NCBI RefSeq assembly: GCF_003610995.1 | Contig: NZ_CP032543.1 | Coordinates: 6,324,001 to 6,388,000 of the forward strand | Length of the DNA stretch: 64,000 nt | From: Streptomyces griseus subsp. griseus | GTDB lineage: Bacteria; Actinomycetota; Actinomycetes; Streptomycetales; Streptomycetaceae | Reading direction: 5' to 3' | In this document: in pieces, positions 1 through 64,000 of the stretch | Numbering within the stretch: the first letter of the stretch is position 1 | How the letters are laid out: each line of letters begins with the position of its first letter | Translations under genes and position numbers: made by a program | The notes under the pieces: generated by a model | Database searches by the model: none | Told to the model about the DNA's origin: nothing | The model's input: the letters and a program-made list of their open reading frames with translations, nothing else

Positions 1-840
1 ATGACGCAGTCCTTCCTCTCCGCGCTCCTCGGCGCGGAGCGCCCCGTGATCATGGAAGTGAAGTCCCGCGACGCGCACGGCGCCGACCTGCTGCGGGGCC
101 GCCTTCCCGGCGATCTCGCCGCCGCCTACCAGCAGGCGGGGGCCCCGTGCGTGTCCGTCGTGACGGGCCGGTGGTTCGGTGGGTCGGCCGCCATGCTGCA
201 CGAGGTGACCGCCCGCGTGGACGTCCCGGTCCTGCTCAAGGACTTCGTGACGCGTCGCGAGCAGATCACCGCCGCCGCCCACGCGGGCGTCTCGGCGGTC
301 CTGCTGACCGCGGCGCTGCTGCCCCGGGAGGCCCTGCACGACCTGGCCCGCCAGTGCCAGGCGCACGGGCTGACTCCGTTCGTGGAGATCACCACCGCCG
401 AGGAGGCGATCGGTCTGCCGAACCCGCGGGACTGCGTCGTCGCGGTCAACAACAAGGACATCACCGCCCGTGAACGGGACGCCGGTGACCTGGACCGCAG
501 CCGCGCGCTGCTCCCCGCCGTACGGGCCGCGGGCACGCTCTGTCCCGTCAGCGCCAGTGCGGTGAGCAGCCCGGCCACCGCGGCCGGTCTGCTGGCCGAG
601 GGATACCGGGGCCTGCTCATCGGGACCTCACTGCTGCGTGCCCCGAGCCTCGACGCCTGGCTGGCCGAGTTCGACACCCACCACACGGCGAGCACCGGGA
701 AGACCGAGCGCGTCGTGGTGCCGCTCACGGTCGAGGCACCACAGGTCCTGCCGCACCCCGCCCCCCTGCCCGGTACGGCGGCCGGCGGGACGGTGACCCC
801 GGCCACGCCCGCCGGCGAGGCCGAGGGCGTGCCCGCGTGA
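1..840 (+). CDS. Indole-3-glycerol-phosphate synthase-like (TrpC family) enzyme
   Basis: A 279-residue (beta/alpha)8-barrel protein of the TrpC family; true TrpC converts CdRP to indole-3-glycerol phosphate. Expected active-site positions can be seen: Glu19 and Lys21 (EVKS), Lys80 (LLKDF), Glu129 (FVEIT) and Asn150 (VNNKDI). The conserved SESG Glu near the end of the barrel is replaced (VSASA, Ala185), so activity may be altered or lost. It lacks the usual N-terminal helix of about 45 residues. The ATG is the first base of the window, so a longer N-terminus upstream cannot be excluded. The last 50 residues are Pro/Ala-rich and probably disordered. Its stop overlaps the GTG of the next gene, which suggests coupling. 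This is probably a specialised-metabolism paralogue rather than the tryptophan-pathway enzyme. Confidence 0.75.
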   Translation: MTQSFLSALLGAERPVIMEVKSRDAHGADLLRGRLPGDLAAAYQQAGAPCVSVVTGRWFGGSAAMLHEVTARVDVPVLLKDFVTRREQITAAAHAGVSAVLLTAALLPREALHDLARQCQAHGLTPFVEITTAEEAIGLPNPRDCVVAVNNKDITARERDAGDLDRSRALLPAVRAAGTLCPVSASAVSSPATAAGLLAEGYRGLLIGTSLLRAPSLDAWLAEFDTHHTASTGKTERVVVPLTVEAPQVLPHPAPLPGTAAGGTVTPATPAGEAEGVPA

Positions 841-1859
841 GCGCCGCTCCGACGGGGCCGGTGGCCACGGCCGACGTCGCCCCGGCCGGGCACGACGTCG
901 CCCCGGCCGGGCACGACGTCGCCCCGGCCGGGCACGACGTCGCCCCGGCCGGGCACGACGTCGCCCCGGACGGGGTCGAGCAGATCGTGCTGGGCCACGG
1001 TCGCCGTCGCCTCGGCGCCTGGCGGGCCGCACCGGCCTCCGGGGCGACCCGGTCCGTGCTCGTCGCCGTTCACGGCCGGGCCATGTCACCCGGCTACTTC
1101 GCCGGTCCGGTCGCCCCGCACACCTCGCTGCTCGCTCTCGCCACGTCGCTGGGTCACACCGTCCTCGCGGTGGAACGGCCCGGCTACGGCCTGTCCCGGG
1201 CCGCTCTCCCGCACGGTCTGCCACTCGCCGAACAGGCCGGGCTGCTGCGCCGAGCCCTCGCCGACTATGCCGAACGGCACCCGGTCGGAGCCGGTTTCTT
1301 CCTGCTCGGGCACTCCGACGGCGGCAAGACCGCCCTGCACCTGGCAGGGGAGCCCTGGAGCGGCGCCACCCCCCTCGACCGGTTGCTCGGGCTCGACCTC
1401 AACGGCTGTGGCTGGCACTACGCGTCGGCAGCCGCCCATTTCCCGGACACGCTGGCAGGTGGGGCGGGGGAGCTTAACTGGGGCCCGCTGCGCCTCTATC
1501 CGGGCGGAACCTTCCGGGCCAGCCGCGCCCTGCTTCGCGAGGTTCCGGCGGCGGAGGAGGCGGAGACGGGGCGGTGGCCCGGCCGGTTCCCAGCTGCCGC
1601 CGCCCGGGTGCGCTGCCCGGTGCGGCTCACCTTCGGCGCGTACGAGGGCTGGTGGCGCCTGGACAGGGACGAACTGGCGGCGGTGGCCGCCAGTTTCACG
1701 GGCACGCGCCGCCCGGTCGTCGAACGCCTGCCGGAGGCCGGACACAACCTCAGCCTCGGACTGGCCGCCCCGCTGTACCACGCACGGGCGCTGGCGTTTC
1801 TCGAAGAGTGCCTGGCGGCTTCCCCGACGGCCCGAGGTGACGCGCGCGTATGCGCGTGA
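837..1859 (+). CDS. Alpha/beta hydrolase with repetitive N-terminus
   Basis: A 340-residue alpha/beta hydrolase. The nucleophile elbow GHSDGG places Ser160 as the catalytic serine; a C-terminal GHN in 'PEAGHNLSLG' (about residue 300) supplies the likely catalytic His. GTG at 837 overlaps the upstream TGA (GTGA), so it is translationally coupled to the TrpC-like gene and may act on the same pathway. Residues 14-44 are a perfect repeat of APAGHDV (four copies plus a partial one) that lies before the fold and looks non-catalytic. The natural ester, amide or thioester substrate cannot be inferred. A start inside or after the repeat is possible, but no convincing ribosome binding site is visible there. 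Confidence 0.75.
   Translation: MSAAPTGPVATADVAPAGHDVAPAGHDVAPAGHDVAPAGHDVAPDGVEQIVLGHGRRRLGAWRAAPASGATRSVLVAVHGRAMSPGYFAGPVAPHTSLLALATSLGHTVLAVERPGYGLSRAALPHGLPLAEQAGLLRRALADYAERHPVGAGFFLLGHSDGGKTALHLAGEPWSGATPLDRLLGLDLNGCGWHYASAAAHFPDTLAGGAGELNWGPLRLYPGGTFRASRALLREVPAAEEAETGRWPGRFPAAAARVRCPVRLTFGAYEGWWRLDRDELAAVAASFTGTRRPVVERLPEAGHNLSLGLAAPLYHARALAFLEECLAASPTARGDARVCA
873..970 (+). repeat. 21-bp tandem repeat coding APAGHDV
   Basis: Four identical 21-bp units start at 873, 894, 915 and 936, followed by a partial fifth from 957 to about 970. Each unit is a whole number of codons, so copy-number change would keep the hydrolase in frame. Identity at every codon position suggests recent expansion by slippage. 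Confidence 0.95.
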
Positions 1860-1988
1860 GCGTGTGAGGTATGGACCTTTGACCCCCGAACCTGCTGGGA
1901 TGATCGCGCGCCGTGCGCACGCTCCGTCTCGCTGCGCGCACCGCATGCAACCGCCCGGGAGAGTCCATCCGATCGACAGGACCGCGTC

Positions 1989-2579
1989 ATGAGCCACTAC
2001 CCTCCCCACGCCGCCCCGTACCCGACGGGCCCGGCCCGGCCCGGCGGCCGTCCACCCACCGGCGACCGGATCACCGCGCCGCTCCTCGTGGCATCGGTGC
2101 TCTGCACGGGGCTGATGGCGGGGTTGTTCTTCGCCTACGACATCTCCGTCATGCCGGGTCTGGCCGAGCTGGACGACACCGCCTACGCGGCGGCCATGCA
2201 GCGGTTCAACGCGGCGATCGACGGCAGCGCGCTGTTCGGCCTGGTCTTCCTCGCCACGCTGTGCCTCACGGTCGCCGCCGCGATCGTGACCTTCCGCCGC
2301 AAGCGCCGCGCGGTGGCCCTGCCGCTCGCCGTCGCGGCAGCCTGCTATCTCCTGGTGCTCGTCGTCACCGTGGCGGTCAACCTTCCCCTCAACGCGGACC
2401 TCGCGGCGCTCGGTGACCCCGCCTCCGCCCGGGACGTCCACGCGGTGATCGACGATTTCAAAGCGGTATGGGTGCCGGTGAACGTATTCCGGACCCTTTT
2501 CTGCGTCCTGAGTCTCGGTGCTCTGTGTGCCGCTCTGCTCCGGTACGGAAAGCCGGAAACCCCGTCGGTGCTCGGATAA
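1989..2579 (+). CDS. DUF1772 / anthrone-oxygenase-like membrane protein
   Basis: A 196-residue membrane protein with four predicted hydrophobic helices (about residues 33-53, 78-99, 108-130 and 160-182). It fits the DUF1772 family, whose best-known members are cofactor-free anthrone oxygenases of aromatic polyketide pathways. The family-typical VNLPLN segment and a following Trp in the loop before the last helix are present. The N-terminal 28 residues are Pro-rich and look disordered. There are about 130 bp between it and the hydrolase upstream, so co-transcription is possible. Many streptomycetes carry chromosomal DUF1772 proteins of unknown role, so the anthrone function is not assured. Confidence 0.7.
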   Translation: MSHYPPHAAPYPTGPARPGGRPPTGDRITAPLLVASVLCTGLMAGLFFAYDISVMPGLAELDDTAYAAAMQRFNAAIDGSALFGLVFLATLCLTVAAAIVTFRRKRRAVALPLAVAAACYLLVLVVTVAVNLPLNADLAALGDPASARDVHAVIDDFKAVWVPVNVFRTLFCVLSLGALCAALLRYGKPETPSVLG

Positions 2580-2668
2580 AGGGGAAGCCGGGCAATCGAT
2601 TCCCTCTTTCCCTTACGCACGCGCACCATATCCGAATCAGCTCCAGCATATTTGCTTTCGCACAGCTC

Positions 2669-2699
2669 GACTCCTCTGCCCATTCGGTGAAGAGGAGTC
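2669..2699 (+). terminator. Perfect 9-bp hairpin between 1989-2579 and pcaL
   Basis: GACTCCTCT (2669-2677) pairs perfectly with AGAGGAGTC (2691-2699) across a 13-base loop. It lies 90 bases after the stop of the membrane protein and 107 bases before pcaL. There is no T-run after it, so it could be a weak terminator or an mRNA element of the pcaL leader. Confidence 0.45.
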
Positions 2700-2806
2700 A
2701 CCTGCGTGTGCCGCGCACCGCTTTTCTCCGCCATGCTCGGCCCGGCGGAGTCCCCGTCCCGCCCCCGCCTGTCTGCGGCCCGGAGAGATGTGGGAGCGTG
2801 TGAACG

Positions 2807-4096
2807 GTGAGTGACAAGCCGACGGAATCCATGCAGTACCGCTTCGACGGGCCCGAGGACGCCCCGGTCCTGGTCATCGGGCCCTCGCTCGGCACGACGT
2901 GGCACATGTGGGACCGCCAGATACCCGAGCTGTCCCAGCACTGGCGGGTCTTCCGCTACGACCTGCCCGGCCACGGCGGCGCGCCCGCCCACGCCGCCGC
3001 CTCCGTCGCCGAACTCGGCGACCGGCTGCTCGCGACGCTGGACGGTCTCGGCGTCCAGCGCTTCGGCTACGCGGGCTGCTCCATAGGCGGGGCGATCGGC
3101 GCGGACCTGGCCCTGCGCCACCCGCACCGGGTCGCCTCGCTGGCGCTCGTCGCCTCCTCGCCCCGGTTCGGCACGGCCGACGAGTTCCGGCAGCGCGGGG
3201 TGATCGTCCGTACCAACGGCCTGGAGCCGATGGCCCGTACCGCGCCGGAACGCTGGTTCACCCCCGGCTTCGCCGGAGCCCAGCCCGCCATCGTGGAGTG
3301 GGCCGTGCAGATGGTCCGCACCACCGACCCCGGCTGCTACATCGCGGCCTGCGAGGCGCTGGCGGCGTTCGACATCCGCGACCACCTCGGCCGGATCGGC
3401 GTCCCCACCCTGGTGCTGGTCGGCGCGGAGGACCAGGTCACCGGGCCCGCCGAGGCCCGCACGCTGGTCGCCGGGATACCGGACGCCCGCCTCGCCCTCG
3501 TCCCCGGCGCCTCCCACCTGGCTCCGGTGGAGCAGCCCGCGGCCGTCTGCGACCTGCTCCTGACGCACTTCTCCACCGCCTGGCAGCAGGACACCTCGGC
3601 CGCGATCTCCGTACTGCCCCACGCCACCGCGCCCACCGCCCCCAGCACCCCGTTCGTCCCGGTGGCCGAGATCGCCCCCGCCGCCGCTGCGCCGGACGCC
3701 CTCGCGCCGACCCCGGGCGACCGGTACGAGCAGGGCACGAAGGTACGCCGCGAGGTGCTGGGGGACGCCCATGTCGACGCGGTGAACGCCTCGGCCGACG
3801 TCTTCACCGAGGACTTCCAGGAGCTGGTCACCCGGTACGCCTGGGGCGAGGTCTGGAGCCGCGACGGCCTCGACCGCCGCACCCGCAGCGTCATCGCGCT
3901 CACCGCGCTCGTCACCTCCGGCCACCCGGAGGGCCTGGCCGCGCACACCCGGGCCGCCCTGCGCAACGGACTGACGCCCGCCGAGATCAAGGAAGTTCTC
4001 CTCCAGACCGCCGTCTACTGCGGCATCCCGGCCGCCGGCGCCGCCTTCGCCGTGGCGCAGAAGGTGATCCAGGAGGAAACCACGCCGCCGGCGTAG
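2807..4096 (+). CDS. pcaL: Fused 3-oxoadipate enol-lactonase / 4-carboxymuconolactone decarboxylase
   Basis: A 429-residue two-domain enzyme of the protocatechuate branch of the beta-ketoadipate pathway. Residues 1 to about 262 are a PcaD-type alpha/beta hydrolase: oxyanion GPSLG at 25-29, nucleophile GCSIGG with Ser92, and His in GASHLAP near 244. After a Pro/Ala linker (about 262-305), residues 306-429 are a PcaC/CMD domain with the family signature around ALVTSGHPEGLAAHTRAALRNG. Such PcaC-PcaD fusions (PcaL) are known in actinomycetes. It decarboxylates and lactonises intermediates to 3-oxoadipate in the cytoplasm. GTG 2807 follows a GGGAG site. The other pca genes are not next to it here, which is unusual. 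Confidence 0.92.
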   Translation: MSDKPTESMQYRFDGPEDAPVLVIGPSLGTTWHMWDRQIPELSQHWRVFRYDLPGHGGAPAHAAASVAELGDRLLATLDGLGVQRFGYAGCSIGGAIGADLALRHPHRVASLALVASSPRFGTADEFRQRGVIVRTNGLEPMARTAPERWFTPGFAGAQPAIVEWAVQMVRTTDPGCYIAACEALAAFDIRDHLGRIGVPTLVLVGAEDQVTGPAEARTLVAGIPDARLALVPGASHLAPVEQPAAVCDLLLTHFSTAWQQDTSAAISVLPHATAPTAPSTPFVPVAEIAPAAAAPDALAPTPGDRYEQGTKVRREVLGDAHVDAVNASADVFTEDFQELVTRYAWGEVWSRDGLDRRTRSVIALTALVTSGHPEGLAAHTRAALRNGLTPAEIKEVLLQTAVYCGIPAAGAAFAVAQKVIQEETTPPA

Positions 4097-4108
4097 CAGG
4101 ATGGGGTC

Positions 4109-4762
4109 ATGAACGCATCGCCCGGGGCACTCACCCTCACCAAGAAGACCCACTCCTGCGTGCGGATCGAGAAGGAGGGGCGCGTCCTGGTCATCGACCC
4201 GGGCGGCTTCTCCGAGGACGACGCGGCCCTCGGTGCCGATGTACTCCTGGTCACGCACGAACACCCGGACCACTTCAACGAGGCGCGGCTGCGGGCGGGG
4301 CTGGAGGCCAATCCGGCGGCGGAGGTCTGGACGCTGCGCAGCGTGGCCGGGCAGCTCTCGGCGGCCTTTCCGGGGCGGGTGCACACGGTGGGCGACGGGG
4401 ACGCGTTCTCGGCGGCCGGGTTCGACGTCACCGTGCACGGGGAGCTGCACGCGGTGATCCACCCGGACATCCCCAGGATCACCAATGTCGGCTTCCTGGT
4501 GGACGGTTCGGTCTTCCACCCCGGCGACGCGCTCACCGTCCCCGAGCGCCCCGTGGACACCCTGCTGCTGCCGGTGATGGCCCCCTGGAGCAAGATTTCC
4601 GAGGTCATCGACTACGTACGCGAGGTCAAGCCGCGCCGGGCGATCGACGTCCACGACGCCCTGCTGACGGACCTCGCGCGGCCGGTCTACGACAACCAGA
4701 TCGGCGCCCTCGGCGGCGCGGACCACGGCCGGCTGGCCCCGGGAGGCGTCACGGAGCTCTGA
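4109..4762 (+). CDS. MBL-fold metal-dependent hydrolase (UlaG-like)
   Basis: A 217-residue metallo-beta-lactamase-fold protein. The metal motif THEHPDH (HxHxDH, about residues 50-56), a downstream VFHPGDAL (ligand Asp) and a late His (IDVHDA) fit the UlaG-like branch used by many phosphodiesterases and lactonases. No signal peptide is visible, so it is cytoplasmic. It starts 12 bases after pcaL. A CAGGAT box lies six bases before the ATG, so a separate leaderless transcript is possible. The substrate cannot be deduced. Confidence 0.8.
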   Translation: MNASPGALTLTKKTHSCVRIEKEGRVLVIDPGGFSEDDAALGADVLLVTHEHPDHFNEARLRAGLEANPAAEVWTLRSVAGQLSAAFPGRVHTVGDGDAFSAAGFDVTVHGELHAVIHPDIPRITNVGFLVDGSVFHPGDALTVPERPVDTLLLPVMAPWSKISEVIDYVREVKPRRAIDVHDALLTDLARPVYDNQIGALGGADHGRLAPGGVTEL

Positions 4763-4800
4763 GGCGCGGCGGGCGTTCGGCGGCTGTCGGTGGGAGCCGC

Positions 4801-4806
4801 TAGGTT
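4801..4806 (+). promoter_or_regulatory. Candidate -10 box TAGGTT for a leaderless xthA mRNA
   Basis: TAGGTT lies exactly seven bases before the ATG at 4814 and there is no Shine-Dalgarno sequence, a pattern typical of leaderless actinobacterial genes. No good -35 box is visible. Confidence 0.4.
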
Positions 4807-4813
4807 GGTGGCC

Positions 4814-5593
4814 ATGCGCATCGCCACCTGGAACGTCAACTCGATCACCGCCCGGCTGCCGAGGCTGCTGGCCTGGCTGGAGAGCAGCGGCACCGACGTG
4901 CTGTGCATCCAGGAGACCAAGTGCACGGCCGAGCAGTTCCCCGCCGAAGCCCTGCGCGAGGTGGGATACGAGTCCGCGGTCAACGCCACGGGCCGGTGGA
5001 ACGGGGTCGCGCTGCTCTCCCGGGTCGGCCTCACCGATGTCGTCACCGGTCTGCCCGGCGGCCCGGAGTACGACGGCGTCCAGGAGCCGCGCGCGATCTC
5101 CGCGACCTGCGGTCCGGTCCGCCTCTGGTCGGTCTACGTGCCCAACGGCCGTGAGGTGGAGCACGAGCACTACACCTACAAGCTGGCCTGGCTGGAGGCC
5201 CTGCGGAAGGCCGTCGCGGCGGACGCGGCGGGGATGCCGCCGTTCGCGGTCCTCGGTGACTTCAACGTGGCCCCGACCGACGAGGACGTGTGGGACCCGG
5301 CGCTCTTCGCGGGCGCCACGCACGTCACGCCCGCCGAGCGCGCCGCTCTCTCCGCCCTGGAGGGGGAGGGGCTGGGCGAGGTGCTGCCCCGCCCCCTCAA
5401 GTACGACCGGGCCTACACCTTCTGGGACTACCGGGAGCTGCGCTTCCCCAAGAACAAGGGCATGAGGATCGACCTGACCTACGGCAACCCCGCCTTCACC
5501 GCCGCGGTCAAGGACAGCTATGTGGACCGCGAGGAGCGCAAGGGCAAGGGCGCGTCCGACCACGCACCGGTCGTGGTGGACCTCGACCTCTGA
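4814..5593 (+). CDS. xthA: Exodeoxyribonuclease III
   Basis: A 259-residue EEP-fold nuclease. XthA-type enzymes act as 3'-5' exonuclease and AP endonuclease in base-excision repair. Visible motifs in order are WNVNS (6-10), IQETKC with metal-ligand Glu34, a central Tyr/Arg region, GDFNVAPTDEDV with catalytic Asp, and the terminal SDHAPVVVDL with the catalytic His. Length is normal for the family. The ATG at 4814 is preferred over an in-frame GTG at 4790 because the protein aligns from MRIATWNVNS and a TAGGTT box sits seven bases upstream. It is a monocistronic housekeeping gene. Confidence 0.93.
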   Translation: MRIATWNVNSITARLPRLLAWLESSGTDVLCIQETKCTAEQFPAEALREVGYESAVNATGRWNGVALLSRVGLTDVVTGLPGGPEYDGVQEPRAISATCGPVRLWSVYVPNGREVEHEHYTYKLAWLEALRKAVAADAAGMPPFAVLGDFNVAPTDEDVWDPALFAGATHVTPAERAALSALEGEGLGEVLPRPLKYDRAYTFWDYRELRFPKNKGMRIDLTYGNPAFTAAVKDSYVDREERKGKGASDHAPVVVDLDL

Positions 5594-5613
5594 CGACCAC
5601 AGCTGACAACCAA

Positions 5614-5646
5614 AGGTTGACACCCAGCGGGGTGTCAACCTAGGGT
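5614..5646 (+). promoter_or_regulatory. Promoter overlapped by a perfect 12-bp inverted-repeat operator
   Basis: AGGTTGACACCC (5614-5625) and GGGTGTCAACCT (5630-5641) form a perfect inverted repeat with a 4-base centre. The left arm contains a consensus -35 TTGACA (5617-5622). Eighteen bases further on is TAGGGT (5641-5646), a good -10. Transcription would start close to the ATG at 5653. A further GTTGAC half-site lies at 5645-5650. The geometry suggests repressor binding that blocks RNA polymerase, possibly by the gene's own HTH protein. Confidence 0.75.
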
Positions 5647-5652
5647 TGACGC

Positions 5653-6399
5653 ATGACGCAGCCACTCCCCGCGACGCCGTCCGTGCGCCTCGACGACCTG
5701 ATCGAGGCCATCAAGAAGTCCAACCCCGACGCACTGGAGCAGCTCTCCGGCGCGGTCATCGCCGCCGACCACCTCGGCGATGTGGCCGACCACCTCATCG
5801 GCCACTTCGTCGACCAGGCGCGCCGCTCGGGCGCCTCCTGGACCGACATCGGCCGCAGCATGGGGGTCACCCGCCAGGCGGCCCAGAAGCGCTTCGTCAC
5901 CAAGAAGGGCGAAGAGGCCTCCGACCTGGACCCGAGCCAGGGCTTCGGCCGCTTCACCCAGCGCGCCCGGAACGTCGTCATGGCGTCCCACAACGAGGCC
6001 GAGACCGCCCGGCACGCCGAGATCCTCCCGGCCCACCTCGCGCTCGGCCTCCTCGCCGAACCCGAATCGATCGCCGCCCGGGTCCTCACCGGCCAGGGCG
6101 TGACGCCGGACGCCCTCCGCGCGGCGGCGGCCCTCGCCCTGCCGGCCGCCGTCGACGAGGTGCCGGAGCTGATCCCGTACGACGCGGACGCGCGCAAGGT
6201 CCTGGAGCTGACGTTCCGGGAGGCGCTGCGCCTCGGCCACAACTACGTCGGTACGGAGCACATCCTGCTGGCGCTGCTGGAGTTCGAGGACGGCTCGGGC
6301 CCGCTGAACGGCCTGGGCCTCACCAAGGAGGCCACCTCGGCGGCGGTCGGGTCAGCGGTGGCGGAAGCGGCGGCCACGCTCTGGCAGCAGAACTCCTGA
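5653..6399 (+). CDS. Clp-N-domain protein with N-terminal helix-turn-helix
   Basis: A 248-residue protein. Residues 1-85 include a predicted helix-turn-helix (SGASWTDIGRSMGVTRQAAQKRF). Residues about 98-240 contain two Clp repeat-N motifs (FTQRARNVVMASHNEAETARHAEILPAHL and RKVLELTFREALRLGHNYVGTEHILLALL) like the ClpA/ClpC N-domain. There is no AAA+ ATPase module, so it is not a chaperone; it may combine DNA binding with recognition of Clp adaptors or damaged proteins. The mRNA appears leaderless (TAGGGT six bases before the ATG, no ribosome binding site) and carries a perfect palindrome over its promoter, consistent with autoregulation. That link is inference. Confidence 0.8.
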   Translation: MTQPLPATPSVRLDDLIEAIKKSNPDALEQLSGAVIAADHLGDVADHLIGHFVDQARRSGASWTDIGRSMGVTRQAAQKRFVTKKGEEASDLDPSQGFGRFTQRARNVVMASHNEAETARHAEILPAHLALGLLAEPESIAARVLTGQGVTPDALRAAAALALPAAVDEVPELIPYDADARKVLELTFREALRLGHNYVGTEHILLALLEFEDGSGPLNGLGLTKEATSAAVGSAVAEAAATLWQQNS

Positions 6400-6415
6400 C
6401 GGCCCGTCCGGGGGA

Positions 6416-6451
6416 GGGCGGCGGACTCGGAGCACCACGAGCCCGCCGCCC
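6416..6451. terminator. Bidirectional terminator hairpin
   Basis: GGGCGGCGG (6416-6424) pairs with CCGCCGCCC (6443-6451), and the loop contains a further CTCG/CGAG pairing. It lies between the convergent Clp-N gene and the SDR gene. Confidence 0.7.
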
Positions 6452-6470
6452 GGCCGCCGCTCCCCTGAGC

Positions 6471-7250
6471 TCAGTGGACCGAGAACCCGCCATCCACGAA
6501 GAGCGCCTGCCCGGTGACGTACGCGGAGGAGGCCCCGGCCAGGAACACCGCGGCTCCCGCGAAGTCCTCCGCCAGCCCGTTGCGCCCGACGAGCGTGCGG
6601 GCGGCGAGCGAGGCGACCTTCTCCGGGTCGGAGGCGAGCCGTTCGTTGAGCGGGGTCAGCACGAACCCCGGCACCAGGGTGTTCACGGTGACGCCGTACG
6701 GGGACCACGCCTCGGCCTGCGACCGGGCCAGCGACTCCAGACCACCCTTGGACACCCCGTACGCACCGCTGTTCACGAAGGCGCGGTGGGCCTGTTGCGA
6801 GGTGACATGGATGATCCGCCCGTACCCCCGCTCGGCCATCTTGGGCCCGAACCGCTGCCCCAGCAGGAAGGGCGCCTTGAGGTTCACGGCCATGGTGGTG
6901 TCCCAGACGTCCTCACCGAGCTCGCCGAGGGGCGGCCGCAGGTTGATCCCGGCACAGTTGACGAGGATGTCCGGCTCCCCGAACGCACCGACGACACCCT
7001 CGGCCGCCGCCCGTACCCCTTCGGCGTCCCCCAGATCGGCGCTCACCCAGGCGGCCCGGCACCCGTCACCGGCCAACTCGTCCACGGTCGCCTTGAGTTC
7101 GGCCTCCCGCCGAGCCACCACAACCACCTTCGCCCCGGCCCGCGCCAGCGCCCCGGCGACGGCCCGCCCGATCCCGGAACTGCCCCCGGTCACCACGGCC
7201 ACCCTTCCGGCCAGTGAGAACAGGTCCGACACATACGTCTGCGCACTCAT
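6471..7250 (-). CDS. SDR family NAD(P)-dependent oxidoreductase
   Basis: A 259-residue classical short-chain dehydrogenase/reductase. The cofactor motif TGGSSGIG is at 21-28, NCAG at 98-101, and the catalytic Ser151, Tyr164, Lys168 set is intact. The C-terminal YVTGQALFVDGGF is standard. The overall pattern is closest to gluconate 5-dehydrogenase/FabG-like sugar or polyol dehydrogenases, but substrate cannot be assigned. It is a single gene, convergent with the Clp-N gene. TAGGCT lies six bases before the ATG on the minus strand without a ribosome binding site, so the transcript may be leaderless. Confidence 0.85.
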   Translation of the reverse strand: MSAQTYVSDLFSLAGRVAVVTGGSSGIGRAVAGALARAGAKVVVVARREAELKATVDELAGDGCRAAWVSADLGDAEGVRAAAEGVVGAFGEPDILVNCAGINLRPPLGELGEDVWDTTMAVNLKAPFLLGQRFGPKMAERGYGRIIHVTSQQAHRAFVNSGAYGVSKGGLESLARSQAEAWSPYGVTVNTLVPGFVLTPLNERLASDPEKVASLAARTLVGRNGLAEDFAGAAVFLAGASSAYVTGQALFVDGGFSVH

Positions 7251-7389
7251 GTCCGTAGCCTAGGGGCTCGTGTCTTCACGGCTGGGCCGGCGGCGGCACC
7301 GTCCGCGAGGGCCGCGCCCTCACCCCGCTTCCGCCGGGGGTCCGCGCGCCCTGTGGTGCGGAACCTGGCAAGGATGGGACCCTAGTGGT

Positions 7390-7830
7390 ATGAACATCCC
7401 TTTCTTGGACAACTGGCGTAAGCGTCAGGGTGGTACGCAGGGGCAGGCGCTCGCCGCCGCCGTCGAGGCTGATCCCGACGGTGTGGCCGAGCTGCTCGCC
7501 GAATGCGAACTGCTGCGTGCCCGGGTGGGGCAGCAAGGACTCGAACTCGACGACACCCCGGCCTCGTTGGCCGCCCTCGACCAGCTGCCGCCCCGCTGGC
7601 GCGACGACCCCGAGGAGCTGCCCTGGCTGGGCAACGACGCTGGCCTCTACCTGGGCACCGTCATCGTGCGCACCGTCCCGGGGTCCGCGTGGGGCATCTG
7701 GCCGAGCGGGCAGCCCGTGGTGCGGCTGGAGTCCGGGCGGGAGATCGACGTGGTCGAGGCCGGGCTGGACTGGGCGATGGCGGGCAGCCCCGAGCTCTCG
7801 CAGGTGTACGCGGAGTCGGCCGAGAACTGA
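7390..7830 (+). CDS. Small conserved protein, DUF6278-like
   Basis: A 146-residue soluble protein starting MNIPFLDNWRKRQ. It has an N-terminal helical half (residues 1-60) and a Trp-rich C-terminal half (PWLGNDAGLYLGTVIVRTVPGSAWGIWP). I recognise it as the type of small Streptomyces protein placed in DUF6278, with no known role. No signal peptide, transmembrane segment or catalytic motif is visible. ATG 7390 is chosen over an upstream in-frame start at 7270 because conservation plausibly begins at MNIP. It stands just before the amino acid transporter operon, with an inverted repeat between them. Confidence 0.6.
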   Translation: MNIPFLDNWRKRQGGTQGQALAAAVEADPDGVAELLAECELLRARVGQQGLELDDTPASLAALDQLPPRWRDDPEELPWLGNDAGLYLGTVIVRTVPGSAWGIWPSGQPVVRLESGREIDVVEAGLDWAMAGSPELSQVYAESAEN

Positions 7831-7833
7831 TCC

Positions 7834-7866
7834 CGAATGGCGATAAACAGCCTTATGTGCCATTCG
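7834..7866. promoter_or_regulatory. Inverted repeat upstream of the amino acid ABC operon
   Basis: CGAATGGC (7834-7841) pairs with GCCATTCG (7859-7866) over a 17-base spacer. It sits immediately after the stop of the preceding gene and about 80 bases before the transporter ATPase. It may be a weak terminator or an operator. Confidence 0.4.
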
Positions 7867-7947
7867 CGCGTGTCGGGTGCGAAGTCCCTTTTCGGGATGG
7901 ATAGTTTGCGCTGACCTCGACACAGCGACAAGTGGGTAGGGCAGCGC

Positions 7948-8691
7948 ATGGCCGTCGATCCGTTGATCGAACTGAGGGACGTCAACAAACACTTCGGAGA
8001 GTTGCACGTACTTCAGGACATCAATCTCACCGTCGGCCGCGGGGAGGTGGTAGTGGTCATCGGCCCCTCCGGCTCCGGGAAATCCACCCTGTGCCGGGCG
8101 GTCAACCGGCTGGAGACGATCGAGTCCGGCTCCATCCTGATCGACGGCAAGCCCCTCCCCGAGGAGGGCAAGGGTCTCGCCCAGCTCCGCGCCGAAGTCG
8201 GCATGGTCTTCCAGTCGTTCAACCTCTTCGCCCACAAGACCGTCCTGGCCAACGTGTCGCTGGCCCAGCTCAAGGTCCGCAAGCGCAAGAAGGACGAGGC
8301 CGACCGGCGCTCCCGGGAACTGCTGGACCGGGTCGGCCTCGCCTCCCAGGCCGACAAGTTCCCCGCCCAGCTCTCCGGCGGCCAGCAGCAGCGCGTGGCG
8401 ATCGCCCGCGCCCTGGCCATGGACCCCAAGGCGCTCCTCTTCGACGAGCCCACCTCCGCCCTCGACCCGGAGATGATCAACGAGGTGCTGGAGGTCATGC
8501 AGCAGCTCGCCCGGGACGGCATGACCATGGTCGTGGTCACCCATGAGATGGGCTTCGCCCGGTCCGCCGCCAACCGCGTCGTCTTCATGGCCGACGGCCG
8601 CGTCGTCGAGGACCGCACCCCGGAGGACTTCTTCACCGCTCCGGAGAGCGACCGCGCCAAGGACTTCCTGTCCAAGATCCTCAAGCACTGA
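7948..8691 (+). CDS. Polar amino acid ABC transporter, ATP-binding protein
   Basis: A 247-residue ABC ATPase of the polar amino acid uptake (PAAT) family. Walker A GPSGSGKS is at 39-46, the Q-loop at VFQSFNLF (about 87-94), the signature LSGGQQQR at 141-148, Walker B ALLFDEP at 161-167 with D-loop SALD, and the switch His in VVVTHE. It energises import of an amino acid, probably glutamate/glutamine-like given the similarity of the four-gene order to gluABCD of corynebacteria. It is the first gene of the operon; a GGTAGGG stretch precedes its ATG. Confidence 0.9.
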
Positions 8692-8704
8692 CGGGGGGCT
8701 TTCC

Positions 8705-9649
8705 GTGTCGCGTACCAGCAGTCCCCGTACCAACAGAGACCGTCACCGCCGCAGCGCCGTCCTCGCGCTCTGCCTCCTGCTCACCGTCCTCGCCGCCGCC
8801 TGCGGCAAGGACGGCAGCCCGCCGGTCAAGGGACCCGCGCCCGAGGCGCTGCCCGTCTACCAGGTGGACCAGGGCTTCCGACTGCCCGCGTCGCCCACCT
8901 GGCGGAAGGCGGAGCAGCGCGGCCATCTGGTCGTCGGTGCCAAGGAGGACCAGCCCTACCTGGGCGAGAAGGACCCCGCCAGCGGCGTCTACTCCGGCTT
9001 CGACATCGAGATCGCCCGGATGATGGCGGCCTCACTCGGCTTCGAACCGAAGACCATCCGCTTCCGGACCATCGCCTCCGCCAACCGCGAGACCGCCCTC
9101 CAGAACGGCCAGATCGACTACTACGTCGGCACCTACACCATCAACGACATGCGCAAGAAGCTCGTCGGCTTCGCCGGGCCCTACTACATGGCCGGTCAGG
9201 GACTCCTGGTGCGCACCGACGAGGACGACATCAAGGGCCCCCAGGACCTGGACGGCAGGACGGTCTGCTCGGCGGCCGGCTCCACGCCCTACCAGCGGAT
9301 CGCCGAGGACTACCCCAAGGCGGTGCTCGTCGCCTACGACACGTACTCGATCTGCGTCGACAACCTGCTGACGTACCAGGTCGACGCCGTCACCACCGAC
9401 GACGCGATCCTCCTGGGCTTCGCGGCCAAGGCGCCCGACGAGATGAAGGTCGTCGGCAAGCCCTTCTCGAAGGAGCCGTACGGCATCGGCGTACCGCGCG
9501 ACGACAACGCGCTGCGCGCCGCCCTCAACGACGCGCTGGAGGCGAACGAGAAGAACGGCAACTGGAAGAAGGCGTTCGAAGCGACGCTGGGGCGCTCCGG
9601 CGTACCCGCGCCGACCCCGCCGCCCATCGACCGCTACCCGGCGAACTGA
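8705..9649 (+). CDS. Amino acid ABC transporter substrate-binding lipoprotein
   Basis: A 314-residue extracytoplasmic binding protein. The N-terminus has Arg residues, a hydrophobic stretch (about 17-30) and lipobox LAAAC with Cys33, so it should be anchored to the outer face of the membrane. The mature part is a type-2 periplasmic binding fold (SBP_bac_3): GYxxFDIEIAR-like entry, followed by YYVGTYTIND and the domain-crossing VDAVTTDDAIL. GTG 8705 is supported by the GGGGGCTTTCC upstream, because the open frame starting earlier overlaps the ATPase. It binds the amino acid and delivers it to the two permeases that follow. Confidence 0.88.
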   Translation: MSRTSSPRTNRDRHRRSAVLALCLLLTVLAAACGKDGSPPVKGPAPEALPVYQVDQGFRLPASPTWRKAEQRGHLVVGAKEDQPYLGEKDPASGVYSGFDIEIARMMAASLGFEPKTIRFRTIASANRETALQNGQIDYYVGTYTINDMRKKLVGFAGPYYMAGQGLLVRTDEDDIKGPQDLDGRTVCSAAGSTPYQRIAEDYPKAVLVAYDTYSICVDNLLTYQVDAVTTDDAILLGFAAKAPDEMKVVGKPFSKEPYGIGVPRDDNALRAALNDALEANEKNGNWKKAFEATLGRSGVPAPTPPPIDRYPAN

Positions 9650-9666
9650 GGGGGACGGCCCCACCC

Positions 9667-10311
9667 ATGGACGTACTGACAGACAACTTCTCCCTCTACG
9701 GCAAGGGCTTCCTCGGCACCGTCGAGCTGACCGTCTACTCCTCGGCCCTCGCCCTCGCCCTCGGCTTCGTCATGGCCTCCTTCCGTGTCGCGCCGGTCGG
9801 CGCGCTGCGGGTGCTGGGCACGGTCTGGGTGACCGTGCTGCGCAACACCCCCCTGACGCTGCTGTTCTTCGCGGTCCTCCTCGGCCTGCCCCGCTTCGGC
9901 CTGGTGCTGCCGTTCCAGCTCTTCGCCGTCCTGGCGCTCGGCTGCTACACCTCCGCGTTCATCTGCGAGGTGCTGCGCTCCGGCATCAACACCGTGCCCA
10001 CCGGCCAGGGCGAGGCCGCCCGCAGCCTCGGGCTGACCTTCGGCCAGACCCTGAGCGAGGTCGTCCTGCCGCAGGCCTTCCGATCGGTGCTCCCGCCCGT
10101 CGGCTCCACCCTGATCGCGCTGGCCAAGAACTCCGCGATCGCCGGCGCCTTCAGCGTCACCGAACTGCTCGGCACCTACCGGACGCTCAACGAGCTGGGC
10201 TACAGCATCATCTGGACGTTCGTCTGGATCGCCGTCGGCTACCTGATCATCACCCTCACCATCAGTGCGCTCTTCAACGTGATGGAGAAGCGCTGGGGAG
10301 TCGCACGATGA
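9667..10311 (+). CDS. Amino acid ABC transporter permease (first)
   Basis: A 214-residue inner-membrane permease of the HisM/GlnP type with about five hydrophobic helices. The EAA loop is recognisable (GQGEAARSLGLTFGQTLSEVVLPQAF), which docks on the ATPase. It ends with an ATGA overlap with the second permease, so the two are made together and probably form a heterodimer. Confidence 0.9.
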   Translation: MDVLTDNFSLYGKGFLGTVELTVYSSALALALGFVMASFRVAPVGALRVLGTVWVTVLRNTPLTLLFFAVLLGLPRFGLVLPFQLFAVLALGCYTSAFICEVLRSGINTVPTGQGEAARSLGLTFGQTLSEVVLPQAFRSVLPPVGSTLIALAKNSAIAGAFSVTELLGTYRTLNELGYSIIWTFVWIAVGYLIITLTISALFNVMEKRWGVAR

Positions 10312-11174
10312 CCCATGTCCCCTCGGCCACCGCGCTCTACGACATCCCGGGGCCGCAGGCCCGTAAACGGCATCTCATCTACGGGATCGCCTCGACGGCC
10401 GTGATCCTCGCCCTCGTCGGCTGGATCGTCTATCTGCTCTTCGACACCGACCAGTTCACCGCCGAGAAGTGGCGCCCCTTCGAGTACAAGGGCATCCAGG
10501 AGCTGCTGCTGCGGGGCCTCGGCAACACGCTCAAGGCGTTCGCGTACGCCGCCGTCCTCTCCCTCGCCCTCGGCGCGGTCCTCGCGGTCGGCCGGCTCTC
10601 CGCGCACCGGCCGGTGCGCTGGATCTCCACCCTGCTGGTCGAGTTCTTCCGGGCCATGCCGGTGCTGGTGATGATCTTCTTCATCTTCGTGGCGCTGAAG
10701 GTGCAGGCCCTGCCCGCCCTGGTCGCCGGACTGACCCTCTACAACGGCTCGGTCCTCGCGGAGGTCTTCCGGGCCGGGATCAACTCCGTGGACCGCGGCC
10801 AGCGCGAGGCCGCGTACGCCCTCGGGATGCGCAAGACACAGGTCACGACGTTCGTCCTGGCTCCCCAGGCCGTACGCGCGATGCTGCCGACCATCATCAG
10901 TCAGCTGGTGGTCGCGCTCAAGGACACCTCACTGGGTTATCTGATCACCTACGAGGAATTCCTCCACGCGGGAAAGCTGATCGCGTCGAATCTCGACTAC
11001 GATCTTCCCTTCATCCCTGTCGTGATGGTGATCTCTCCGATCTACATCGGCATGTGCATGTTGCTCTCGTGGTTCGCCACCTGGGTGGCGCGAAGGCAGC
11101 GGCGCAATCCGAGGACGGAGGCGGTGGGGGTGGCCCCGGCCGAGCCGGGGAAGCTGCTGCCGGGAGGGCAGTAG
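10308..11174 (+). CDS. Amino acid ABC transporter permease (second)
   Basis: A 288-residue partner permease, longer at both ends than the first. The N-terminal cytoplasmic stretch of about 25 residues is followed by hydrophobic helices, the EAA loop RGQREAAYALGMRKTQVTTFVLAPQAV, and a charged C-terminal tail. ATG 10308 overlaps the preceding TGA. It is the last gene of the importer operon; a strong hairpin overlaps its stop region. Confidence 0.9.
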   Translation: MTHVPSATALYDIPGPQARKRHLIYGIASTAVILALVGWIVYLLFDTDQFTAEKWRPFEYKGIQELLLRGLGNTLKAFAYAAVLSLALGAVLAVGRLSAHRPVRWISTLLVEFFRAMPVLVMIFFIFVALKVQALPALVAGLTLYNGSVLAEVFRAGINSVDRGQREAAYALGMRKTQVTTFVLAPQAVRAMLPTIISQLVVALKDTSLGYLITYEEFLHAGKLIASNLDYDLPFIPVVMVISPIYIGMCMLLSWFATWVARRQRRNPRTEAVGVAPAEPGKLLPGGQ

Positions 11175-11199
11175 CGGAGCATGCCCCGCCCGGCAGCAG
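11154..11199. terminator. Bidirectional terminator after the ABC operon
   Basis: CTGCTGCCGGG (11154-11164) pairs perfectly with CCCGGCAGCAG (11189-11199). It overlaps the last codons of the second permease and separates it from the convergent hydrolase gene. Confidence 0.7.
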
Positions 11200-11206
11200 T
11201 CGGTGA

Positions 11207-12802
11207 TCACTTCTCGCGCAGCGGGACCGAGAGTTGACTCGGGTCCGTGGAGGGCGAGGAGAAGGTCAGCTGCGCGCCGGTCGGGTTGTGCTCGATGTAC
11301 AGCGGATCGACGGTGTCGATCACCAGGGCGAGCCGGTGACCGGCCGGGACGTCGTAGGCCGTGGAGAAGAGCTCCAGGCCGACGGGGAACGGCCGGCCCG
11401 GCGTCTGCCCGTGGAACGTGTACGGGGCGTTGCTGACCAGCTTGCCCACGCCGAGCGGGCCGACGTCGTAGAGGTACGCGACGAAGGTGCCGCTCGACTT
11501 CGTGCTGGTGACCGTGGTGTGCAGCTCGGCCGTGCCCCGGACGCGCTGCTCGGCGCCGTACTTCTCCGACTGCCACACGCTCGCGAAGGCGCGCGGCAGA
11601 AGGGGCACGGAGACGGTCGGCGGGAGCTTGACGAACTGGTCCAGCGCGTTGGAGAGCAGGGTGATGCCGCCGTTGGCGCCGGAGTCGACGTTCGCCCACA
11701 CCTTCTTCGTACCGTCGAGTGCGATGCGGTTCTTCGCCGCGCCCACCGACTTCCAGTCCGCGTACCCCTCGTACCCCTTGTCCGTGCGGGACCTGAGCTG
11801 GACGGGCTGCTCGGTGTCGATGCCGTTGCGCTCGCCCTTGAGGTAGCGGTCGAACCAGCGTCGCGTGCTCGTCCAGGTGTCGTTGGGCAGCCCGAACAGG
11901 CCGGTCAGCTCGGCGGTCGCGTGGTCGCCGGGGCGGAACTCCAGCCGCTTGGGGCCGGTGAGCTTCTCGTAGAACGAGGCGTACTGGTTGGGCGGGAAGA
12001 TCGTGTCGCCCCAGGCGTTGCCCATCATGATGGCGGCGCCGTTGGCGTTGATCTTGTCGAGGTGGGTGACGGGGGAGCGCTTGGCGCCCCAGGCGATCAT
12101 CTCCGGTTCCTTGGCCAGGTTGGAGCCGAGGAAGTCCACAAGCGTCTGCGAGAGTTCGTCGCTGGGGCGGCCGGTGATCAGCCCGGCGCCGCCGAGCAGG
12201 GCGGCGGCCTGGAGGTGCTGGGTCCGGCCGCTGTAGATCGAGTCGATCAGGTCGGCCCAGCCGCTGAGCGCGGCGACCGCCTTGATACGGGGGTCGTGCC
12301 CGGCGGCCAGCAGGCTGATGCCCGCGCCGTAGCTGACCCCGCCCATGCCGATCCGGTCCGGGTCGGCCGAGGTGTTCGCCAGCGCCCAGTCGATGACGGC
12401 GGAGGCGTCCGCGATGTCCGGGGGGCCGGCCACCTCGATCTTACCGCCGGAGAGCCAGAAGCCGCGCGAGGTGTAACTCACCACCACGTAACCGGAGTCG
12501 GCGAGCTTCTGGGCCTGCGCCAGATACTCGATCTGCGGCAGGCCCCAGCTGGTCGGGAAGACGATGAGGGGGTGCTTCGCCCCGGCCGACGCTCCGGACG
12601 GTCGGAACACATTGCCCTTGAGCGTGATGCCCCCGGAGCCGGGGATGTCATGGAACGTCAGGCCCGGCGCGGAGGCGCTCGCCGAGGTGGGGGCGGGTGC
12701 GGCTCCCGCAGCCGGAGCCGCGCCGAGGGCGGCTCCGGTCAGCAGGACGGCGGCGGTGGTGATCGAAGCGGTGGTGCGCAGTGCCGGTTTCGGACGTACC
12801 AC
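11207..12802 (-). CDS. Secreted S15/CocE-type alpha/beta hydrolase
   Basis: A 531-residue secreted hydrolase. A cleavable signal peptide (about 1-35, ending AAGAA) precedes an X-Pro dipeptidyl-peptidase/CocE-like catalytic domain. Nucleophile motif GGVSYGAG supplies the Ser; a late GDHATAEL segment supplies a candidate His. The last 180 residues resemble the beta-rich PepX C-terminal domain (XPP_PC). It may be an extracellular acyl-ester hydrolase or a peptidase; the family does not separate these by eye. GTG 12802 follows GAGGAG. The promoter region upstream holds several GGTAAC/GTTACC repeats (12842-12895). It is transcribed alone. Confidence 0.82.
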   Translation of the reverse strand: MVRPKPALRTTASITTAAVLLTGAALGAAPAAGAAPAPTSASASAPGLTFHDIPGSGGITLKGNVFRPSGASAGAKHPLIVFPTSWGLPQIEYLAQAQKLADSGYVVVSYTSRGFWLSGGKIEVAGPPDIADASAVIDWALANTSADPDRIGMGGVSYGAGISLLAAGHDPRIKAVAALSGWADLIDSIYSGRTQHLQAAALLGGAGLITGRPSDELSQTLVDFLGSNLAKEPEMIAWGAKRSPVTHLDKINANGAAIMMGNAWGDTIFPPNQYASFYEKLTGPKRLEFRPGDHATAELTGLFGLPNDTWTSTRRWFDRYLKGERNGIDTEQPVQLRSRTDKGYEGYADWKSVGAAKNRIALDGTKKVWANVDSGANGGITLLSNALDQFVKLPPTVSVPLLPRAFASVWQSEKYGAEQRVRGTAELHTTVTSTKSSGTFVAYLYDVGPLGVGKLVSNAPYTFHGQTPGRPFPVGLELFSTAYDVPAGHRLALVIDTVDPLYIEHNPTGAQLTFSSPSTDPSQLSVPLREK

Positions 12803-12951
12803 GGGTCACTCCTCACGCGTGTCAGTGCAAAGTGACCCGACGGTAACCCCGGTTGTTTACCGGTGGTAACTACCTCGCGCGTTGCGTGAAGGTAACGATT
12901 GTTGGACGTCCTGTCAGTAGCCCTTCCGCTGTACGGAGGTGAGCGCGTGGC

Positions 12952-14166
12952 TCACTTCAGCGCGCTCTTCGTCTGCCAGTCGGCCCACGACACGTTCCAC
13001 GCGCCGTACCCGTTGCCCTCGGCGACCGTGCCCTTGGCGTCGGCACCGGTGATCTCGAACGGGTCGCCCACCCGCACCTGCCCGTAGAGCGCGGAGGCGT
13101 TCGCGTCGCTCATCCCGAGACAGCCCGAGCTGCGGTTGGCGTTGCCGAAGTGGCCGGAGTTCCACGGCGCGGCGTGTGCGTACATCCCCGACCAGGTCAG
13201 CCGCATCGAGTAGTCGACCATCTTGTCGTAGGCGTCACCGAGTCCCACCGTCTCGGAGCGCATGTTGATCGTGCCCTCCTTCGACATCAGGACGGCCGTG
13301 CCCCGCCAGGACGCCTTGTCGCCGCCCGGCGTACCGCCCGACATCGGCGCCTGGAACACCTGCTTGCCGTCGCGGTGGAGGGAGAGGCGGTGCCCGTCGA
13401 GGTCCACCTTGACCACCTGGGCGGCGCCGATGGTGAACGTCGTCGCGTAGTCACGGACGAACCAGCCGCCGTCTGCGCCCGTGTCGATGCCGTTCAGCTC
13501 GGCGGCCAGGGTGACCTTCGTGCCCGGCTTCCAGTACTCCTCGGGCCGCCAGTCGACGCGGTCCTTGCCCGAGTGGTCCCGCAACCAGCCCCAGGAGCCC
13601 TCGGTGCTGTTCGAGGTGGACACCTTCAGGGCCTTCTCCACCGCCGCCCTGTTCTCCACCGGGTGGTCGAAGACGACCGACAGCGGCTGGGCGATGCCGA
13701 CCGTGGTGTTCTTGCCCGGCGCGAGCGAGAGCTTGTTCACCTTCTCCGCCTCGGCGGTCCTGAACGTGGCGGTGTCGCTGCCGCCGTCCGCGTCCTTCGC
13801 CTCGACCGTGTACGCGGTGCCCGGCGCGGCGACCCGCTCGGATATCCAGGTCCGGCCGTCGGCGGATGTCTTCCCGGTCAGCGCGCCGCCCTCGTCCGCC
13901 GTCACGGACACCGACGTCAGCTTGCCCGCCGCCAGTGTGACCTTCACCGGCCCGCCCGGGGTCGCCGCCTTGCCCCGGAGGTTCACCGAGATGTCGGCCG
14001 CGGGCGCCTTGCCGTCCCCGCCATCCCGCGCGGCGGAGCCGGACGCCCCACCGCCCGAGCAGGCCGTGAGAGCGGCGGCGAGCAGCGCCGCCGGGACGGT
14101 CAGGGCGAGCCGGGCGCTCCGGACGGACGGGGCGGTGTGACGGGTGCGCGGGCGTGCGGAACTCAA
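12952..14166 (-). CDS. L,D-transpeptidase lipoprotein
   Basis: A 404-residue cell-wall enzyme that forms 3-3 cross-links in peptidoglycan. The start is TTG 14166, eight bases after a strong GGAGG; an in-frame ATG at 14256 lacks a ribosome binding site. The signal peptide ends in lipobox LTAC (Cys36), so it is a lipoprotein. Two Ig-like domains (about 60-270, as in mycobacterial Ldt enzymes) precede a YkuD domain whose catalytic motif is visible: GHFGN (His339), RSSGCLGM (Cys349). It lies beside the biosynthetic locus but is probably housekeeping. Confidence 0.92.
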   Translation of the reverse strand: MSSARPRTRHTAPSVRSARLALTVPAALLAAALTACSGGGASGSAARDGGDGKAPAADISVNLRGKAATPGGPVKVTLAAGKLTSVSVTADEGGALTGKTSADGRTWISERVAAPGTAYTVEAKDADGGSDTATFRTAEAEKVNKLSLAPGKNTTVGIAQPLSVVFDHPVENRAAVEKALKVSTSNSTEGSWGWLRDHSGKDRVDWRPEEYWKPGTKVTLAAELNGIDTGADGGWFVRDYATTFTIGAAQVVKVDLDGHRLSLHRDGKQVFQAPMSGGTPGGDKASWRGTAVLMSKEGTINMRSETVGLGDAYDKMVDYSMRLTWSGMYAHAAPWNSGHFGNANRSSGCLGMSDANASALYGQVRVGDPFEITGADAKGTVAEGNGYGAWNVSWADWQTKSALK

Positions 14167-14418
14167 CGGAAAAACCTCCAGGGCGGCAAGACTCGACAGG
14201 GGAGAGGTGATTTCCCCCTGGTGGGTTCCGTTTCCGCCATGTCGGTTTCCGCCCATGACGTGTCCGTGACCTCGCTCGTGTCCCGCCCGCCCGGCCCCTG
14301 ACCTCGCCTGTGCCCTGCCCGTGCCTGCCCGCCGGGGCGCTCGCCTACGGGGCTCCCCGCGCGGCCGGGCCCGGCTGCGGTGCTGAGGGCGGGGCCGTAC
14401 GCCACCCCGGGGGGCGGT

Positions 14419-16287
14419 TCAGAGTTCCAGGTCGACGTCGAGACCGACGTTCTGACCGCGCAGCCAGAAGTCGAGGGCGAGGACCAGCTCGGTCCCGGTG
14501 CGGTAGCCGGGGCGCGGGTCGTCGGCGGTGGCGGCGGCGAGCGCGGTCTCGTCCAGCAGCTCGCGCACCGGCGCGTCCGGGCCCTCGGTCGCGCGCTTGA
14601 GGGAGGCCCGCAGCCCGTCGAGGTAGCGGTGGTCGCGGCTGGTCGGATACGGGGCCTTCACCCGGTCGGCGATCTCCGGCGGCAGCAGATCCCGGGTGGC
14701 GGCGCGCAGCAGGCTCTTCTCCCGGCCGTCGAACGACTTCATCGCCCAGGGGGTGTTGAAGACGTACTCCACCAGCCGGTGGTCGCAGAACGGCACCCGC
14801 ACCTCCAGGCCGACGGCCATGCTGGCCCGGTCCTTGCGGTCCAGCATCCAGGGCAGGAACCGGGTCAGATGGAGGTAGCCGATCTCGCGCATCCGCCGGT
14901 CGGCGGCGGACTCGCCGGCCAGCCGCGGAACTTCGGCGAGCGCCTCGTGGTAGCGCTGGGCCCGGTACCCCTGGAGGTCGATCTTGGTCAGCAGCGCGGG
15001 GTCGATCAGGGATTCGCCGGGGCCGCTGCCGGGCCCGGAGATGCCGGTGCCGAACGGCGGCGCCAGCCACGGGAAGGTGTCCGCGGTGAGGGTGTCGGGG
15101 TGGTTGAACCAGCGGTAGCCGCCGAAGACCTCGTCCGCCGCCTCGCCGGAGAGCGCGACCGTGCAGTGCCGGCGGACCTCCTGGAAGAGCAGGTAGAGCG
15201 AGGTGTCGCCGTCACCGAGGTCGAACGGCAGATCGCGGGCGCGCATGATGGCCTCGCGAGCGTCCTGGGCGAGCAGCTGCCCCGGGGAGAGGGTGACGAC
15301 CTGGTGGTCGGAGCCGGCGTGCCGGGCGAGCAGCTCGGCGAACGGCGCGTCGGGGGTGCCGCGCCAGTCGTCGGCCCGGAAGTCGTCGCCGTGCCGGTCG
15401 AAGTCGAGGGCGAAGGACCGGATCGGCGGGGCCCCGAGAGCGGTCCGGCGGCGGGCGGCCAGGGCGGTGATGATGGAGGAGTCCAGCCCGCCGGAGAGCA
15501 GCGTGCCCACCGGGACATCGGCCACCAGTTGCCGGGCGACGATGTCCTCCAGCAGCTCACGGACCCGGCCGACCGTGGTCTCCAGGTCATCGGTGTGCTC
15601 GTGGGACTCCACCGCCCAGTAGCGGCGCAGGGTGTTGCCGCCGCGCCCGACCTTGAGGGTGTGGCCGGGGCGCAGCTCGTACATGCCCTTGTAGACCGCG
15701 TGGCCGGGGGTCTTGGTGAAGCCGAGCAGCTCGGCGAAGCCCTCGGAGTCGATCGCGGGGCGCACCGAGGGGTGGGCCAGGATCGCCTTGGGCTCGGAGC
15801 CGAACAGCACCCCGCCACCGGGGAGCGGCCAGTAGTAGAGCGGCTTGATCCCCAACCGGTCGCGGACCAGGAGCAGTTCCTCGGTACGGGCGTCCCACAG
15901 CGCGAACGCGTACATGCCGTTGAGGTGTTCGGTGAAGTCCTCGCCCCACTCCAGATAGGCGTGCAGGACGACCTCGGTGTCGCTGTCGGTACGGAAGCCG
16001 TGTCCGCGGACCACCAACTGCTTGCGCAGCTCAAGGTAGTTGAAGACCTCGCCGGTGTAGCTGATGGCGACGACCGGCTCACCGCTCTGCTCGAAGACCA
16101 TCGGCTGGCTGCCGCCCGCCGGGTCGATGACGGAGAGCCGGCGGTGACCGAGGGCCACCGACCGGCCGAGCCAGAGACCGTGGGCGTCCGGCCCCCGGCA
16201 GGCCATGGTGGCGGTCATCGCGTCGGCCACCGGGGCGGTGACGGGGGCTGCCGGGTCGAAGGAGACCCATCCTGCTGTTCCACACAT
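14419..16287 (-). CDS. asnB: Asparagine synthase (glutamine-hydrolysing)-like amidotransferase
   Basis: A 622-residue class II glutamine amidotransferase. After Met, Cys2 (MCGTAGW) is the N-terminal nucleophile of the glutaminase domain. The synthetase domain carries the PP-loop SGGLDSS (about 264-272), which adenylates a carboxylate before ammonia transfer. Length and both domains are complete, so it should make an amide. It is the distal gene of the left arm of the biosynthetic locus (42 bp after the MFS gene), preceded by GAGAGG. Given the neighbours, it may amidate a pathway carboxylate rather than, or besides, aspartate; that is inference. Loss of Cys2 would have argued for a beta-lactam synthetase, and it is not lost. 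Confidence 0.9.
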   Translation of the reverse strand: MCGTAGWVSFDPAAPVTAPVADAMTATMACRGPDAHGLWLGRSVALGHRRLSVIDPAGGSQPMVFEQSGEPVVAISYTGEVFNYLELRKQLVVRGHGFRTDSDTEVVLHAYLEWGEDFTEHLNGMYAFALWDARTEELLLVRDRLGIKPLYYWPLPGGGVLFGSEPKAILAHPSVRPAIDSEGFAELLGFTKTPGHAVYKGMYELRPGHTLKVGRGGNTLRRYWAVESHEHTDDLETTVGRVRELLEDIVARQLVADVPVGTLLSGGLDSSIITALAARRRTALGAPPIRSFALDFDRHGDDFRADDWRGTPDAPFAELLARHAGSDHQVVTLSPGQLLAQDAREAIMRARDLPFDLGDGDTSLYLLFQEVRRHCTVALSGEAADEVFGGYRWFNHPDTLTADTFPWLAPPFGTGISGPGSGPGESLIDPALLTKIDLQGYRAQRYHEALAEVPRLAGESAADRRMREIGYLHLTRFLPWMLDRKDRASMAVGLEVRVPFCDHRLVEYVFNTPWAMKSFDGREKSLLRAATRDLLPPEIADRVKAPYPTSRDHRYLDGLRASLKRATEGPDAPVRELLDETALAAATADDPRPGYRTGTELVLALDFWLRGQNVGLDVDLEL

Positions 16288-16329
16288 GGTGATGTGGCCT
16301 CTCTCGGACGTGGACGTGATGGTGCGGGG

Positions 16330-17802
16330 TCAGACCCGGGCGGCGGACCGTCCGGCCGGCGGCGGGCTGAAGCGCTTGAACGTCCAGGTCGTCCACATCA
16401 CGACGAGGACGAGCAGGAAGCTCGCGGCGGTCGCCCAGGCCATCGCGAGGGACCAGTCGGCCGTGGCCGGCCGGTCGCCCGCCACGGTGAAGAACAGCGC
16501 GCCGATCGCCGCGACACCGGCGGCGCTCGCGAACTGCTGGGTGGTGGTGAGAATCCCGGAGGCGGTCCCGGCGTCCTGCGGCGGTACGTTGATGAGCGCC
16601 GCGCCGAACAGGGCGGGCAGCACGACACCGTTGCCCGCGCCGACCAGGCAGAGGCAGAACACCACCCACGGCAGGCCGACGGTGGAGTCCGAGAACGCCA
16701 ACGGCACGGCCAGCAGGGCCAGTCCGAGCGCGGTCACCCCGCCGGAGACCACCAGGGCGTTCATGCCCCAGCGTGCCGTGAGCCGCCCGCCGATCATGGA
16801 GGTGGCGGTGAACAGCACACCCATCGGCGAGAACATCAGTCCGGCCTCGAACGGGTCCAGCTTCAGCCCGGACTGGAGGAGCAGGGTCAGGGTGAACATG
16901 AAACTGCCGAAGTAGAGCATGAACGCCGCGCCCGCGATCACGCCGCCACGGAAGGAGTCGCTGCGGAACAGCGAGAGGACGAGCACCGGATTGCCGCCAC
17001 GGGCCGCCAGGGCCCGCTCCCAGAGCAGCGTCGCCACCATCACCGGAACGGCCAGCGCCATGCTGACCCAGGTCCAGGCCGGCCAGCCGGAGACATGGCC
17101 CATGGTCAGCGGCACCAGCAGCAGGGCGAGCGCGAACGAGACGCCGACCGCGCCGACCGGGTCGAGACCGGCCCGGATCCGGCTGATGTGCGCGGGGAGC
17201 ACCCGCAGCGCGGCGAACGCGATGACCAGGCAGAACGGCACGTTGATCAGGAAGATGGTGCGCCAGCCGAGCCCGGCGAAGTCCGCCGAGATCAGCGCAC
17301 CGCCGAGCACCTGGCCGGCGATGGACCCCAGCCCGGCGGCGGCGCCGTACCAGGCCATCGCCTTCCCCTTCTTCTCGTTGGGGAAGTACGCGGTGATGAC
17401 GGCCAGCACCGGCGGCACCATGACCGCCCCGGCAAGGCCCTGGGCCAGGCGGGCGGCGATCAACTGGCCCGGATTGACGGCCAGTCCGCACAGCAGCGAG
17501 GTGAACCCGAAGGCGAGCGTGCCGATGACGAACAGCCGGCGGTGCCCGTAACGGTCGCCCAGCCGACCGGCGGTGATCATCCCGCCCGCGTACGCGAACG
17601 CGTAACCCCCGACGATGAGTTCGAGCGCCGCCGGGTCGGCGTTGATGCTGCTCTCCAGGGAGGGAGCGGCCACGTTGACCACGAAGAAGTCGAACTGGGC
17701 GAAGAACATCGCCGACAGCAGGACGAGCAGCACCGGCCCGGTGCGCTGGAGGAGGGGAGGAGCCGCCGTCTCGGGCTCGTGCGGGTCGTGAAGCGTGGTC
17801 AT
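16330..17802 (-). CDS. MFS transporter (drug-efflux, 14-TM DHA2-like)
   Basis: A 490-residue major facilitator with 12-14 hydrophobic helices. The motif A-like loop GRLGDRYGHRRLF and motif C-like glycine/proline helix fit proton antiporters of the DHA2/EmrB type. ATG 17802 follows GAGGAG; an upstream extension in the same frame is Pro/Arg-rich and not credible. It is placed between the ligase/thioesterase pair and asnB in the left arm of the biosynthetic locus, where it would export the product and give self-resistance. Confidence 0.88.
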   Translation of the reverse strand: MTTLHDPHEPETAAPPLLQRTGPVLLVLLSAMFFAQFDFFVVNVAAPSLESSINADPAALELIVGGYAFAYAGGMITAGRLGDRYGHRRLFVIGTLAFGFTSLLCGLAVNPGQLIAARLAQGLAGAVMVPPVLAVITAYFPNEKKGKAMAWYGAAAGLGSIAGQVLGGALISADFAGLGWRTIFLINVPFCLVIAFAALRVLPAHISRIRAGLDPVGAVGVSFALALLLVPLTMGHVSGWPAWTWVSMALAVPVMVATLLWERALAARGGNPVLVLSLFRSDSFRGGVIAGAAFMLYFGSFMFTLTLLLQSGLKLDPFEAGLMFSPMGVLFTATSMIGGRLTARWGMNALVVSGGVTALGLALLAVPLAFSDSTVGLPWVVFCLCLVGAGNGVVLPALFGAALINVPPQDAGTASGILTTTQQFASAAGVAAIGALFFTVAGDRPATADWSLAMAWATAASFLLVLVVMWTTWTFKRFSPPPAGRSAARV

Positions 17803-17991
17803 GGCAGGCACTCCTCGGGGCCTGTGGCGGCCCGACGGCTGTGACGGACGGGGAGGGGGGCTTGTACGGGGGTGGAGCGGGGTTGTCGTACGTGGGTGGG
17901 TGAGGGAGCGGCGCGGGTGTGCGGGGCGTGTCGGGGGCGGCCGTGACGGGTGGCGGCGGGGCAGCCGCGCTTCCACCTCCGTGGCGGCGGG

Positions 17992-18444
17992 TCAGCCGCG
18001 CTTCCGCCTGCCGTGGATCGCGCAGGTGATCCGTGCGGTGCAGACCCGGCGGCCCGCCTCGTCCGTGATGACGACCTCGTAACTGGCCGACGTCACGCCC
18101 AGGTGCAGGGCCGTCGCCACGCCGGTCACGGTGCCCGAGCGCACCGGCAGGTGGTGGGTGGCGTTGATGTCCACCCCGACGGCGATACGGCCTTCGCCCG
18201 CGTGCAGCGCGGCGCCCAGTGAGCCCAGCGACTCGGCGAGGACGGCGGAGGCACCGCCGTGGAGCATCCGCTGCAACTGGGTGTTGCCGGTGACCGGCAT
18301 GGTCGCCACCACCCGCCGGGGGGCGGCCTCCAGGAAGGTCATCCCCATCCGGCCGGCCAGGGTGTCGGCACCGGCCTCGTTCACCCAGGCCGCTGCGGCT
18401 TCCGGGCCCGCCTCCGGGGTGGGCGGCGCGGCGAAGGTGGTCAT
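17992..18444 (-). CDS. Hotdog-fold thioesterase (PaaI family)
   Basis: A 150-residue single hotdog-domain protein. The PaaI pattern is visible: LGMTFLEAAPRRVVATMPVTGNTQ, then MLHGGASAVLAESLGS with the HGG and catalytic acidic residue, and GVDINATHHLPVRSG. Such enzymes cleave acyl-CoA or acyl-ACP thioesters. Its ATG overlaps the stop of the upstream adenylate-forming ligase (ATGA), so it is translationally coupled and is likely to release or edit the acyl chain in this pathway. Confidence 0.85.
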   Translation of the reverse strand: MTTFAAPPTPEAGPEAAAAWVNEAGADTLAGRMGMTFLEAAPRRVVATMPVTGNTQLQRMLHGGASAVLAESLGSLGAALHAGEGRIAVGVDINATHHLPVRSGTVTGVATALHLGVTSASYEVVITDEAGRRVCTARITCAIHGRRKRG

Positions 18445-20156
18445 GCCGGGACCGCCGTCGGGTCCTGGTCCACCGGCACCGCTACCGCCACTGCCTTCGG
18501 GTCGGCCGGTCGGTACGTCTCCAACGCGGCAAAGTTCTCGCGCAGTTGGCGCTTCAGTACCTTGCCGGTCGGGCCGAGCGGAATCGCGTCGGGAGTGGGC
18601 GCGATCTCCAGCAGGGCCAGTCGCGGCTGACCGGCCTGGTCGAGGGCGGCGTTGGCCCGCCGTAACAGGTCGTCAGCCGTGACGTCCTGACGTAGCGTCA
18701 CCACTGCTGCCGCCACGGTCCGGCCACGGTCCTGGGCGGCGACCACCGAGCAGTCCGCCAGCTCCTCGACGGCGAGCAGCAGCTCCTCCTCCATCAGCGC
18801 CGAGTAGCCGTCACCCGCCTCGGTCCTGATCCGGTCGACCGCCCGGTCCACGTGGAAGAACTCGCCGTCGGCGGAGCGGCGTACCAGGTCGCCGGAGAGC
18901 CAGTAGCCGGCGAGCATCGTGCGGTACGTGGTGTCGGAGTCGTTCCAGTAGCCGTGCGCGAGCGCCTCGCTGCGGACCCCTAGCAGGCCCACCTCGTCCG
19001 TCGCCGCCTCGGTGCCGTCCTCGCGCAGGACCGCGACCTCCGCGATCGGCACCCGGGTGCCAAGATGCCGGGCCCGGGACGGGCAGTCGGGGGTGAGTAC
19101 GCGGCGCAGCGCCGCCCAGCCCAGCTCGGAGGAGCCCAGGCCGTCGTCGATGACCGAGCCGGGGGTACGGGTGCCGTCGGGCGCGGTGGTGTGCCCGAGC
19201 CGCATCAGCCGGCGCATGTGCGCGTCGTGGCCGCAGTCGCCGAGGTTCACCCACACCGCGACGGAGTCGAAGTCCGCCGGTTCGGGGTCGTGCGTGGCCA
19301 GGTGCGACAGAGCCTCGTTGAAGGCCAGGACGACGTTCGGCCGGTGGGTGGCGCAGCCGCGTGCGATGCCGGGGCCGGTCGGGTCGGACCAGCCGACCGT
19401 GGGCACCCCGGCCAGCAGCGAGTAGAAGGTGAACGCGATGGCGCTGGAGTGCGACTGCGGGGCACCGGCGAGTACCAGGGAGCCCGGCTGCTCCGGGTGG
19501 TTGATCAGCCGGTAGCGGGCGCCGGCGACGCTCTGCCGGTGCGCCCAGACGACCGGCTTGGGGTTTCCGGTGGTGCCGGAGGAGTGGCAGATGACCACCG
19601 GGTCGTCGTCCCCGTGCCGGAACAGCTGGGAGGGCTTGGGGGCGCGGGCGCCCAGAGTGCCGACTTCCTCGTCCAGGGCGGTCCAGCGCAGCCCGGGAAG
19701 CGCGCGCTCACGCCCGGCGAGCAGGGTGAGCCGCTCCGTGTCGGTGAACAGGCCGGCCGAGCCGGTGCGTTCGACCAGGCCGAGGGCGAGTTCGGGGCGC
19801 ATCCGGCCGTTGATCAGTACGCCGATCGCGCCGATGCGGGCCAGCGCGGTCAGATGCACCTGGTACGCGAAGGTGTCCGCCAGGTAGACCGAGACCCGGT
19901 CGCGCGGCCCCACGCCCCGGTCCAGGTACCAGGCCGACCAGGAGTCCGCCAGGGCGTCCAGCTCGCGCAGGCTGAACTCCGTTCGCGGGGTGCCGTCCAG
20001 GCCGGCCAGCGGCTGCTCGGCGAGGAGTACGGGCAGGTCGGCCGCGGGGTTCGTCTCCACGGCGATCCGCCAGGCGTTGCCACCGCCGAGACCGGGGAGC
20101 TCCGCGAGCCGGAGACGTGCTTCGGGGGACAGCAGCGTGGTGGAGGTGAGCGGCAT
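18441..20156 (-). CDS. Class I adenylate-forming enzyme (acyl-CoA/ACP ligase)
   Basis: A 571-residue ANL-superfamily ligase. Motifs run in order: CHSSGTTGNPKPV (P-loop), GLGSSELGW (A5-like), GYWLSGDLVRR (A7), DRAVDRIRTEAGD (A8) and the C-terminal catalytic lysine PLGPTGKVLKRQL (A10). It activates a carboxylic acid as acyl-AMP and transfers it to CoA or an ACP. The start ATG 20156 follows CCAGGGGA. It is the first gene of the left arm and faces the right arm across 418 bp. It is the second of two ligases in the locus, so two different acids may be activated. Confidence 0.88.
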   Translation of the reverse strand: MPLTSTTLLSPEARLRLAELPGLGGGNAWRIAVETNPAADLPVLLAEQPLAGLDGTPRTEFSLRELDALADSWSAWYLDRGVGPRDRVSVYLADTFAYQVHLTALARIGAIGVLINGRMRPELALGLVERTGSAGLFTDTERLTLLAGRERALPGLRWTALDEEVGTLGARAPKPSQLFRHGDDDPVVICHSSGTTGNPKPVVWAHRQSVAGARYRLINHPEQPGSLVLAGAPQSHSSAIAFTFYSLLAGVPTVGWSDPTGPGIARGCATHRPNVVLAFNEALSHLATHDPEPADFDSVAVWVNLGDCGHDAHMRRLMRLGHTTAPDGTRTPGSVIDDGLGSSELGWAALRRVLTPDCPSRARHLGTRVPIAEVAVLREDGTEAATDEVGLLGVRSEALAHGYWNDSDTTYRTMLAGYWLSGDLVRRSADGEFFHVDRAVDRIRTEAGDGYSALMEEELLLAVEELADCSVVAAQDRGRTVAAAVVTLRQDVTADDLLRRANAALDQAGQPRLALLEIAPTPDAIPLGPTGKVLKRQLRENFAALETYRPADPKAVAVAVPVDQDPTAVPA

Positions 20157-20574
20157 CGATTCCCCTGGCCTCGGTCGGACGAGCTCTCTGGACGGATCGC
20201 GGGACCCCGCCGTGCGACGCGGGTCGGCCGACGCACGCACCGAGGATCCGGGACTCCGGAGCGCCGGTCGGTCGCGGCAGCGCGTGCAGAAGTTATAGGG
20301 GGCCTCTGCGTCGTCGCCATCGCCCGCCGAGAATGCGTCAGGTCGGTTGCCGCGCCGGGGTTTCGTGCCGGGAATGCCGCGTTATGCCGTGTCGTGCGGT
20401 CCAGTCGGGGTCGGCCGAAAGGTATCTGTGCGCGGCTGAAACGGACTTGACGAACTTGGTGTCGGGGCGCTGACGGGCCGAGGCCCGCCCGGCTACGTTC
20501 CTGCCGAATTCCTCCGGAGCCGACCGGAAGCCGTGGCTGCCGGCCGTCGTGCAGCCCGACAAGGAGCGCGTCGC
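20157..20574. promoter_or_regulatory. Divergent control region of the biosynthetic locus
   Basis: These 418 bases hold no gene. Toward the right arm, CTGACG (20470-20475) and TACGTT (20494-20499) are spaced 18 bases and would start transcription near 20506; AAGGAG at 20561 serves the GTG at 20575. Toward the left arm, TATAAC on the minus strand (20297-20292) is a good -10 but has no clear -35. A second TTGACG lies at 20447. I see no obvious long operator palindrome. No regulator gene is present in the locus, so control must come from elsewhere. Confidence 0.5.
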
Positions 20575-22872
20575 GTGTCGCCTGAACGGATATCCGATGC
20601 CGTGGAGCGGCTGCGCCACATCGTGGCATCCGTCCTTGAGCTGGACCTCGCGGAGGTGGGGGCCGAGGCGTCCTTCCACCGTGATCTGAAGATGGACTCG
20701 CTGGAGAAGGTCGAGTTCGCGGCCCGGGTCGAGTGGGCCTTCGGCGTCGCGCTGAGCGACGAGGAGGCGAGCGCCATCGACAGCGCGCTCGCCGCCGCCG
20801 TTTTGCTGGACGCCCGGTCCTCGCTGCGGGCAGGGGCAGGGGCGGGTGTGGGGGTGGGGGCCGCGGCTTCGGGTCCGGCCCTGGCCTCGGCTCCGGGGGG
20901 TGCCCGCTCTGCTGCCGGCCCGCCTGCGCCGCCCCCTTCCGGGCCGTCCTCGCCGACGCCGCTTCTCCCCGCCCCGGCCCAGCGCCCAGCCGCGTCGTCG
21001 CCCGCCGGGCTGCGGTCTGAGCCGTCCCCGGCTGCCTCATCCTCGCCCGCGCTGTCCCCGCGCGCCTCGTCGTCGCCTGTCCCGGCCCAGCGTTCCGCCG
21101 AGCCTGTGCCCGCCGGGCTGCGGCTCGGTTCCGCCGAGCCTGCGCCCGCCGGGCTGCGGCTCGGTTCCGCCGAGCCTGTGCCCGCCGGGCTGCGGCTCGC
21201 GCCGGTCCCGCCTGTCCCACCCTCGCCCGCGCCGCCCCTGCCTGGACTGTCCTCCCCGCAGGCCGCCCGCCCGGCCACCGCACCCGCCCCCACGGGCAGC
21301 GCCCTGACCACGGGCAGCGCCCTGACCACGGGCGGCGGCCGGACTACCGGCATCGACCCCTCCACCGCCATCGACCTGGTGGAGCGGCTGACCGGCCGCC
21401 ACCTCGCCGTCGGACGTGGGGACCGTACCGCCTACCTCGACCCCGACCTCGGCGCCGTCTCCTACCGGGCCCTGCACGAAGCCGCTCGCGGCTACGCCGG
21501 GGCCCTGCGCGCCCACGGCGTCGCCCCCGGCGCCCGCGCGCTCGTCGTCGCCGAGGACTCCGCTGCCACCGTCGCCGCCGTCCTCGGCCTCTGGTGGCAC
21601 GGCTGCGTGCCCGTCCCGGTCAGCCCCATGCTCGGCGAGGCCGGCCTCGCCCTCGTCGCCACCGACTGCGCGGCCGAGGTCATCCACCTCGACACCGCGC
21701 CCGCCGAGCCGCCCGCCGGGACCGTGCTGCTCACGGGAGACGCCGTACGCACCGGTATCCGCATCGGCCACCCCAACGCGGCGAACCGCCCCGACCTCGC
21801 CCGGCCCTCCACCGGCCACCTCCCCGGCCGGACCGCCCTGATCCAGTACACCTCCGGCAGCACCGGCCGGCCCAAGGGTGTCCGGCACGCCACCTCCGCG
21901 ATCACCGCCATGCTGGACGGCTTCGGCGGCCTGCTCGCCCTGCGCGCCGACGACACCGTGCTCTCCACCGCCCGGATGTCCTTCGGCTACGGCTTCGGCA
22001 GCTCCGTCCTCTGCGCCCTCGACGCCGGGGCCACCACCGCACTGATCCGCGGTGCCGTCGACCCGCACACCGTCCGGGCCGCGCTGCGCCGCCACCGCCC
22101 CACCGTGCTCTGCTCCGTACCCCGCCTCTACGCGGCCCTGCTGGACACCCTCCGGCCCGGGGACGACGCGGTGGCCGCGCTGCGCCTGTGCCTCACCGCC
22201 GGTGAGAACTGCCCGGCCGACCTCAACCGCCGTATCCAGGACGTCTTCGGCGCCCCCGTGATGAACTGCCTCGGCGCCACCGAGGTCATGCACGTGGTCG
22301 TCGCCACCCCGCCGGACCGCCCGATGCCCGGACGGGCCGGACTGGCCGTCCCCGGCGCCACCGCCACCGTCCGCGACGAGCACGGCCGCCACGTGCCCGA
22401 CGGCACCGAAGGCCGTCTGCACATCGCCGGACCGACCGTCGCACTCGGCTACCTCGACCGCCCCGACGCCGACCGGATCACCTTCGCCGACGGCGGTGCC
22501 TACACCGGCGACCTGGTCCGCCGTGAGGCCGACGGCACCCTGACCCATCTCTGCCGGGCCGACGACCTCCTCAACCTCGGCGGCTACAAGGTGCCGCCCG
22601 CCGAGATCGAGGCGGTGCTCCGTACCGTCGCCGGCATCCGCGACTGCGCCGTCGTCGGCGGCCTCGACGCCGACGGCCTGGAGTGCGCCGTCGCCTTCGT
22701 CGTTCCGGAGACCGGGGCCGACGAGGAAACGATTCGCCGCGCCCTCCGGGCAGCGGTCCGCGCCGGCCTCGCCCTCTACAAGCGCCCGGCCCGGGTCGAG
22801 TTCGTCAGCACACTGCCCGCCACGGCCACCGGCAAGGTGGCCGCCTACAGATTGCGTGAGCAGGCATCATGA
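20575..22872 (+). CDS. ACP / acyl-AMP ligase fusion protein
   Basis: A 765-residue fusion. Residues 1-80 are an acyl carrier domain with the 4'-phosphopantetheine site in KMDSLEK (Ser42). Residues about 81-258 are a Pro/Ala-rich, low-complexity linker with 36-bp repeats. Residues about 260-765 are an AMP-forming ligase: TSGSTGRPKG (about 426-435), GATEV (about 567), YTGDLVRRE, LNLGGYKVPPAEIE and the terminal ATGKVAAYRLRE with the catalytic Lys. It could load an acid onto its own ACP as a starter unit. GTG 20575 follows AAGGAGCG. Its stop overlaps the ketosynthase ATG. An ACP fused ahead of a ligase by so long a linker is unusual. Confidence 0.85.
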   Translation: MSPERISDAVERLRHIVASVLELDLAEVGAEASFHRDLKMDSLEKVEFAARVEWAFGVALSDEEASAIDSALAAAVLLDARSSLRAGAGAGVGVGAAASGPALASAPGGARSAAGPPAPPPSGPSSPTPLLPAPAQRPAASSPAGLRSEPSPAASSSPALSPRASSSPVPAQRSAEPVPAGLRLGSAEPAPAGLRLGSAEPVPAGLRLAPVPPVPPSPAPPLPGLSSPQAARPATAPAPTGSALTTGSALTTGGGRTTGIDPSTAIDLVERLTGRHLAVGRGDRTAYLDPDLGAVSYRALHEAARGYAGALRAHGVAPGARALVVAEDSAATVAAVLGLWWHGCVPVPVSPMLGEAGLALVATDCAAEVIHLDTAPAEPPAGTVLLTGDAVRTGIRIGHPNAANRPDLARPSTGHLPGRTALIQYTSGSTGRPKGVRHATSAITAMLDGFGGLLALRADDTVLSTARMSFGYGFGSSVLCALDAGATTALIRGAVDPHTVRAALRRHRPTVLCSVPRLYAALLDTLRPGDDAVAALRLCLTAGENCPADLNRRIQDVFGAPVMNCLGATEVMHVVVATPPDRPMPGRAGLAVPGATATVRDEHGRHVPDGTEGRLHIAGPTVALGYLDRPDADRITFADGGAYTGDLVRREADGTLTHLCRADDLLNLGGYKVPPAEIEAVLRTVAGIRDCAVVGGLDADGLECAVAFVVPETGADEETIRRALRAAVRAGLALYKRPARVEFVSTLPATATGKVAAYRLREQAS
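21092..21199 (+). repeat. Three 36-bp tandem units in the ACP-ligase linker
   Basis: Units start at 21092, 21128 and 21164 and are nearly identical (a T/C difference in the second). Each encodes a 12-residue GSAEPxPAGLRL-like segment. An 18-bp unit encoding GSALTT is also duplicated near 21298-21333. These suggest a flexible tether whose length can change in frame. Confidence 0.9.
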
Positions 22873-24005
22873 CGTGGGACATCACAGGGATGGGAGCGGT
22901 GGCCTGCAACGGCACCACCCCGTCGGAGGTCTTCGACGCGCTCTGCGCGGGCCGCGACGGCCGGGGGCCGCTCCAGGTCTTCGACCACGACAAGTACCGT
23001 GCCCGGAACGCCTACGAGATCACCGACCGGGCCCGCCCGGGCGTCGACGAACCCGGCCGCGCCACCCGCTGGCTCATCACCGCGATCGACCAGGCCCTCG
23101 CCGACGCGGGCCACCCGCGCGATCTCGCCGATGTGCCGATCCTGGTCGGCACCACCCTCCAGGAGCAGCGCAGCGCCGAACTCTGGTGGCGCCACGGCAC
23201 CGCCCTCGACCCCGCCGACCTGCACTTCGGCACCGCGCTGCGGGAACAGTACGGCGCCGCCCGCACCTACACCTTCGCCAACGCCTGCGCCGCCAGCCTC
23301 TACGCCCTCGCCATGGCCACCGACCTCATCGAACTCGGCGAGGCCGACACCGTCGTGGTGGCGGGCACCGACGCCATCGGCGAGAGCGCCTTCGGCACCC
23401 TGGACCGGGTCCAGAACGACGTGCCCGACGCGCTGCGCCCCTTCGACCGCTCCCACCGCGGCATGTTGATGGGCGAGGGCGCCGTCGCCGTGGTGCTCAC
23501 CCGCGCCGCCGCCCCCGGCCGCCGGGTCCACGCCCGGCTGCGCGGCGTCGGCGTCAACTGCGACGCCCGGCACTCCACCGCCCCCGACCCGGAGGGCATC
23601 ACCCGCGTCCTGCGCGACGCCTACCGGCTGGCCGGGGCCGCACCCGAGGAGATCGACCTCGTCATGCTGCACGGCAGTGGCACCCCGAAGAACGACTCCA
23701 CCGAGGCCGCCGTGCTCTCCCGGATCTTCCCTCCCGGGAGCGGTCCGCTGATGACCGCTGTCAAGTCGATGACCGGCCACACCCTCGGCGGCTCCGGCCT
23801 GCTCAGCCTGGCGATGGCCGTGCTCGCCCTTCAGCGGGGCCAGGTGCCGCCCGTGCTCGGTCTCACCGACCCGATCGAGGAGGCGGACGGACTGCGTCTC
23901 GTACGCGAAAAGGCCGCCTCCGCACCAGAAATGACGCTTGCTCAGGTCGACGCGTTCGGCTTCGGCGGGATCAACGCCGCCGCGATCCTGGAGGCAGCCC
24001 GATGA
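22869..24005 (+). CDS. Beta-ketoacyl synthase (catalytically complete)
   Basis: A 378-residue KAS of the thiolase fold. The Cys-His-His set is visible: Cys140 in FANACAASLYAL, His268 in MLHGSGT, His304 in KSMTGHTLGG with Lys299. It should carry out decarboxylative Claisen condensation of an acyl starter with malonyl-ACP. At 378 residues it is shorter than FabF (about 410). It overlaps both neighbours by 4 bases (ATGA), so the ligase, ketosynthase and ketosynthase-like genes are tightly coupled. It is probably the alpha subunit of a heterodimer with the next protein. Confidence 0.9.
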   Translation: MTWDITGMGAVACNGTTPSEVFDALCAGRDGRGPLQVFDHDKYRARNAYEITDRARPGVDEPGRATRWLITAIDQALADAGHPRDLADVPILVGTTLQEQRSAELWWRHGTALDPADLHFGTALREQYGAARTYTFANACAASLYALAMATDLIELGEADTVVVAGTDAIGESAFGTLDRVQNDVPDALRPFDRSHRGMLMGEGAVAVVLTRAAAPGRRVHARLRGVGVNCDARHSTAPDPEGITRVLRDAYRLAGAAPEEIDLVMLHGSGTPKNDSTEAAVLSRIFPPGSGPLMTAVKSMTGHTLGGSGLLSLAMAVLALQRGQVPPVLGLTDPIEEADGLRLVREKAASAPEMTLAQVDAFGFGGINAAAILEAAR

Positions 24006-24958
24006 GCGCAGCGCATCCCGCCTCCGCGTCGCCGCCCCGAGCGGCCGTCGTCACCGGGGTGGGGCTCGCCGTCCCCGGCCTCACCCTGCCCGACGAACTC
24101 CTCGGCACCGTCCGCGACGGCGGCTTCGACCCCGTCACCGGACTCGTCGGCCGCGACCTGCGGCACAAGGACCGCGCCTCCCGCCTCGCCCTGCGCGCCG
24201 CCGCCCCCGCCTTGAGGGACGCCGGTCTGCTCACCGGTGACGGCTACACCGGCGCCGGTGACTCCACCGCCGTCCTCGTCAGCACCAACGTCGGCATCCT
24301 GGAGAACGTCTGCGGCTTCGCCGACACCATCGCCCGCGACACCGTCCTCGGCCTCAGTCCGCTCGGGCTGCCGCAGACCTCCAGCAACGTCATCGCCGGC
24401 TCGGTCGCCATGGCCCACGGACTGCGCGGCCCCAACGTGACCCTGTGCAACGGCCCCACCAGTGGCCTCGACGCCCTTTACTGGGCCCGCGCCCTGATCG
24501 TCACCGGACGCGCCGACACCGCCGTCGTGATCGGCGTGGAGCCGGGCGGCGACATCGTCACCAAGCTGCTCGGCACCCCGGCGCTGGACGGTGCCGTTGC
24601 CCTGGTCCTGGAGTCGGCCGCCCGCGCCGCCGAACGAGGCGCCAAGATCCGTGCCGTCGTGGCCGGTTGTGCCCGCGCGGCGGACCTGGCCGGCGCCGTG
24701 GCCCGTGCCGGAGGCCTGGCGCCCGACCTGTGGCTGACCGAGGCGGCGGACGAACCGGCCGGGCCGCGCGCCGCCTCCGTCCTTGATCCCGCCGCCGGAC
24801 TCGGCGCCACCTCCGGCGCCCTCGGCCTGCTCCAGGCCGCCGCCGCCATCGCCCACCTCGACGAACACGGCAGGCACACCGTCCTCGCCACCTGCGGCGG
24901 GCCCGAGGACGACGGTGTCGCCGCCGCGTTCCTCACGGGCCCGCACCACACCCCCTGA
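24002..24958 (+). CDS. Shortened ketosynthase-like protein, probable chain-length-factor-type partner
   Basis: A 318-residue thiolase-fold protein aligned with the preceding ketosynthase but lacking its chemistry. The active-site segment reads LCNGPTSGLDAL: by alignment on LxAL, Pro152 occupies the catalytic Cys position, and a Cys149 lies three residues earlier. Neither catalytic His motif is recognisable and the C-terminal half is reduced. This is what would be expected of a chain-length factor or structural KS-beta subunit, but it has no Gln decarboxylase residue. It overlaps the ketosynthase stop (ATGA). A GGAG site lies before the next gene. Confidence 0.75.
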   Translation: MSAAHPASASPPRAAVVTGVGLAVPGLTLPDELLGTVRDGGFDPVTGLVGRDLRHKDRASRLALRAAAPALRDAGLLTGDGYTGAGDSTAVLVSTNVGILENVCGFADTIARDTVLGLSPLGLPQTSSNVIAGSVAMAHGLRGPNVTLCNGPTSGLDALYWARALIVTGRADTAVVIGVEPGGDIVTKLLGTPALDGAVALVLESAARAAERGAKIRAVVAGCARAADLAGAVARAGGLAPDLWLTEAADEPAGPRAASVLDPAAGLGATSGALGLLQAAAAIAHLDEHGRHTVLATCGGPEDDGVAAAFLTGPHHTP

Positions 24959-24989
24959 GTACCCGACCACCGAGCAAGAGGAGTGCCCC

Positions 24990-25259
24990 ATGCCCGCCCA
25001 CACCGACCAGGCCTTCGACGCCGAGGAGTTGCGCACCGTCGTCGCGCAGGCGCTGGAACTGCCCGTCGACGAGGTCACCGACGACGCCCGTTTCAAGGAG
25101 GACCTGGAGGTCGACTCGCTGATCTCGCTGGAGATCGCCGTCCGGGTCGAGGAGCGCTACGGCGTGAAGATCGACGAGTCGCGGCTGGCCGAGATCGGCA
25201 GCTTCCGGCTGGTACGGGAGCTGATCGAGGCCGAGCTGAACGGCGCGTCCGCCACATGA
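24990..25259 (+). CDS. Acyl carrier protein
   Basis: An 89-residue discrete ACP with the phosphopantetheine serine in [13 protein letters not shown] (Ser43), acidic helix II and typical four-helix length. It follows the KS-like gene by 31 bases with a strong AGAGGAG site and overlaps the ketoreductase start (ATGA). It should carry the growing chain for the KS pair. This is the second carrier domain in the locus, distinct from the one fused to the ligase. Confidence 0.93.
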
Positions 25260-26110
25260 GCGGCCCCGAAGCGGAAGCCCTCACCGGCCCCGAAGCCGAC
25301 ACCGGCTCCGAGGCCCACAGCGGCACCGGCACAGCCACCGAAGCCATCACCACCCCCGAACCCACCCAGCGCTCCCCCCGCCCGGTGGCCCTGGTCACCG
25401 GTGGCTCCCGAGGCATCGGACGTGCCGTCGTCGCCCGCCTCGCCGAGGACGGTTACGACATCGCCTTCTGCTACCGCTCCGACGCGGAGGCCGCCCGGCA
25501 AGCGGCCCTGATCGCCGAGAAGGCCGGGGCCCGGGTCCTCCACCGGCCGGTCGACGTCGCCGATGCCGCGCAGGTCAAGGAGTTCGTCGCCGCGGCCGAG
25601 GCCGAACTCGGCCCGCTGGCGGCCGTCGTCACCTCGGCCGGTATCACCCGGGACCGGCCGCTCGCCCTGATGGCGGAGGAGGAGTGGCGCTCGGTCATCG
25701 GCACCAACCTCGACGGCACCTACAACGTCTGCCGGGCCGCCGTCTACCCGCTGATGCGCCGCCGCCGGGGAGCCGTCGTCACGCTCTCCTCCATCGCCGG
25801 GGTGCACGGCAGCGCGGGCCAGACCAACTACGCGGCCTCCAAGGCCGGGATCATCGGCTTCACCCGCTCCCTGGCCCGGGAGTGCGGGCGCTACGGCATC
25901 CGCGCCAACGTCGTCGCGCCCGGCCTGATCTCCACCGACATGACGGCCGGCCTGCCGGCCGAGGTCGCCGAACGCCACCTCAGGAGCATCCCGCTCGGCC
26001 GGGCCGGCACCCCGCAGGAGGTCGCCGACCTGGTCTCCTTCCTGGTCTCGGACCGCGCCGCCTACATCACCGGCCAGGTCGTCGAGATCAACGGCGGCCT
26101 GCCGAGCTGA
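25256..26110 (+). CDS. 3-oxoacyl-ACP reductase (FabG-like SDR)
   Basis: A 284-residue short-chain reductase. After a 40-residue Gly/Thr/Glu-rich extension absent from FabG, the fold begins with [12 protein letters not shown] (48-55 for TGGSRGIG). TSAG at about 126-129 and the Ser179, Tyr192, Lys196 set are intact, with terminal [12 protein letters not shown]. It would reduce the beta-keto group on the ACP. It is the last gene of the right arm. No dehydratase or enoylreductase follows, so the product may keep a beta-hydroxyl, unless primary-metabolism enzymes act in trans. Confidence 0.9.
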
Positions 26111-26127
26111 TCGACCGGCGCGAGCAC

Positions 26128-26874
26128 TCAGCTCCCCGCCCGGTGGGAGGCGGGGGGCGCCGCCGGCTCCGGCGTCTGTGCCGCACGCGTCACATCGCCG
26201 ACGACCTCCACCACATCGGGGCCGTACGCCTGGGAGTTGACCACCTTCAGCAGCAGCGCGAACGACTTGTTGCCGTGCTTGCGCAGCAGCTTCTCGTGGT
26301 GGCGCGACACGTAACGGGTCGCCGCCTGGTTGGTGATGGCCCGCTGTCCGCAGAACAGGAAGACCGGGCGCGCGTCCTGACCACCTGTCAGCCTGGCGAG
26401 CAGAACGTACTCCGCGATGCCCGGCTCCAGCCGGTAGCGCTCCGAGCCGATCTGGAAGGCGACCTGGTCCGGGCCGGGGTCCGGGTCGGTGTTGATCCTC
26501 ACACCGGGGAGCAGGGTCCGCAGGTGGGCCGCCATCCGCTGGTTGGACGTCGGTCCGCCGACACAGAACTCCGTGCGCTCCCCGAAGCCCTGCTGTGCCA
26601 CGTCGTGCGTGACGATCTGCGCGTTGCCCGCGCAGTCCTTGATCAGCGCGGAGAGCTCCAGCAGCGCGAACACGTCGTACCGGTGCACGGACCCCTCGGC
26701 TCCCGCGTACCGGTTGACGACGAGCAGGCACTCGGAGTGGGACGGCAGGCCGAAGAACGCCTGCTTACGGCGGAGCTTGCGCCGCAGGAGGTAGGTACGG
26801 GCCAGCCAGCCCAGCGTTCCGCTGACCCCGGCGGCTATCACGCCCAGCACGATGTTGCGCACGTCGTCCGTCAT
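26128..26874 (-). CDS. Unknown membrane-anchored protein
   Basis: I do not recognise a named family. The 248-residue product has one N-terminal transmembrane helix (about 8-28) followed by a basic stretch (LLRRKLRRKQ), predicting a cytoplasmic C-terminal domain. That domain contains an ECLLVVNRYAG strand, a FCVGGPTSNQRMAAHL segment, PVFLFCGQRAI and a terminal YGPDVVEVVGDVT. The alternating strands and GGP/CGQ turns hint at a Rossmann-like fold. It is convergent with the ketoreductase (17 bp apart) and divergent from ggt, and probably does not belong to the biosynthetic locus. Confidence 0.6.
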   Translation of the reverse strand: MTDDVRNIVLGVIAAGVSGTLGWLARTYLLRRKLRRKQAFFGLPSHSECLLVVNRYAGAEGSVHRYDVFALLELSALIKDCAGNAQIVTHDVAQQGFGERTEFCVGGPTSNQRMAAHLRTLLPGVRINTDPDPGPDQVAFQIGSERYRLEPGIAEYVLLARLTGGQDARPVFLFCGQRAITNQAATRYVSRHHEKLLRKHGNKSFALLLKVVNSQAYGPDVVEVVGDVTRAAQTPEPAAPPASHRAGS

Positions 26875-26978
26875 GGCCGGGCATGTTATCGGTCATTCGG
26901 GTAACCGTTCGAGGCGGTCCTGACGATCCGGGTGCCCGCGGGCTAGCCTGCGCGGAGATCCGTTGACTGGAGGTTCGT

Positions 26979-28796
26979 ATGCGCCGTTCCGTCGGCCGGA
27001 ACATCTCGACAGTGGCCGCCCTCGCCGTGGTCGCCTCCCTCGGGGCCGCCGCCCCCGCGGGCTCCGCCCAGCCCGCCCACAAGCCACCGGCCCCGCCCAA
27101 GTCCCCGGTGGCGGTGGGGTACGGGGGAGCGGTGGCCAGTGTCGACCGGGACGCCTCGGCGGTCGGGATCGAGGTGCTGCGCAAGGGCGGCAACGCGGTG
27201 GACGCGGCCGTGGCGACCGCCGCGGCGCTGGGTGTGACGGAGCCGTACTCGGCGGGCATCGGCGGCGGGGGCTACTTCGTCCACTACGACGCCAGGAAGC
27301 GCACCGTCCAGACCATCGACGGCCGCGAGACCGCACCCCGCAGCGCCGACGCCTCCCTCTTCCTGGAGAACGGCAAGCCCATCCCGTTCGAGGAGGGCGT
27401 CACCAGCGGTCTCTCCGTCGGCACCCCCGGCACCCCCGCCACCTGGGAGCGCGCACTCGACGCGTGGGGCTCCACGTCCCTTCGTACGCTGCTGAAACCG
27501 GCCGAACGCCTGGCGCGGGACGGCTTCGTGGTGGACGACACCTTCCGCTCGCAGACGGCCTCCAACCAGGCCCGGTTCGCCGACTTCCCGGCCTCCGCGA
27601 AGCTGTTCCTGCCGGGCGGTGAACTGCCCGTCGTGGGATCGGTGTTCAAGAACCCCGACTTGGCCCGCACCTACGAGAAGCTCGGCCGCAAGGGCGTCGG
27701 GGAGCTGTACCGGGGCGAGTTGGCGGACGACATCGTCCGTACGGTCCGCAAGCCGCCCGTCGACCCGCAGGCGACCCGGAACGTCCGCCCCGGCGATCTG
27801 ACCCGCAGGGACCTCTCCTCGTACCGCACGCTCAAGCAGAGCCCGACCAAGGTCGGCTACCGGGGCCTGGACGTCTACGGCATGGCACCCTCCTCGTCCG
27901 GCGGTACGACCGTGGGCCAGGCGCTCAACATGCTGGAGCCCACCGACCTCTCACGGGCGAGCCAGGCCCGCTACCTCCACCGGCTCATCGAGGCGAGCCG
28001 GATCGCCTTCGCCGACCGGGGGCGCTGGGTGGGCGACCCGGCCTTCGAGGACGTCCCCACGAAGGAGCTGCTGAGCCGGCGGTTCGCCGACGCGCGCGGA
28101 TGCCTGATCAAGGACGACGCGGTGCTGACCAGCCCGGTGGCGCCCGGTGACCCACGCAACCCGGCCCGCTGCGGAAGCGGTGGCACGGCGGCGCCGACGA
28201 CGTTCGAGGGGGAGAACACCACCCACCTCACGACCGCCGACAAGTGGGGCAACGTCGTCTCGTACACGCTGACCATCGAATCCACCGGCGGCAGCGCCAT
28301 CACGGTCCCCGGCCGCGGCTTCCTCCTCAACAACGAGCTGACCGACTTCTCCTTCGCCCCGGCCAACCCGGCCGTGCACGACCCCAACCTCCCGGGTCCG
28401 GGCAAGCGGCCCCGCTCGTCGATGTCCCCGACCATCGTGCTCAAGGACGGCAAGCCGGTCCTCGCGCTCGGCTCACCGGGCGGCGCCACGATCATCACCA
28501 CCGTGCTCCAGTCCCTCACCGGCCACCTGGACCGCGGACTCCCGCTCGTCGACGCGATCGCCGCGCCCCGCGCCAGCCAGCGCAACGCGGCGGCCACCGA
28601 GATCGAGCCGGACCTGTGGAACAGCCCGGTCCGCGCCGAGCTCGAAGCGCTGGGTCACGTCTTCCGGCAGAACCCGGAGATCGGTGCCGCCACCGGCGTA
28701 CAGCGGCTCCCCGACGGCCGCTGGCTGGCAGCGGCGGAAAAGGTGCGGCGCGGCGGCGGCTCGGCCATGGTGGTGCAGCCGGGCGGCAGGAGCTGA
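26979..28796 (+). CDS. ggt: Gamma-glutamyltransferase
   Basis: A 605-residue secreted GGT. A signal peptide (about 1-30, ending GSAQ) is followed by the Ntn-hydrolase precursor. The autoprocessing site is visible as NTTHLTTAD, with Thr414 as the likely new N-terminal nucleophile of the small subunit. Motifs GGNAVDAAVATAAAL and IGGGGYFVHYD near the N-terminus and PRSSMSPTIVLKDGKP and LGSPGGATIITTVLQ later are typical. It transfers or hydrolyses gamma-glutamyl groups from glutathione or poly-glutamate outside the cell. It has its own promoter region; TGGAGG precedes the ATG. Confidence 0.93.
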   Translation: MRRSVGRNISTVAALAVVASLGAAAPAGSAQPAHKPPAPPKSPVAVGYGGAVASVDRDASAVGIEVLRKGGNAVDAAVATAAALGVTEPYSAGIGGGGYFVHYDARKRTVQTIDGRETAPRSADASLFLENGKPIPFEEGVTSGLSVGTPGTPATWERALDAWGSTSLRTLLKPAERLARDGFVVDDTFRSQTASNQARFADFPASAKLFLPGGELPVVGSVFKNPDLARTYEKLGRKGVGELYRGELADDIVRTVRKPPVDPQATRNVRPGDLTRRDLSSYRTLKQSPTKVGYRGLDVYGMAPSSSGGTTVGQALNMLEPTDLSRASQARYLHRLIEASRIAFADRGRWVGDPAFEDVPTKELLSRRFADARGCLIKDDAVLTSPVAPGDPRNPARCGSGGTAAPTTFEGENTTHLTTADKWGNVVSYTLTIESTGGSAITVPGRGFLLNNELTDFSFAPANPAVHDPNLPGPGKRPRSSMSPTIVLKDGKPVLALGSPGGATIITTVLQSLTGHLDRGLPLVDAIAAPRASQRNAAATEIEPDLWNSPVRAELEALGHVFRQNPEIGAATGVQRLPDGRWLAAAEKVRRGGGSAMVVQPGGRS

Positions 28797-28955
28797 CCCG
28801 GCCTCATGAAGCAGCGGCGGCGGGGCCGGCCGTACGCGGACGCACCGCCTGCGACCGGCACCGCCGCCGGGGGAGGGGAGAGCCGGAGATCCCGCGCCGG
28901 CGCAAGGAGGGGCCGTACGGGTCCCTCCGGTCGACTGGAAGGTCCGTCCCCCACG

Positions 28956-29696
28956 ATGCGCACCCGAACGTTCGCTCTGACCGTCGCCACCTCCACCGCC
29001 TGCGCCGCCGCCCTGCTCGGCCCGGCGGCCCTGCCCGCCACCGCCGACGTCCCCGTATCCGACACACCGCCGGACGCCCGGGCGGGGTCAGCCCCGGGTG
29101 GCCTCGCGGACGCGCCGGTGAGCGCGGAGGAACTGCTCGCCGAGGTCCGCTCCTGCCGGCAGATCTCGCGGGGCAGGTACCGTACGGACGCCAACAGCCC
29201 GAAGGCCACCGTCCCTGTCTGCGGCACCACGGACGCCGTGTTCTGGAAGGCGGACATGGACATCGACTGCGACGGCCGGAGGACCAAGGTCTGCAACCCG
29301 GAGACCGACCCGTACTTCCAGTCGCAGACCGCGTTCCAGACCTCGCGCGGCAAACCGCTGGACTCGGCCCGGCTGCCGTTCGTGGTCGTGCCGGCGCCGG
29401 GCCGGATCTGGGACTACCGGAAGTCCGGGCTGACCGGCGGCAGCGTCGTCGCGGTGATCCACAAGGGCCAGGTGCGGTACGCCGTCATCGGCGACACCGG
29501 GCCCACCGGGATCATCGGCGAGGGGTCGTACGCGCTGGCGGAGGAGCTGTCCATCGATCCCCACCCGACGACCGGCGGGGTCGCGTCCGGTGTCACGTAC
29601 ATCGCGTTCAAGGACTCCCGCATCTCACCGATCGAGAGCCGCGCCAAGGCGGAGAGCCGGGGCGAGGAGCTGGCGAGGGCGTTCGTCGGACGCTGA
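28956..29696 (+). CDS. Secreted glycoside hydrolase family 75 chitosanase
   Basis: A 246-residue secreted enzyme. The Sec/Tat-like signal peptide (1 to about 33, ending LPATA) precedes the GH75 domain. The VFWKADMDIDCDG segment and GDTGPTGIIGEGS contain the acidic residues used by this family for endo-hydrolysis of chitosan, and several Cys are consistent with extracellular disulfides. ATG 28956 is chosen over the in-frame 28806 because the signal peptide begins there. The 160-bp gap from ggt suggests an independent transcript. Confidence 0.88.
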   Translation: MRTRTFALTVATSTACAAALLGPAALPATADVPVSDTPPDARAGSAPGGLADAPVSAEELLAEVRSCRQISRGRYRTDANSPKATVPVCGTTDAVFWKADMDIDCDGRRTKVCNPETDPYFQSQTAFQTSRGKPLDSARLPFVVVPAPGRIWDYRKSGLTGGSVVAVIHKGQVRYAVIGDTGPTGIIGEGSYALAEELSIDPHPTTGGVASGVTYIAFKDSRISPIESRAKAESRGEELARAFVGR

Positions 29697-29714
29697 GCCT
29701 GCTGAGCGGGCTGT

Positions 29715-30482
29715 TCAGAGGGCGGTGAGGACGCGCGGGCCGTCCTTCGTGATCGCCACCGTGTGCTCGGCGTGGGCGGCCCGGCTGCCGTCGGTCGTCC
29801 GCAGCGTCCAGCCGTCCTGGTCGTGGCGGAACTCGTCGAGGCCGCCGGCGAGCAGCATGGGCTCGATCGCGAGGACCATCCCGTGGCGCAGCGGCATACC
29901 GCGCCCCGGCCGTCCCTCGTTCGGCACGGACGGGTCCTCGTGCATCGAACGGCCGATGCCGTGACCGCCGTACCCGTCGAGGATGCCGTAGCCCGCCTTG
30001 CGGCAGACGGTGCCGATCGCGTGGGCGATGTCGCCGATCCGGTTGCCGACGACCGCCGCCGCGATGCCCGCCTCCAGGGCGGTGGTGGCCGCGTCGATCA
30101 GTTCGGTGTCGGCGGGGCGGGCCTCGCCGACGGTGAAGCTGACCGCCGCGTCGCCCGCCCAGCCGCCGAGGAGGGCGCCCGCGTCCACGCTGACCAGGTC
30201 GCCGTCGCGCAGCGGCTCGGCTGAGGGGATGCCGTGGACGACCGCGTCGTTCACGGAGACGCAGATGACGGCCGGGAACGGGGTGGGCGCGAAGTGCGGC
30301 TTGTAGTTCAGGAACGGTGAGGAGGCCCCCGCCTCGCGCAGCACCTCGCGCGCCGCCTCGTCCAGCTCGCGCGGTGTCACGCCGATGGCCGCGACTTCCT
30401 GGGCGCGGGCCAGGATGCGCGCGACGACGCGTCCGGACTCACGCATGGCTTCGATGGATGTGTCTGTCTTGATGTGCACCAT
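29715..30482 (-). CDS. map: Type I methionine aminopeptidase
   Basis: A 255-residue pita-bread metallopeptidase that removes the initiator Met. The five metal ligands can be seen: Asp in SVDAG, Asp in WAGDAAVSF, His in YGGHGIG, Glu in LAIEPML and Glu in AHAEHTVAI. TATAGT on the minus strand (30495-30490) lies seven bases before ATG 30482 and no ribosome binding site is present, so a leaderless start at 30482 is preferred over ATG 30488. It is divergent from the XRE regulator across a perfect inverted repeat. It is probably not the essential copy, which usually lies in a ribosomal protein operon. Confidence 0.9.
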   Translation of the reverse strand: MVHIKTDTSIEAMRESGRVVARILARAQEVAAIGVTPRELDEAAREVLREAGASSPFLNYKPHFAPTPFPAVICVSVNDAVVHGIPSAEPLRDGDLVSVDAGALLGGWAGDAAVSFTVGEARPADTELIDAATTALEAGIAAAVVGNRIGDIAHAIGTVCRKAGYGILDGYGGHGIGRSMHEDPSVPNEGRPGRGMPLRHGMVLAIEPMLLAGGLDEFRHDQDGWTLRTTDGSRAAHAEHTVAITKDGPRVLTAL

Positions 30483-30486
30483 GCCC

Positions 30487-30517
30487 ATTACTATACCGGT
30501 CGAAGCGGTATAGTAAT
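30487..30517. promoter_or_regulatory. Perfect 12-bp inverted repeat in the map/XRE divergent promoter
   Basis: ATTACTATACCG (30487-30498) and CGGTATAGTAAT (30506-30517) flank a 7-base centre. An extra GGTATA half-site lies at 30521-30526. The left arm includes the putative map -10 box. A likely -10 for the XRE gene, TAGGGT, is at 30544-30549. The likely ligand is the adjacent XRE protein. Confidence 0.75.
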
Positions 30518-30555
30518 GACGGTATAAAAATGGTGAACCGTAGTAGGGTGGGTCC

Positions 30556-30834
30556 ATGGTCCGCACCCCACTCACCCCTGAAGAGCGCCTCCGCGGCGAA
30601 CGGCTCGGCCGTCTGCTCCGTGAGGCGCGCGGGGAGCGCAGCATGGTCGCCGTCGCGGCGAGCGCCGGGATCTCCGCCGAGACCCTCCGCAAGATCGAGA
30701 CCGGCCGCGCCCCCACCCCCGCCTTCTTCACGGTCGCCGCGCTCGCCGGAGCGCTCGGCCTCTCCATGGACGAGCTGCTCGGCCGCTGCGCCCTGGAGCC
30801 TGCCGAGCCGGCGGTCGTACCCCTGATCGCGTAG
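30556..30834 (+). CDS. Small XRE-family transcriptional regulator
   Basis: A 92-residue protein consisting almost wholly of an HTH_3 domain: LGRLLREARGERSMVAVAASAGISAETLRKIETGRAPTP contains the helix-turn-helix (about residues 29-50), followed by a dimerisation helix (FFTVAALAGALGLSMDELL). There is no ligand domain. TAGGGT lies six bases before the ATG without a Shine-Dalgarno sequence, suggesting a leaderless mRNA. Divergence from map with a shared palindrome suggests it represses itself and perhaps map. Confidence 0.88.
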   Translation: MVRTPLTPEERLRGERLGRLLREARGERSMVAVAASAGISAETLRKIETGRAPTPAFFTVAALAGALGLSMDELLGRCALEPAEPAVVPLIA

Positions 30835-30862
30835 CGGGCGCGCGATGCGTAGGGTCGCGTCC

Positions 30863-31243
30863 GTGACTCTCCAGGACTTCGCGCGCAGCGAGTACGTCAG
30901 CCTGACCACCTACCGTAAGGACGGCACGCCCGTCGCCACGCCCGTATGGGCGGCGGCCGAGGGGGAGGTGCTGTACGTGTGGACCCGCTCCGACTCATGG
31001 AAGGTGAAGCGGCTCCGCAACAACACCGACGTGGTCGTCACCGTCTGCGACGTACGCGGCGGGATCGCCGAGGGGGCCCCGAGCGCCGAGGGAACCGCAC
31101 GCCTCCTCGACGCGGACGAGACCCGCCAGGTGCGCAAGCTGCTGACCCGCAAGTACACCTGGAAGTTCTGGCTCATCGACCGGCCCGCCACCATCGCCCG
31201 CTTCGGCAAGCGCCCGCACACCGGGATCGCCGTCACTTTCTGA
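30863..31243 (+). CDS. PPOX-class F420-dependent oxidoreductase
   Basis: A 126-residue split beta-barrel protein of the pyridoxamine-oxidase-like superfamily. The pattern SLTTYRKDGTPVATPVW, LYVWTRSDSWKVKRLRNN, VVVTVCD and the C-terminal TGIAVTF is that of TIGR03666-type F420 or heme-utilisation-like proteins. The role is probably reduction of small molecules with F420H2; the substrate is unknown. GTG 30863 is preferred because TAGGGT lies seven bases upstream and the domain starts at VTLQDF; ATG 30845 is the alternative. It is 28 bases after the XRE gene but may have its own promoter. Confidence 0.78.
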   Translation: MTLQDFARSEYVSLTTYRKDGTPVATPVWAAAEGEVLYVWTRSDSWKVKRLRNNTDVVVTVCDVRGGIAEGAPSAEGTARLLDADETRQVRKLLTRKYTWKFWLIDRPATIARFGKRPHTGIAVTF

Positions 31244-31292
31244 GCCCGACCGCCGATCGTGTATGGGTTCCGGGCCCGGCCGTCGATCGCGT

Positions 31293-31319
31293 ACGGGGGC
31301 GCACGGCGTCGGCCCCCGT
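31293..31319 (+). terminator. Terminator hairpin after the F420 oxidoreductase
   Basis: ACGGGGGC (31293-31300) pairs perfectly with GCCCCCGT (31312-31319). The 50 bases before it hold an imperfect direct repeat (GATCGTGTATGGG / GATCGCGTACGGG). Confidence 0.55.
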
Positions 31320-31427
31320 GCGCCCGGCGCAGCGTGGACGAAAGCTGGGCGTAGCCGTCCCGTAACACATCTGCGGTCGAATGCCTGCGGACTGGAAGGC
31401 TCCAGTCGACAGTCGGCGAGGGCGACG

Positions 31428-32888
31428 ATGACGGTGCATCAGAATGCTCTGGATGTAGGCACGTTCGCGCAGTACCTACAGGAACTGACCGCACGACTCG
31501 ACCCCGGACGCGGGTGGTACGGGGTGTTCGTCCGGCGCGACCCCCAGGGGATGCGGTCCTGCCTCGACGGGGTGGAGATACCACCCTGGGACGTCGTGGA
31601 GTCCCTGCTCGCCGACCTGGCCGAGGTCCACGGCGCGTACTTCGCCGAGCAGGTCTCGGTACGGGCCGCCGCGCTGTACTCCGCCTCCGCGGCCGCCCAC
31701 GACCGGCGGCCCGGCGGGCGCCAGGAGCTGCTCCACCGGCTGGAGTTGATGATTCGCGAGCAGGGGCGAGCCGCCGAGCGGCTGCGCACGGCCGGGGCGG
31801 CTCCGGGCGGCGACCCGGCCGACCCGGAGGCGCTGGCCTGGGCGCACGACGACCATCGGCGCGCCTCGGCCAGATGCGTGGAGCTGCGCAAGCGGCTGGC
31901 GGCGGTGACGGTTCCGCAGCCGAGGGCCGGGGCTGGTCCGGACCGGCACACCGGTCCGCGCGGCTCGACGCGCCGGGGCTCCGAGGGGCCGGCGTGGCGG
32001 GCGTCGGAGCACCCGCCGCAGGAAGTCGTGGAGGCGCCGGAGGTGTCGCAGGCCGTCGCGGAGCCGGTAACGGAGTCCATGGCGGAGCCCGTGGCCGAGC
32101 CCGCCCCGGCGGCCTCCGAACCGCCCCCCGGGCGTTCCCGGTCCCGCAGATCCGCCCCCGCGCCCCGGCGGAGGAAGCCGGGCGGCGCCCGGTTCGCCGG
32201 TCTCGACGTGGACGACGAGGAGGAGGCGGGGTACGCCCCCTCGCCCCTCCCCGCGCCCCCGCCGGCGGGTGGCTCGGCCCCGCGCGGCGCCCGGTTCGGC
32301 GGCGGGCCCGCGGAGGCGGAGGGGAAGGCCCCGGTCCCGGCCGCTCTGCCGGACCCGGAGGCCGGGGAGGCCGTGGCCGCCGCCGTCGCCCGACTGGTCC
32401 GGCTGCGGGCGGAGGGGCGCAGCGGCGAGGCCCATGTCGTGCTCTGCGAGGTCGCGGCCTGGCCCGCGCCCCGGCTGCCGGTGCTCGCGGTCGCCCTCTA
32501 CCGGGCCGGCCTCGCCGCCGACTGGACGACCCTGCTCTGGGAGGCGTCCTCGCTGCCGCCCGCCGGGTTCGCGGCTGCGGCCGGGGCGCTGGCCGCGGCG
32601 GGCCGGGACGAGGACTGCGGGCTGCTGCTCCGGCAGGGGGTGGCCAGGCCCGCCGCCGAGGTGGCCGAGGCGGTCCTCGCCCTGGACGGCGCGGGCCGCG
32701 AGGGCGAGGCGCGGGCGCTGCTCGGCGCCTTCGTCCGCGTACGTACGCCGCAGGAGGCGGCCGAGATCGCGGGCGACGGCGGGGACCGCGTCCTGCCCGC
32801 GCTGCTGGCGGCGGCCCGCGAGGTGTCGGTGGAGCGGGAGTGGGACCTGGTGCACGCGCTGCGGGTGGCGGGGGTGCCGGGGGTGTGA
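31428..32888 (+). CDS. Large Ala/Pro-rich hypothetical protein
   Basis: I recognise the type but not a function; similar streptomycete proteins are often mislabelled as tegument proteins. The 486-residue product has an N-terminal region (1-160) with an FVRRDPQGM segment and long helices, a Pro/Glu/Arg-rich disordered middle (about 165-310), and an Ala-rich helical C-terminus (about 320-486) whose repeated AxxLxxAGRxxEAxxLL pattern resembles TPR/PPR-like helical hairpins. No signal peptide or membrane segment. ATG 31428 follows GGCGAGGG. It is a single gene ended by a hairpin. Confidence 0.65.
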   Translation: MTVHQNALDVGTFAQYLQELTARLDPGRGWYGVFVRRDPQGMRSCLDGVEIPPWDVVESLLADLAEVHGAYFAEQVSVRAAALYSASAAAHDRRPGGRQELLHRLELMIREQGRAAERLRTAGAAPGGDPADPEALAWAHDDHRRASARCVELRKRLAAVTVPQPRAGAGPDRHTGPRGSTRRGSEGPAWRASEHPPQEVVEAPEVSQAVAEPVTESMAEPVAEPAPAASEPPPGRSRSRRSAPAPRRRKPGGARFAGLDVDDEEEAGYAPSPLPAPPPAGGSAPRGARFGGGPAEAEGKAPVPAALPDPEAGEAVAAAVARLVRLRAEGRSGEAHVVLCEVAAWPAPRLPVLAVALYRAGLAADWTTLLWEASSLPPAGFAAAAGALAAAGRDEDCGLLLRQGVARPAAEVAEAVLALDGAGREGEARALLGAFVRVRTPQEAAEIAGDGGDRVLPALLAAAREVSVEREWDLVHALRVAGVPGV

Positions 32889-32901
32889 GACGGCATCCGG
32901 G

Positions 32902-32939
32902 CCTGCCCCGGCCGGTCAGGGTCTCCCGGCCGGGCAGGG
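32902..32939. terminator. Strong terminator hairpin
   Basis: CCTGCCCCGGCCGG (from 32902) pairs with CCGGCCGGGCAGG (to 32938) with one bulged base and a short loop. It lies between the hypothetical gene and the convergent pseudogene. Confidence 0.65.
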
Positions 32940-32940
32940 C

Positions 32941-33602
32941 TCAGAGCACCTCGGAGGTCCTACGCCGATAAGTGGAGCGCCGGTCCTCGATGGCCGCCCA
33001 GCGGTCCCCGTACACCGTCTCGCGCACCCCCTCGTCCCGCAGGAAGTCGTGCGGGAAGCCCAGCGGCACCCCGCTCACCGTGTCCAGCCGGTCCACGGCG
33101 TCCACATCCAGCTCCACGTCCAGGCGGCCGAGGGCATCGGTGAGCTGGTCCGGGGTGGACGGGCCGAGGAGCGGGACGATGTTGCCCGGGCGCCCGCGCA
33201 GCCAGGCCAGCGCCACGGCGGCCGGGCTCCAGCCGCCTTCCCGGGCGATCTCGACCACGGCCGCACGGTCTCCCGGGCGCGCAGCTCCGCCTCGTCCGCC
33301 ACACCGGCCGCGGCCTCCTTCCGGCGGCCCGTCAGGCGGCCCCGGGCGAGCGGGCTCCAGGCGAAGAAGGCCTGGTCGAACGCGCGGGCCTGCGGGAGCA
33401 GTTCACGCTCCGGAGTGCGCTCCAGCAGGCTGTAGCGCAGCTGCGACCCGGTGAACGGCGCCCAGCCGCGCAGCTCGGCGACCGTACCGGCCTGGGCGAT
33501 CTCCCAGGCGGGCCAGTCGGACACCCCGACGTACAGCACCTTGCCGCTCCGGACGAGGTCGTCGAGGGCGCGCATGACCTCCTGCCCGTCGACGCTCGGA
33601 GG
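32941..33602 (-). pseudogene. Aldo/keto reductase remnant, 5' truncated and frameshifted
   Basis: Two minus-strand frames together encode the C-terminal two thirds of an aldo/keto reductase. The first (33602 down to about 33262) gives VDGQEVMRALDDLVRSGKV, LYVGVSDWPAWE and FFAWSPLARGRLTG. It then loses frame at about 33259-33264, where one base appears missing from a C/G run; the second frame continues AVVEIAREGGWSPAAVALAW to the C-terminus at 32941. Upstream the homology stops at an in-frame TAG (33605-33603), and the first 100 or so residues with the catalytic Tyr/Lys are absent. Two independent lesions make a sequencing error an unlikely sole cause. Confidence 0.85.
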
Positions 33603-33745
33603 CTAAGAGCTGGAGCCCGCTTCAGGGCAACTCCGTCGCGGATCCTCGCGACGCGCCGCGCGTGCCAGGAGTGATGCGTACCGTGAACGGTGTGGACCGC
33701 TCGGGTGCGAAACATGATCGACTCAGCCGGTTCACGGCGATGGTC

Positions 33746-33815
33746 TTGCCCCGCCGGACGGAGGGGCTTACGTTCTCCATCCATGCACCGATCTACGTGC
33801 GTAGAAAACGCGTAG
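33746..33815 (+). promoter_or_regulatory. Promoter and CTACG-TG-CGTAG operator of the pyrimidine catabolic genes
   Basis: TTGCCC (33746-33751) and TACGTT (33769-33774) are spaced 17 bases, predicting a start near 33781. Just downstream lies the inverted repeat CTACG (33793-33797) TG CGTAG (33800-33804) and a third CGTAG at 33811-33815. A repressor bound there would block transcription. GAAGGAG precedes the ATG at 33849. No regulator gene adjoins it. Confidence 0.5.
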
Positions 33816-33848
33816 AGGCTCTCTGACGCCGCGTCGAAGGAGCAGCTC

Positions 33849-34691
33849 ATGTCCCACGTCGTACGCGCCGCACTCGTCCAGGCGACCTGGACCGGCGACA
33901 CCGAATCCATGATCGCCAAGCATGAGGACCATGCGCGCGAGGCCGCCCGGCAAGGGGCGAAGATCATCGGGTTCCAGGAGGTGTTCAACGCCCCCTACTT
34001 CTGCCAGGTCCAGGACCCCGAGCACTACCGCTGGGCCGAGCCGGTCCCGGACGGCCCGACCGTACGCAGGATGCAGGACCTCGCCCGCGAGACCGGCATG
34101 GTGATCGTCGTCCCGGTCTTCGAGCTCGAACAGTCCGGCTTCTACTACAACACCGCCGCCGTGATCGACGCCGACGGCTCCTACCTCGGCAAGTACCGCA
34201 AGCACCACATCCCGCAGGTCAAGGGGTTCTGGGAGAAGTTCTACTTCAAGCCCGGCAATGCCGGCTGGCCGGTCTTCGACACCGCCGTCGGCAAGGTCGG
34301 CGTCTACATCTGCTACGACCGGCACTTCCCCGAAGGCTGGCGCCAACTCGGACTCAACGGAGCCCAGTTGGTCTACAACCCGTCCGCCACCTCACGCGGC
34401 CTCTCCGGCTACCTCTGGCAGTTGGAACAGCCCGCGTCCGCCGTCGCCAACGAATACTTCGTCGCCGCGATCAACCGGGTCGGCCAGGAGGAGTACGGCG
34501 ACAACGACTTCTACGGCACCAGCTACTTCGTCGACCCGCGCGGCCAGTTCGTCGGCGACGTCGCCAGCGACCAGGAGGAGGAACTCCTCGTCCGCGACCT
34601 GGACTTCGGCCTGATCGACGAAGTCCGCCAGCAGTGGGCCTTCTACCGGGACCGCAGGCCCGACGCCTACGACGGGCTGGTGGAGCCGTGA
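33849..34691 (+). CDS. Carbon-nitrogen hydrolase, probable beta-ureidopropionase
   Basis: A 280-residue nitrilase-superfamily enzyme. The Glu-Lys-Cys triad is visible in GFQEVF, KYRKHHIPQ and ICYDRHFPEGWR. The sequence type fits N-carbamoyl-beta-alanine amidohydrolase or N-carbamoylputrescine amidase. With dihydropyrimidinase two genes on, hydrolysis of N-carbamoyl-beta-alanine (step three of reductive pyrimidine degradation) is the better guess. Its stop overlaps the GTG of the aminotransferase (GTGA). It is cytoplasmic and has a good GAAGGAG site. Confidence 0.85.
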   Translation: MSHVVRAALVQATWTGDTESMIAKHEDHAREAARQGAKIIGFQEVFNAPYFCQVQDPEHYRWAEPVPDGPTVRRMQDLARETGMVIVVPVFELEQSGFYYNTAAVIDADGSYLGKYRKHHIPQVKGFWEKFYFKPGNAGWPVFDTAVGKVGVYICYDRHFPEGWRQLGLNGAQLVYNPSATSRGLSGYLWQLEQPASAVANEYFVAAINRVGQEEYGDNDFYGTSYFVDPRGQFVGDVASDQEEELLVRDLDFGLIDEVRQQWAFYRDRRPDAYDGLVEP

Positions 34692-35971
34692 GCGGACTGT
34701 ACGAACGCCACCTCGCCGTCAGCCCCGAGTGGCTGGCCCTCTACTACCGCCACCCCATCGAACTCACCCACGGTGAGGGCCGGTACGTCTGGGACGCCGA
34801 CGGCAACCGCTATCTGGACTTCTTCGGCGGCATCCTCACCACCATGACCGCCCACGCCCTGCCCGAGGTCACCAAGGCGGTCTCCGAGCAGGCCGGGCGG
34901 ATCATCCACTCCTCCACGCTCTACCTCAACCGCCCCATGGTGGAGCTGGCCGAGCGGATCGCCACCCTCTCCGGCATCCCCGACGCCCGGGTCTTCTTCA
35001 CCACCTCGGGCACCGAGGCGAACGACACCGCGCTCCTGCTCGCCACCGCGTACCGGGGCTCCAACCAGATCCTCGCGCTGCGCAACAGCTACCACGGCCG
35101 CTCGTTCTCGGCGGTCTCCATCACCGGCAACCACGCCTGGTCGCCGACGAGTCTCTCCCCGTTGCAGACGCTGTACGTCCACGGGGGCGTCCGCACCCGG
35201 GGCCCGTACGCCGAGCTGAGCGACGAGCGGTTCATCCGGGCGTGCGTCGCCGATCTGGAGGACCTCCTCGGGCACACCCGGGAGGCCGCGGCACTGATCG
35301 CGGAACCCATCCAGGGCGTCGGCGGCTTCACCTCACCGCCCGACGGGCTGTTCGCCGCGTTCCGCGAAGTCCTGGACCGGCACGGCATCCTGTGGATCTC
35401 CGACGAGGTGCAGACCGGCTGGGGCCGTACCGGTGAACACTTCTGGGGCTGGCAGGCGCACGCCGAGCACGGCCCGCCGGACATCCTCACCTTCGCCAAG
35501 GGCATCGGCAACGGCATGTCCATCGGCGGAGTCGTCGCCCGCGCGGAGGTGATGAACTGCCTGGACGCCAACTCCATCTCCACGTTCGGCGGTTCACCCG
35601 TCACCATGGCGGCCGGGCTCGCCAACCTCTCGTACCACCTGGAGCACGACCTCCAGGGCAACGCGAGGCGCGTGGGCGGGCTCCTCATCGAGAGGCTGCG
35701 GGGGGTCGCGGCCGGTTCCGGCGCCGTACGCGAAGTGCGCGGCCGGGGCCTGATGATCGGCATCGAACTGGTGAAGCCCGGCACGGACGAGGCCAACCCG
35801 GAGGCGGCCGCGGCCGTCCTCGAAGCGGCACGCGCGGGCGGGTTGCTCATCGGCAAGGGCGGTGGACACAACACCAGCGTGCTGCGGATCGCCCCGCCCC
35901 TGACCCTGACCGTCGCCGAGGCCGAGGAGGGCGCGTCGGTGCTCGCCGACGCCCTGCGCGCCGCCGACTGA
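34688..35971 (+). CDS. Class III aminotransferase (probably beta-alanine / omega-amino acid)
   Basis: A 427-residue PLP enzyme. The motif WISDEVQTGWGRTGEHFWG and the Schiff-base Lys in LTFAKGIGNGMSIGG define class III aminotransferases. In this operon it would transaminate beta-alanine or 3-aminoisobutyrate, the end products of pyrimidine reduction, to malonate or methylmalonate semialdehyde. GTG 34688 overlaps the previous stop. An in-frame earlier start at 34634 lies inside the upstream gene and is rejected. Confidence 0.87.
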   Translation: MSGLYERHLAVSPEWLALYYRHPIELTHGEGRYVWDADGNRYLDFFGGILTTMTAHALPEVTKAVSEQAGRIIHSSTLYLNRPMVELAERIATLSGIPDARVFFTTSGTEANDTALLLATAYRGSNQILALRNSYHGRSFSAVSITGNHAWSPTSLSPLQTLYVHGGVRTRGPYAELSDERFIRACVADLEDLLGHTREAAALIAEPIQGVGGFTSPPDGLFAAFREVLDRHGILWISDEVQTGWGRTGEHFWGWQAHAEHGPPDILTFAKGIGNGMSIGGVVARAEVMNCLDANSISTFGGSPVTMAAGLANLSYHLEHDLQGNARRVGGLLIERLRGVAAGSGAVREVRGRGLMIGIELVKPGTDEANPEAAAAVLEAARAGGLLIGKGGGHNTSVLRIAPPLTLTVAEAEEGASVLADALRAAD

Positions 35972-35982
35972 GCCCGACGTAA

Positions 35983-36102
35983 GAGCGCCGACCGAAACAG
36001 CGTACGAGCGCCGACCGGATGACGCACGGGCGCTGATCCAGCACACACGGCACATCACCGCACAGCACGACCGCTCACCCAGCACCGTCCGAGCGCCGAC
36101 CG
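35983..36102 (+). repeat. Dispersed GAGCGCCGACCG repeats
   Basis: GAGCGCCGACCG occurs at 35983-35994, 36006-36017 and 36091-36102, with a diverged copy near 36028. The first two are 23 bases apart. Another copy lies inside the next gene (about 36286). They fill the gap before the dihydropyrimidinase gene; function unknown. Confidence 0.7.
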
Positions 36103-36108
36103 AGCTCC

Positions 36109-36137
36109 GTACGGGGGCCTGTGCAGGGCCCCCGTAC
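36109..36137 (+). promoter_or_regulatory. Perfect 11-bp hairpin ahead of the dihydropyrimidinase gene
   Basis: GTACGGGGGCC (36109-36119) pairs with GGCCCCCGTAC (36127-36137) over a 7-base loop, nine bases before the GCGAGGAGGT ribosome binding site. It could terminate the aminotransferase transcript or act in the leader of the next gene. Confidence 0.55.
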
Positions 36138-36158
36138 CGCCCCAGCGAGGAGGTACCC

Positions 36159-37559
36159 ATGAGCCGCACCGTCATCCACGGTGGTCTGGTCATCACCGCG
36201 TCCGACGAGATCCACGCCGACGTCCTCGTCGAGGGCGGCCGCGTCGCCGCGCTCGCCGCCCACGGCACCGACGCCGCGGAGTCCTGGAGCGCCGACCGGA
36301 GGATCGACGCCACCGGCAAGTACGTCATCCCGGGCGGTGTCGACGCGCACACCCACATGGAGATGCCGTTCGGCGGGACGTACGCCGCCGACACCTTCGA
36401 GACCGGCACCCGCGCCGCCGCCTGGGGCGGGACCACCACCATCGTGGACTTCGCGATCCAGAGCGTGGGGAAGTCCCTGCGCGAAGGGCTGGACGCCTGG
36501 TACGCCAAGGCCGACGGCAACTGCGCCATCGACTACGCCTTCCATATGATCCTCGCCGACGTGAACCCGTCCTCGCTCAAGGAGATGGACCGCCTCGTCG
36601 CCGAAGGCGTCACGTCCTTCAAGCTGTTCATGGCGTACCCGGGCGTCTTCTACTCCGACGACGGCCAGATCCTGCGCGCCATGCAACAGGCTTCCGGCAA
36701 CGGCGGGTTGATCATGATGCACGCGGAGAACGGCATCGCGATCGACGTCCTGGTCGAACAGGCGCTCGCCGCCGGCCGCACCGACCCCCGCTACCACGGA
36801 GACGTCCGCAAGGTCGCCCTGGAGGCCGAGGCCACCCACCGCGCGATCCAGCTCGCCCGGGTGGCGGGCTCGCCCCTCTACGTCGTCCACGTCTCCGCCG
36901 ACGAGGCCGTCGCCGAGATCGCCGCCGCCCGCCACAAGGGGCTCCCGGTCTTCGGCGAGACCTGCCCGCAGTACCTGTTCCTCTCCACCGACAACCTCGC
37001 CGAGCCCGACTTCGAGGGCGCCAAGTACGTCTGCTCCACGCCGCTGCGCCCCAAGGAGCACCAGGAGGTGCTGTGGCGGGGGCTGCGGAACAACGAGCTC
37101 CAGGTCGTCTCCACCGACCACTGCCCGTTCTGCTTCTCCGGCCAGAAGGAGATGGGGCGCGGCGACTTCTCCAAGATCCCCAACGGGATGCCGGGCGTGG
37201 AGCACCGCATGGACCTGCTGCACCAGGCCGTCGTGGACGGCCACATCACCCGCCGCCGCTGGATCGAGATCGCCTGCGCCTCCCCGGCCCGGATGTTCGG
37301 CCTCTACCCGAAGAAGGGCACCATCGCCCCGGGCGCCGACGCGGACATCGTCGTCTACGACCCGCAGGCCGAGCAGACCCTCTCCGCCGAGACGCACCAC
37401 ATGGACGTCGACTACTCGGCGTACGAGGGGAAGCGGATCACCGGTCAGGTCGAGACCGTGCTCTCGCGCGGTGAACTCGTCCTCGAAGGAAGGAAGTTCA
37501 CCGGGCGCGCCGGACACGGCATGTACACCCCCCGTGCCACCTGTCAGTACCTCGACTAG
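36159..37559 (+). CDS. hydA: Dihydropyrimidinase (D-hydantoinase)
   Basis: A 466-residue amidohydrolase of TIM-barrel type. Metal ligands are seen in DAHTHMEMPF (HxH), the carboxylated Lys in TSFKLFMAYPG, His in MMHAENG, His in YVVHVSA, and the Asp in VSTDHCPF. Length and motifs fit dihydropyrimidinase, which opens dihydrouracil to N-carbamoyl-beta-alanine. It supplies the CN hydrolase encoded upstream. A strong GAGGAGGT site precedes the ATG, which is seven or so bases on. The dihydropyrimidine dehydrogenase itself is not in the window. Confidence 0.92.
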   Translation: MSRTVIHGGLVITASDEIHADVLVEGGRVAALAAHGTDAAESWSADRRIDATGKYVIPGGVDAHTHMEMPFGGTYAADTFETGTRAAAWGGTTTIVDFAIQSVGKSLREGLDAWYAKADGNCAIDYAFHMILADVNPSSLKEMDRLVAEGVTSFKLFMAYPGVFYSDDGQILRAMQQASGNGGLIMMHAENGIAIDVLVEQALAAGRTDPRYHGDVRKVALEAEATHRAIQLARVAGSPLYVVHVSADEAVAEIAAARHKGLPVFGETCPQYLFLSTDNLAEPDFEGAKYVCSTPLRPKEHQEVLWRGLRNNELQVVSTDHCPFCFSGQKEMGRGDFSKIPNGMPGVEHRMDLLHQAVVDGHITRRRWIEIACASPARMFGLYPKKGTIAPGADADIVVYDPQAEQTLSAETHHMDVDYSAYEGKRITGQVETVLSRGELVLEGRKFTGRAGHGMYTPRATCQYLD

Positions 37560-37569
37560 GAGATCCCGC

Positions 37570-38583
37570 ATGGACTTCGGACTCGTCCTCCAGACCGACC
37601 CGCCCGCCTCCGCCGTCGTCGGCCTGATGCGCCGCGCCGAACGGAACGGCTTCCGCTACGGCTGGACCTTCGACTCGGCGGTGCTCTGGCAGGAGCCGTT
37701 CGTCATCTACAGCCGCATCCTGGAGCACACGGACCGGATGATCGTCGGCCCGATGGTCACCAACCCGGGCACCCGCACCTGGGAGGTCACCGCCTCCACC
37801 TTCGCCACCCTCAACGACATGTACGGCAACCGCACGGTGTGCGGGATCGGGCGCGGCGACTCCGCGATGCGCGTCGCGGGCCGCCGGCCCAACACGCTGG
37901 CCCGGCTGGGGGAGTCCATCGATGCCATCCGGGACCTGGCGGAGGGCCGTGAGGCCGAGGTCGACGGCCAGCCGGTGCGGATCCCGTGGGTGAAGGACGG
38001 GCGGCTGCCGGTGTGGATGGCGGCGTACGGGCCGAAGGCCCTGGCCCTGGCCGGGCAGAAGGCGGACGGGTTCATCCTCCAGCTCGCCGACCCCTTCCTC
38101 ACCGAGTGGATGATCAAGGCGGTCCGGCAGGCCGCCGTGGACGCCGGCCGCGACCCGGACGCCCTGACGATCTGCGTGGCGGCCCCCGCGTACGTCACCG
38201 CGGACGACTCCCCGCAGGCGCTGGCCCACGCCAGGGACCAGTGCCGCTGGTTCGGCGGCATGGTCGGCAACCACGTGGCCGACCTGGTCGCCAGGTACGG
38301 CGAGCACTCCTCGATGGTCCCCGAGGAGCTGACGGCGTACATCAAGGACCGGCAGGGTTACGACTACTCCCACCACGGGCGCACCGGCAACCCCGACACC
38401 GCCTTCGTCCCCGACGAGATCATCGACCGCTTCTGCCTCCTCGGCCCGCCCGAGGCCCACGTCGAGAAGGTGCGGCACCTCCGCGACCTCGGCGTCGACC
38501 AGTTCGCCGTCTACGCCATGCACGACCGCAGGGAGGGCACCATCGACGCCTACGGCTCCGACATCATCCCGATGCTCGGCTGA
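37570..38583 (+). CDS. LLM-class (F420 or flavin) oxidoreductase, CPS_4043-like
   Basis: A 337-residue luciferase-like TIM-barrel oxidoreductase. The N-terminus MDFGLVLQTDPPAS, the VTNPGTRTWEVTASTFATL and GIGRGDSAMR segments, and PVWMAAYGPKALALAG are typical. This subfamily (TIGR03842 as I recall it) is often beside dihydropyrimidinase genes, which is so here. It may reduce the pyrimidine ring or act on a side product. ATG 37570 lies ten bases after the hydA stop with AGGAGAT; an earlier in-frame start at 37471 overlaps hydA and is rejected. Confidence 0.82.
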   Translation: MDFGLVLQTDPPASAVVGLMRRAERNGFRYGWTFDSAVLWQEPFVIYSRILEHTDRMIVGPMVTNPGTRTWEVTASTFATLNDMYGNRTVCGIGRGDSAMRVAGRRPNTLARLGESIDAIRDLAEGREAEVDGQPVRIPWVKDGRLPVWMAAYGPKALALAGQKADGFILQLADPFLTEWMIKAVRQAAVDAGRDPDALTICVAAPAYVTADDSPQALAHARDQCRWFGGMVGNHVADLVARYGEHSSMVPEELTAYIKDRQGYDYSHHGRTGNPDTAFVPDEIIDRFCLLGPPEAHVEKVRHLRDLGVDQFAVYAMHDRREGTIDAYGSDIIPMLG

Positions 38584-38674
38584 GCATTCCTGGGAGGACC
38601 CGCTTTGGGGACGGGCGCCTACTGCGCCGGTCGACGTGTGTACCGCCGCGCCGCCGTCCGCACCGGTGCTCATG

Positions 38675-38713
38675 CCGGTGTGATGCCGCGGCCCGGCAGG
38701 GCCGTCACACCGG
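38675..38713. terminator. Bidirectional terminator of the pyrimidine cluster
   Basis: CCGGTGTGA (38675-38683) pairs perfectly with TCACACCGG (38705-38713) around a GC-rich loop that can pair further. It overlaps the stop codon of the convergent secreted protein gene. A smaller hairpin (38572-38587) spans the LLM stop codon. Confidence 0.65.
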
Positions 38714-39469
38714 TTTCACGCTGCGGCCCAGCAGCGCCGTCACATCCACCGTCTCGGACGCCGCAGGAGTCCCGGCGGGCACCGGCCGGCCGAAGCCGGA
38801 GAAGCTCACGGTCCCCTCCTCGTCCGCCCCTCGCACGGTGATCCGCACCGGGTACGGCTCGCCCTCGGTGGCGACGTCCACCGTCAGCCGCTCGTTCCCC
38901 TGGGTGCGGGTCACCGGGATGACGGGCGTGCCGTCCACCTCGGTCTCCCGGCCCTTCGTCAGCGTGCCGCTCCCGGTGGCGTCGGGGTTGTCCGTGATCA
39001 GCTCGCGGAAGGTGTCGAGATCGCACACCTCGGTCACCGTCAGCAGCCGGGGGTCGTCGGCCTTCGCCTTCATGTAGCGGCCGTCGAGGATCGTGTCGAA
39101 GGTGGAGCCGCCGATCGGGACATGGGTCTCCCAGAACGCCTTGTCCGGCTTCAGCCAGACATCGTCGGCGCGCTTCACGATCTCCACGGAACCCTTCTCG
39201 CCCATGTCGACCCCGCCCGCGCAGTTGCCCTCCCGGTCGAGTGTCAGGTCGAGGCTCATCCGGTCGCCGCCGCCCCCGCCGAGATCGCCCCGGGCGCTCA
39301 GGTGCAGCGACGAGACCCCGAGCAGGGCGTCGCGTGAGCGGTCCGCGATCTGCTCGGCGGTGAGCGAGGCGGTGTCGTCGTCAGCCTGCGCGACCGCGCC
39401 ACCCGTCACGGTGAGAGCGACGGCCGCCGCGCCCGCTGCCGCCCGTGCGGCCCAACGGTGTCCGCTCAC
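38705..39469 (-). CDS. Secreted LppX/LprG-like protein
   Basis: A 254-residue secreted protein with a signal peptide (about 1-28, ending AQA). The mature part has the strand pattern of the LolA/LppX/LprG-like fold seen in actinobacterial proteins that carry lipids: a first half with SSLHLSARGDLGGGGGDRMSLDLTLD, then VDVATEGEPYPVRITVRG. No lipobox Cys is present, so it should be free or Tat/Sec secreted. Function in cargo binding is inferred from fold only. Confidence 0.65.
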   Translation of the reverse strand: MSGHRWAARAAAGAAAVALTVTGGAVAQADDDTASLTAEQIADRSRDALLGVSSLHLSARGDLGGGGGDRMSLDLTLDREGNCAGGVDMGEKGSVEIVKRADDVWLKPDKAFWETHVPIGGSTFDTILDGRYMKAKADDPRLLTVTEVCDLDTFRELITDNPDATGSGTLTKGRETEVDGTPVIPVTRTQGNERLTVDVATEGEPYPVRITVRGADEEGTVSFSGFGRPVPAGTPAASETVDVTALLGRSVKPV

Positions 39470-39697
39470 GTCGCCTCCTCGAAAAGGCCCCGGTCAGGGC
39501 GTGCGAACCGGAGTGACCGGCACATTCGAGCGTACGACGGGAGGGGAGACCCCGCCCGGCGCGTGTACGGAGAGTGAAGTACCACGATGTTTTCGACCAC
39601 GGAGCGTGGGCAGAGCTGCGGCGATCCCGCTCGGGATCCCGTGTACGGACGCACAACGGGCGTCACGCACGCGCAGGCACTTCCACGAAGGAGAACC

Positions 39698-40090
39698 ATG
39701 AACCTGTTCACGGGGACGAGGAGCAAGGGTGGCGCGGCCACGGGGGCGCGGTCCCGGTCCGTCCTGCGGGTGCTCGCCGTCGTGTCGACGGCGCTCGCGC
39801 TGGCGATCCCGGTCACCTCGGCGACCGCGAAGCCGGCCGCCGCGCCGACCGCGATCCCGCCGGGCCTCTCCTGCCAGACCGGTAAGCACGCCATCGACGA
39901 GTACACGGGCTTCGCGCTCTGCCGCAACAACGGGAGCCAGACGCAGACCTTCTGGGTCCACCTGGTCTGCGGCTGGGCACCGGACGTCGACGGCGACCGC
40001 GTCACGGTGCGGCCCGGCGAGTCGGGCCAGTCCACCGCGCACTGCGGGAAGATCGGCACGGGCATCGGCGAGATCCACGTCCGCCCGTGA
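39698..40090 (+). CDS. Small secreted protein with four cysteines
   Basis: A 130-residue secreted protein I cannot assign. The signal peptide (1 to about 45, SVLRVLAVVSTALALAIPV then SATA) leads to an 85-residue mature domain with four Cys (SCQTG, ALCRN, LVCGW, AHCGK), probably two disulfides, and a Trp/Phe-rich centre (TFWVHLVCGW). ATG 39698 has an AAGGAG site; a longer in-frame extension is not coding-like. It is divergent from the LppX-like gene across 228 bp. Possible roles include an enzyme inhibitor or surface peptide. Confidence 0.7.
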   Translation: MNLFTGTRSKGGAATGARSRSVLRVLAVVSTALALAIPVTSATAKPAAAPTAIPPGLSCQTGKHAIDEYTGFALCRNNGSQTQTFWVHLVCGWAPDVDGDRVTVRPGESGQSTAHCGKIGTGIGEIHVRP

Positions 40091-40133
40091 CGCAGGGGCC
40101 GTAGGCCCGTAGCGCCGTGGCAGCCGGAGCGGC

Positions 40134-40153
40134 CGGCACGGTTGAGCGTGCCG
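40134..40153 (+). terminator. Hairpin after the small secreted protein gene
   Basis: CGGCACG (40134-40140) pairs with CGTGCCG (40147-40153) over a 6-base loop and is followed by a pyrimidine-rich stretch. Probable intrinsic terminator. Confidence 0.5.
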
Positions 40154-40238
40154 CCTCCTCTCGTTACCCTCCAGTAAGTACGTGTGGTCCGCCGGGACGA
40201 CCGGCCGACCCCGCGGCCACGAGGGAGGCGGCACGCCC

Positions 40239-41738
40239 ATGTCCTCAGCGGAGCCCACCGAGCAGACCGGCCCGGCCGTACGATCGCAGCCCCCGCACGC
40301 CGGGCATGCCCACCACCCCGAGAGCGTCCAGCGGTCCCCGCGTCCGGCGCCGGTGCCCGGCCTCGCGGAGAGCGCCCGCCTGCTCGCCGACTCCGCCACC
40401 ACCTCCACCGCCCTCGTCGCCGACGCCCTCGCCCGGATCGAGGCCGCGCAGCCCACCCTCAACGCCTTCCGCCATCTGCGGGCCGAGGCAGCCCTCGCGG
40501 AGGCCGCCGACGCCGACCGCAGGCTGGCGGCGGGGGAGCGGCTGCCGCTGCTCGGCGTCCCGGTCGCCGTCAAGGACGACACCGATGTGGCGGGTCTGCC
40601 CACCCACTTCGGCTGTGACGGCGAACGGCCCCCGGCCACCACCGACAGCGAGGCGGTCCGCAGGCTGCGCGCCGCCGGGGCCGTCATCGTCGGCAAGACC
40701 AACTCCTGCGAGCTGGGCCAGTGGCCGTTCACCGAGGGCCCCGCCTTCGGCGCCACCCGCAACCCCTGGAACACCGCCCACACCCCTGGCGGCTCCTCCG
40801 GCGGATCGGCCGCAGCCGTCGCGGCCGGGCTCGTCCCCGCCGCCCTCGGCTCGGACGGCGCCGGGTCCGTCCGTATCCCCGCCGCCTGGACCCACCTCGT
40901 CGGCATCAAGCCCCAGCGCGGCCGGGTCTCCGTCCACCCGCACCACGACGCCTTCCAGGGCCTCACCGTCAACGGCCCGCTCGCCCGTACGGTGGCCGAC
41001 GCCGCGCTCCTGCTGGACGCGGCGGCAGGCGCGCATCCCGACGACTTCCACCGCCCGCCCGCCGTCCGCGCCTCCGACGCCGCCCGCCGCGACCCGGGCC
41101 GCCTCCGCATCGCCCTCGCCTGGCGGCCCCCGCTCACCCTCACCGGCGCCGGACCTGACCCCGAGGTGCGCCGGGCCGTCGCCGCTCTCGCCGAGACCCT
41201 GGCCCGGCTCGGCCACCACGTCGAGGAGGCCCGCCCCCGGTACGGACTGATCGGCCTCACCTTCGTGCCCCGCGCCACCGCCGGCATCGCCGAATTCGCC
41301 GCCCGCCACCCCGAACCGGCCCTCCTCGACCCCCGCACCCGCAGCGCCCTGCGGACCGGGACGCGGCTCGGCGGCCGGGTGGTGCGGGCGGCCCGCGCCC
41401 GCGAGGTACGCCAGCACCACCGGATCGGCGCCCTCTTCGACTCGTACGACGTCCTCCTCACCCCGACGACCGCCGCGCCCCCGCCCCGTATCGGCACCTT
41501 CGACCGGCTCGGCGCCTGGCGCACCGACGTCACCATGGCCGCCGCCTGCCCCTACGCCTGGCCGTGGAACGTCCTCGGCTGGCCCGGCATCAACGTCCCG
41601 GCCGGCTTCACCCGCTCCGGCCTGCCCGTCGGCGCCCAGCTGCTGGGCCCCTCCCGTGGCGAGGAGCGCCTGATCGCCCTGGCCGCCCAGCTGGAGGACG
41701 ACCTGCGCTGGTACGGGCACCGGCCGCCGACCCCGTAA
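40239..41738 (+). CDS. Amidase (amidase-signature family)
   Basis: A 499-residue serine amidase. The Ser-cisSer-Lys triad is visible: Lys in VPVAVKDDTDV, the Gly/Ser-rich GGSSGGSAAAVAAG, and GSDGAGSVRIPAA with the nucleophile Ser. Such enzymes hydrolyse aryl or alkyl amides; no substrate can be named. The N-terminal 45 residues are Pro/His-rich and disordered. ATG 40239 has GAGGGAGG upstream. It is a single gene followed by 340 bp without a gene. Confidence 0.85.
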   Translation: MSSAEPTEQTGPAVRSQPPHAGHAHHPESVQRSPRPAPVPGLAESARLLADSATTSTALVADALARIEAAQPTLNAFRHLRAEAALAEAADADRRLAAGERLPLLGVPVAVKDDTDVAGLPTHFGCDGERPPATTDSEAVRRLRAAGAVIVGKTNSCELGQWPFTEGPAFGATRNPWNTAHTPGGSSGGSAAAVAAGLVPAALGSDGAGSVRIPAAWTHLVGIKPQRGRVSVHPHHDAFQGLTVNGPLARTVADAALLLDAAAGAHPDDFHRPPAVRASDAARRDPGRLRIALAWRPPLTLTGAGPDPEVRRAVAALAETLARLGHHVEEARPRYGLIGLTFVPRATAGIAEFAARHPEPALLDPRTRSALRTGTRLGGRVVRAARAREVRQHHRIGALFDSYDVLLTPTTAAPPPRIGTFDRLGAWRTDVTMAAACPYAWPWNVLGWPGINVPAGFTRSGLPVGAQLLGPSRGEERLIALAAQLEDDLRWYGHRPPTP

Positions 41739-42078
41739 CCCGGGACACCGAAAAGAACCGGCCGTCGCCGGGAACCGCCACGACGCATGCCGCGTGGTGG
41801 ATCGACGCGCGCCCGTCCTCGGTGGCGTTCCGGATTCTCTGTCCATCAATGGCCATTTCCCGCCTGCTGAATTGACGGAAAACGCCGTGAGGTGGCGACA
41901 AAGCCCCTGGCAGCGCTCTTTCCCTGTGTTCACGGCCCCTTGGCGGCCCGACAGCCGAATATGGCTGGAAACTCCACGCGCCTGCGACCGGGAACTGACC
42001 TTGTACCGCTGTGGAGCAGTCGAAAAGATTGCGCCGTCTCGCACAAGGTCAACATGTCCCTTTCGAAAGGAACGATCT
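41739..42078 (+). other. Gene-free upstream region of the sdp operon
   Basis: These 340 bases hold no gene and are lower in GC than the surroundings. They contain a 10-bp palindrome AATGGCCATT (41848-41857), a TTGACG at 41872, and a weak promoter pair TTGTAC (42001-42006) / AAGATT (42025-42030) spaced 18 bases that could drive the sdp operon. AAAGGAAC at 42066 is the ribosome binding site of sdpC. The long regulatory space is consistent with a tightly controlled toxin operon. Confidence 0.45.
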
Positions 42079-42726
42079 GTGAAGCGCTATGGGCGAACAG
42101 TGAGTGTGATCGCGGCCGCGGCGGTGGCCGGCACCGCGGCGTTCACGACCATCGGCAACGCCAACGCGGCTCCCACGAAGGCGGATACGGCTGCTGTGAC
42201 GGCCGGTCCGGCGGCCGCGCAGAAGACGGAGCTGCCGGCCGCCGAGGACGGCCGGCAGCTCTTCGCCGGGCTCTTCTTCGCTCAGGGGCCGGTCGCCGCG
42301 AAGCTCGCGGCCGAGGGGAAGCTCAGCGGAGTCGATCAGGGGGTGAACGACAACCCCAAGGCCCTCCGTGCCGTGGCGGAGCTGATCACGAAGATCGAGC
42401 GGAAGTCCCCGGGAATATTCGCCGACTTCTCGCAGAAGGCGCGCAGCGGCGACCCCAGACTCGTCGACCAGACGATGACCGAACTCTCGCGGGTGCTGGT
42501 CGGCATCTCCAGCGGGAGCGGGCAGGCCCCCACCGACCAGGGCGCCTGCGCGGCCGTCGTCGTGGCCGTGGCGGTGGCGGCCGTGGTGGTCGCCGTGGCG
42601 ACCGGAGGCTTCTTCATCAACGCCGCGGCCGTCATCAACGTCGTGGTCCGGGAGCCGGCACCGATGGAGACGCTGTCCAGGGACGAACTCGTGGCAGGGC
42701 TGACCACGGTGCTGCGCACCATCTGA
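42079..42726 (+). CDS. sdpC: SdpC-like sporulation-delaying-protein family toxin precursor
   Basis: A 215-residue secreted precursor. The signal peptide ends near ANA (28-30). A family-typical segment DGRQLFAGLFFAQGPVAAKL (58-77) starts the pro-domain, and a highly hydrophobic stretch (about 155-191, with ACAAVVVAV and GGFFINAAAVINVVV) followed by a charged tail matches the place from which the 42-residue SDP toxin is cut in Bacillus subtilis SdpC (203 residues). Only one Cys is present (Cys157). It leads an operon with sdpA and sdpB. GTG 42079 follows AAAGGAAC. The processed peptide would be inserted into the membranes of neighbouring cells. Confidence 0.82.
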   Translation: MKRYGRTVSVIAAAAVAGTAAFTTIGNANAAPTKADTAAVTAGPAAAQKTELPAAEDGRQLFAGLFFAQGPVAAKLAAEGKLSGVDQGVNDNPKALRAVAELITKIERKSPGIFADFSQKARSGDPRLVDQTMTELSRVLVGISSGSGQAPTDQGACAAVVVAVAVAAVVVAVATGGFFINAAAVINVVVREPAPMETLSRDELVAGLTTVLRTI

Positions 42727-42837
42727 CCCCGGCGACCAGGCCCAACGGCGGGTCGTGGTTCCGGGCCCCGGCGGACCTCCGGCCGGGGCCCGGGACCGGC
42801 ACTCGCTTCCGGAACCCATGGAGAGACGAAGAAGAGT

Positions 42838-43421
42838 ATGTGGTGGAAGGATTCCCCGCTCAGGGGCGGCCGGGTCACGGTGTCGGGCCGTCAGACGGTG
42901 GAGGTGCCCCGCGCGTGGCTCCGGGTGACCGCCTTCCTGTGTGCCGCCGTGATCCTGTACGTGGCCCAGACGCAGTTGCCGAAGAACGCGCTGTCCCTGC
43001 CGGGGCAGGCGGCGGTCAAGCCCGTGGCCGTCACCGTCGCACCGCAGGGCTGGGCCTTCTTCACGAAGTCCGCCCGCAGCCCCGAGTTCGAGCCCTTCCG
43101 GAAGGACGGCTCCACCTGGGTCAGCGCCTCGCTCGGCCGCCACTCGGAGCACGGTTTCGACCGGGTGTCCCGCTCCCAGGGCATCGAGACCGCCCTGCTC
43201 CTCCACGAGGCGGGCAAGGTGACCCGTACGCCGTGCGAGCTGAGCGCGGTCCAGGAGTGCCTGGAGAAGGCCCGCGTACCCGCCGCCGTGAAGAACCGGA
43301 CACCGCACCCGACGCTGTGCGGGCGGATAGCGGTCGTCGAGCAGAAACCCACCCCATGGGCCTGGCGCGACCTCCTGCCTGATCCCCGCACCCCGCAGAA
43401 CGCCGTCCTGCTGGACGTCTC

Positions 43422-43428
<7 letters not shown>
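42838..43428 (+). CDS. sdpA: SdpA-like antimicrobial peptide maturation protein
   Basis: A 196-residue protein with one transmembrane helix (about 26-43, LRVTAFLCAAVILYVAQTQ) and an extended C-terminal domain. The pattern PQGWAFFTKSARSPEFEPF after the helix is that of SdpA-family proteins, which with SdpB are required to make active SDP. Several Cys occur near the C-terminus. It starts 112 bases after sdpC with a GACGAAGAAGAG stretch and overlaps the sdpB start by 7 bases. Biochemical activity is unknown in the family. Confidence 0.8.
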
Positions 43429-46732
<3,304 letters not shown>

Positions 46733-46770
46733 CATGAGGTGAGGGCGGCCGCGTCCGCCCTCCCTCCGCT

Positions 46771-46803
46771 CCGCCCCGGTAGGCCCTGTGCCCGCCGGGG
46801 CGG
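46771..46803 (+). terminator. Terminator after icd
   Basis: CCGCCCCGG (46771-46779) pairs perfectly with CCGGGGCGG (46795-46803) and is followed by TTCGCTTT. A second hairpin, GAGGGCGG/CCGCCCTC (46741-46762), lies directly before it. Confidence 0.8.
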
Positions 46804-46905
46804 TTCGCTTTCCGCCTTTACGCCGGTACGCGCACCCACCGCAGGTGAACCCTCGGGTTTCACGTGATCGGGTGATCGACCAATCCGCCCGCCCCACGGC
46901 TCCGA

Positions 46906-48501
46906 ATGACGACCGTGAGGATCACCCGGACAGCCCTGACCCGCGGAACGCTCGCAGCCCTGAGCGGACTGCTGGCCGGATTCGCCGCCCTGACCGTCGC
47001 CGAACTCGTCTCGGCCGCCGTCAGGCCCGAGTCGAGTCCCGTGACGGCGGTCGGCGGAGCGGCCATCGACCGGACGCCCGCCGGGGTGAAGGACTTCGCC
47101 ATCCGGAACTTCGGCGAGAACGACAAGCTCGTCCTGCAACTCGGCATCGTCGTGACGCTCGCCCTCTTCGCCCTCGCCGTAGGCCTGTTGGCGCTGCGCC
47201 ACCGCCGTACGGGCTCCGCCGCCGTCCTGGCGTTCGGAGTGGTCGGCGCCGCCTCGGCCGTCAGCCGCCCTGACTCCACGGGTATCACCGACGCACTGCC
47301 GTCGCTGGTCGGCGCGGTCGCCGGGGCCGTCCTGCTGTACGTCCTCATCGGCAGGCTCACCAGCCCGCGCCGGATCGCGGGGCAGGAGCAGGAGGCGCCC
47401 GAGGAGAGCGGCTGGGACCGGCGGGGCTTCCTGATCGCCGCCACCGCCGCGGCCGCCGCCTCCACCGTGGTGGGAGCGGTCGGCCGGACACTCAACGGCC
47501 GCAGCGCCCAGGACGCCGTCGCCTCCCGCGATGCCGTCAAGCTGCCCGCCCCCGCCTCGCCCGCCGAGCCGATCCCGGCCGGGGCACAGCTGCGGGTGCC
47601 GGGCCTGCCCCCGTTCACCACCCCCAACAACAAGTTCTACCGTGTGGACACCGCCTTGGCGGTCCCCAAGGTCGACGCGAACAGCTGGCGCCTGCGCATC
47701 CACGGCAAGGGCGTACGCCGCGACCTGGAATTCACCTACCAGGACCTGCTGGACCGCCCCCTGATCGAACGCGAGATCACCCTCTGCTGCGTCTCCAACG
47801 AGGTCGGCGGCCCCTACATCGGCCACGCCAGGTGGATCGGCGTACGCCTGGCCGACCTGCTCAAGGAGGCGGGCGTCAAGCCGCCGTCGCGGGGCGGGAA
47901 GGCGGACCAGATCATCGCCCGCTCGGTCGACGGCATGACGCTCGGCACCCCCGTCGAGGACGTCATGGACGGCCGGGACGCGATGCTCGCCGTCGGTATG
48001 AACGGCGAACCGCTCCCCTTCGTCCACGGGTTCCCCGTCCGCATGCTCGTCCCCGGCCTGTACGGATACGTCTCGGCCTGCAAGTGGATCGAGGACATCG
48101 AACTCACCACGTTCGACGACTACGACGCGTACTGGGTGAAGCGCAAGTGGGCCCGCAAGGCCCCCATCAAGACCCAGTCCCGGATCGACACCCCCAAGCC
48201 CTTCGGGCGCCCCGAGGCCGGCACGGTCATGGTGGCCGGGGTGGCCTGGGCCCAGCACCGCGGGATCGAGAAGGTCGAGATCCGCGTCGACGACGGCCCG
48301 TGGCGCCCGGCCCAGCTGGCCGAACAGGACACCGTCGACACCTGGCGCCAGTGGTCCTACCCCTGGAAGGCCACCGCCGGTGGCCACACCCTCACCGTCC
48401 GCGCCACCGACGGCACGGGCGAGGTGCAGACCGAGAAGCGCACCAAGACCGTCCCGGACGGTGCCAGTGGCTGGCACTCGGTCGTGGTCACCGTCGACTG
48501 A
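46906..48501 (+). CDS. Membrane-anchored molybdopterin-dependent oxidoreductase (sulfite-oxidase fold)
   Basis: A 531-residue protein. The first 150 residues hold four hydrophobic helices. A twin-Arg-like WDRRGFLIAATAAA (about 167-180) precedes the catalytic domain. The molybdenum-ligand Cys is in ITLCCVSNEVGGPYIGHARW, followed by SUOX-type GLYGYVSACKWI and the Mo-co dimerisation Ig-like domain with VEVRVDDGPW-like IEKVEIRVDDGPW. It probably acts outside the membrane. Substrates of such bacterial enzymes include sulfite or oxidised methionine; which one is not clear. It is 71 bases before the fasciclin lipoprotein gene. Confidence 0.87.
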   Translation: MTTVRITRTALTRGTLAALSGLLAGFAALTVAELVSAAVRPESSPVTAVGGAAIDRTPAGVKDFAIRNFGENDKLVLQLGIVVTLALFALAVGLLALRHRRTGSAAVLAFGVVGAASAVSRPDSTGITDALPSLVGAVAGAVLLYVLIGRLTSPRRIAGQEQEAPEESGWDRRGFLIAATAAAAASTVVGAVGRTLNGRSAQDAVASRDAVKLPAPASPAEPIPAGAQLRVPGLPPFTTPNNKFYRVDTALAVPKVDANSWRLRIHGKGVRRDLEFTYQDLLDRPLIEREITLCCVSNEVGGPYIGHARWIGVRLADLLKEAGVKPPSRGGKADQIIARSVDGMTLGTPVEDVMDGRDAMLAVGMNGEPLPFVHGFPVRMLVPGLYGYVSACKWIEDIELTTFDDYDAYWVKRKWARKAPIKTQSRIDTPKPFGRPEAGTVMVAGVAWAQHRGIEKVEIRVDDGPWRPAQLAEQDTVDTWRQWSYPWKATAGGHTLTVRATDGTGEVQTEKRTKTVPDGASGWHSVVVTVD

Positions 48502-48573
48502 CCCCACCCCAACAGACCTACCCGTCGCACCACTTCCTCTCATTTCCCGTTACGAACGATTCAGGAGAACTCC

Positions 48574-49221
48574 ATGAACGCCCTTCGCCACCGCCGTGCA
48601 GCCGTCGCCGTCGTCGCCGCTGTGATGCTGCCCCTGACGCTGACCGCCTGTTCGGACTCCGGTTCGGACAAGGCCTCCGACAGCTCCTCCGCCGCGGGCT
48701 CCACCCCCGAGGAGTCGAAGCCGGCCGCCGGTGACGACGCCATGACGGACAAGCCGTTCGGCCCGGCCTGCGCCGGCGTCCCGAAGGACGGGGCGGGCAG
48801 CTTCGACGGTATGGCCAAGGACCCGGTCGCCACCGCCGCGTCCAACAACCCGGCGCTCTCCACGCTCGTCACCGCCGTGCAGAAGGCCGGTCTGGTCGAC
48901 ACCCTCAACAACGCCGAGAACATCACGGTGTTCGCGCCGACCAACGACGCCTTCGCCAAGATCCCGAAGGCCGACCTGGATGCCGTCCTCAACGACAAGG
49001 ACATGCTCACCAAGATCCTCACCTACCACGTCGTGGGCGAGAAGCTCACCCCGCAGCAGCTGGAGAGCGGCACCTTCGACACCCTCCAGAAGAGCACGCT
49101 GACCACGTCCGGCTCCGGTGAGTCGTACAAGGTCAACGACAGCGCCAACGTGGTCTGCGGCAACGTGCCGACCGCCAACGCCACCGTCTACATCATCGAC
49201 ACGGTGCTGATGCCCAAGTAA
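48574..49221 (+). CDS. Fasciclin-domain lipoprotein
   Basis: A 215-residue lipoprotein with lipobox LTAC (Cys27). One FAS1 domain (about 80-215) contains LVTAVQKAGLVDTLNNAENITVFAPTNDAFAKIP and ILTYHVVGEKLT, then VYIIDTVLMP at the end. It resembles mycobacterial MPT70/83 antigens and functions in adhesion or cell-surface interactions. It follows the molybdoenzyme, a pairing common in actinobacteria, and may be co-transcribed. AGGAGAA precedes ATG 48574. Confidence 0.92.
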   Translation: MNALRHRRAAVAVVAAVMLPLTLTACSDSGSDKASDSSSAAGSTPEESKPAAGDDAMTDKPFGPACAGVPKDGAGSFDGMAKDPVATAASNNPALSTLVTAVQKAGLVDTLNNAENITVFAPTNDAFAKIPKADLDAVLNDKDMLTKILTYHVVGEKLTPQQLESGTFDTLQKSTLTTSGSGESYKVNDSANVVCGNVPTANATVYIIDTVLMPK

Positions 49222-49253
49222 CCGGGCCGACAGCCTCGCTGTCGCGACAGACC

Positions 49254-49306
49254 GCCCCGCTGCGGGAGGGCCGCCGCCAGGCTCCGAGGCCCTTCCGTAG
49301 CGGGGC
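49254..49306. terminator. Bidirectional terminator
   Basis: A 19-base arm starting GCCCCGCTGCGGG (49254-49272) pairs with one ending GTAGCGGGGC (49288-49306), with G-U pairs at two positions. It separates the convergent fasciclin and MpaB genes. Confidence 0.8.
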
Positions 49307-49322
49307 TCTCGCCGTCACCGGT

Positions 49323-50192
49323 TCAGGCGGGCGTGGGCGGCGGGGTCATCGCCCACCGGATGGTCCGGGTCAGAACCTTCCCGGCCGGGCGTACGCAGAC
49401 CTCCTCGACGCCCGGCACCCGGGGCAGCCGCAGCGGCTCCCGGGACCACGGGGGGAGCGCGGCCACGGCGTTGGCCGCGAGTACGGCGTACGGGGGACGG
49501 GCGGGCCAGGGCAGCGGCGGGTGCAGCAGGATGAAGCGGGCCGCGTCCAGGGCCTCGTCGGTGGCGCGCAGCTCCGGGCGGTAGGCGGCGATCCGCTCGG
49601 CCAGCTCCGCCCGGTCGTGCGGCGGGTCGGGGACGCCGAGGGCCTGGGCCACCGTCGCCATGTCGTGGATGTACCCGTCACACCCGGCACCGTCCAACGG
49701 CTGCGCCCCGTACCGCTGGTGGGCCCGGAGGAAGCTGTCCACCTCGGCGATGTGCACCCAGCACAGGAGGTGCGGATCGGCCGCGTGGTACGGCTCCCCG
49801 GACGGCGCGATCCCGCGCACCCGCTCGTGCACGGAACGTACCCGGTCCACCGCCTCCTGAGCGTGCTCGGCCGTGCCGAACGTGGTCACCGCGAGAAACG
49901 TGCTCGTCCGCTGGAGCCGCCCCCACGGGTCACCCTTGAACCCCGAATGGCCCGCGACGGCGGCCATGGCGAGGGGGTGCAGCGACTGGAGGAGCAGGGC
50001 GCGCAGCCCGCCGATGAACATGGACGCGTCCCCGTGCACCCGGCGCACCGGCCGGTCCGGGCCGAACCAGCGGGGGCCGGGGGTGCCGTGGATCCGGGCC
50101 CGGTTCTCCGGGCCGGAGGGCCCCGCCACCCGGGAGAACAGGGACCGCCCGAGCCGTTCCCGTACCCCGGATCCTGACTGCGCTCTGTCCAT
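49323..50192 (-). CDS. MpaB-family oxygenase (DUF2236)
   Basis: A 289-residue protein of the MpaB/latex-clearing-protein-like family. RRVHGDASMFIGGLRALLLQSLHPLAMAAVAGHSGFKGDPWGRLQRTSTFLAVTTFG is diagnostic, with conserved His for heme binding, and HAADPHLLCWVHIAEVDSFL follows. Its relatives carry out oxidations; none can be named here. ATG 50192 is preferred over a long upstream open frame. GGGAGG lies next to the ATG and a CATACT box seven bases before it, so the start may be leaderless or canonical. Confidence 0.85.
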   Translation of the reverse strand: MDRAQSGSGVRERLGRSLFSRVAGPSGPENRARIHGTPGPRWFGPDRPVRRVHGDASMFIGGLRALLLQSLHPLAMAAVAGHSGFKGDPWGRLQRTSTFLAVTTFGTAEHAQEAVDRVRSVHERVRGIAPSGEPYHAADPHLLCWVHIAEVDSFLRAHQRYGAQPLDGAGCDGYIHDMATVAQALGVPDPPHDRAELAERIAAYRPELRATDEALDAARFILLHPPLPWPARPPYAVLAANAVAALPPWSREPLRLPRVPGVEEVCVRPAGKVLTRTIRWAMTPPPTPA

Positions 50193-50224
50193 GCCTCCCA
50201 GTATGCGGGCCCGCGGAGAACGCC

Positions 50225-51289
50225 CTACGGCACCCGGGCCGTCCACTCCGGTGTGGCGAACTTCGTCCGGACGAGCTCCTCGGCGCGCGCCAGCTCCGCC
50301 TCCGTCACACCGCCCTCGGTCAGCCCGTGGCGCTTGCGGAACGACTCGATCATGCGGTCGATCACGGCCTGGCGCGGCAGGCCGGTCTGCCGCCGCAGCG
50401 GGTCGACGCGCTTCTTCGCCGACTTGGTGCCCTTGTCCGACATCTTCTCCTTGCCGATACGGAGCACCTCCAGCATCTTGTCGGCGTCGATGTCGTACGC
50501 CATCGTCACGTGGTGCAGCACGGCCCCCGGCCCGCCGTCCGGCCCCACCACCCGCTTCTGCGCCGCCCCGGCGATCTTGCCGATCTCGGTGGCGATGTCG
50601 TTGAGCGGCTGGTACCACGCCTTGATGCCCATGTCCGCGAGCGCTTCGAGGACCCAGTCGTCCAGATAGGCGTAGCTGTCGGCGAAGGAGAGCCCGGAGA
50701 CGAGGGACTGCGGGACGGCCAGCGAGTAGGTGATGGTGGAGCTGGGCTCGGCGAACATCGCGCCGCCGCCGGAGATCCGGCGTACGACGTTCACGCCGTG
50801 CCGCTCCACACCCGCCGGGTCGACCTCGTTGCGCAGCGACTGGAAGCTGCCGATGATCACGGCGGGGGAGTCCCACTCCCAGACCCGCAGCGTCGGCGGC
50901 CGCGTCCCCGCCGCCACCTCGGCGGTGATGACCTCGTCCAGCGCCATGTGCAGCGCCGGCGACTGCGGCGCGTCGTGGATCAGCTGCCAGTCGTAGTCGC
51001 TCCACTCCGTGGCCTGCGCCAGCGCCCGGCGTACGGCGATGGCGACGCCCTCCGCGCTCAGCCCGAGCATCACCGTGGAGTCGGGGAGCGCCGCCTCGAT
51101 CCGGGCCGCGAGACCCGCCGTGTCCGTGGTGGCCGCAGCGCCCTCCAGCGCCGCGTCGATCGCCAGGATCGCCTCGTCCGGTTCGAGGAAGAAGTCCCCG
51201 GCCACGCGGACGTTCCGCAGCGCCCCGCCCTCCACATCCAGGTCCACCACGACCAGCTTGCCGCCGGGAACCTTGTACTCACCGTGCAC
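50225..51289 (-). CDS. lplA: Lipoate-protein ligase A family protein with N-terminal accessory domain
   Basis: A 354-residue BPL/LplA-family ligase that attaches lipoate or octanoate to E2/GcvH. Residues 1-85 (EYKVPGGKLVVVDLDVEGGALRNVRVAGDFF) are the LplA accessory (C-terminal) domain placed at the N-terminus. The catalytic domain follows with NPAVIIGS-like SPAVIIGSFQSLRNEV, VVRRISGGGAMF and DIATEIGKIAGAAQKR (Lys of the KxxG motif). GTG 51289 with GGAGGCGGC is chosen. Single gene, minus strand, 32 bp from the MpaB gene, so possibly co-transcribed. Confidence 0.88.
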   Translation of the reverse strand: MHGEYKVPGGKLVVVDLDVEGGALRNVRVAGDFFLEPDEAILAIDAALEGAAATTDTAGLAARIEAALPDSTVMLGLSAEGVAIAVRRALAQATEWSDYDWQLIHDAPQSPALHMALDEVITAEVAAGTRPPTLRVWEWDSPAVIIGSFQSLRNEVDPAGVERHGVNVVRRISGGGAMFAEPSSTITYSLAVPQSLVSGLSFADSYAYLDDWVLEALADMGIKAWYQPLNDIATEIGKIAGAAQKRVVGPDGGPGAVLHHVTMAYDIDADKMLEVLRIGKEKMSDKGTKSAKKRVDPLRRQTGLPRQAVIDRMIESFRKRHGLTEGGVTEAELARAEELVRTKFATPEWTARVP

Positions 51290-51384
51290 AGCGCCGCCTC
51301 CAGCTCCAGTTTCCCCGGCCCGGCTCGGTGATGAGCCGGACACACCTGGCTATAACGCACGCCGGGGCGTCGATCATCCCCCGT

Positions 51385-52530
51385 TCACGCGCGGGTGTGC
51401 GCGGGGACGGTCCGCTGGTCAGGCCCGTTGTAGACGCCGAGTGGGCGGATCAGCGCGTTGTGCTCCAGCTGCTCGCTGATGTGCGCGGTCCATCCGGTGA
51501 TCCGGCTCATCACGAAGATCGGGGTGAAGGCCGCGATGTCGAACCCCATCAGGTGGTACGCGAGCCCCGCCGGGTAGTCCAGGTTGGGATGGATGCCCTT
51601 GCGGCTGATCATGGCGTGGCGGAGCGCGGCGTGCAGGGTGGCCAGCCGGGTCACCTCCGGGTCGCCCGCCCGCGCCACCAGCCGGTCGGTGGCCTCCTGC
51701 ATGATCGGTACGCGGGAGTCGCCGTGGCGGTAGACCCGGTGGCCGAACCCCATGATCTTCCGCCGGGCGCTCAGCGCCTCGTCCAGCCACGCCTCCGCCC
51801 GGTCGGGATCACCGATCTCGTTGAGCATGTGCATCACGGCCTCGTTGGCCCCGCCGTGCAGCGGCCCCTTCAGCGCCCCGATCGCCGCCGTCACCGCGCT
51901 GTACAGATCGGAGAGGGTGGAGGTGACGACCCGGGCGGTGAACGTCGAGGCGTTGAAGCTGTGCTCGGCGTAGAGGATCAGCGAGATCTCGAAGCAGCGC
52001 ACCACCTCCGGGTCCGGCACGCTCCCGAAGCACATGTGGAAGAAGTTCTCCGCGTACCCGAGCGAAGGATCGGGCGGTACGGGGGCGAGCCCGTGGCGCC
52101 GCCGGTGGTCGTCGGCCACGACGACCGGCAACTTGGCCAGCAGGGCCAGGGACTTGGCGTGGTGGGCGGCGGTGCTGTCGTCCTCCTCGGTGGGGTCCTC
52201 GGAGCCGAAGAAGCTCACCGCCGTCCGCAGCACGTCCATCGGGTGGCAGGTCTCCGGCAGCCGGGCCAGCAGCTCGGCGGTGGTGCGGTCCAGCGGCCGC
52301 AGCGCGCGCTCGCGCGCCTCGAACGACGCCAGCTCGGCCGCGTCGGGCAGCTCACCGTACCGGAGGAGGTACGCCACCTCCTCGAAGGAGCAGCGCGCGG
52401 CGAGGTCCTGGACCGGATAGCCCCGGTAGGTGAGGGAGTTGGTCTCCTGAATGACGGTGGAGATGGCGGTGGTGTCGACGGCGACCCCGGCGAGACCCCG
52501 GTGGATCTCGGGGGTGGCGGATGCGGGCAT
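51385..52530 (-). CDS. prpC: 2-methylcitrate synthase / citrate synthase 2
   Basis: A 381-residue citrate-synthase-fold enzyme. Motifs GPLHGGANEAVMHML and GFGHRVYRHGDSRVP carry the active-site His residues, and SLILYAEHSFNASTFTARVV carries another. The length (about 380) and its position third in a prpD-prpB run suggest it condenses propionyl-CoA with oxaloacetate. General citrate synthase activity is not excluded, because these are the same family. GGAGGTTCACC before ATG 52530 is the ribosome binding site, 45 bases after prpB. Confidence 0.9.
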   Translation of the reverse strand: MPASATPEIHRGLAGVAVDTTAISTVIQETNSLTYRGYPVQDLAARCSFEEVAYLLRYGELPDAAELASFEARERALRPLDRTTAELLARLPETCHPMDVLRTAVSFFGSEDPTEEDDSTAAHHAKSLALLAKLPVVVADDHRRRHGLAPVPPDPSLGYAENFFHMCFGSVPDPEVVRCFEISLILYAEHSFNASTFTARVVTSTLSDLYSAVTAAIGALKGPLHGGANEAVMHMLNEIGDPDRAEAWLDEALSARRKIMGFGHRVYRHGDSRVPIMQEATDRLVARAGDPEVTRLATLHAALRHAMISRKGIHPNLDYPAGLAYHLMGFDIAAFTPIFVMSRITGWTAHISEQLEHNALIRPLGVYNGPDQRTVPAHTRA

Positions 52531-52575
52531 GGTGAACCTCCAGGCGTACGGAGAGAGCGGAGAAGGGCGGGGCGG

Positions 52576-53481
52576 TCAGGCGCCCGGCGGCAGCGTGAAG
52601 TCGAAGACCGCCGAGTCGAACGCGCCGTACTCCTCGTAACCGAGCACCTCGTACAGCCGCGAACGCGTCTGCATCCGGGGGAGCAGGGCCTGTTGGGTGC
52701 CGTCGGCGGCCAGGGTCCGCAGCCCGTCCTCCACCGCGCCCATCGCGAGGCGGAAGAGGGTCACGGGGTAGAGCGCGATGTTGTAGCCGAGGTTCTCCAG
52801 CGTCGCCGCGTCCAGCAGCGGGCCTTTGCCGAACTCGGTCATGTTGGCCAGCAGCGGTACGTCGACAGCGGCCCGGAACGCCTCGAACTCGCTCTCGTCC
52901 GCGAGCGCCTCAGGGAACACGGCGTCGGCGCCCGCGTCCACGTACGCCTTCGCACGGTCGATCGCCGCCGCCAGACCCTCCGGGCCCCGGGCGTCGGTAC
53001 GGGCCATGAGCAGGAAGTCCGGATCACGGCGGGCATCCACGGCGGCCCGCACCTTACGGACCATCTCCGCGCGCCCCACCAGCGTCTTGCCGTCCAGATG
53101 GCCGCACCGCTTGGGGTTGACCTGGTCCTCCAGATGCAGTCCGGCCAACCCCGCGTCCTCCATCAACTGCACCGTGCGGGCCGCGTTCATGGGCTCGCCG
53201 AACCCGGTGTCCGCGTCGATCAGGGCCGGCAGATCCGTGACCCGGGCGATCTGCTGCGCCCGCGCAGCGATCTCGGTGGACGACGTCAACCCGAGGTCGG
53301 GGAGGGCCAGTTCGGCGGCGAGGACCGCCCCTGACAGATACACCGCCTCGAACCCGGCCTCCTGGATCAGCCGCGCCGAGTACGGGTTGACCGCGCCCGG
53401 CATCCGCGCCAGCCGCCCGGAAGCCAGCTGCTCGCGGAAGGCGCGGCGGCGCCCGGCCGGAGTCGTACGCGTGTGCAGCAT
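52576..53481 (-). CDS. prpB: 2-methylisocitrate lyase
   Basis: A 301-residue isocitrate-lyase/PEP-mutase-superfamily enzyme. RLARMPGAVNPYSARLIQEAGFEAVYLSGA, DADTGFGEPMNAARTV, GLHLEDQVNPKRCGHLDGK and LLMARTDARG are typical of PrpB; KRCGH has the catalytic Cys. It splits methylisocitrate to pyruvate and succinate. Its ATG overlaps the prpD stop by one base (TGATG), showing tight coupling. Confidence 0.94.
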   Translation of the reverse strand: MLHTRTTPAGRRRAFREQLASGRLARMPGAVNPYSARLIQEAGFEAVYLSGAVLAAELALPDLGLTSSTEIAARAQQIARVTDLPALIDADTGFGEPMNAARTVQLMEDAGLAGLHLEDQVNPKRCGHLDGKTLVGRAEMVRKVRAAVDARRDPDFLLMARTDARGPEGLAAAIDRAKAYVDAGADAVFPEALADESEFEAFRAAVDVPLLANMTEFGKGPLLDAATLENLGYNIALYPVTLFRLAMGAVEDGLRTLAADGTQQALLPRMQTRSRLYEVLGYEEYGAFDSAVFDFTLPPGA

Positions 53482-55001
53482 CAGAACAGCCCCTTCGGCA
53501 GGCCCGCGTCGAAGGCGGCGACCGCCTCCGTGTCCACGGCCGGGAGCAGCGCGTCCAGACCGTCCGCCGGCAGCTCCGCGAGCCCCTCGGCCGCCGTCAG
53601 GAAACGATCCTGGTCCGGGGCGGCCACGATGCCCTCCGCGAGCGTACGGAACTTCGCCACGTACCCCGAACGGTCGAACGGCCGGGCCCCCGCCGGGTGG
53701 GCGTCCGCCACCGCCAGCTCGTCCTCGATCACCGTGCCGTCCACCAGCGTCACCACGGCCCGCCCGCCGAAGGCCCGCCGCTCCGGGTCCGGGTCGTGGT
53801 AGCGGCTTGTCCACTCCGGGTCCTCCACCGTGGAGATCCGCCGCCACAGCTCACCCGTCCCCGGCCGCTGCGCCCGCTCGGGGGCGTAGGACCGCTCGTG
53901 GTGCCAGACGCCGTCCTCCAGCGCCACCGCGAAGATGTACGGCACCGAGTGGTCCAGCGTCTCGCGGCTCGCCGTGGGGTCGTACTTCTGCGGGTCGCCC
54001 GAACCGGAACCGATCACCTGGTGCGTGTGGTGGCTGGTGTGCAGCACGATCGACCGGATCTTCTCCGTCGGGCCCGTCCGCTCCCGCAGCCGCCGCGCCA
54101 GATCGATGACCGCCTGCGCCTGGTACTCGGCGGAGTGCTCCTTCGTGTACGTGTCCAGGATCGCGCGCCGCGCCTCCCCCGGCTCCGGCAGCCCCACCGT
54201 GTACGCCGCGTCCGGGCCGTCCAGCATCCGGGCGAGGAACCCGTCCTCGCCCTCGTAGACCGGCGACGGCGACCCCTCGCCGCGCATCGCCCGGTCCACC
54301 GCCTCGATCGCCGCCTTGCCCGCGAACGCCGGGGCGAACGCCTTCCAGCTGGAGATCTCGCCCTTGCGGGACTGCCGGGTCGCCGTCGTCGTGTGCACCG
54401 CCTGCTGGACCGCCTGGTACGTCGTCCCCGTGTCCAGCCCCAGCAGCGCGCCGAGCCCGCACGCGGTGGCCGCGCTCAGGTGGGCCACATGGTCGATGCG
54501 GTGCTCGTGCAGGCAGATGGCCCGCACCAGCGCCACATGGATCTCGTACGCGGCGACGATCCCGCGCAGCAGCTCAGCACCGCTGCGCCCGGTGTGCTGG
54601 GCCACGGCGAGCAGCGGCGGGATGTTGTCCCCGGGGTGTGAGTAGTCCGCCGCCAGGAACGTGTCGTGGAAGTCCAGCTCCCTTACGGCCGTGCCGTTCG
54701 CCCAGGCCGCCCACTCGGGGGAGACCCGTACGCCGGGGGCCGCGCCGAACACCGTCGCTCCCGGGGTGGCGCGGTGGGCCAGGGCCTGGCCGCGGGCGAC
54801 CGCGACCGGGCGGCGCAGCAGGGAGGCCACGGCGACGGAGGCGTTGTCGACGACCCGGTTGACGGCCATGGCAGCCGCCTGCGGATCGAGGCCGGCGGCG
54901 TCCTGGGTCCCGGTCGCGACGGCCGCCAGCTTCCAGGCGAGCTGCTCCTCACGGGGCAGCCGGTCGGCGCTGGGGTGGACGCGGACGTGGTGGTGGATCA
55001 C
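53481..55001 (-). CDS. prpD: 2-methylcitrate dehydratase (MmgE/PrpD family)
   Basis: A 506-residue PrpD-family dehydratase, cofactor-free. Conserved segments include [47 protein letters not shown] and [29 protein letters not shown] 55001 with GAGGAG is the start; an upstream in-frame Met lies in the divergent promoter region. It is the first gene of the prpDBC operon and lies opposite the ScfR-type regulator across 194 bp of shared control sequence. Confidence 0.93.
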
Positions 55002-55102
55002 GGGGCTCCTCGCAACGTCGGTGGTGCCGTACGGAAGGAGCTTTCCCCGCTCCGGCCCCCGATGCGACCGGTCCACTGTGCACAATCCGTACAGCCCTGA
55101 GC

Positions 55103-55147
55103 TGCGAATCTGCGAATGCTGCAAAAGATGCGGATGCTACTTTCGCA
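55103..55147. promoter_or_regulatory. Candidate ScfR/RamB-type operator cluster
   Basis: TGCGAA occurs at 55103-55108 and 55111-55116, TGCAAA at 55120-55125, and the inverted TTTCGCA at 55141-55147. These sites, spaced 8, 9 and about 20 bases, resemble the AAAGTTTGCAAA-type element of RamB and sit between prpD and its likely regulator. Confidence 0.6.
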
Positions 55148-55195
55148 GAGCGCCTCGGAGCGGAGGCGGGGGCGGGGGAGAGGAGCGCCGACGCC

Positions 55196-56650
55196 ATGGG
55201 ACGGCCTGCCGGACGCAAGATCTACGCCCACGCCAAGCTGCGGCGGCTGCGCCGTGAGCGCGGGATGAACCAGGTGGAGCTGGCCCGCGCACTGGGCCTC
55301 TCCACCAGCTACCTCAACCAGATCGAGCACAGCCGCCGCCCGCTGACCGCGCCGGTCCTGCTACGGATCGCGGAGGTCTTCGGCGTCGACCCGGAGTTCT
55401 TCTCCGAGGCCGACGAGGAGCGCCTCGCCACCGACCTGCGAGCCGCTCTCGGCGACGAGGCCTGCGGGACCCAGGTCCCCTTGGAGGAGGCCGCCGATGT
55501 GGCCCGCGACCACCCGGAGGTGGCTCGCGCCCTCGTGGCCCTGCACCACCGCTACCGGGACGCGGCCGAACGCGTCGTCGCCCTCGCCCCGCCCCACGAC
55601 GGCGAGTCGCTCCTCACCGCCGAACCCCACGACGAGGTACGGGACTTCTTCTACGCCCACCACAACCACTTCGGCGCCCTGGACACCGTCGCCGAGCGCA
55701 CGGCGACCGACCTCGGTAGGGGATCGGCGGGCCGCGCCGCCGACGCCCTGAAGGACCGCCTCGCCGCCCGCCATGGCATCACCGCCGTCACCGCCGACCG
55801 CGAACGGGCCACCGACGCCCGCCGGTTCGACCCCGACAGCGGGCTGCTGATGCTCTCCCCGTGGCTCAGCGAGGCCCAGCGCGCCTTCCAGCTCGCCACC
55901 CAACTCGCCCTGCTGGAACACGGATCGCTGCTGGACACCCTGGTCGCCGGCGGTGAGCTCGCCTCCGAACAGGCGGCGGGGCTGGCCAGGATCGGCCTCG
56001 CCAACTACTTCGCCGGTGCCCTGCTCATGCCGTACACCGCCTTCCACCGGGCCGCCGAGGAGCTGCGCTACGACGTCGAACTGCTCCAGGCCCGCTTCGG
56101 CGTCGGCTTCGAGACCGTCTGCCACCGGCTCTCCACCCTCCAGCGGACCGGCGACCGGGGCGTGCCGTTCTCGTTCCTGCGCGTCGACCGGGCGGGCAAC
56201 ATCTCCAAGCGGCAGTCCGCCAGCGACTTCCACTTCTCCCGGCTCGGCGGCACCTGCCCGCTCTGGACGGTGTACGAGGCGTTCTCCGCGCCCGGCCGCA
56301 TCCTCACCCAGGTCGCCGAGATGCCGGACGGCAAAAGGTACTTCTGGGTGGCCCGGACCGTGACGCGCGGCGGGTTCGGGCACCGCGCGCCCCGGGCCGA
56401 CTTCGCCGTCGCGCTCGGCTGCGAACTCCGCCACGCCCACCGCCTGGTGTACGCCGAGGGCCTGGCTCTGGAGGACCCCCGGTCGGCCACCCCCATCGGG
56501 CTCGGCTGCCGGATCTGCGAACGGCAGGACTGCGCCCAGCGGGCCCGGCCCCCGGCCGGGGGCCGGCTGGCCGTCGACCCCGACCGGCGTACGCATGTGC
56601 CGTACCCGGTCGAGGCCGACGGCCCGAGGGACGACCTCAGCGGTGGGTGA
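55196..56650 (+). CDS. ScfR/RamB-type regulator (XRE with DUF2083)
   Basis: A 484-residue regulator of short-chain fatty acid metabolism. Residues 10-62 are a Cro/C1-type helix-turn-helix ([32 protein letters not shown]). A middle IrrE-like domain (about 150-290) lacks a clean HExxH, and the C-terminal DUF2083 domain has [13 protein letters not shown], a Cys cluster for a ligand or metal. Relatives RamB and PrpR/MccR regulate the methylcitrate and glyoxylate cycles through acyl-CoA. It is divergent from prpDBC and overlaps the enoyl-CoA hydratase stop by 14 bases. Confidence 0.88.
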
Positions 56651-57446
56651 ACTCCGCCGGCCGCTTCTCCGTGAACGCCTTCATGCCCTCCTTCTGGTCG
56701 GCCGTGGCGAACACCGCGTGGAACAGGCGGCGTTCGAAACGGACGCCTTCGGCGAGCGTCGTCTCGAAGGCGCGGTTCACCGCCTCCTTCGCCATCATGG
56801 CGACCGGCGCCGACATGCCGGAGACCGTGTCCGCGATGGCGAGCGCCTCCTCCAGCAGGTCCGTGTCCGGGACGATCCTGGAGACGAGTCCGGCCCGTTC
56901 GGCCTCCTCGGCGCCCATGTTCCGGCCGGTGAGGCAGAGGTCCATCGCCTTGGCCTTGCCGACCGCCCGGGTCAGCCGCTGGGAGCCGCCGATGCCGGGG
57001 ATCACCCCGAGCCGGATCTCCGGCTGCCCGAAGACGGCCGTCTCCGAGGCGATCACCACATCGCACAGCATGGCCAACTCGCAGCCGCCGCCCAGGGCGT
57101 AGCCCCGTACAGCCGCGACGGTCGGTGTCCGGAGCTGGCCGAGCCGGTCCCAGGCGGTGAACCAGTCGCTGAGGTACATGTCCATGTAGCTCTGCGGCTG
57201 CATCTCCTTGATGTCCGCCCCCGCCGCGAACGCCTTGTTCCCGCTGCCGGTGATGACGATGCAGCCGACGTCCGGGTCCCGGTCCAGGGCCTCGGTCGCC
57301 TCGACCGTCTCCCGCATGACGTCCAGGCTCAGCGCGTTGAGCGCCTTGGGGCGGTTGAGGGTGAGCAGGGCGGTACGGCCCCGGCGTTCGACCAGGATGG
57401 TCCCGTACGGGCCCGAGGTGGACGCGCTCTCGCTGTTCTCGCTCAC
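56637..57446 (-). CDS. Enoyl-CoA hydratase
   Basis: A 269-residue crotonase-fold enzyme. [13 protein letters not shown] and the oxyanion-hole [20 protein letters not shown] with catalytic Glu residues in [20 protein letters not shown] are complete. In this operon it hydrates methacrylyl-CoA to 3-hydroxyisobutyryl-CoA in valine degradation. Its ATG overlaps the mmsB stop by 4 bases, and it is the last gene of the operon. Its stop end overlaps the convergent regulator gene. Confidence 0.9.
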
Positions 57447-58369
57447 GCGGTGGTGCCTTCCTGTGCATCGGTGGTGGTCGACGAAGCGGCCCGGATGGCC
57501 CGGACGATCCCGGAGAAGTCCTGGTCCGCCCCGGCCCCTTCCGCGAACCGGGCGTACATCTCAGCTGCTCGCAGGCCCAGTTCGGCATCGATGCCGCCCG
57601 CGCGCAGAGCGTTGGCCGCCAGCCCGAGATCCTTCGCCATCAGCGGCGCGGCGAACCCGGGGCGGTAGTCCCGGTTGGCCGGGCTCGTCGGAACCGGGCC
57701 GGGGACCGGGCAGTTGACGGTGAGCGCCCAGCACTGGCCGGAGGCCGCCGACGCCACGTCGTACAGCGCCTGGTCGGAGAGGCCCAGGCTCTCGGCGAGG
57801 ACGAACGCCTCGCTGACGGCGATCATCGAGACGCCGAGGATCATGTTGTTGCAGATCTTCGCCGCCTGCCCGGCGCCGCCCGACCCGCAGTGCACCGCCT
57901 TCCTGCCCATCACGGACAGCAGCGGCTCGGCCTCCGCGAAGGCGCCCTCCTCACCCCCGGCCATGAAGGTCAGCGTGCCCGCTTCGGCGCCCACCACCCC
58001 GCCGGAGACCGGGGCGTCCAGCGACCGGTGGCCGAGGGCCGCCGCTGCCGCGTGGGCGGCCCGGGAGTCGGCCACATCGATGGTGGAGCAGTCGATGAAC
58101 AGGGTGCCGGGGCGCGCCGCTTCGAGGAGCCCCTCCTGCCCGTACAGGGAGAGGACGTGGCGCCCGGCGGGCAGCATCGTGATCACCACATCGGCCTTGT
58201 CGGCCGCGTCGGCGGCGGACCTCGCCCGCTCCACCCCGCTCGCCACGGCGGCGGCCAGACACGTATCGACGAGGTCGTGGCCGAGCACCCGGTGCCCGGC
58301 GCGGACGAGGTTGGCGGCCATCGGGCCGCCCATGTGGCCGAGTCCGATGAACGCGACGGTCGTGGTCAC
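57443..58369 (-). CDS. mmsB: 3-hydroxyisobutyrate dehydrogenase
   Basis: A 308-residue beta-hydroxyacid dehydrogenase. The Rossmann motif [14 protein letters not shown] lies at 4-17; [16 protein letters not shown] is the substrate-binding segment and [11 protein letters not shown] holds the catalytic Lys. It oxidises 3-hydroxyisobutyrate to methylmalonate semialdehyde with NAD. GTG 58369 overlaps the preceding stop, so the five-gene operon is translationally coupled here. An upstream in-frame Met lies inside the neighbouring gene and is rejected. Confidence 0.92.
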
Positions 58370-59433
58370 CAGGGCACCTCCTGCGGAGAGTCGTCTGCGG
58401 CGAGGGAGAGTTCCTCGTCGCCGGTCGGAGCGAAGTACCGGGCCACGTCGGCGTCCGTGACCTCCACGAGCGTGCCGGGCGACCAGTGCGGCGTCCGGTC
58501 CTTGTCGATCACCTGGGCCCGGATGCCCTCCACCAGATCGGGGGAGGAGAGGGCCGCGCACGAGACGCGGTACTCCTGCTCCAGCACCTTTTCCAGCGGC
58601 CCGAGTTCGCGCGCCCGGCGCAGTGCGGCGAGGGTGACCTTGAGCGCGGTCGGCGAGCGGCCGAGGATCGTGGCCGCCGCCTCACCGGCCGCCGGGGCGT
58701 CGGAGGCGAGCAGCCGCTCCACGATCTCCTCGACCGTGTCGGCCGCGTAACAGTGGTCGATCCAGGTGCGGTCGGCCTCCAGCACCCCGGGAGGCGCTTC
58801 CCGGACATGGCGGCGCAGCACCTCGGCGGGCGGGTCCGTCCGCAGCCCGGCCAGGAACGCGGGCAGCTCCTCCTGCGGTACGAAGTGGTCGGCCAGCCCG
58901 CACAGCAGCGTGTCCCTGGCCCCCACCACCACACCCGTCAGGGCGAGATGGGTGCCCAGCTCACCGGGGGCCAGTGCCAGCAGATAGGTGCCGCCGACAT
59001 CCGGCACGAAGCCGATGCCGGTCTCCGGCATGGCCACCTTGGACCGCTCGGTGACGATCCGGACGCTGCCGTGTGCCGAGACGCCGACCCCGCCGCCCAT
59101 CACGATGCCGTCCATGACCGCGACGTACGGCTTCGGATAGCGGGCGATCCGGGCGTTCAGCCGGTACTCGTCGCGCCAGAACGCGGCCGAGGCCGTGCCG
59201 CCGACGCGGGCGTCCTCGTAGATGGACCGGATGTCGCCGCCCGCGCACAGGCCGCGCTCCCCGGCCCCCGTGACGACGACCGTCGCCACCTCGGGGTCGT
59301 GCTCCCACCGGTCCAGCGCCGCCGCGATCGTCTCCACCATCGCGTGGGTGAGCGCGTTGAGCGCCCCCGGCCGGTTGAGGGTCACCACCCCCGCACGGCC
59401 TTCGGTGTGCACCCGTACGAGCTCCTCGGTCAT
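58366..59433 (-). CDS. 3-hydroxyisobutyryl-CoA hydrolase
   Basis: A 355-residue crotonase-fold protein, longer than enoyl-CoA hydratases. CAGGDIRSIYEDAR and GIVMGGGVGVSAHGSVRIVTERSKVAMPETGIGFVPDVGGTYLLA fit HIBCH, which hydrolyses 3-hydroxyisobutyryl-CoA before the dehydrogenase step. The C-terminal extension (SPGTLVEVTDADVARYF) is typical. ATG 59433 overlaps the acyl-CoA dehydrogenase stop (ATGA). The frame stays open upstream to 61209 through neighbours, but there is no support for that start. Confidence 0.92.
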   Translation of the reverse strand: MTEELVRVHTEGRAGVVTLNRPGALNALTHAMVETIAAALDRWEHDPEVATVVVTGAGERGLCAGGDIRSIYEDARVGGTASAAFWRDEYRLNARIARYPKPYVAVMDGIVMGGGVGVSAHGSVRIVTERSKVAMPETGIGFVPDVGGTYLLALAPGELGTHLALTGVVVGARDTLLCGLADHFVPQEELPAFLAGLRTDPPAEVLRRHVREAPPGVLEADRTWIDHCYAADTVEEIVERLLASDAPAAGEAAATILGRSPTALKVTLAALRRARELGPLEKVLEQEYRVSCAALSSPDLVEGIRAQVIDKDRTPHWSPGTLVEVTDADVARYFAPTGDEELSLAADDSPQEVPW

Positions 59434-60584
59434 CGCAGGGCTCCCGTCAGGCTCCGGGCCACAATGACGCGCATGATCTCGTTGGTCCCTTCCAGGATCT
59501 GGTGGACCCGCAGGTCCCGCACGATCTTCTCGATGCCGTACTCGGCCAGATAGCCGTAGCCGCCGTGGAGCTGGAGCGCCCGGTCCGCGACCGAGTAGCC
59601 GGTGTCGGTGGCGAAGCGCTTGGCCATCGCGCACAACTCCGGTGCCCCGCCCACCTTCCGGTCCAGCGCCTCGGCCGCCTGCCGCACCAGTGCTCGGGCG
59701 GCGGCGAGTTCGGTCGCCATGTCGGCCAGCCGGAACTGGAGCGCCTGGGCGTCCAGCAGCGGGCCGCCGAACGCCTCCCGGTCCGCGAGATGGGCGAGCG
59801 AGCGGTCCAGCGCGCTCTGCGCACCTCCCAACGAGCAGGCGGCGATGCCGAGTCGGCCACCGTTGAGGCCGTTCATGGCGATCCGGAAGCCCTCGCCCTC
59901 CGCCCCGAGCAGCCGGTCCGCCGCGATGCGCACCCCGTCCAGCAGGACCTGGCGGGTGGGCTGTGCGTTCCAGCCCATCTTCTTCTCGTTGGCCCCGAAC
60001 GAGAGCCCGGGGTCGTCCCGTTCGACGAGGAACGCGGAGATCCCGCCGGGCCCGCTGTCGCCGGTGCGGGCCAGCACGATGTAGAGGTGGGTGGCGCCCG
60101 CGCCGGAGATGAACTGCTTGGTCCCCGTCAGCACGTAGTGATCGCCGTCGCGCACCGCGCGGGTGCGGAGTGCGGCCGCGTCGGAGCCCGCGCCCGGTTC
60201 GGTCAGGCAGTAACTGCCCAGCTGCTCCATGGTGCACAGCTCGGGCAGGTACCGGCCGCGCTGGGCCTCGGTGCCGTACCGGTCGACCATCCAGGCGACC
60301 ATGTTGTGGATGGAGAGATAGCCCGCGACGGACGGGCAGCCGGTGGCGAGGGCCTCGAAGACGAGGACCCCGTCGGAGCGGGACAGTTCGGAGCCGCCGA
60401 GGTCCTCCCGTACGTACACACCTCCGAGGCCGAGGCCCGCCGCCTTCCGCAGAACGTCGACGGGGAAGTGCTTGTCCTGGTCCCAGGCCACGGCGTGCGG
60501 GGCCAGGTGTTCCTGGGCGAAGTCGAGTGTCGTCTCGACGACCGCGAGCTGGTCGTCGCTGAGCAGGGTGGTCACGGCGGTCAT
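59430..60584 (-). CDS. Acyl-CoA dehydrogenase (isobutyryl-CoA type)
   Basis: A 384-residue FAD enzyme. YCLTEPGAGSDAAALRT and the C-terminal QLHGGYGYLAEYGIEKIVRDLRVHQILEGTNEIMRVI (with the GTNEI/flavin motif) are characteristic. It oxidises isobutyryl-CoA to methacrylyl-CoA in the valine pathway, matching its place between mmsA and HIBCH. It starts 4 bases within the preceding mmsA stop (ATGA). Confidence 0.92.
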   Translation of the reverse strand: MTAVTTLLSDDQLAVVETTLDFAQEHLAPHAVAWDQDKHFPVDVLRKAAGLGLGGVYVREDLGGSELSRSDGVLVFEALATGCPSVAGYLSIHNMVAWMVDRYGTEAQRGRYLPELCTMEQLGSYCLTEPGAGSDAAALRTRAVRDGDHYVLTGTKQFISGAGATHLYIVLARTGDSGPGGISAFLVERDDPGLSFGANEKKMGWNAQPTRQVLLDGVRIAADRLLGAEGEGFRIAMNGLNGGRLGIAACSLGGAQSALDRSLAHLADREAFGGPLLDAQALQFRLADMATELAAARALVRQAAEALDRKVGGAPELCAMAKRFATDTGYSVADRALQLHGGYGYLAEYGIEKIVRDLRVHQILEGTNEIMRVIVARSLTGALR

Positions 60585-62083
60585 CCCATGGTCGGAATCG
60601 TGAAGCTCGCGCCGTCCCGGATCCCGGAGGCGGGCCAGCGCGAAGTGACGGTCTTCGTACGGGTGTAGAAGCGGATGGCGTCCGGCCCGTGCTGGTTGAG
60701 GTCGCCGAAGCCGGACCGCTTCCAGCCGCCGAACGTGTGGTACGCCACCGGCACGGGGATCGGCACATTGACGCCGACCATGCCCGTGTCCACCCGGCGG
60801 GTGAAGTCGCGGGCGATGTCGCCGTCGCGGGTGAAGAGGGCGACGCCGTTGCCGTACGGATGCTCCGAAGGGAGGCGCAAGGCCTCCTCGTAGTCGGCGG
60901 CGCGGACCACGGAGACGACAGGGCCGAAGATCTCCTCCTGGTAGATCCGCATGTCCGGGGTGACCCGGTCGAAGAGGGAAGCGCCGGCGAAGAAGCCGTC
61001 CTCATGACCCTCCAAGGCGAAGTCCCTTCCGTCGACGACGAGTTCGGCGCCCTCCTCGATGCCGAGGTCGACATAGCCCCGCACCCGGTCCACCGCGTCC
61101 CGGCCCACCAGCGGGCCGAAGTCTGCGTCCGGGTCGTCCGAGCGGCCGATCCGCAGCTCCGCGATCCGCTCGGTGAGCTTGGCCACCAGTGCGTCGGCGG
61201 TCTCCTCACCGACCGGCACGGCCACCGAGATCGCCATGCACCGCTCGCCCGCCGATCCGTACCCGGCGCCGATCAGGGCGTCCACCGCCTGGTCCAGGTC
61301 GGCGTCCGGCATCACGATCATGTGGTTCTTCGCCCCGCCGAAGCACTGCGCCCGCTTGCCGTGGGCGGCGGCCGTGGCGTAGATGTGCGCGGCGATCGGT
61401 GTGGAGCCGACGAAGCCGAGCGCCTTGACGCGCGGGTCCTCCAGCAGGGTGTCCACGGCCTCCTTGCCGCCGTTGACGACGTTCAGGACACCGGGCGGAA
61501 GCCCTGCCTCAAGGAACAGTTCCGCCAGCCGCAGCGGTACCGAGGGGTCCCGTTCGGACGGCTTGAGGATGAAGGCGTTTCCGCAGGCCAGAGCCGGTGC
61601 GGCCTTCCAGAGCGGGATCATCGCCGGGAAGTTGAACGGGGTGATGCCCGCGACCACACCGAGCGGCCGGCGTAGCGAGTGGACGTCGATCCCGGCGCCC
61701 GCGTTGTCGCTGAACTCGCCCTTCAGCAGGTGCGGGACACCGGCGGCGAACTCCACCACGTCCAGGCCGCGCGCGATGTCGCCGTGCGCGTCGGCGACGG
61801 TCTTGCCGTGCTCGGAGGAGAGCAGCCGGGCCAGGGAGTCCTTCTCCTTCTCGACCAGCTGGAGGAAGCGCAGCAGGACACGGGCCCGGCGCTGCGGGTT
61901 CCACTCGGCCCAATCGATCTGCGCCTCGGCCGCGTCGGCGATGGCCGCCTCGGTCTCGGACCGGCCGGCCAGCGGCACCCGGGCCTGGACCCGGCCGGTG
62001 TTGGGGTCGTGGACATCGCCGTACGTGCCCGAGGTGCCGGGCGTGTGCTTGCCGCCGATGAAATGGGTGAGTTCGCGGACCAT
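60581..62083 (-). CDS. mmsA: Methylmalonate-semialdehyde dehydrogenase (acylating)
   Basis: A 500-residue aldehyde dehydrogenase. GFVGSTPIAAHIYATAAAHGKRAQ (NAD site), AGERCMAISVAVPVG with the nucleophilic Cys, and PFNFPAMIPLWKAAPALACGNAF are MMSDH-like. It converts methylmalonate semialdehyde to propionyl-CoA with CoA and NAD. It is the first gene of a five-gene, minus-strand valine operon. The ATG at 62083 has a weak GCAGG site. The long leader upstream contains the cobalamin riboswitch. Confidence 0.95.
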   Translation of the reverse strand: MVRELTHFIGGKHTPGTSGTYGDVHDPNTGRVQARVPLAGRSETEAAIADAAEAQIDWAEWNPQRRARVLLRFLQLVEKEKDSLARLLSSEHGKTVADAHGDIARGLDVVEFAAGVPHLLKGEFSDNAGAGIDVHSLRRPLGVVAGITPFNFPAMIPLWKAAPALACGNAFILKPSERDPSVPLRLAELFLEAGLPPGVLNVVNGGKEAVDTLLEDPRVKALGFVGSTPIAAHIYATAAAHGKRAQCFGGAKNHMIVMPDADLDQAVDALIGAGYGSAGERCMAISVAVPVGEETADALVAKLTERIAELRIGRSDDPDADFGPLVGRDAVDRVRGYVDLGIEEGAELVVDGRDFALEGHEDGFFAGASLFDRVTPDMRIYQEEIFGPVVSVVRAADYEEALRLPSEHPYGNGVALFTRDGDIARDFTRRVDTGMVGVNVPIPVPVAYHTFGGWKRSGFGDLNQHGPDAIRFYTRTKTVTSRWPASGIRDGASFTIPTMG

Positions 62084-62327
62084 GGAAACCTGCTCTCGTC
62101 GGTGAGATCGTCAGGAGAGATCCGGGGATGGCGCACGGGCCCCACCGCACGCGGCGCTCGGGCCGGGTGCGCGCGGGCGTGAGGGGGCTCGCCGTCGGGG
62201 GACGCGAAGGGCTGGGGCCGTCAGGGGGAAGCGGGGAGAACCGCTCGCCGGGACGGGCCTGCGGGGCCGTGGGTGCGGACCGGTGCCATGCGTGTCTGCT
62301 CCATCCTCGTGGAAACACGGAACATCC

Positions 62328-62485
62328 CGCGGCCGGTATCCTGACTCCCGGATCAGCGCCCGCCCTCATGCCTTCCCGACGGCTGCTTCGCCGTCAGTGG
62401 CGTTTCCCGCGAGGACGCACTCCCCGGTCACAGTGGCGGGACCGCGCCGGAATCGCACCGGCTTCCCTGACACCACGGGCCTTGA
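62328..62485 (-). ncRNA. Cobalamin (B12) riboswitch
   Basis: Read on the minus strand, conserved elements occur in order: GGGAAGCCGGTGCGATTCC, GCGGTCCCGCCACTGTGAC, a GCCACTGACGG arm, GGGAAGGC, and the B12 box AGTCAGGATACCGGCC (about 62346-62331). Spacing is that of the class-I cobalamin riboswitch. It ends about 245 bases upstream of mmsA on the same strand and runs antisense to cobF's upstream region. Such riboswitches normally switch genes off when B12 is plentiful. Ends are approximate. Confidence 0.93.
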
Positions 62486-62558
62486 GCGTGGCCGGCGTAC
62501 AGCCGGACACACCCTTGAGGGTGCCCGGCTGCACGCCGACCACCCCGCTGCTCACGAA

Positions 62559-62586
62559 CATATAGTTGGACGTCCTAGTAAGTCCA
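62559..62586 (-). promoter_or_regulatory. Promoter with central GGACGTCC palindrome for the riboswitch transcript
   Basis: On the minus strand TGGACT (62586-62581) and TATATG (62564-62559) are spaced 16 bases, and the palindrome GGACGTCC (62568-62575, extended TAGGACGTCCAA) lies in the spacer. A start near 62553 would put the riboswitch in the 5' leader. A repressor at the palindrome could act in addition to the riboswitch. Confidence 0.5.
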
Positions 62587-62656
62587 CCCCGCCTCGCCCC
62601 GGCCACCCTCGGGCCCGGCGCGATCGCGCGCCCCGCTGCTGGCATGATCGGCCGAC

Positions 62657-63475
62657 ATGAGCGACGCACCACGGCACATCCTCGTCATCGGCATGGGAGC
62701 CGGCGACCCCGACCACCTGACCCTCGCCGCGGTGAAGGCGATGCGCAGGGCGCAGGTCTTCTTCGTGCTCGGCAAGGGCCGGGAGAAGGAGTCCCTGACC
62801 CGGCTGCGGCGGGACATCCTGGCCGAGCACCTCACCGGCCCCTACCGGGTCGTCGAGGCCGAGGACCCCTGGCGGGACCGCACCCAGGACGACCGGGGCC
62901 GCTACACCTCGGCGGTGCACGACTGGCGCCACCGCCGCGCCGACATCTGCGAGCGCCTGATCATCGAGGAGCTGGCACCGGGGGAGACCGGGGCCTTCCT
63001 GGTCTGGGGAGACCCTTCCCTGTACGACAGCACCCTCGCGATCCTGGAGGACATCCGGGCCCGTGGAACGGTCGAATTCGGCCATGCGGTGATCCCCGGG
63101 ATCAGCAGCGTCTCCGCGCTCGCCGCCCGCCACCGCACCTCCCTGAACCAGGTCGGCCGCCCCATCCACATCACCCCCGGCAGGCGGCTCGCCGGAGGGT
63201 TCCCGGACGACGACGGCGACATCGTGGTGATGCTGGACGGCCACGCGAGCTTCACCCATCTGACGGGCAGGGGGCTGTGGATCTACTGGGGCGCCTACAT
63301 CGGCACCCCGGACGAACTCCTCGTCTCCGGCCCCCTCGACGAGGTCGCCGGGCAGATCAGCCGGGTGCGCGCCGAGGCCCGCGAACGCCACGGCTGGATC
63401 ATGGACACCTATCTGCTGCGCCACGGGCCGGAGGCCGCCCACGGTACGGAGAGTCCGGGCGGCACCGGCAGCTGA
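62657..63475 (+). CDS. cobF: Precorrin-6A synthase (deacetylating)
   Basis: A 272-residue tetrapyrrole methylase. ILVIGMGAGDPDHLTLAAVKAM and FLVWGDPSLYDSTLAIL with VIPGISSVSALAAR match CobF of the aerobic B12 pathway, which methylates C1 and removes acetate. It is the only cob gene seen. It is divergent from the riboswitch, so that riboswitch cannot control it in cis. A CATGAT box lies eight bases before the ATG with no ribosome binding site; a leaderless start is possible. Confidence 0.93.
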   Translation: MSDAPRHILVIGMGAGDPDHLTLAAVKAMRRAQVFFVLGKGREKESLTRLRRDILAEHLTGPYRVVEAEDPWRDRTQDDRGRYTSAVHDWRHRRADICERLIIEELAPGETGAFLVWGDPSLYDSTLAILEDIRARGTVEFGHAVIPGISSVSALAARHRTSLNQVGRPIHITPGRRLAGGFPDDDGDIVVMLDGHASFTHLTGRGLWIYWGAYIGTPDELLVSGPLDEVAGQISRVRAEARERHGWIMDTYLLRHGPEAAHGTESPGGTGS

Positions 63476-63480
63476 GGGGC

Positions 63481-63505
63481 TCCGGCCCGCGAGCGGGGGC
63501 CCGGA
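63481..63505 (+). terminator. Hairpin after cobF
   Basis: TCCGG (63481-63485) and CCGGA (63501-63505) close a stem that continues with CCC/GGG pairs around GCGAGC. Probable terminator six bases after the cobF stop. Confidence 0.5.
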
Positions 63506-63593
63506 CAGGTGGCGGGTGTGGGATGACACCGGGCGGCGGGTCGCGTCGAGGCGCGGGCGGCCGCCGCACCTCGCCGTCGGACCCGGCCGGAGG

Positions 63594-63791
63594 TCAGCTC
63601 CGGGACTCGTGCGCCCGGATCACTCCGAGCCCGTGCCCCAGACTCGGGCACTCGGCGGTCAGGTCGTTGCCCCGCACCAGATAGTCGTGCACGCGCCCGT
63701 CAGCGGGCCGCTCCACGGCCCGGTACAGCGTGCCGTTCACGGTGATCGTCCAGTCGTCGCCGTCCTGGGCCCACCCGACTGTCTTCTTCAT
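63594..63791 (-). CDS. Small hypothetical protein
   Basis: A 65-residue protein of unknown function, starting MKKTVGWAQDGDDWTITVNGTLYRAVERP. The first half looks like two or three beta strands, the second half has PSLGHGLGVIRAHE. No signal peptide, Cys pair or known motif is seen. GAGGGAAG eight bases or so before ATG 63791 supports translation. It is convergent with cobF. Confidence 0.6.
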   Translation of the reverse strand: MKKTVGWAQDGDDWTITVNGTLYRAVERPADGRVHDYLVRGNDLTAECPSLGHGLGVIRAHESRS

Positions 63792-64000
63792 ATGGCGCTT
63801 CCCTCGCTCGTCGCCGCCGTGGATCGGCGGCCGGGTATTGGCAGGAAGAACGGCCTGTGACGCTCTGTGGTTCCGGTTCGCCTACGCCATTCGGTTACAT
63901 CTGTGTCACCGTGCCACCACGACCTGACCGGAAGTCAGCGAACGGGCGAAGAGGAGCGGAACCCGAGGTCACCCGTTCGGAGCCCGTGTCTCATATCACC

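What the first reader, a model, noticed from the sequence alone, without database searches (positions are those of the whole stretch)
14419..26110. Uncharacterised divergent biosynthetic locus with two ligases, two carriers, a KS pair and an amidotransferase
Two divergent arms, each with stop-start overlaps, combine an adenylate-forming ligase, thioesterase, exporter and AsnB-type amidotransferase with ACP-ligase fusion, KS, KS-like partner, ACP and ketoreductase. There is no acyltransferase, dehydratase or enoylreductase, so the expected product is a short beta-hydroxy- or beta-keto-acyl chain started from an unusual acid and possibly amidated. I do not recognise a characterised cluster with this set.
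Basis: partly seen in the sequence, partly recalled or inferred. Interest (0 to 1): 0.85.

Follow-up and report, generated by a model that had tools for sequence, protein, structure and literature searches.

The report
Diazo-forming aromatic polyketide gene cluster
Nine neighbouring genes in a Streptomyces genome look like a small-molecule factory that lengthens an amino-aromatic acid by two carbons and then makes a nitrogen-nitrogen bond on it, a rare chemistry whose product here is still unknown.

Summary
The gene set is real and its two arms are inherited together: all nine genes recur in 9 of 12 other strains, eight in the other 3. The reading must change. The left-arm "ligase" (18441-20240) groups with aryl-amine diazotases of the AvaA6 type, though below the AvaA6 equivalog cut-off. 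The "unusual acid" is probably 3-hydroxyanthranilate: PhzE-PhzD-DhbA-type genes lie beside the cluster in 5 of 12 relatives; in the window's genome they lie 2.8 Mb away, next to a nitrosuccinate lyase, a nitrite source. Most likely pathway: 3-hydroxyanthranilate is loaded by the carrier-fused benzoate-type ligase, extended once, reduced, released, diazotised with nitrite, usually amidated, exported. It resembles ava/cma clusters but lacks 3,4-AHBA synthase genes and has a distant KS; it differs from penzonemycin by having a PKS. Boldest reading not excluded: intramolecular azo coupling closes a cinnoline ring.

The parts
14419..16287 (-). AsnB-like glutamine amidotransferase (N-terminal Cys2 and SGGLDSS motif kept); likely carboxyl to carboxamide; not found beside the cluster in 2 of 13 strains
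   Evidence: Pfam Asn_synthase/GATase_7, TIGR01536 483 bits over cut-off 267, conserved residues in the 10 relatives that have it, presence table
16330..17976 (-). MFS exporter (DHA2/EmrB-like)
   Evidence: Pfam MFS_1, best NCBIfam TIGR00711 below cut-off
17992..18444 (-). hotdog thioesterase, EntH/MenI-like; likely releases the carrier-bound product
   Evidence: Pfam 4HBT, TIGR00369 over cut-off, EntH model 100 bits (below its cut-off)
18441..20240 (-). ANL1: adenylate-forming enzyme of the aryl-amine diazotase clade; probable start codon 20156
   Evidence: best NCBIfam NF058622 AvaA6 diazotase 339 bits (cut-off 975), next family 146 bits; tree clade 100/99 with 3 AvaA6 equivalogs; closest solved structure 9XB8, 529 bits
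20157..20574 (.). divergent intergenic region, presumed two-way promoter
   Evidence: start codons; no promoter test done
20533..22872 (+). carrier protein (residues 25-79) - Pro/Ala-rich linker - ANL2 benzoate-type ligase (293-768); probable start 20575; starter loading
   Evidence: Pfam PP-binding, AMP-binding, AMP-binding_C; best NCBIfam TIGR02262 302 bits, below cut-off 375; PDB benzoate-CoA and anthranilate-CoA ligases
22869..24005 (+). ketosynthase with Cys (NACAA), His (HGSGT), His (GHTLGG) kept in the relatives
   Evidence: the NACAA Cys in 12 of 12 relatives; best solved relative 6KXD
24002..24958 (+). chain-length-factor-like KS partner, shortened, active Cys replaced (P here; P, A or E in the relatives)
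   Evidence: Pfam ketoacyl-synt N only; no Cys at that column in 12 of 12 relatives; wider family
24990..25259 (+). free acyl carrier protein (probable malonyl carrier)
   Evidence: Pfam PP-binding; start seen
25256..26110 (+). FabG-like ketoreductase
   Evidence: Pfam adh_short_C2; TIGR01830 291.5 bits, just below cut-off 297.75

Best explanation
The locus is a small biosynthetic cluster that builds an (often amidated) aryl-C2 metabolite and makes an N-N bond on it. SHOWN: gene content, co-inheritance, kept catalytic residues, ANL1 inside the diazotase clade, 3-hydroxyanthranilate (3-HAA) type genes beside the cluster in 5 of 12 relatives or elsewhere in the genome, nitrosuccinate lyase in 11 of 13 genomes. 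INFERRED: (1) PhzE/PhzD/DhbA-type enzymes supply 3-HAA; (2) ANL2 adenylates 3-HAA and loads the fused carrier; (3) KS/CLF adds one malonyl unit from the free carrier; (4) the FabG-like enzyme reduces the beta-keto group; (5) the EntH-like thioesterase releases the acid; (6) ANL1 activates nitrite with ATP and diazotises the aryl amine (at which stage is unknown); (7) the AsnB-like enzyme makes the carboxamide; (8) the MFS protein exports it. In the window's genome step 1 and the nitrite supply would come from a second locus 2.8 Mb away. The fate of the diazo group (kept, ring-closed or lost) is not decided.
For: ANL1: best family AvaA6 diazotase 339 bits against 146 for the next; a 36-row tree puts it in a 26-row clade with 3 AvaA6 equivalogs (over cut-off), support 100/99, apart from the 10 other ANL rows. 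The sister group of 7 sits beside an aminodeoxychorismate-synthase-type gene in 7 of 7 loci (gene family, read; a 74% relative named by HMM), i.e. another aryl-amine route, with a nitrosuccinate lyase within about 22 kb in 5 of 7 genomes. Starter: PhzE+PhzD+DhbA-type genes beside the cluster in 5 of 12 relatives (the PhzE of L067 runs off the fetched stretch), in Saccharothrix contiguous on the same strand as AsnB and the PKS arm. In the other 8 of 13 strains (window included) a PhzD of 300 bits or more lies elsewhere in the genome in 8 of 8 and nitrosuccinate lyase is over its cut-off in 8 of 8; the two lie within 25 kb of each other in 6 of 8 (on different contigs in the other 2). Own genome: PhzE-like, PhzD, DhbA-like (343 bits, cut-off 300) and lyase (753 bits, cut-off 650) within one 20-kb stretch. 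Background: PhzD of 300 bits or more in 65 of 295 Streptomyces genomes, lyase over cut-off in 81 of 295; cluster carriers within that sample 6 of 6 and 5 of 6 (hypergeometric 9.5e-5 and 0.0067). ANL2 resembles benzoate- and anthranilate-CoA ligases. 3-HAA has OH ortho to NH2; most known diazotase substrates have OH ortho or para (review PMC11705231).
Against: ANL1 is far below the AvaA6 equivalog cut-off (339 against 975), so its substrate, or even its reaction, may differ. The window's own cluster holds neither 3-HAA nor nitrite genes, and its second locus carries an ANL enzyme of its own and may serve another product; G022 has 3-HAA genes at both places. 2 of 13 genomes (G191, Saccharothrix) have no lyase over the cut-off, and L060's genome is only just over it (655 of 650). 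The 300-bit PhzD line was drawn after seeing the list; at E 1e-60 140 of 295 genomes have a match, which makes the PhzD enrichment much weaker. The counts ignore relatedness among strains. PhzD-like isochorismatases also serve 2,3-dihydroxybenzoate; the PhzE-like partner argues against that but was assigned by TrpE/PabB-type models below their cut-offs. No activity or product is known.
Confidence: 0.6

Rival explanations
1. Diazo group retained: the product is an o-quinone diazide (cremeomycin-like) carrying a beta-hydroxypropionamide side chain, or it couples to another molecule (hydrazone) by Japp-Klingemann chemistry as proposed for tasikamides and penzonemycins.
For: 3-HAA is an o-aminophenol, and an ortho or para OH stabilises the diazo form; no gene family beyond the core recurs in all the clusters (gene families, which come from a simple gene caller).
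Against: A beta-ketoacyl group ortho to the diazonium would be expected to react within the molecule (general chemistry).
Confidence: 0.25
2. Diazotisation-dependent deamination as in ava/cma: ANL1 only removes the amino group and the product is a meta-hydroxyphenyl C3 acid or amide.
For: The nearest characterised enzymes, AvaA6 and CmaA6, work in such pathways (PMC10777205).
Against: No extra reductase family recurs across the clusters that could stand for AvaA7; I had no labelled AvaA7 sequence, so this was not tested directly.
Confidence: 0.15
3. ANL1 is an ordinary acyl-activating enzyme; the cluster makes an amidated beta-hydroxy acid or a quinolone-type lactam from 3-HAA, or, joins two acids.
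For: ANL1 scores below the diazotase equivalog cut-off; a 2-aminobenzoyl-acetyl intermediate easily closes to a quinolone (general chemistry).
Against: Diazotase clade with 100/99 support; nitrosuccinate lyase over cut-off in 11 of 13 genomes against 81 of 295 in the genus sample.
Confidence: 0.12
4. The starter is anthranilate or another amino- or hydroxybenzoate, and the 3-HAA genes beside the cluster in relatives belong to separate pathways.
For: 8 of 13 strains, the window included, show no 3-HAA genes beside the cluster (in L062 the contig ends next to the carrier gene, so absence is unsure there); sister KS/CLF/ANL2 sets without PhzE or PhzD exist (6 of 7 examined).
Against: The set is adjacent in 5 of 12 relatives and in L060 and L061 flanks both ends of the core; a related ANL2/KS/CLF cluster in G272 (L105) also has PhzE and a DAHP synthase, though no PhzD in the 20 kb fetched.
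Confidence: 0.2

Closest known systems
ava (avenalumic acid) and cma (p-coumaric acid) clusters
   Same: aryl-amine starter acid loaded on a carrier, two carriers, KS/CLF, FabG-like reductase (ava), ATP-dependent diazotase-clade enzyme, MFS exporter (table); no own DH (in cma proposed to come from fatty acid synthesis)
   Different: no AvaH/AvaI-like 3,4-AHBA synthase genes in the window or the fetched stretches of 12 relatives; KS only 32-36% identical over part of an ava-type KS; adds an EntH-like thioesterase and an AsnB-like enzyme; starter route is of PhzE/PhzD/DhbA type; no nitrosuccinate lyase beside the cluster in the fetched stretches of the 12 relatives
pzm (penzonemycin) cluster
   Same: DAHP synthase, PhzE-like, isochorismatase and DhbA-like genes for 3-HAA plus CreD/CreE and an AMP-binding CreM homologue; Rrf2 regulator (table passages), as in L042 and L067
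   Different: the words ketosynthase and asparagine do not occur in that paper's main text and the table passages list no PKS genes. The window genome's second locus, not the window cluster, is the pzm-like one
cispentacin amc cluster (AmcF/AmcG)
   Same: KS with a reduced partner; one C2 extension shown for AmcF-AmcG; AmcF is the top NCBIfam match of the KS (190 bits)
   Different: below both cut-offs (190 of 325; partner 25 of 80); starter there is 2-oxoglutarate
PDB 9XB8/9XBS 'Fatty-acid-CoA ligase FadD'
   Same: closest solved structure to ANL1 (529 bits)
   Different: it belongs to the sister group with PabAB/PapC-type genes (1170 bits to the L119 protein); entry title and paper were not visible to me

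Membership tests
AvaA6-type ATP-dependent aryl-amine diazotase | NCBIfam NF058622 equivalog score | tested here: not met
   339 bits, cut-off 975
AvaA6-type ATP-dependent aryl-amine diazotase | same clade as equivalog members, apart from acyl ligases | tested here: met
   26-row clade, 100/99; midpoint root, several long outgroup branches
AvaA6-type ATP-dependent aryl-amine diazotase | adenylation motifs kept (SSGTTGNPK, GSSELG, TGKVLKR) | tested here: met
   columns largely invariant or nearly so in 10 sequences; motif roles recalled
AvaA6-type ATP-dependent aryl-amine diazotase | nitrite source in the genome | tested here: met
   nitrosuccinate lyase over cut-off in the own genome and in 11 of 13 strains; CreE not verified
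AvaA6-type ATP-dependent aryl-amine diazotase | nitrite- and ATP-dependent diazotisation | not testable with these tools
   needs an enzyme assay
ava/cma cluster family (AvaH/I + KS-CLF + AvaA6, search rule of PMC10777205) | 3,4-AHBA synthase genes | tested here: not met
   no match in the window or the fetched stretches of 12 relatives with the pair from L052; whole genomes not searched
ava/cma cluster family (AvaH/I + KS-CLF + AvaA6, search rule of PMC10777205) | KS orthologous to AvaA4 | tested here: not met
   32-36% over part of the protein, 73-106 bits, against the KS of L052, an ava-type locus
type II PKS (KS-CLF pair with free carrier) | active KS plus partner without active Cys, carrier, KR | tested here: met
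   KS closest to 6KXD
3-HAA pathway (PhzE, PhzD, DhbA type) | all three enzymes linked to the cluster | tested here: inconclusive
   adjacent in 5 of 12 relatives, at a second locus in the window's genome
amc (cispentacin) KS/CYF | AmcF and AmcG cut-offs | tested here: not met
   190 of 325 and 25 of 80 bits

The most novel reading that the evidence does not exclude
The cluster is a cinnoline factory. ANL1 diazotises the carrier-bound or released 3-(2-amino-3-hydroxyphenyl)-3-oxopropionyl unit, whose active methylene attacks the ortho diazonium within the molecule (Borsche / Japp-Klingemann type), closing a 1,2-diazine ring. The FabG-like enzyme then reduces C4, water loss aromatises the ring, and AsnB gives 8-hydroxycinnoline-3-carboxamide; without reduction the 4-oxo-cinnoline-3-carboxylate core of the synthetic drug cinoxacin would result (structure recalled). 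This would be an enzymatic route from diazotisation to a fused N-N heteroaromatic. A cinnoline carboxamide and carboxylic acid have been reported from Streptomyces strain KRA17-580, with no gene cluster found in my searches; they are described as the 4-carboxy isomers, which this route would not give directly.
Probability: 0.25. Interest if true: 0.85.

Novelty: new variant of a known kind. Interest (0 to 1): 0.62.

Why it matters
Enzymatic N-N bond formation is rare and sought after, and the ava/cma diazotase clusters start from 3,4-AHBA. A diazotase placed next to an ortho-amino beta-ketoacyl unit would test whether nature closes cinnoline rings by azo coupling. The locus also suggests a 'split' pathway in which starter and nitrite are supplied from a distant locus in some strains and partly from genes beside the cluster in others, so mining for nitrite genes cluster by cluster would miss it. 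It gives a concrete test set of 13 strains.

Tried and rejected
Rejected: (a) the sister KS/CLF/ANL2 sets (partner score 257 bits or more; 11 of 295 genomes without a close ANL1) as the same cluster: of 7 examined none has ANL1, and L103 has an ACP-thioesterase fusion and other unrelated neighbours. (b) Cispentacin membership: below cut-offs. (c) The window's flanks as part of the cluster: S15 peptidase, L,D-transpeptidase, an unassigned gene (26128-26874) and gamma-glutamyltranspeptidase; of the 31 loci compared these four matched only L058. (d) 2,3-dihydroxybenzoate as starter: the PhzE-like protein fits TrpE/PabB-type synthases better than the isochorismate synthase model, but this is not conclusive. 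(e) A first table showed ANL2 of L058 at 23% coverage; one search showed this to be a BLAST composition artefact (79% identity over 1-779).

Dropped or partial: of the 46 genomes with an ANL1 match at E 1e-40, 20 neighbourhoods were fetched. Branches L050 and L054-L057 of the clade were not worked out. PhzD and lyase counts in the 295-genome sample include the 6 cluster carriers; the PhzD count was made by hand from the ranked list. Papers: PMC10777205 first of four parts and passages; PMC10698177 outline and two sections; PMC11705231 section 4.2 and passages; PMC9323291, PMC8838263, PMC6631947, PMC11280510 passages only. No published cluster with this set was found in searches, of which I saw listings; subscription journals and MIBiG were not searchable. 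9XB8, 8ZTZ, 9BQ0 titles could not be read.
Full report
WHAT IS THERE. Gene calls by third-position GC and ORF lists with Pfam and NCBIfam confirm a divergent nine-gene locus, 14419-26110. Minus strand, outward from the centre: ANL1 (18441-20240), hotdog thioesterase, MFS exporter, AsnB-like amidotransferase. Plus strand: carrier-linker-ANL2 fusion, KS, KS-like partner, carrier, FabG-like reductase. ATGA overlaps join ANL1/TE, ANL2/KS, KS/partner and carrier/KR. The KS keeps Cys, His, His (the Cys in 12 of 12 relatives). The partner has no Cys at that column in the window or any of 12 relatives (P, A or E instead). The AsnB-like protein keeps Cys2 and SGGLDSS in the 10 relatives that have it.

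CO-INHERITANCE. In 295 sampled Streptomyces genomes, ANL1 at 55% identity or more occurs in 6, and all six carry the PKS arm. One scan of genome contigs gave 11 loci, of which 10 carry the cluster and one (L068, a gammaproteobacterial MAG) only an ANL1 relative. All nine genes are present in 9 of the 12 relatives; AsnB is missing from the fetched stretches of G191 and G022, and KR in L062 where the contig ends. The four window flank genes tested match only S. microflavus L058; some relatives share flanks among themselves. The two arms are one unit.

ANL1 IS A DIAZOTASE-CLADE ENZYME. Its best NCBIfam match is the AvaA6 diazotase at 339 bits against 146 for the next family, but far under the equivalog cut-off of 975. 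A 36-protein tree places it with support 100/99 in a clade of 26 that holds three true AvaA6 equivalogs (L051-L053, over cut-off), apart from the ten other ANL rows; the own genome's ANLb, on a long branch, is the next neighbour outside. L051-L053 carry 3,4-AHBA-synthase-type genes and L052 a nitrosuccinate lyase. The group sister to the cluster's ANL1 (L043-L049) sits beside a PabAB-type synthase in 7 of 7 loci and within about 22 kb of a nitrosuccinate lyase in 5 of 7 genomes (positions). Three further genomes of another family (L119-L121) carry the same PabAB/PapC set, and in L119 also a chorismate-mutase-like protein, a DAHP synthase and a NasC-like nitrate reductase (738 bits, cut-off 1100); PDB 9XB8 is very close to that enzyme. 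Thus the branches that were worked out accompany routes to aryl amines; L050 and L054-L057 were not worked out.

STARTER ACID. ANL2 is closest to benzoate- and anthranilate-CoA ligases. In relatives the cluster carries extra genes: PhzE-like synthase, PhzD-like isochorismatase and a DhbA-like dehydrogenase (over the TIGR04316 cut-off in L038 and L042), plus a class II DAHP synthase in L041 and, by the same gene family, L042. This is the set proposed for 3-HAA in penzonemycin (PMC9323291 passages). The three genes are adjacent in 5 of 12 relatives (L060, L061, L067, G191, G022; PhzE in L067 runs off the fetched stretch). In Saccharothrix (L067) they lie, in coordinate order, PhzE-PhzD-DhbA-AsnB-KR-ACP-CLF-KS-ANL2, all on one strand. 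The window's genome has them at 3.55 Mb (L087), with nitrosuccinate lyase about 3 kb from PhzD, a quinone reductase, an SRPBCC protein and another ANL enzyme. A PhzD of 300 bits or more occurs in 13 of 13 cluster strains and in 65 of 295 of the sample; at the looser E 1e-60 it is 140 of 295, and the 300-bit line was drawn after seeing the list. Lyase is over cut-off in 11 of 13 (one, G674, only just) against 81 of 295. Strains without adjacent 3-HAA genes (8, with L062 unsure because its contig ends) all have both elsewhere, within 25 kb of each other in 6. CreE was not verified in the own genome. These counts ignore shared ancestry; within the sample the cluster carriers number only 6.

PKS MODULE. 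The KS is closest among solved structures to 6KXD, a KS-CLF complex cited as typical in the cispentacin paper. The partner belongs to a wider family (555 proteins at E 1e-10 or better among the 8000 candidates scored). In the Streptomyces sample 17 of 295 genomes have it at 257 bits or more, 6 with the cluster's ANL1 and 11 without; of those 11, 7 were examined, all with ANL2 and KS, none with ANL1, one (L105) with PhzE and DAHP synthase but no PhzD in the 20 kb fetched. Like cma, the cluster has no dehydratase of its own; in cma it is proposed to come from fatty acid synthesis. One KS/CLF pair and no DH/ER fit a single extension, as shown for AmcF-AmcG, but the number of extensions is inferred.

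MECHANISM AND FATE OF N-N. Most probable: 3-HAA loading, one C2 extension, reduction, release, diazotisation with nitrite, amidation, export. The order of diazotisation is open. Three fates are compatible: retained diazo-quinone or intermolecular coupling, ring closure, or loss of N2. Ring closure is attractive because the diazonium would be ortho to a beta-ketoacyl chain with an active methylene, giving a cinnoline-3-carboxyl skeleton (general chemistry); coupling of enzymatic diazo compounds to beta-keto units is the reported or proposed route in tasikamides and penzonemycins. The reductase is awkward for this reading unless it acts after coupling. A cinnoline-4-carboxamide and the acid were reported from Streptomyces KRA17-580 (reviews), the acid/amide pair recalling an AsnB step, but position 4 does not fit directly and no genome was seen. 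A 2019 review states that no natural cinnoline was known until 2011.

CLASS. It works like an ava/cma-type diazotising type II PKS cluster but fails two defining tests of that family (3,4-AHBA synthase, orthologous KS). It is best called a new variant: a diazotase-clade enzyme, a 3-HAA-type starter and a one-step PKS, usually with an amidotransferase.

Noticed in passing
G000 3543000-3562999 (L087), outside the window: A pzm/cre-like second locus with PhzE-like, PhzD, DhbA-like, nitrosuccinate lyase, quinone reductase, SRPBCC protein and its own ANL enzyme (ANLb, branching just outside the diazotase clade).
   Followed up: partly
L043-L049, L119-L121: Sister diazotase-clade clusters with PabAB/PapC-type genes (p-aminophenylpyruvate-like route); in L046 a mycothiol-dependent nitroreductase-like protein, ATP-grasp and NRPS genes, in L119 a NasC-like nitrate reductase; PDB 9XB8 is very close to the L119 enzyme.
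   Followed up: partly
L117:12519-13328 (G022): A FabI/InhA-like enoyl-ACP reductase (404 bits, cut-off 299) next to PhzE beside the cluster, possibly a spare target for self-resistance; seen in one strain only.
   Followed up: no
L105 (G272): A larger cluster with DAHP synthase, PhzE-like gene, related ANL2, several KS genes, KR, carrier and a luciferase-like oxygenase.
   Followed up: partly
L102-L104, L106, L107: KS/CLF/ANL2 sets without ANL1; in L103 with an ACP-thioesterase fusion, a uracil-DNA-glycosylase-like and a phosphotransferase gene.
   Followed up: partly
L040:15185-15850 and its family in L039, L062, L063, L064: A 221-aa protein without Pfam match close after AsnB in three strains, possible extra tailoring enzyme.
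   Followed up: partly
L042:14504-14959, L067:12170-12625: Rrf2-family regulators inside two relatives of the cluster; the pzm cluster also has one.
   Followed up: partly
L068: A gammaproteobacterial MAG contig encodes a 44% identical ANL1 relative without the PKS arm; transfer or binning error not examined.
   Followed up: no
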